Positions 1-16,297 of a stretch of 16,297 nucleotides of DNA are shown in pieces (the first letter of the stretch is position 1; each line of letters starts with the position of its first letter). Source of the DNA: Pseudomonadota bacterium (GTDB taxonomy: Bacteria > Pseudomonadota > Alphaproteobacteria > Rhizobiales > Rhizobiaceae); the NCBI GenBank assembly GCA_023387715.1, contig JAEWHQ010000105.1:1-16297 (forward strand). The letters are read 5' to 3'. A program made the position numbers and the translations under genes. Below the pieces are notes generated by a model. It did not search any database. It was not told where the DNA came from and was given only the letters and a program-made list of their open reading frames with translations.

Positions 1-1634
1 ACGTTGGTGAGCTTCTTGCCCTTCAATACGTTCACTTCCAGATCGTTGTCGCGGGAGTGAATACCGATCAGCATACCGGCATAAACTTTTGCACCTGCAT
101 CAATGATCATCGGACCACGATCTTCAAGGTTGAAGAGTGCGTAAGCAACAGCTTCACCCTGATCGTTGGAGATCAGAACACCATTGCTACGGCCAGCAAT
201 TTCACCCTTGTAAGGCTGGTAATCATGGAACAGACGGTTCATGATTGCAGTACCGCGTGTATCGGTCAGAAGTTCTGACTGATAACCGATCAGGCCGCGT
301 GTCGGTGCATGGAACACCAGACGAACGCGATCACCGCCGGATGGACGCAGTTCAACCATTTCAGCTTTGCGTTCAGACATTTTCTGAACCACAACGCCTG
401 AATGTTCTTCATCAACGTCGATCACAACTTCTTCGATCGGCTCAAGCTTTTCGCCGTTTTCGCCTTCGCGCATCACAACGCGCGGACGGGAAACACCAAG
501 CTCAAAACCTTCACGGCGCATGTTTTCGATGAGAACTGCAAGCTGCAATTCACCACGGCCGGACACAAAGAAGGAATCCTTTTCGCTGGATTCTTCAATG
601 CTCAGAGCAACACTGCCTTCAGCTTCTTTCATCAAGCGGTCGCGGATCATACGGCTGGTAACTTTGTCACCTTCCGTACCGGCCAGCGGGCTGTCATTAA
701 CGATGAAGGACATGGTCACGGTTGGCGGATCAATCGGCTGCGCCTGCAAGGCTTCAGAAATTGACGGGTCGCAGAATGTGTCTGCAACAGTACCTTTTGA
801 AAGACCGGCAATCGCGACGATATCGCCTGCAACTGCTTCTTCAACCGGCTGACGTTCAATACCACGGAATGCCAGCACGCGGGAGGCGCGGCCGTTTTCC
901 AGAACTGTACCGTCCTGCGCCAGAACTTTTACGCTCTGGTTCGGCTTGATCGAACCGGAAGCAATACGACCGGTGATGATACGACCCAGAAACGGATCAG
1001 CTTCCAGAATGGTACCGATCATGCGGAACGGACCTTCCTGAACCTTAGGTGCAGGAACGTGCTTCAGCACGAGGTCAAACAATGGTGCCAGACCCTGATC
1101 TTTAGGGCCATCCGGATTTGCAGCCATCCAGCCGTTACGGCCTGAACCATAAAGGATCGGGAAGTCGAGCTGCTCGTCGGTTGCGTCCAAAGCTGCAAAA
1201 AGATCGAAAACTTCGTCCACAACTTCTTCATGACGGCCATCTGGACGGTCAATTTTGTTGATCGCGACGATTGGCTTCAAACCAACTTTAAGCGCCTTAC
1301 CAACGACGAATTTCGTCTGTGGCATCGGGCCTTCAGCAGAGTCGACAAGAACGATAACACCATCAACCATATTCAGGATACGCTCAACCTCGCCACCGAA
1401 GTCGGCGTGGCCCGGTGTATCAACGATATTGATGCGTGTGTCTTTCCAAATGACCGAAGTCGCTTTGGCAAGAATGGTGATGCCGCGTTCGCGTTCGATA
1501 TCGCCTGAGTCCATCATACGTTCAGCAACGCGTTGATTGTCGCGGAATGAGCCGCCTTGCTTCAGCAGCTCGTCCACCAACGTGGTTTTGCCATGATCGA
1601 CGTGTGCGATAATAGCGATATTGCGCAATTCCAT
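1..1634 (-). CDS. typA: Translational GTPase TypA/BipA (partial, 3' end outside window)
   Basis: Ribosome-associated GTPase of the EF-G/LepA superfamily, which in other bacteria assists ribosome assembly and growth under cold or stress. The frame is open from an ATG at 1634 to the window edge, giving 544 codons of a protein that is usually about 607 residues, so roughly the last 60 residues lie outside. Visible GTPase motifs: AHVDHGKT (G1, residues 10-17), ERGITI (G2), DTPGH (G3, residues 72-76) and NKID (G4, residues 126-129). Downstream are the EF-Tu-like beta-barrel, the EF-G-like domain ([19 protein letters not shown]) and the start of the TypA-specific C-terminal domain ([19 protein letters not shown]). 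The start is fixed by the family N-terminus [18 protein letters not shown]. Only a weak GAAG sequence lies upstream. Identity is very secure. Confidence 0.97.
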
Positions 1635-1857
1635 AGGAGATCACTTCTATTATGGGGTTTAGGGCGGCACTAAAGAGCACGGCCATGTAATGACGCGCTC
1701 TTTACATGTTTTTTTGCATTTTTAAAAGGGGCAGCGCAGATTAAAGCAATTTGCATCTGCCGATACACAGGCAAACTGCTTTAATCTTTTGTTTTTATGC
1801 ATGTCTTTATATAATTTATGATGACATGCATTTTACATTATTCTGCCCCAGTTGAGA
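1635..1857. other. Intergenic region between mgtE and typA, rich in inverted repeats
   Basis: This 223-base AT-rich gap lies between the end of mgtE and the start of typA, both read leftward. I see no ORF in it. It holds an outer inverted repeat (GGGGCAG at 1728-1734 with CTGCCCC at 1843-1849), two internal hairpins (1739-1786 and 1797-1831) and a separate small inverted repeat (CATGTAA at 1684-1690 with TTACATG at 1702-1708). The typA promoter must lie here or further upstream, but I could not pick a convincing -35/-10 pair. Confidence 0.6.
1728..1849 (-). terminator. Probable mgtE 3' structure: closing stem around two hairpins
   Basis: Read on the minus strand just after mgtE, GGGGCAG begins 8 bases past the stop codon and pairs with CTGCCCC, which is followed by TTTT. 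Between them are two hairpins: ATGCATGTC/GACATGCAT (perfect 9 bp, 17-base loop) and a 16-bp stem with one mismatch (1739-1754 with 1771-1786). The predicted fold is a three-way junction ending in a short U-run. A terminator role is inferred from position and the U-run. It could also be a mosaic intergenic repeat. Confidence 0.5.
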
Positions 1858-3237
1858 CTATAACAGGGTTCCTGACAGGATCGCGAGCGCGACACTGAAA
1901 TAGATAACAAGCCCTGTTACGTCCACGAGAGTCGCCACAAAGGGCGCAGACGCACTGGCCGGATCAAAGCCCAGCCTTTGCATGATAAAGGGTAGCATCG
2001 AGCCGACAACCGAGCCGAATGTGACGATACAAACAAGCGCCAGTCCGACAGTTGCAGCAATCAGATACCAGTAAGTACCGTAATCATAGAAGCCGAGCAT
2101 CTGCCAGCTGACAATACGGGTGACACCGATAAGACCTAAGAAACTGCCAAGAGCGATACCGGCAGGCAGTTCGCGCAAGGCAACACGCCACCAGTCACGC
2201 AGTTTCACATCCTGCAATGCAAGCGCACGAATAATCAGCGAGGTTGCCTGCGAACCAGAGTTACCACCCGAGCTCATAATCAGCGGGATGAAGAGCGTCA
2301 AAACAATCGCTTTTTCCAGCTCAACTTCATAATGCTGCATCGCACTGGCGGTGAGCATTTCACTTAAGAACAAGACACCCAGCCAGCCAGCACGTTTTTT
2401 CAGCATCTGGCCAAAGCCGATCTGCATGTAGGGCTTATCCAGCGCTTCCATACCACCGAACTTATAGGTGTCTTCACTCATTTCGTGGGTCATCGCGTCA
2501 AGCACGTCATCCACGGTCACAATGCCGATAACATGGCGCTTTTCATCCACTACCGGCACAGCCAGCAAGTCGTGCTTACGGAAAAGCTGTGCCAGATCTT
2601 CACGGTCAGTCAGCGGCGAAATCGCCACCGGATCCTGATCGCGGCTAACAGTGATGATCAGTTCATCCGGCTGACACATAATCAGGCGGCGCAGTGTCAC
2701 CACGCGCTGCAAGACTTTTGTGTTCGGATCAACCACATAGATGGCGTAAACTGTCTCGCGGGAGCGTTCCACCTGACGGATATAAGTCAGTGTCTGCGCA
2801 ACCGTCCAATTGGCAGGGACTGCGATGAACTCAATCGTCATCAGACTACCGGCCGTGTTCGGCGCATAGCCCATCAATTTCTTCAGCGCGACCTTGGTTT
2901 CAAGAGCGAGCAGAGGAAATAAATGGTTACGTTCCGGTTCATCCAGGGCCTGAAAAACGTCTGTTGCGCGGTCAGCGGACATCGCATCAAGCAAGAGAGA
3001 GGCCAGATCCGGCGGCAGCATAGCAATAATCGGTGCTGCTTCGTTTAATTCCGGCTGATCAAGCAGGCGCACGGCATGATCTTGCGAGAGCTGCGACACA
3101 ACCTGTACAGCATCATCTAATCCAAGTTCATTGACCACTTCCACTGCATCAGCAGTGCGCATGGCTTCGATTTTTTGAGCAATAACAGCGGCCGGCAAAT
3201 CAGCCACGTTCAATACTTCCGGTGTAAAATCGGTCAT
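1858..3237 (-). CDS. mgtE: Magnesium transporter MgtE
   Basis: Inner-membrane Mg2+ channel/transporter gated by intracellular Mg2+, 459 residues. The order is typical: an MgtE N domain of helical repeats (about 15-125), with the conserved linker YAPNTAGSLMT, then two CBS domains (about 130-255), a connecting helix, and a membrane domain of five helices (about 285-459). The family signatures SGGNSGSQATSLIIR and PFVATLVDVTGLVIYF are intact; the Asp in the last one is the Mg2+-binding residue of the pore in characterised MgtE. I chose the ATG at 3237 (MTDFTPEVL) because AAAGG sits 6 bases before it. A TTG-started extension to 3291 is in frame but has no ribosome binding site. The sequence around that site can form alternative hairpins (see findings). 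It stands alone, 271 bases from the next upstream gene. Confidence 0.95.
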   Translation of the reverse strand: MTDFTPEVLNVADLPAAVIAQKIEAMRTADAVEVVNELGLDDAVQVVSQLSQDHAVRLLDQPELNEAAPIIAMLPPDLASLLLDAMSADRATDVFQALDEPERNHLFPLLALETKVALKKLMGYAPNTAGSLMTIEFIAVPANWTVAQTLTYIRQVERSRETVYAIYVVDPNTKVLQRVVTLRRLIMCQPDELIITVSRDQDPVAISPLTDREDLAQLFRKHDLLAVPVVDEKRHVIGIVTVDDVLDAMTHEMSEDTYKFGGMEALDKPYMQIGFGQMLKKRAGWLGVLFLSEMLTASAMQHYEVELEKAIVLTLFIPLIMSSGGNSGSQATSLIIRALALQDVKLRDWWRVALRELPAGIALGSFLGLIGVTRIVSWQMLGFYDYGTYWYLIAATVGLALVCIVTFGSVVGSMLPFIMQRLGFDPASASAPFVATLVDVTGLVIYFSVALAILSGTLL

Positions 3238-3238
3238 A

Positions 3239-3285
3239 AGTTTGCCTTTCTGTCGATCCGCCGCCAAAGGCAGATCGTGCAAACT
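3239..3285 (-). promoter_or_regulatory. Self-complementary 5' UTR around the mgtE ribosome binding site
   Basis: On the minus strand, TGCCTTT (3266-3272) is perfectly complementary to AAAGGCA (3243-3249), which contains the Shine-Dalgarno bases. AGTTTGC (3279-3285) is perfectly complementary to GCAAACT (3239-3245), which overlaps the same site and ends one base before the start codon. The two pairings share bases, so they exclude each other. Between them CGATC and GATCG can also pair. This has the form of a translation-level switch on mgtE. The complementarity is seen directly; regulation is inference. Confidence 0.4.
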
Positions 3286-3508
3286 GACCAAAAACGATCA
3301 GATCACGATGCCGTTGACGGCTGGCACAATCGACTGTGACTGTCGCTGGGCATAAGAGCATAGACTCCGGTTGGTTAATGCAGGCAATGCGAAATAAAAT
3401 TACCTACGCCGCGCTGTGTGGGCTTTGTCGCATTTAATGTCAAGACATCAATGTTTCAAGCCGTAACATCTAAGCTTTAGTGAGGCTTTTTTGCACTATT
3501 ATGACAGT

Positions 3509-4834
3509 TTAGCGTGAAATGACGGGCGGTAAAGGTGGTAACCGGCGCCATAAAATATAGCTGCCCATTGCCAGCACACCAAAGGACGGGATCAGCAATG
3601 CCATTGCAAAGAGCGGATTGCTTAATGTGGCAGCAACTGAACCGCCAACCAAACCACCACTCATCTGAAAAAAGCCCATCAGGGCCGAAGCAGAACCGGC
3701 CATTTGCGGAAAAGGCGCCATTCCGGCTGAGGTCATTTGCGGCATAACAAAGGAAATCCCGAAAGCATAGCAAGCCATCGGCAACATCACTCGCAGATAT
3801 GTCGGCTCAAACAGGCTGAGCATGGTGATAATCAAAGCACTTGCAGCCAGAATAATCACATAGCCGGCCGTAGCCAGATTGCGCGCACCAAAGCGCCCCA
3901 TCAGCACCCGAAACAACAAACCGCCGCTCAGATAAAAACTGGTCTGCAATATAAGACCAAGGCCGAACTCTGTCGGGGTCAGGCCGATTTTCTGCATCAG
4001 CACAAAAGGCAGAATGGTTGCGGCTGTATAAAGCGCACCGGTAGCACCAGCCACCGCCAAAGTCGGATACATGAAATGGCGGCTGCGCAACAAGCGCCCG
4101 TAAGACGATAAAAGCGGCCTGATATGAAGACGCGTGCGATCCGGCGTTCCGGTTTCGCGAATGACAAAAACCGCTGTCAGCACCACGGCAAGTCCGAGCA
4201 CAACCATAATGACAAAAATAGCGTGCCAGCCGAAATAATGCATGGTCAGGCCGCCAAGGGTTGGCGACACCGCAGGTCCCACCGCAATGACAATGCCGAT
4301 GAGGTTCATCACCCGCGCCGATGCTTCATTAGTGAAAAGATCACGCACCATCGCACGCGAAACAGTAACACCAACAGCTGCCCCGACACCTTGGAAAAAG
4401 CGCGCCACCAGCAGGGTTTCAATATTACTGGATAATAAAGCAGCAACACTGGCAATCAGATAAATCAGCATATAGCCGATGGTGACGGGTCTGCGTCCCC
4501 AACCATCTGCCATTGGCCCGCAAACAAGCTGCGCCAGACAAAAACCACCAAAAAAGGTTGATAATGTCAGCTTTACCATGGCTTCTGTTGTGCCAAAAGC
4601 ATTGACAATTTCCGGCATTGCGGGCGTATAAAGCCCCATCGATACGGCACCGATTGCGGCGATAAAACCACCAGCCACACCGACCAGACGCTCACTCATA
4701 ACAGGTGCAATGTTTTCGGTTTCAGGCGGTATAGTTTTATGTGCCGCAGCGTCTTGCTTTTCAACTGCCTGCCGAGTGTCCGCCAAAACCTTATCCACCT
4801 TCATGCCCTGTCTGTTGGCTGCTGTTTCAGCCAC
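3509..4834 (-). CDS. Bcr/CflA-type MFS multidrug efflux transporter
   Basis: Twelve-helix major facilitator of the DHA1 family (Bcr/CflA subgroup), an inner-membrane proton-driven drug exporter, 441 residues. The first ~50 residues are hydrophilic, and TM1 begins near VGVAGGFIAAIGAVSMGLYTP. The MFS motif A, GPMADGWGRRPVTIG, lies between TM2 and TM3, and the family's VGVTVSRAMVRDLF follows in TM4-5. The GTG start at 4834 overlaps the marR stop by 8 bases (GTGGCTGA), with AAAGG 4 bases upstream inside marR, so translation is probably coupled. In-frame ATGs at 4804 and 4699 would shorten the hydrophilic tail and cannot be excluded. The partner MarR protein suggests that the pump is induced by its own substrates. 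The substrate cannot be told from sequence. Confidence 0.88.
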   Translation of the reverse strand: MAETAANRQGMKVDKVLADTRQAVEKQDAAAHKTIPPETENIAPVMSERLVGVAGGFIAAIGAVSMGLYTPAMPEIVNAFGTTEAMVKLTLSTFFGGFCLAQLVCGPMADGWGRRPVTIGYMLIYLIASVAALLSSNIETLLVARFFQGVGAAVGVTVSRAMVRDLFTNEASARVMNLIGIVIAVGPAVSPTLGGLTMHYFGWHAIFVIMVVLGLAVVLTAVFVIRETGTPDRTRLHIRPLLSSYGRLLRSRHFMYPTLAVAGATGALYTAATILPFVLMQKIGLTPTEFGLGLILQTSFYLSGGLLFRVLMGRFGARNLATAGYVIILAASALIITMLSLFEPTYLRVMLPMACYAFGISFVMPQMTSAGMAPFPQMAGSASALMGFFQMSGGLVGGSVAATLSNPLFAMALLIPSFGVLAMGSYILWRRLPPLPPVISR

Positions 4835-5279
4835 GCAACCTTTGGGTTAAACTTTCACGAATTATCTGTAACTGGCTGACCAGCTTATTCCACTCGCTCT
4901 GACCAATCATCGATGTTACCAATTCACGGGCGCTGCGCGAAATATCATCGACCACATCAAGCACATGCCCTGCCGCATCGGTAAGCACTACAAGCTTGGC
5001 GCGCCGGTCAACGGGGTCAGCCTCACGGATCACCAATCCTGCTTTTTCCAAACGATCAAGATAGCCCGAAACGGTCATCGCCTCGATGCCCATATGCTCG
5101 GCTAAAACAGTTTGGCGCACAGGAGCGTGGCGGGCAGTGTGCATCAGCGTGCGCGCTTCCGCTGCCGTCAGATCCAAACCCGCTTCGGCAATACGTCTGT
5201 CGATTTCAGCGCGGTAAAGACGGGCAATATCATTGATCAAAAACCCGAAGGCATTCGGATTATAGCGTTGGGTCGGCAT
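4827..5279 (-). CDS. MarR-family transcriptional regulator
   Basis: Winged-helix repressor of 150 residues, normal for MarR proteins, which bind as dimers to short palindromes and release on binding small phenolic or lipophilic ligands or on oxidation. The DNA-recognition helix region is VLAEHMGIEAMTVSGYLDRLEKAGLV (about 75-100), followed by the wing signature DPVDRRAKLVVLT. No cysteine is visible, so a thiol-switch (OhrR-type) mechanism is unlikely. The ATG at 5279 has GGAGG 8 bases upstream. It is the first gene of a two-gene operon with the overlapping efflux pump, which it probably represses together with itself. The Dcp-like peptidase is read in the opposite direction from the same 126-base gap. 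Confidence 0.9.
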   Translation of the reverse strand: MPTQRYNPNAFGFLINDIARLYRAEIDRRIAEAGLDLTAAEARTLMHTARHAPVRQTVLAEHMGIEAMTVSGYLDRLEKAGLVIREADPVDRRAKLVVLTDAAGHVLDVVDDISRSARELVTSMIGQSEWNKLVSQLQIIRESLTQRLRG

Positions 5280-5294
5280 TCATACAGCCTCCAT

Positions 5295-5315
5295 ATAGTA
5301 AGGTTCACTTATTAT
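5295..5315. promoter_or_regulatory. Candidate MarR operator
   Basis: A 21-base dyad lies 15 bases upstream of marR: ATAGTAAG, a 5-base centre GTTCA, then CTTATTAT. Seven of the eight symmetric positions match. A TTGACG -35-like hexamer (minus strand, 5329-5334) lies just upstream, so the dyad would overlap the -10/start region, a normal place for a self-repressing MarR site. Symmetry and position are seen; binding is inferred. Confidence 0.45.
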
Positions 5316-5405
5316 TTTCTTACATTTCCGTCAAGCGTCACCTTGTGAGGCTGCCGATAAAGGCTTAAGTCAGATGAAAACAATCAGCATCGGAGCGAGC
5401 CGTTC

Positions 5406-7493
5406 ATGTCAGACTCTAAAGCCACCACTTCTTCGTCAAACAATCCGGGCAATAATATCGCACAAAACGCCCTCACCCATTGGAATGGCGCGCTGGGTCT
5501 GCCCGATTTCAATGCATTTACCGATGATGATTTCGGTCAGGCTTTTGAAACCGCCTTTGCCCAGGATCTACATGAAGTTGAAGCGCTTGTCGCCAATGAA
5601 GCAGAACCCACAATCGACAATGTGCTGAAAGCCTTGCAGCTTTCCGGCAAAGCATTGGAGCGCGTTTCTTCTATTTTCTGGATGCGTGCCGGTGCGCACA
5701 GCAATGATACTATTCAGGCATTGGAGCGTGCTGTCGCGCCAAAAATGTCGCGTCACTATTCCCGCATCATGATGGATCCGCTGCTTTTTGCCAAAGTGGA
5801 CGCAATTCATGAAAAACGCGACACGCTTAATCTCGACAGCGAAACCTTGCGTGTGCTGGAAAAAATCTGGAAAGGTTTTGTCCGTTCCGGTGCCAAACTC
5901 GACAAGTCCGGTAAAGCGGAGCTGGCAGGCATCAATGAAGAACTGGCAAGCCTTGGCGCTTCCTTCAGCCAGCATGTTTTGAAGGATGAATCGCAATGGG
6001 CGCTTTATCTCGACAGCGAAAATGATCTCGCCGGTCTGCCGGATTTCTTGCGCAATGCCATGCGCAATGCCGCAGAAGAACGTGGCCGCGCAGATGCGTG
6101 GGCCGTGACCCTGTCGCGTTCTATTATCGAACCATTTCTGACCTTCTCGCAAAATCGCAATTTGCGTGAACAAGCTTTTACCGCCTGGGCGCATCGCGGC
6201 CAGAACAACAACGCCAATGACAATCAGGCAATCGTTGCTCAAATGCTGAAATTGCGTGAGCGCAAAGCCAAACTGCTCGGCTATGATAATTTTGCCGCCT
6301 TCAAGCTTGATGACACAATGGCAAAATCACCCGACGCAGTGATGAATTTGCTGGAGCCGGTGTGGGAAAAGGCGCGCGCCAAAGCAGCGGAAGAAGAAGC
6401 TGAATTAGCCGAGCTCATCATCAAACAAGGCGGCAATCATAAAGTTGCACCTTGGGATTGGCGTTTTTACGCGGAACAGGTGCGTGCTGAAAAATTCGCC
6501 TTCGATGAAGCAGAACTTAAACCTTATCTGCAACTGGACAAGATTATTCAGGCATCATTTGATGTTGCCACGCGTCTTTTCGGCATTCGTTTTGAAGAGA
6601 AAAAAGGCATCAAAACATGGCATCCTGATGTGCGTGTCTTTGAAGTTTTCAATGCTGACGGCAGCCGTCGCGGTCTGTTTTTAGCCGACTATTTTGCCCG
6701 TACATCAAAGCGTTCCGGCGCATGGATGAGTGCGCTGCAATCTGCACATAAGCTTGATGGCGGCCAGCAGCCGATCATCTACAATGTGATGAACTTTGCC
6801 AAGCCTGCCCAAGGTGAACCGGCTTTGCTGTCGCTTGATGATGCACGCACGCTTTTCCACGAATTCGGCCATGCTCTGCACGGACTTTTAACCGACGTGA
6901 CTTGGCCAGCCGTTGCCGGAACTGCCGTTTCACGCGATTTTGTCGAGTTACCGTCACAGCTTTACGAACATTGGCTGACTGTGCCGGAAATTTTAGAAAA
7001 ATATGCCGTGCATTACCGCACCGGCGAAGCGATGCCAAAAGCACTTCTCGACAAGGTGCTGGCCGCGCAAACCTTCAATGCGGGTTTCCAAACGGTAGAA
7101 TTTACCGCTTCCGCTCTGGTTGATATGGCCTTCCATACCAGCCCGACAAAAATCGATGATCCGATTGAATTCGAGAAACAAACACTGGCAAAACTTTCCA
7201 TGCCGGATGCGATCATCATGCGTCACCGTACCCCGCATTTCACTCATGTGTTTTCGGGCGATGGTTATTCAGCAGGCTATTATTCTTATATGTGGTCGGA
7301 AGTGCTGGATGCCGACGCTTTTGCAGCTTTTGAAGAAAGCGGTGATCCGTTTAATCCGGAGCTGGCAGCCAATTTGAAGAAATATATTTACGCTGCTGGC
7401 GGCAGTGCCGATCCGGAAGAATTATATAAAAAGTTCCGCGGTAAAATGCCAAGCCCTGAGGCGATGATCGCCAATCGCGGTTTGAATAAATAA
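5406..7493 (+). CDS. dcp: M3-family metallopeptidase, peptidyl-dipeptidase Dcp-like
   Basis: Zinc oligopeptidase of 695 residues, the usual length for M3A enzymes, expected to cut dipeptides from the C-end of short peptides in the cytoplasm. The zinc site HEFGH is at residues 485-489 and the third ligand Glu at 514 in DFVELPSQ, 25 residues after the second His, as in the family. The substrate-side motif HVFSGDGYSAGYYSYMWSEV is intact. The stretch RDFVELPSQLYEHW is closer to Dcp (RDFVE-PSQ--EHW) than to oligopeptidase A, so I call it Dcp-like; PrlC/OpdA remains possible. There is no signal peptide. The ATG at 5406 has only a loose GGAG 10 bases upstream. Transcribed alone and ended by a strong terminator. 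Confidence 0.9.
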   Translation: MSDSKATTSSSNNPGNNIAQNALTHWNGALGLPDFNAFTDDDFGQAFETAFAQDLHEVEALVANEAEPTIDNVLKALQLSGKALERVSSIFWMRAGAHSNDTIQALERAVAPKMSRHYSRIMMDPLLFAKVDAIHEKRDTLNLDSETLRVLEKIWKGFVRSGAKLDKSGKAELAGINEELASLGASFSQHVLKDESQWALYLDSENDLAGLPDFLRNAMRNAAEERGRADAWAVTLSRSIIEPFLTFSQNRNLREQAFTAWAHRGQNNNANDNQAIVAQMLKLRERKAKLLGYDNFAAFKLDDTMAKSPDAVMNLLEPVWEKARAKAAEEEAELAELIIKQGGNHKVAPWDWRFYAEQVRAEKFAFDEAELKPYLQLDKIIQASFDVATRLFGIRFEEKKGIKTWHPDVRVFEVFNADGSRRGLFLADYFARTSKRSGAWMSALQSAHKLDGGQQPIIYNVMNFAKPAQGEPALLSLDDARTLFHEFGHALHGLLTDVTWPAVAGTAVSRDFVELPSQLYEHWLTVPEILEKYAVHYRTGEAMPKALLDKVLAAQTFNAGFQTVEFTASALVDMAFHTSPTKIDDPIEFEKQTLAKLSMPDAIIMRHRTPHFTHVFSGDGYSAGYYSYMWSEVLDADAFAAFEESGDPFNPELAANLKKYIYAAGGSADPEELYKKFRGKMPSPEAMIANRGLNK

Positions 7494-7497
7494 CAAT

Positions 7498-7527
7498 AAA
7501 AAGGCCGGTCAGTGACCGGCCTTTTTT
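7498..7527. terminator. Bidirectional rho-independent terminator
   Basis: AAGGCCGGTC (7501-7510), loop AGT, GACCGGCCTT (7514-7523), with flanking A's and T's extending the stem to 13 bp and leaving U-runs on both strands. It lies 4 bases after the dcp stop and 5 bases before the end of the convergent DUF1737 gene, so it serves both. Confidence 0.95.
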
Positions 7528-7532
7528 AACAA

Positions 7533-7739
7533 TCAATATTCGCCAAGTTTGATGTCTGGCGTATATTCAACGCCTTCAACTTCCTTGGTCACCGGCTGGC
7601 CGCAATGCAGAACGCCGGTTGCAGCATTGAATGCATAGGTTGGCGAACCGGCAAGTTCCCAGCCTTTGTTCAAAGCAGCTGTCACGCGATGACAAAATGC
7701 TGAATCATCCGGACCCGTGATAAAACGATAAAGCTTCAT
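7533..7739 (-). CDS. DUF1737 family small protein
   Basis: 68-residue protein of unknown function. It matches what I remember of DUF1737 proteins, which begin MKLYRFITGPDDS-FCHRV and contain the block GWELAGSPTY. Two cysteines (FCHRV and LHCGQP) and the compact size would suit a small cytoplasmic fold; no signal peptide or membrane helix is seen. The ATG at 7739 has a clear GGAG 7 bases upstream, supporting real translation. It ends at the shared terminator with dcp. The CitE-like gene lies 81 bases downstream of its promoter side on the same strand, apparently as a separate unit. Confidence 0.85.
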   Translation of the reverse strand: MKLYRFITGPDDSAFCHRVTAALNKGWELAGSPTYAFNAATGVLHCGQPVTKEVEGVEYTPDIKLGEY

Positions 7740-7820
7740 AATATTTCTCCTTCACAAACCGCCATAAAGCGCAAATCTTATGCCGAGCTTAAGCGGTCAG
7801 ACCTGTTTTAAATAAAAATA

Positions 7821-8684
7821 TCAAATCTTTGCCAAAACACGTTCCGCCATGTGCAAATGCAACCGCTCAATCATCTGACCATTTAAAGACACCACGCCTT
7901 TACTCATATTTTCTGGACGCGTGAAGAGTTCCACCACTGCTTTTGCATGGGTTATTTCATCTTCGCTTGGAGAAAACCCAATATTAGCACTCGCAATTTG
8001 TGACGGATGGATCAGCGTCTTGCCGTCAAAGCCCATGGAAGCGCCCTGCACGCATTCGGCTTCAAAGCCTTGAACATCCTTAAAATCATTATAAACGCCG
8101 TCCAGCACTTCCAAGCCACCGGCTTTAGCTGCCAGAATAATTTGCATCAGCCAAGGCACCAGATATGGGCGGCCCGGCAATGTGCGGATACCGCTTTCAC
8201 GGGCAATATCATTGGGGCCAATCACAAAAGCACTTAAACGTGCCGATGAACGGCTGCCCAATTGCGCAATTTCATCCGCATTGAGAATACCGCGCGGGGT
8301 TTCAATCATCGCCCAGATGCGGCAGCTTTCCGGCGCGTCGGCCTTGTCGAGTTTACGCGCCACATCAATCACATCTTGCGGGCGCTCAACCTTTGGCACC
8401 AGCACGGCATCAACGCCTGCTTCTGCCGCCATTTTCACATCATCATCACCAAAGGCACCATCCAGTACATTGATGCGCACGATACGCTCAAAAGGTACAT
8501 CCGAATGAGCGCTCAAATGCGCAGCCAGTGCTTCACGCGATGCAGCTTTCACATCATCAGCAACAGAATCTTCCAGATCATAGATGATTGCATCGGCACC
8601 AAGCGCAAGCGACTTTTCCAGCGCGCGCGCATTGGCAGCCGGAACAAATAAAACCGAACGGCGCGGCCGCGTAATATTCTTCAT
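7821..8684 (-). CDS. CitE/HpcH-type CoA-ester lyase (malyl-CoA lyase/thioesterase-like)
   Basis: TIM-barrel lyase of the HpcH/HpaI–CitE family, 287 residues from the chosen start. Family features in order: RPRRSVLFVPAANARALEKS at the N-terminus, IYDLEDSVADDVKAASRE (acidic/CoA-side motif), VLVPKVERPQDV, AMIETPRGILNADEIA with the metal-binding Glu, FVIGPNDIARESGI, and GFDGKTLIHPSQI near the end. No citrate lyase partner genes (citF, citD, citC) are nearby, so it is not a true citrate lyase subunit. A malyl-CoA or methylmalyl-CoA lyase/thioesterase role is the better guess, but the substrate is unknown. I chose the ATG at 8684 because homologues begin at KNITRPRRSVLF. Its ribosome binding site is poor, and a longer form from 8714 or 8750 is open. 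Divergent from leuD. Confidence 0.85.
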   Translation of the reverse strand: MKNITRPRRSVLFVPAANARALEKSLALGADAIIYDLEDSVADDVKAASREALAAHLSAHSDVPFERIVRINVLDGAFGDDDVKMAAEAGVDAVLVPKVERPQDVIDVARKLDKADAPESCRIWAMIETPRGILNADEIAQLGSRSSARLSAFVIGPNDIARESGIRTLPGRPYLVPWLMQIILAAKAGGLEVLDGVYNDFKDVQGFEAECVQGASMGFDGKTLIHPSQIASANIGFSPSEDEITHAKAVVELFTRPENMSKGVVSLNGQMIERLHLHMAERVLAKI

Positions 8685-8833
8685 AGATGTCTTTATGCCC
8701 CCTCTTTCAATCATCTCAGACGTCATCTTCAACTGCGTCAGATTGCACATCTTAAGCTTGCATAAGTTGACTCTGTGAATAGCTGGTGTAAACCCTCTTT
8801 CAACAATGAAATTACAACCGACAGGTTATGGCC

Positions 8834-9439
8834 ATGGATAAATTTACCAAGCTCACCGGCGTCGCAGCTCCACTGCCGATCATCAACATCGACACGGACA
8901 TGATTATTCCGAAGGATTACCTGAAGACAATCAAGCGCACTGGGCTGAGCAAAGGTCTTTTTGCTGAAATGCGCTTCAATGAAGACGGCAGTGAAAATCC
9001 TGATTTCGTTCTCAATCAAGCCGGTTACCGCAATGCCCAGATTTTGGTTGCAGGCGATAATTTCGGCTGCGGCTCCTCACGTGAACATGCGCCTTGGGCT
9101 CTGCTTGATTTCGGCATCAAATGCGTCATTTCCACCTCTTTTGCAGATATTTTCTATAATAACTGCTTCAAGAACGGTATTTTGCCAATCAAAGTGACAC
9201 CGGAACAGCTCGAATTGCTGATGGACGATGCAGAGCGCGGCTCCAATGCAACGCTGACCATCGATCTGGAAGAAAAGACCATTTCGGGTCCTGACGGCGG
9301 CACAATTCACTTCGAACTGGATGATTTCAAACGTCATTGCCTGCTCAATGGTCTGGACGATATCGGCCTGACCATGGAAAAAGCAACAAGCATTGATACG
9401 TTTGAAGCCAAGAATGCAGAGCTGCGTCCGTGGGCCTAA
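8834..9439 (+). CDS. leuD: 3-isopropylmalate dehydratase small subunit LeuD
   Basis: Small subunit of isopropylmalate isomerase, which with the iron-sulfur subunit LeuC converts 2- to 3-isopropylmalate in leucine synthesis. At 201 residues it matches the usual size. The aconitase swivel-domain signatures [14 protein letters not shown] and [21 protein letters not shown] are complete. I chose the ATG at 8834 ([15 protein letters not shown]) over the in-frame ATG at 8828 because AGG at 8823-8825 is 8 bases from the former but only 2 from the latter. leuC is not in the window, as is common in alphaproteobacteria. The small metallopeptidase gene follows after 27 bases and probably shares its transcript, ending at the terminator near 9930. 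Confidence 0.96.
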
Positions 9440-9466
9440 AAAAATGCTGCGGGGCTGGCTGACGCT

Positions 9467-9889
9467 ATGCCCCGATCTGACCAAACCGGAATATGGGCGT
9501 CGCGACTGGCGCCCAATCTGACTGAAATCGAATCACTGACACTTCAGGCCTATGCACATCTGCCGCAAGAATTTCGCGAGCTGTGCCCCGACATGTCCCT
9601 TCATGTCGCTGATTTTCCCGACGATTCCATCATTGAAGATTTAGGTCTCGATACGCCTTTTGACCTGCTCGGCCTTTTTGAAGGTGCAGGTTTGGGCGAA
9701 CGCTTTAGCTTGCAAACAGACAATCAGCGTCCCAACCGCATGACCCTGTTTCGCCGTGCCATTCTTGATTATTGGTGTGAGCACGAAGAAACATTGCATG
9801 AAATTATCACCCATGTGCTCATTCATGAGATCGGCCACCACTTTGGCCTTAATGATGATGAAATGCTGGCCATGGATGCAGAAATCTGA
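9467..9889 (+). CDS. Small zincin-like metallopeptidase (DUF1025-type)
   Basis: 140-residue protein with a complete zinc signature, HEIGHHFGLND (residues 120-130), that is HExxH followed by G and D at the spacing of the minimal zincin proteins found next to leuD in many alphaproteobacteria. The upstream block DTPFDLLGLFEGAGLGERFS is also typical of the family as I remember it. No signal peptide or other domain is present. The substrate is unknown, and proteolysis has not been shown to my knowledge. The ATG at 9467 lacks a good ribosome binding site; translation may be helped by coupling to leuD 27 bases upstream. Followed by a strong terminator. Confidence 0.87.
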   Translation: MPRSDQTGIWASRLAPNLTEIESLTLQAYAHLPQEFRELCPDMSLHVADFPDDSIIEDLGLDTPFDLLGLFEGAGLGERFSLQTDNQRPNRMTLFRRAILDYWCEHEETLHEIITHVLIHEIGHHFGLNDDEMLAMDAEI

Positions 9890-9929
9890 AGCCGCTCAAC
9901 TGAGCCACCAACTTCCGTCATTTAATCAT

Positions 9930-9967
9930 AAAAATGCCGCCTGACTTTCATCGGGCGGCATTTTTTT
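9930..9967. terminator. Bidirectional rho-independent terminator
   Basis: TGCCGCC (9935-9941) pairs with GGCGGCA (9954-9960). Flanking A5 and T7 runs lengthen the stem and give U-runs on both strands. It sits between the convergent metallopeptidase gene (plus) and asd (minus), 22 bases from the asd stop, and serves both. Confidence 0.93.
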
Positions 9968-9988
9968 AATCGTGTTTAAAGCGGGCGA

Positions 9989-11023
9989 TTAAGCCTGATG
10001 CGCCTTTGGTGTGATCAGGTCACGTGCGATCAGAAGTTCTGCGATCTGCACAGTGTTGAGCGCTGCACCTTTACGCAGGTTGTCGGAAACAACCCACAAG
10101 GACAGGCCATTTTCAACCGTGATATCTTCACGGATACGGCTGACGAAAGTTGCATCTTCACCGGCTGCTTCATAAGGGGTGATGTAACCACCGGCTTCAC
10201 GCTTGTCGATCACCTGAACACCTGGTGCATTGCGCAGGATTTCGGTGGCTTCCTGAGCGGAAATTTCGTTTTCAAACTCAATGTTCACAGCTTCCGAGTG
10301 ACCGATGAAAACCGGAACGCGCACAGCAGTTGCGGTGAGCTTGATCTTCGGATCAATCATCTTCTTGGTTTCAGCCGTGACCTTCCACTCTTCCTTCGTG
10401 TAGCCGTCTTCCATAAATTCGTCGATATGCGGAATGACGTTGAAGGCAATGCGCTTGGTGAAGGTTTTGTTGGTGACAGGATCGGCCACAAAAACAGCGC
10501 GGGACTGGGTGAACAGCTCATCCATGCCCTCTTTACCAGCACCCGATACGGACTGATAAGTGGCCACAACAACGCGCTTGATTTTAGCTGCATCATGAAG
10601 CGGCTTCAAAACCAGTACGAGCTGTGCAGTTGAGCAGTTCGGATTGGCAATGATATTGCGCTTTCTGAAGTCGTCAACCGCATCAGGGTTCACTTCCGGC
10701 ACGATAAGCGGCACATTGCTGTCATAGCGGAATGCAGAGGAATTATCGATGACAACGCAACCCTGTGCGCCGATCTTTGGTGACCATTCCTTGGAAACAT
10801 TGCCGCCAGCTGACATCAGACAGATATCGGTGTCGGAGAAATCATAATCATCCAGCGCTTTAGCCTTGAGGGTGCGGTCGCCATAAGCAACTTCTGTACC
10901 CACACTGCGACGCGATGCAAGTGCAACCACTTCATCTGCCGGAAAGCCGCGTTCTTCAAGAATATTGAGCATTTCGCGCCCGACATTGCCTGTAGCGCCA
11001 ACAACTGCAACTTTAAATCCCAT
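9989..11023 (-). CDS. asd: Aspartate-semialdehyde dehydrogenase
   Basis: Reduces aspartyl phosphate to aspartate semialdehyde with NADPH, the branch point to lysine/diaminopimelate, methionine, threonine and isoleucine. 344 residues, standard length. The N-terminal Rossmann motif is VAVVGATGNVG; the catalytic Cys is residue 130 in NPNCSTAQ and the base His is residue 242 in FIGHSEAVNIEF. I chose the ATG at 11023 (MGFKVAVVGATGNVG), which has AGGAG 6 bases upstream; an in-frame upstream ATG at 11074 adds a low-complexity Gly/Ser tail not seen in the family. Transcription likely starts near 11280, giving a leader of about 255 bases with a small Thr/Lys/Ile-rich ORF (see the leader entry). Confidence 0.97.
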   Translation of the reverse strand: MGFKVAVVGATGNVGREMLNILEERGFPADEVVALASRRSVGTEVAYGDRTLKAKALDDYDFSDTDICLMSAGGNVSKEWSPKIGAQGCVVIDNSSAFRYDSNVPLIVPEVNPDAVDDFRKRNIIANPNCSTAQLVLVLKPLHDAAKIKRVVVATYQSVSGAGKEGMDELFTQSRAVFVADPVTNKTFTKRIAFNVIPHIDEFMEDGYTKEEWKVTAETKKMIDPKIKLTATAVRVPVFIGHSEAVNIEFENEISAQEATEILRNAPGVQVIDKREAGGYITPYEAAGEDATFVSRIREDITVENGLSLWVVSDNLRKGAALNTVQIAELLIARDLITPKAHQA

Positions 11024-11081
11024 TATTATCTCCTGTCCCTCTCCGCTTCCAGAACCAGATTTTCCACACATCACGCGGAAA

Positions 11082-11111
11082 CCTCTGCCCCCGGACCAGA
11101 CCCGGGAGAGG
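11082..11111 (-). promoter_or_regulatory. GC-rich hairpin in the asd leader
   Basis: On the minus strand, CCTCTCCCGG (11111-11102) pairs with CCGGG (11094-11090) and, after a 3-base bulge, AGAGG (11086-11082), with a 7-base loop. It begins 19 bases after the stop of the small leader ORF and ends about 60 bases before asd. Only three U's follow, so it is a poor classical terminator. The mRNA segment ACCTCT inside the leader ORF (11184-11179) can pair with AGAGGT (11086-11081) and would open its base. An attenuator role is inference. Confidence 0.4.
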
Positions 11112-11130
11112 GCGAGCAGGCCAAGGGAAA

Positions 11131-11262
11131 TCAGACCGTTTTAATGGTCGTTTTCAACGTGGTAGCAATCGGTTTTATAGAGGTAGAAGACATGCGAACA
11201 TCTCCGGTGAAATCACCGGCAGTTTTCATCGAAACTGATAATGTTGCATCAACCCGTATCAC
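11131..11262 (-). CDS. Small leader ORF upstream of asd (candidate Thr/Lys/Ile leader peptide)
   Basis: A 43-codon ORF with a GTG start at 11262 and AGGAG 7 bases upstream, lying just downstream of a plausible promoter and ending 107 bases before asd. It contains a second possible start, ATG at 11193, with GGAG 8 bases upstream, giving a 20-residue peptide. Those last 20 residues contain 6 Thr, 3 Lys, 3 Ile and 1 Met, ending IATTLKTTIKTV. These are the amino acids made from the product of asd, and the size and composition resemble the E. coli thr operon leader. I recognise no protein family. A GC-rich hairpin follows the stop, and another perfect inverted repeat (CCGGTGA/TCACCGG, 11204-11219) covers the bases before the internal start. 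The leader-peptide reading is inference; a chance ORF remains possible. Confidence 0.5.
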   Translation of the reverse strand: MIRVDATLSVSMKTAGDFTGDVRMSSTSIKPIATTLKTTIKTV

Positions 11263-11286
11263 GCGAGTTCTCCTTGTCCACATGCG

Positions 11287-11314
11287 CTTTTAAGCTGTTT
11301 CACGCAAGAGTCAA
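11287..11314 (-). promoter_or_regulatory. Predicted asd promoter
   Basis: Minus-strand -35 TTGACT (11309-11314) and -10 TAAAAG (11287-11292) with a 16-base spacer. The predicted start near 11280 lies 18 bases before the GTG of the leader ORF, and no other gene could supply the transcript because a leuB terminator stands immediately upstream (11359-11391). Confidence 0.55.
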
Positions 11315-11358
11315 TTGGCAGGCTTTCAGCAGATCAAAAAATTCTGAAACAACGCCAT

Positions 11359-11391
11359 AAAAAAACGCCGCCAGTAAAGCGGCGGCGTTTT
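11359..11391 (-). terminator. Rho-independent terminator after leuB
   Basis: AAAACGCCGCC (11362-11372), 8-base loop, GGCGGCGTTTT (11381-11391): an 11-bp stem, with seven consecutive U's on the minus strand (11359-11365). It lies about 75 bases after the leuB stop and insulates asd from leuB transcription. Confidence 0.92.
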
Positions 11392-11416
11392 CAATAAGCA
11401 AAAAACTCATTATTAC

Positions 11417-11459
11417 GTGCATCTTATCTGAAAACTGCTTCACACTTTTCAGGATGCAC
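11417..11459. repeat. Palindromic intergenic repeat resembling the common Rhizobiales element
   Basis: GTGCATC (11417-11423) pairs with GATGCAC (11453-11459) and CTGAAAA (11428-11434) with TTTTCAG (11446-11452), with a 4-base bulge and an 11-base loop. The pattern GAAAAC-G-TTC-CAC-TTTTC-GGAT is, from memory, that of a very abundant palindromic repeat in Rhizobium, Mesorhizobium and Brucella intergenic regions. It starts 7 bases past the leuB stop and may stabilise the 3' end of the message. Confidence 0.6.
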
Positions 11460-11466
11460 ATTCAAA

Positions 11467-12579
11467 TTAAGCTGACAGCGCTTTGAACTTAGCCAAAATT
11501 GCATCGCCCATTTCAGCAGTGCCAACTTTTTTGTTGCCTTCTGACCAGATATCGCCGGTGCGGATACCATCATCCAGAACGCCGGAAATAGCAGCTTCCA
11601 GACGGTCAGCTTCAGCAATCAGGCCGAAAGAGTAACGCAGGCACATAGCCAGCGACGCAATCATTGCAATCGGGTTAGCAATGCCCTGACCTGCGATATC
11701 CGGTGCCGAACCATGTACCGGCTCATAAAGCGCCTTGCGGCTGCCGGTCTTCGGATCGGTTGCACCAAGCGACGCAGACGGCAACATGCCGAGCGAACCG
11801 GTCAGCATAGCAGCCACGTCTGACAGCATATCACCAAACAGATTGTCGGTGAGGATAACGTCAAACTGCTTCGGCCAGCGCACGAGCTGCATACCACCAG
11901 CATCAGCCAGCATATGTTCAAGCTGAATGTCTGCGTGCTTTTCTTTGTGACGTGCAGTCACAACCTGATTCCAAAGAACGCCGGACTTCATCACATTGCG
12001 TTTTTCCATCGAAGTGACTTTACCGCGACGGGTGCGCGCCAGTTCGAAAGCAATATCAGCAATACGTTCGATTTCGTAGGTATCATAAACCTGCGTATCG
12101 ATACCGCGCTTCTGGCCATTGCCGAGATCGATGATTTCTTTCGGCTCACCGAAATAAACACCACCGGTCAGCTCACGCATGATCAGAATGTCGAGGCCTT
12201 CGATCACTTCAGGCTTCAAGGATGAGGAATGAGCAAGTGCCGGATAGCAAATGGCAGGACGCAGGTTTGCGTAGAGTTCCATTTCCTTACGCAGGCGCAG
12301 AAGACCGGCCTCAGGGCGTACTTCATAAGGAACTGCATCCCATTTCGGGCCGCCAACGGCACCAAAAAGCACAGCATCAGCTGCCAGCGCTTTTTCCATA
12401 TCTGCATCAGAAAGAGCCTGTCCGTGAGCATCATAAGCGCTGCCGCCTACGAGACCTTCTTCGGTTTCAAAGCCAAGTTTCAAATCAGAATTCAGATAAT
12501 CAATAATCTTACGGACTTCCGCCATTGCCTCAGGGCCAATGCCGTCGCCGGGCAGGAGAAGAAGTTTTCTAGATGCCAT
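11467..12579 (-). CDS. leuB: 3-isopropylmalate dehydrogenase
   Basis: NAD-dependent oxidative decarboxylase of the third leucine-specific step, 370 residues, normal length. The signatures are complete: [11 protein letters not shown] at the N-terminus, the substrate-binding arginines in [28 protein letters not shown], the catalytic-domain stretch [25 protein letters not shown] (metal-binding Asp residues), and the NAD-binding loop [15 protein letters not shown]. The ATG at 12579 has AAGG 9 bases upstream. It has its own promoter (12621-12649) and terminator. The 64-residue trm112-like gene lies 107 bases upstream on the same strand with no terminator between, so some read-through is possible. 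Confidence 0.97.
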
Positions 12580-12620
12580 AATGCCAAGCCTTCATTTGCA
12601 GCAGATATTAACTCTCAAGC

Positions 12621-12649
12621 GTTATAAAGAGCGTTGAGCAAACAGGCAA
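12621..12649 (-). promoter_or_regulatory. Predicted leuB promoter
   Basis: Minus-strand -35 TTGCCT (12644-12649), 17-base spacer, -10 TATAAC (12621-12626). The predicted start near 12614 gives a leader of only about 35 bases, too short for a leucine attenuator, so any leucine control must act elsewhere. Confidence 0.6.
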
Positions 12650-12685
12650 CACAATCTGTAACCTGAAAGCAGCACTATTTGCCAC

Positions 12686-12877
12686 TCATTCAATAATGCG
12701 CGCCTCAGAAGGCAGCATAATCGGCACACCATCCCGCACCGGATAAGCTAATTTGGCTTTTTGTGAGATCAATTCATTGTTCTCACGGTCAAAACGCAAA
12801 GCAGTTTTGGTTAAAGGACACACCAGCAGCTCCAGCAAGCTGATATCTACTTCCCCCTGACTTTGCGTCTTGTCCAT
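12686..12877 (-). CDS. Trm112-family protein (UPF0434, YcaR-like)
   Basis: 63-residue protein of the bacterial Trm112/UPF0434 family, short beta-rich proteins that in other organisms act as activating partners of methyltransferases. The signature [17 protein letters not shown] is at the N-terminus and [16 protein letters not shown] at the C-terminus. Only one Cys remains, so zinc binding of the eukaryotic type is unlikely. I chose the ATG at 12877 over TTG at 12880 because AGGG lies 7 bases upstream of it. It is the third gene of the run ybbN–Lon-domain–trm112, with 41 bases to the preceding stop. Confidence 0.9.
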
Positions 12878-12918
12878 CAATACACCCTATTATTTAGGAA
12901 TAGCTAATTTAATCTTGT

Positions 12919-13611
12919 CTATTGCAGGCGCTTATCAAAATCATCCTGCTCACGCGCCAAGATCATTTCCGTAATTGCAATCAATGTTGCAGCACGCGTT
13001 TTCAAATCAGGCGCTTCCAGCAAAGCTTGTTTTTCTGCCGCCCCAAAGGGTGACATGATCGACAAGGCATTGACCAGCATAGCATTATCAGCCCGCGCAA
13101 TACCCTCCCAATCTGCTTCCAGATTGTTCGCTTCGAGATAGGCGCGGAATGCCGCCAGCAATGCGTCACGATCCACATCATCAACATCAGCCGGATCGCT
13201 CAGATCGTTGAGGAAAGGCACGATCTTGCATGTGCGATAAGGCTTTTTGACGTTCAGCTCTTCCACCATCCGAAAGCGGCATATGCCATGCAATGTAATC
13301 AGCACACGGCCATCGCCTGTTTCAGAATAGCTGGTGATGCGCCCCAAACAGCCGACAGAACTTAAATTCGGCCGGTAGTTTTCGTCGAGCTCCTGCCCCG
13401 GTTCGGCAGGCTTTTCCGCCAGATCCGGCTGAATGAGGCCAATGATGCGGTTTGACGCCATCGCCTCATCCACCATCGCCAGATAACGCGGCTCAAATAT
13501 ATTGAGCGGCACCTGTCCGCCCGGCAATAATAATGCACCCTGAAGCGGAAATACCGGCACAGATTCCGGTAAGTCATCACCACTGCGGTAATGGATATTT
13601 CCCGCCTGCAT
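12919..13611 (-). CDS. Stand-alone Lon substrate-binding domain protein
   Basis: 230-residue protein consisting of the Lon N-terminal (LAN/LON substrate-binding) domain without ATPase or protease parts. Seen: VPVFPLQGALLLPGGQVPLNIFEPRYLAMVDEAM, then GCLGRITSYSETGDGRVLITLHGICRFRM and a helical C-terminal part. In the cytoplasm such proteins may recognise unfolded substrates, but the biochemical role is unproven. The ATG at 13611 has AGGAG 9 bases upstream and begins 16 bases after the ybbN stop, a clear operon. The pairing with a thioredoxin-fold chaperone points to protein quality control. Confidence 0.92.
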   Translation of the reverse strand: MQAGNIHYRSGDDLPESVPVFPLQGALLLPGGQVPLNIFEPRYLAMVDEAMASNRIIGLIQPDLAEKPAEPGQELDENYRPNLSSVGCLGRITSYSETGDGRVLITLHGICRFRMVEELNVKKPYRTCKIVPFLNDLSDPADVDDVDRDALLAAFRAYLEANNLEADWEGIARADNAMLVNALSIMSPFGAAEKQALLEAPDLKTRAATLIAITEMILAREQDDFDKRLQ

Positions 13612-13627
13612 CGTACAAAACTCCTGC

Positions 13628-14587
13628 TTACTTAAACAATAAAGATGACAATTTACGGCGTGCGGCCAAAGTGGCTTTATCCATCACGCCCCAAAGTTCA
13701 AAGAACTGCACCAATTGTTTGCGTGCACCGTCATCATCCCATTCACGGTCGGCTTTCATGATTGCCAGTAATTCATCAGCTGCCGCATCACGCAAACCTT
13801 GCGCATCATAAATTTTTGCCAGATCGAAACGCGCCTGATGATCATTCGGATCAACCGCTAAGCGCGCTTTTAACTGTTCCGGATCGCCCAGTGTTGCCAC
13901 CTGCTCGGCCAGCTCAATGCGCTTTTGTACCTTATCAACCGCCGGATCATTTTGCTGATCTTCCGGAATAGCGGCTAAAATCTCACGTGCTTTATCAAGC
14001 TCGCCCGCCTCCACCATGCAAGTGGCAAGACCGGCAAGCGCTGCAAGATTATCCGGCATTTGTTGTAAAATCGCCGAGTAAACCTGCGCACTCTGGGCAA
14101 AATCACCTTCACCGCGCAAAGTTTCAGCCATGGCCAAAGCCTCAGCCAAAGCGGTTTCCTGCGGGCTTGGACCACTGATTTTCGCGATAAACTCATCGAT
14201 TTTTGATTCGGGCTGCGCGCCCATAAAACCATCAACCGGCTGACCATCGACAAAGGCAATCACTGCCGGAATAGACTGAATACCTAACTGACCGGCAATG
14301 CTTGGATGATCATCAATATTCATTTTAACCAGCTTGACCGCACCGGCCGCTTTTTTAACGGCACCCTCGATCACTGGCGTCAATTGTTTACAAGGCCCGC
14401 ACCACGGCGCCCAGAAATCCACCAACACCGGCTGCTTGCGCGATTCGGCGATCACATCAGCCTGAAAAGTCGCAGTCGTTGTGTCTTTAATCAGCCCACC
14501 GGCAGCCGGAGCATTATCAGCACCAAAACTCACACTTGCGTTCATTTGATTGCCGCCGACGGCGTATGGATTGTCCTGATTGCTCAT
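13628..14587 (-). CDS. ybbN: Thioredoxin-domain co-chaperone YbbN/CnoX
   Basis: 319-residue cytoplasmic chaperedoxin: a thioredoxin fold (about 30-140) fused to a C-terminal TPR-like helical region (about 150-319). The redox motif WCGPC has Cys63 and Cys66, and the cis-Pro loop reads SIPAVIAF. E. coli YbbN has lost this pair, whereas alphaproteobacterial relatives such as that of Caulobacter keep it, so this protein is likely an active disulfide reductase as well as a holdase. A ~25-residue Asn/Ala-rich tail precedes the fold. The ATG at 14587 has GGG 7 bases upstream. First gene of the ybbN–Lon-domain–trm112 run. Confidence 0.93.
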   Translation of the reverse strand: MSNQDNPYAVGGNQMNASVSFGADNAPAAGGLIKDTTTATFQADVIAESRKQPVLVDFWAPWCGPCKQLTPVIEGAVKKAAGAVKLVKMNIDDHPSIAGQLGIQSIPAVIAFVDGQPVDGFMGAQPESKIDEFIAKISGPSPQETALAEALAMAETLRGEGDFAQSAQVYSAILQQMPDNLAALAGLATCMVEAGELDKAREILAAIPEDQQNDPAVDKVQKRIELAEQVATLGDPEQLKARLAVDPNDHQARFDLAKIYDAQGLRDAAADELLAIMKADREWDDDGARKQLVQFFELWGVMDKATLAARRKLSSLLFK

Positions 14588-14678
14588 CCCGCATCCCTTT
14601 TGGCATTTTCACCGGTACTTATTTCAAAAAGCCGGTTTTTATAGTCTTTATATATCAGTCTCAGATGGGGTTCTTATA

Positions 14679-14698
14679 CGCATTTTCAAGAGAATGCG
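14679..14698. other. Imperfect 20-base palindrome upstream of ybbN
   Basis: CGCATTTTCAAGAGAATGCG is symmetric except for one pair on each side of the centre. It lies between the end of the ABM gene and ybbN, about 90 bases before the ybbN start. It may be a protein-binding site. It has no U-run on the minus strand, so it is not a terminator for the upstream gene. Confidence 0.3.
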
Positions 14699-14744
14699 CC
14701 TCCCCACCCATGTTCAAATCTCTAACCCGCACAAATCACAAGGT

Positions 14745-15044
14745 TCAGGTCACGCGCCCCTCACCTATATCGTAAACGGTCAGATCACGGTCGTGAATAC
14801 CAAGTCGCGGCCACGCTTCCCGCCATACGGCAATATGCTCAGACGCAAAATGCCGGTCTAATGCCGCTTGATCGCGCCAGAACTCTTTCACATGAATAAG
14901 CCCCGCCTCCAGCACATCTTCGGCATAAGAATAGCCAAGACATCCGTCTTCCGCGCGGCTGGCTTCAATCATGTGAGCCATGACGTCCCGTGCGGCTGTT
15001 AAATTTTCCGCAGGCAGGCGGACAGTGCCAACAATCAGTAACAT
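14745..15044 (-). CDS. ABM-domain monooxygenase-like protein
   Basis: 99-residue single-domain protein of the antibiotic biosynthesis monooxygenase (ABM)/putative quinol monooxygenase family (YgiN-like), a cofactor-free ferredoxin-like fold that works as a dimer. The signature EDGCLGYSYAED is followed by HVKEFWRDQAALDRHFASEHI, matching the E-W-D-A-L--H---H pattern. The ATG at 15044 has AGGG 4 bases upstream and starts 9 bases after the stop of the proX-like gene, so the two form an operon. The natural substrate is unknown. Confidence 0.88.
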   Translation of the reverse strand: MLLIVGTVRLPAENLTAARDVMAHMIEASRAEDGCLGYSYAEDVLEAGLIHVKEFWRDQAALDRHFASEHIAVWREAWPRLGIHDRDLTVYDIGEGRVT

Positions 15045-15053
15045 TGCGCCCTC

Positions 15054-15596
15054 TTATACTTCTTGTGCAGCGGTTGAGCCCATATCGGCTTCATCAGCCG
15101 ACAATTTCACAATCAGTGGCTCATGGCCGGTTGCACGCAAAAACACCAGCAAATCCTCGCGGCTGATGGATGTGGTTGCCTCATTGGTCAGCGGATGCGC
15201 ATTGATAATATCATTTTTCATCAGTGCCTCATCCAGTACCACCTGCACCTGGATGTCACGGTCATTGACCGCACCAAGCACAGTAACAGAACCCGGAATA
15301 ACCCCTAAAAGTTCCATCAAGAGTTCGGCCTTGCAAAAAGATACCCGACCGCTCGCGCCAATCAGATGATGCACCTGCTTCAAATCAACGACCGCATTAT
15401 CACCGACAGTCAGCAGAAAGATTTTGCCCTTCTTATCTTTAACAAAGAGGTTTTTGGTATGGGCGCCGTTTGATTCCAACCGATAGGCTTGCGATTCTGC
15501 CACCGTAAATAAAGGCGGATGGGTAATGGTTGTGTGTTTAACACCCAATTCATCCAGATATTCAAACAGTCCGGCAGGATCCAACGGCTTTTGCAT
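15054..15596 (-). CDS. Prolyl-tRNA editing deacylase ProX/PrdX-like (YbaK domain)
   Basis: 180-residue free-standing editing enzyme of the YbaK/ProX superfamily, expected to hydrolyse Ala-tRNA(Pro) made by mistake in the cytoplasm. Seen: THPPLFTVAESQA, then HTKNLFVKDKKG with the catalytic-site Lys, LLTVGDNAVVDLK, GVIPGSVTVLGAVND, and the C-terminal HPLTNEATTSISREDLLVFLRATGHEP. This C-terminus is typical of ProX/PrdX rather than EbsC or YbaK. I chose the ATG at 15596; a TTG at 15605 would add three residues, and neither has a strong ribosome binding site. First gene of a two-gene unit with the ABM protein. Confidence 0.9.
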   Translation of the reverse strand: MQKPLDPAGLFEYLDELGVKHTTITHPPLFTVAESQAYRLESNGAHTKNLFVKDKKGKIFLLTVGDNAVVDLKQVHHLIGASGRVSFCKAELLMELLGVIPGSVTVLGAVNDRDIQVQVVLDEALMKNDIINAHPLTNEATTSISREDLLVFLRATGHEPLIVKLSADEADMGSTAAQEV

Positions 15597-15673
15597 TGTC
15601 TTCAACTCATATTCGCTTCAACGATTCCATTTTCAAATCAATCTTATAGCAGTCACTTCCATGAACAAGCCAA

Positions 15674-15705
15674 GGCAGGCAGATAGAATCATATTTCTGC
15701 CTGCC
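15674..15705. other. Perfect hairpin upstream of the proX-like gene
   Basis: GGCAGGCAG (15674-15682) pairs perfectly with CTGCCTGCC (15697-15705), plus one A-T pair, around a 12-base loop. It has no U-run in the minus direction and only ATTTT in the plus direction, where no gene needs ending. It lies about 80 bases before the proX-like start and could be part of its leader or a protein-binding site. Confidence 0.4.
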
Positions 15706-15849
15706 ATTTTCACCCGCCAAAAAAGTGTTGAATGGCAAAAAACACTGTTTCAACCTGCACTTATCAACAGCACACCCCTGCCAAAGCCCGAAAAATAGCG
15801 GTGCAATGCAAAAAACTGCAATAAAATGCAAAGCCACTCATTTTTGCTG

Positions 15850-15878
15850 TTGCATTCGGTCAAAGGTTACGTCATATA
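15850..15878 (+). promoter_or_regulatory. Predicted promoter of first tRNA-Gly
   Basis: -35 TTGCAT (15850-15855), 17-base spacer, -10 CATATA (15873-15878), 33 bases before the tRNA. The second tRNA copy has the same hexamers but for one base and the same spacer although the surrounding bases differ, which supports the call. Confidence 0.65.
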
Positions 15879-15911
15879 CCGCCCATGCCTGATGTTTAAG
15901 AACTGGCGCGA

Positions 15912-15986
15912 GCGGGTGTAGCTCAGGGGTAGAGCACAACCTTGCCAAGGTTGGGGTCGAGGGTTCGAATCCCTTCGCCCGCTCCA
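15912..15986 (+). tRNA. tRNA-Gly (GCC)
   Basis: 75 bases with encoded CCA. Cloverleaf: acceptor GCGGGTG/CGCCCGC (one G-T pair), D arm GCTC/GAGC, anticodon arm CAACC/GGTTG with loop TTGCCAA (anticodon GCC), short variable loop, and T arm GAGGG/CCCTT with loop TTCGAAT. It is flanked by a perfect 12-bp inverted repeat, TTTAAGAACTGG (15895-15906) and CCAGTTCTTAAA (15984-15995), so the CCA end can pair with the leader in the precursor. Confidence 0.98.
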
Positions 15987-16057
15987 GTTCTTAAAGGCCT
16001 ATCTTCCCTTAAAATTGAAAATTACACATCTCCTGATAAACAGGAGTGAGAGATCGT

Positions 16058-16075
16058 GCGCCTTACGGCGCTTTT
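16058..16075 (+). terminator. Possible terminator of first tRNA-Gly
   Basis: GCGCC (16058-16062), loop TTAC, GGCGC (16067-16071), then TTTT. A second hairpin, CTCCTG/CAGGAG (16030-16046), stands just upstream. It lies 71 bases after the tRNA and before the next promoter. The stem is short, so the call is moderate. Confidence 0.5.
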
Positions 16076-16159
16076 GGCGTTTTCTTTTAAGGCTTTGTTT
16101 TCCCTAAACAATTCAATGTCAAAAAAATGAAAAAAATCGCATTTTTCTGTTTTACCCTC

Positions 16160-16188
16160 TTGCAATTGGCAAAGCTTTGCGGCATATA
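16160..16188 (+). promoter_or_regulatory. Predicted promoter of second tRNA-Gly
   Basis: -35 TTGCAA (16160-16165), 17-base spacer, -10 CATATA (16183-16188), 30 bases before the tRNA. A-rich and T-rich tracts lie upstream (16120-16147), as expected for a strong stable-RNA promoter. Confidence 0.65.
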
Positions 16189-16218
16189 GCGGTTGTTCGA
16201 TGTTAAGAACTGGCGCGA

Positions 16219-16293
16219 GCGGGTGTAGCTCAGGGGTAGAGCACAACCTTGCCAAGGTTGGGGTCGAGGGTTCGAATCCCTTCGCCCGCTCCA
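16219..16293 (+). tRNA. tRNA-Gly (GCC), second identical copy
   Basis: Identical over all 75 bases to the copy 307 bases upstream, with anticodon GCC and encoded CCA. The identity runs from 16203 (15896 in the first copy) to the window edge, at least 95 bases, including the leader bases that pair with the trailer. The separate promoter indicates that the copies are transcribed independently. Confidence 0.98.
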
Positions 16294-16297
16294 GTTC

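What the first reader, a model, noticed from the sequence alone, without database searches (positions are those of the whole stretch)
11082..11283. Candidate aspartate-family leader peptide controlling asd
Upstream of asd there is a plausible promoter, a small ORF with AGGAG at ideal spacing, and an internal ATG with its own GGAG. The last 20 codons contain 6 Thr, 3 Lys, 3 Ile and 1 Met (ending IATTLKTTIKTV), 13 of 20 being amino acids made through Asd. A GC-rich hairpin follows the stop, and part of the ORF (ACCTCT) can pair with its 3' arm. The E. coli thrL peptide is similar in size and composition, but I know of no described Thr/Lys/Ile leader for asd in Rhizobiales. The weak point is that the hairpin has only three U's after it, so control might act on Rho access or mRNA stability rather than a simple terminator.
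Basis: partly seen in the sequence, partly recalled or inferred. Interest (0 to 1): 0.75.

Follow-up and report, generated by a model that had tools for sequence, protein, structure and literature searches.

The report
Threonine-sensing leader peptide before asd
A tiny gene just upstream of asd, which makes the common precursor of lysine, threonine and methionine, ends in a run of threonine and lysine codons and is kept next to asd in many rhizobia and their relatives, so it is very probably a sensor that lets the cell adjust asd to its threonine and lysine supply.

Summary
The small ORF before asd (probably GTG 11262 to TGA 11131, 43 codons; not ATG 11283) is the window's copy of a conserved leader peptide. 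Five or more Thr in the last 14 codons: 77 of 83 near relatives (shuffles 1 of 1660), 44 of 98 asd loci from across the order (3 of 1960), 3 of 42 from the class. Near-set tails are 41% Thr and 23% Lys; Ile and Met are rare. A covariance model gives 54 matches in 53 of 81 family genomes, 53 of them just before asd. The coding end keeps a hairpin beyond synonymous expectation (79 of 83; control mean 30.9, maximum 44). A covarying helix joins the spacer to the bases before the asd Shine-Dalgarno; no terminator is seen. I favour ribosome-mediated attenuation acting on asd translation: leader role about 0.9, translational output about 0.5; folding tests of the switch are mixed. Not wholly new: S. 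meliloti SEP5 (PMC10117765, passages) was proposed as such a leader, but called Sinorhizobium-only and, there, without an RNA mechanism.

The parts
11309..11314 (-). -35 box TTGACT of the leader-asd promoter
   Evidence: TTGACT upstream of the leader in 78 of 83 near-set loci; coordinates read
11287..11292 (-). -10-like box TAAAAG, 16 nt from the -35 box
   Evidence: similar boxes seen by eye in most rows; inference from consensus, no start site mapped
11270..11275 (-). Shine-Dalgarno AAGGAG of the leader ORF
11131..11262 (-). leader ORF, GTG start, 43 codons plus TGA, ending IATTLKTTIKTV
   Evidence: Thr-rich tail conserved
11134..11149 (-). hairpin H1 inside the coding end: GACC (11149-11146) with GGTC (11137-11134), segment 1
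   Evidence: compensatory third-base changes; 79 of 83 keep a stem of 4 or more pairs, synonymous-codon control mean 30.9, maximum 44
11119..11130 (-). segment 2, TTTCCCTTGGCC, just after the stop codon
   Evidence: conserved; columns pair with strand B in 93-99% of cells
11105..11112 (-). strand A, CCCTCTCC, complement of the bases before the asd Shine-Dalgarno
   Evidence: helix A:C, main run 94% paired with two-sided changes in 4 of 6 pairs
11088..11097 (-). strand B, GGTCCGGGGG, 3' arm of hairpin P2 and alternative partner of segment 2
11061..11081 (-). hairpin P3 (TTTCC 11081-11077 with GGAAA 11065-11061)
   Evidence: covarying in relatives (helix 7)
11037..11044 (-). strand C, GGAGAGGG, pairs with strand A
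11030..11034 (-). Shine-Dalgarno AGGAG of asd
   Evidence: its five columns are invariant in the 59-sequence alignment
9989..11023 (-). asd, aspartate-semialdehyde dehydrogenase
   Evidence: NCBIfam NF011456 and TIGR01296 above their cut-offs

Best explanation
It is a ribosome-mediated attenuator: a 43-codon leader whose last codons are rich in Thr and Lys, read from its own promoter together with asd. Proposed working (inferred): when charged tRNA-Thr and tRNA-Lys are plentiful the ribosome reaches the stop codon and covers segment 2, so hairpin P2 forms and strand A pairs with strand C, hindering the start of asd. When Thr or Lys is short the ribosome stops on the run, covers segment 1 and leaves segment 2 free to pair with strand B. 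That holds strand A in a loop and exposes the asd Shine-Dalgarno. Without leader translation H1 (1:2) ties up segment 2 and asd stays low. Supported by computation: conservation, composition, covariation, one copy per genome at asd. Inferred: the signal, its direction and the translational output.
For: Thr tail 77/83 near and 44/98 order, against shuffles 1/1660 and 3/1960 and reverse complements 0/83 and 1/98. Third codon bases vary while Thr stays. H1 beyond synonymous expectation. H1, A:C, P2 and P3 together: 11 of 31 pairs with two-sided changes, 0 of 500 shuffles reach it. In transcripts cut after strand B, mean probability of 2:B is 0.61 with a ribosome on the Thr codons (above 0.3 in 74 of 81) and 0.02 with one at the stop (0 of 81) (2 of 83 dropped for want of the GGC anchor). 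With A withheld, the Shine-Dalgarno core's unpaired probability rises from 0.42 to 0.59 (54 up, 15 down of 83; window 0.25 to 0.69). 53 of 54 model matches sit just before asd. No U-tailed hairpin in the window. SEP5 is translated in S. meliloti (PMC10117765, passages).
Against: Equilibrium folding of the full leader shows no consistent switch: Shine-Dalgarno access with a ribosome at the sixth-last codon rises in 29 and falls in 34 of 83, so the model needs co-transcriptional kinetics. The contrast is partly built in, since the ribosome at the stop is set to cover segment 2. 2:B also forms often in shuffled spacers (551 of 996 against 77 of 83). Partner swaps show little co-evolution (2:B -11.86 against -11.65, A:C -21.95 against -21.3 kcal/mol, near set). 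The RNAalifold consensus of the 59 sequences shows H1, P3 and part of 2:B, not A:C or P2. The pairs that would cover the Shine-Dalgarno itself hold in only 76% of cells, and the outer H1 run in 71%. In the far set A:C is near chance (37 of 51 against 183 of 306), H1 is not enriched (8 of 55, control mean 6.4) and withholding A helps less (19 up, 11 down of 53). 54 of 98 order and 39 of 42 class loci miss the Thr criterion.
Confidence: 0.5

Rival explanations
1. Same leader and same sensing, but the output is transcriptional: in the repressed state the RNA is ended by Rho, or by hairpin P3 acting as a weak terminator, with no control of Shine-Dalgarno access.
For: P3 is followed by a short U run in 7 of 83 near-set loci (L003-L006, L019, L025, L074; shuffles 3 of 415), and L217, outside the order, has a ten-pair hairpin followed by a U run right after its Thr leader. 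The translational switch is not shown at equilibrium.
Against: No U-tailed hairpin in the window, in 76 of 83 near or in 51 of 51 order leaders. P3 does not overlap segment 2, A or B, so the leader ribosome could not switch it directly. Helix A:C runs up to the asd Shine-Dalgarno. Rho was not testable here.
Confidence: 0.34
2. A translated upstream ORF that couples asd translation by ribosome delivery or mRNA stability, with the Thr/Lys run serving only as a slow stretch and not as a sensor of supply.
For: The leader looks translated and A:C would bring its stop near the asd start (inference).
Against: The run consists of end products of the Asd pathway, in leaders whose other residues differ widely.
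Confidence: 0.1
3. A structured non-coding RNA element only; the ORF is incidental.
For: H1 and the other helices covary in the near set.
Against: In the last seven codons first and second bases are kept (0.87-1.00) while third bases of the Thr and Val codons vary (0.54-0.82). In more distant loci Thr richness persists although H1 is not enriched. SEP5 is translated (PMC10117765, passages).
Confidence: 0.04
4. Chance composition with no regulatory meaning.
For: None found beyond the short length.
Against: Counts against shuffles and reverse complements; 53 of 54 model matches at asd.
Confidence: 0.01

Closest known systems
Sinorhizobium meliloti SEP5 sORF (Hadjeras 2023, PMC10117765; passages read)
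   Same: Small ORF in the 5' UTR of what the paper calls the aspartate dehydrogenase gene (taken here to be asd), a cluster of six Thr and three Lys codons near its 3' end, proposed as a leader peptide; translation shown by Ribo-seq and a Western blot of a tagged fusion.
   Different: The paper calls it conserved only in Sinorhizobium and, in the passages read, gives no RNA structure or mechanism. Its sequence was not seen here, so orthology is not tested.
E. coli thrL leader and other trp/his/thr-type transcription attenuators (recalled)
   Same: Leader with a run of end-product codons; mutually exclusive pairings read by a ribosome.
   Different: thrL controls thrABC through an intrinsic terminator and senses Thr and Ile; here the gene is asd, Lys accompanies Thr, and no terminator is seen in the window.
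LEU element of actinobacterial leuA (PMC1262725; passages read)
   Same: Leader peptide with a codon run whose RNA bears on the Shine-Dalgarno of the biosynthetic gene.
   Different: There the Leu codons themselves pair with the Shine-Dalgarno; here a spacer strand pairs beside it, and gene and phylum differ.
S. meliloti trpL/rnTrpL attenuator (PMC10117765, passages)
   Same: Leader peptide attenuator in the same order.
   Different: trpL is a leaderless 14-codon ORF of a transcription attenuator.

Membership tests
Ribosome-mediated attenuator (amino-acid leader), any output | Short ORF before a biosynthetic gene, rich in codons for the pathway's end product | tested here: met
   77 of 83 near, 44 of 98 order loci; near set Thr 41%, Lys 23%
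Ribosome-mediated attenuator (amino-acid leader), any output | Mutually exclusive helices 1:2, 2:3 and 3:4 | tested here: inconclusive
   H1 and the sequestering helices covary; 2:B counted with H1 is 96% paired, but swap and shuffle controls are weak
Ribosome-mediated attenuator (amino-acid leader), any output | Expression of the gene responds to supply of the amino acid through leader translation | not testable with these tools
   no expression data here
Transcription attenuator (thrL/trpL type) | Intrinsic terminator between leader and gene | tested here: not met
   No U-tailed hairpin in the window; 7 of 83 near, 0 of 51 order, 1 of 4 class leaders have one
Translational attenuator with Shine-Dalgarno occlusion | Covarying helix that hides the start region of the downstream gene | tested here: inconclusive
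   A:C covaries but lies beside the Shine-Dalgarno; the pairs over it hold in 76% of cells and the core is only partly occluded
Translational attenuator with Shine-Dalgarno occlusion | Ribosome stalling in the leader frees the start region | tested here: inconclusive
   Yes in truncated transcripts and when A is withheld; no at equilibrium
S. meliloti SEP5 leader | Same place and Thr/Lys cluster before asd | tested here: met
   against the description read
S. meliloti SEP5 leader | Sequence orthology | not tested
   No named Sinorhizobium locus was fetched and supplements could not be read
Any Rfam family, including the threonine leader and the streptococcal asd motif (names recalled) | Match at gathering score | tested here: not met
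   Only two tRNAs in the window; up to E 5 in 10990-11400 only matches below gathering score, none of them these families

The most novel reading that the evidence does not exclude
A widespread Rhizobiales family of Thr/Lys leaders at asd in which the classical 1:2/2:3/3:4 logic ends in a lock on the asd start site instead of a terminator, while at least one alphaproteobacterium outside the order (L217) pairs the same kind of sensor with a true terminator: one sensor, two interchangeable outputs.
Probability: 0.4. Interest if true: 0.65.

Novelty: new variant of a known kind. Interest (0 to 1): 0.5.

Why it matters
Asd makes the branch-point intermediate of lysine, threonine, methionine and diaminopimelate, so this would be a supply sensor on the whole aspartate family in rhizobia, ochrobactra and their kin. 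It turns a one-genus suggestion (SEP5) into a testable rule for many families with defined RNA parts, and would show an amino-acid leader acting without a terminator.

Tried and rejected
Start at ATG 11283: too close to the -10-like box. Known RNA family: none. Known protein family for four leaders: none above cut-off in NCBIfam or Pfam. Folding of the window's whole leader is not unusually stable (z -0.55). Equilibrium Shine-Dalgarno accessibility: no consistent switch. Partner-swap energies: little signal. P3 as a general terminator: not supported. H1 outside the near set: not enriched. Further copies: the pattern for TTKTV-stop occurs in 58 of 151 family genomes, once each, against 10 hits of the reversed-pattern control; I did not check that all 58 lie at asd. 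The covariance model gives one weak match away from asd (G037:C57, E 0.037).

Literature: nine answered searches. Among their listings I recognised only PMC10117765 as dealing with an asd leader in this group; I judged by titles and abstract starts, and read passages in five papers (PMC10117765, PMC1273637, PMC10272879, PMC1262725, PMC3896937), none in full. The library holds open-licence PMC papers only; Vitreschak 2004 was not read.

Full report
What is there. asd lies at 11023-9989 on the minus strand. Upstream, behind a terminator-like hairpin downstream of leuB (11384-11366), come a TTGACT/TAAAAG promoter (11314-11287), AAGGAG (11275-11270), and an ORF from GTG 11262 to TGA 11131 that ends IATTLKTTIKTV. 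Then follow 107 bases to the asd ATG. The ORF's last 20 codons hold 13 of T, K, I or M, the most of 463 stop-ended stretches in the window.

Conservation. Most of its named members are genera of Rhizobiales, so I take the tools' 'order' to be that. An ORF ending 60-200 nt before asd with 5 or more Thr in its last 14 codons is found in 77 of 83 (reverse complement 0 of 83; shuffles 1 of 1660). To reach further I searched asd in 111 genomes of the order (110 with a match) and 104 of the class (95 with a match). I fetched about 500 bases upstream (one contig end gave less) of 98 of 114 order matches and 42 of 111 class matches, picked by hand mostly from the upper part of the lists. The Thr ORF is in 44 of 98 (reverse complement 1; shuffles 3 of 1960) and 3 of 42 (0; 0 of 840). 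Four of the 140 have a poorly placed asd start (L131, L137, L185, L209) and were kept in these counts. With a distance limit of 250 nt, 23 of 48 sampled families of the order have at least one such leader. The other loci may have lost it, never had it, or carry it outside the limits.

What is sensed. In the near set Thr is 41% and Lys 23% of the last 14 codons, Ile 2.9%, Met 1.4%. In the far set of 55 leaders, chosen for at least 4 Thr (L137 dropped for its odd start), Lys is still 17%. Tails such as TTTVSKTTTTKTTV or TLTTFTTTTSVKTT share little with KTTTKTV except the amino acids. In the near set first and second bases of the last seven codons are 0.87-1.00 conserved; third bases of the Thr and Val codons are 0.54-0.82. 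This is the mark of a translated Thr/Lys run. Lys at positions -7 and -3 is AAA in 77 of 77 each.

RNA structure. Within the coding end GACC pairs with GGTC (H1). Its outer pair is G-C in 63 and C-G in 14 of 83, unpaired in 6; its inner pair is C-G in 56, G-C in 19 and A-T in 2 of 83, otherwise unpaired. A quick asd tree needs 10 and 9 changes of these states, unpaired states included. 79 of 83 keep a stem of at least 4 pairs; with codons replaced by synonyms the mean is 30.9 and the maximum 44 in 500 draws. In the alignment of 59 (56 distinct) sequences the proposed structure has 89% paired cells and 11 of 31 pairs with two-sided changes, reached in 0 of 500 shuffles. It beats every slid control on paired cells and covariation score, though the +3 slide has 41 cells with two-sided changes against 39. 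Weaker parts are the outer H1 run (71%) and the pairs over the asd Shine-Dalgarno (76%). RNAalifold's own consensus of these sequences shows H1, P3 and part of 2:B, but not A:C or P2. Of the other 24 near-set sequences 18 were aligned apart; their consensus shows H1 and a pairing of strand A with the purine-rich bases before asd, with almost no variation. Six were not aligned (L015, L020, L022, L037, L038, L054). Helix A:C (CCCTCTCC with GGAGAGGG) runs up to the asd Shine-Dalgarno; among 54 loci looked at by eye, several divergent ones have different but complementary versions.

Specificity. A covariance model built from the 59 gives 54 matches in 53 of 81 family genomes. Compared by eye with the asd positions in the same 81 genomes (79 with a match), 53 of the 54 lie on the asd strand within 90 nt of its start, nearly all touching it; the exception has E 0.037. 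TTGACT lies upstream of the leader in 78 of 83.

Mechanism. With a ribosome placed on the Thr codons and the transcript cut after strand B, segment 2 pairs with B (mean 0.61; above 0.3 in 74 of 81). With the ribosome at the stop it does not (0.02; 0 of 81), and in full-length transcripts A:C pairs dominate (2 of 83 dropped). Part of this contrast follows from the blocked bases. Against shuffled spacers 2:B is enriched but far from unique (77 of 83 against 551 of 996; far set 46 of 54 against 336 of 648); A:C is enriched in the near set (77 of 82 against 290 of 492) but hardly in the far set (37 of 51 against 183 of 306). If 2:B withholds A, the Shine-Dalgarno core becomes freer in 54 and less free in 15 of 83 (window 0.25 to 0.69), and in 19 and 11 of 53 in the far set. 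Equilibrium folding of the whole leader gives no consistent switch (29 up, 34 down of 83). So the anatomy fits the classical 1:2, 2:3, 3:4 scheme with a start-site lock in place of the terminator, but the switch itself is a model. The terminator is missing from the window, 76 of 83 near and 51 of 51 order leaders; L217, outside the order, has one.

Prior knowledge. In passages of Hadjeras 2023 (PMC10117765) SEP5 of S. [quoted passage not shown] I take that gene to be asd (inference). The present result extends this kind of leader to many families and supplies RNA parts. Corbino 2005 (PMC1273637, searched for terms) has no occurrence of asd or aspartate. Amino-acid RNA control at the Shine-Dalgarno has precedents in the LEU element (PMC1262725, passages) and a proposed his element of Corynebacterium (PMC3896937, passages); the ilvB leader of Corynebacterium is described as transcriptional (PMC10272879, passages).

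Verdict. Leader peptide sensing Thr, with Lys: about 0.9. New variant of a known kind; interest 0.5.

Noticed in passing
window 11154-11152 and 11142-11140, and near relatives: Lys codons at positions -7 and -3 of the leader are AAA in 77 of 77 cases each although AAG is synonymous; the reason is not known.
   Followed up: partly
L217:390-414: In an unnamed alphaproteobacterial genome outside the order the Thr/Lys leader before asd is followed by a strong intrinsic terminator.
   Followed up: partly
L003-L006, L019, L025, L074, hairpin P3: P3 is followed by a short U run in these seven of 83 near-set loci.
   Followed up: partly
L021 and L034 (Bartonella): The leader tail has drifted to HKKTTKKII, with fewer Thr and more Lys and Ile, while a TTGACA box and the spacer remain.
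   Followed up: no
window 15912-15986 and 16219-16293: Two tRNA-Gly(gcc) genes with the same Rfam score stand about 300 bases apart.
   Followed up: no
window 15054-15605 (-): ORF with an aminoacyl-tRNA editing domain (PF04073) in the same window.
   Followed up: no
window 9467-9889 (+): Zincin-like metallopeptidase (PF06262) ORF just beyond asd, also beside asd in L001.
   Followed up: no
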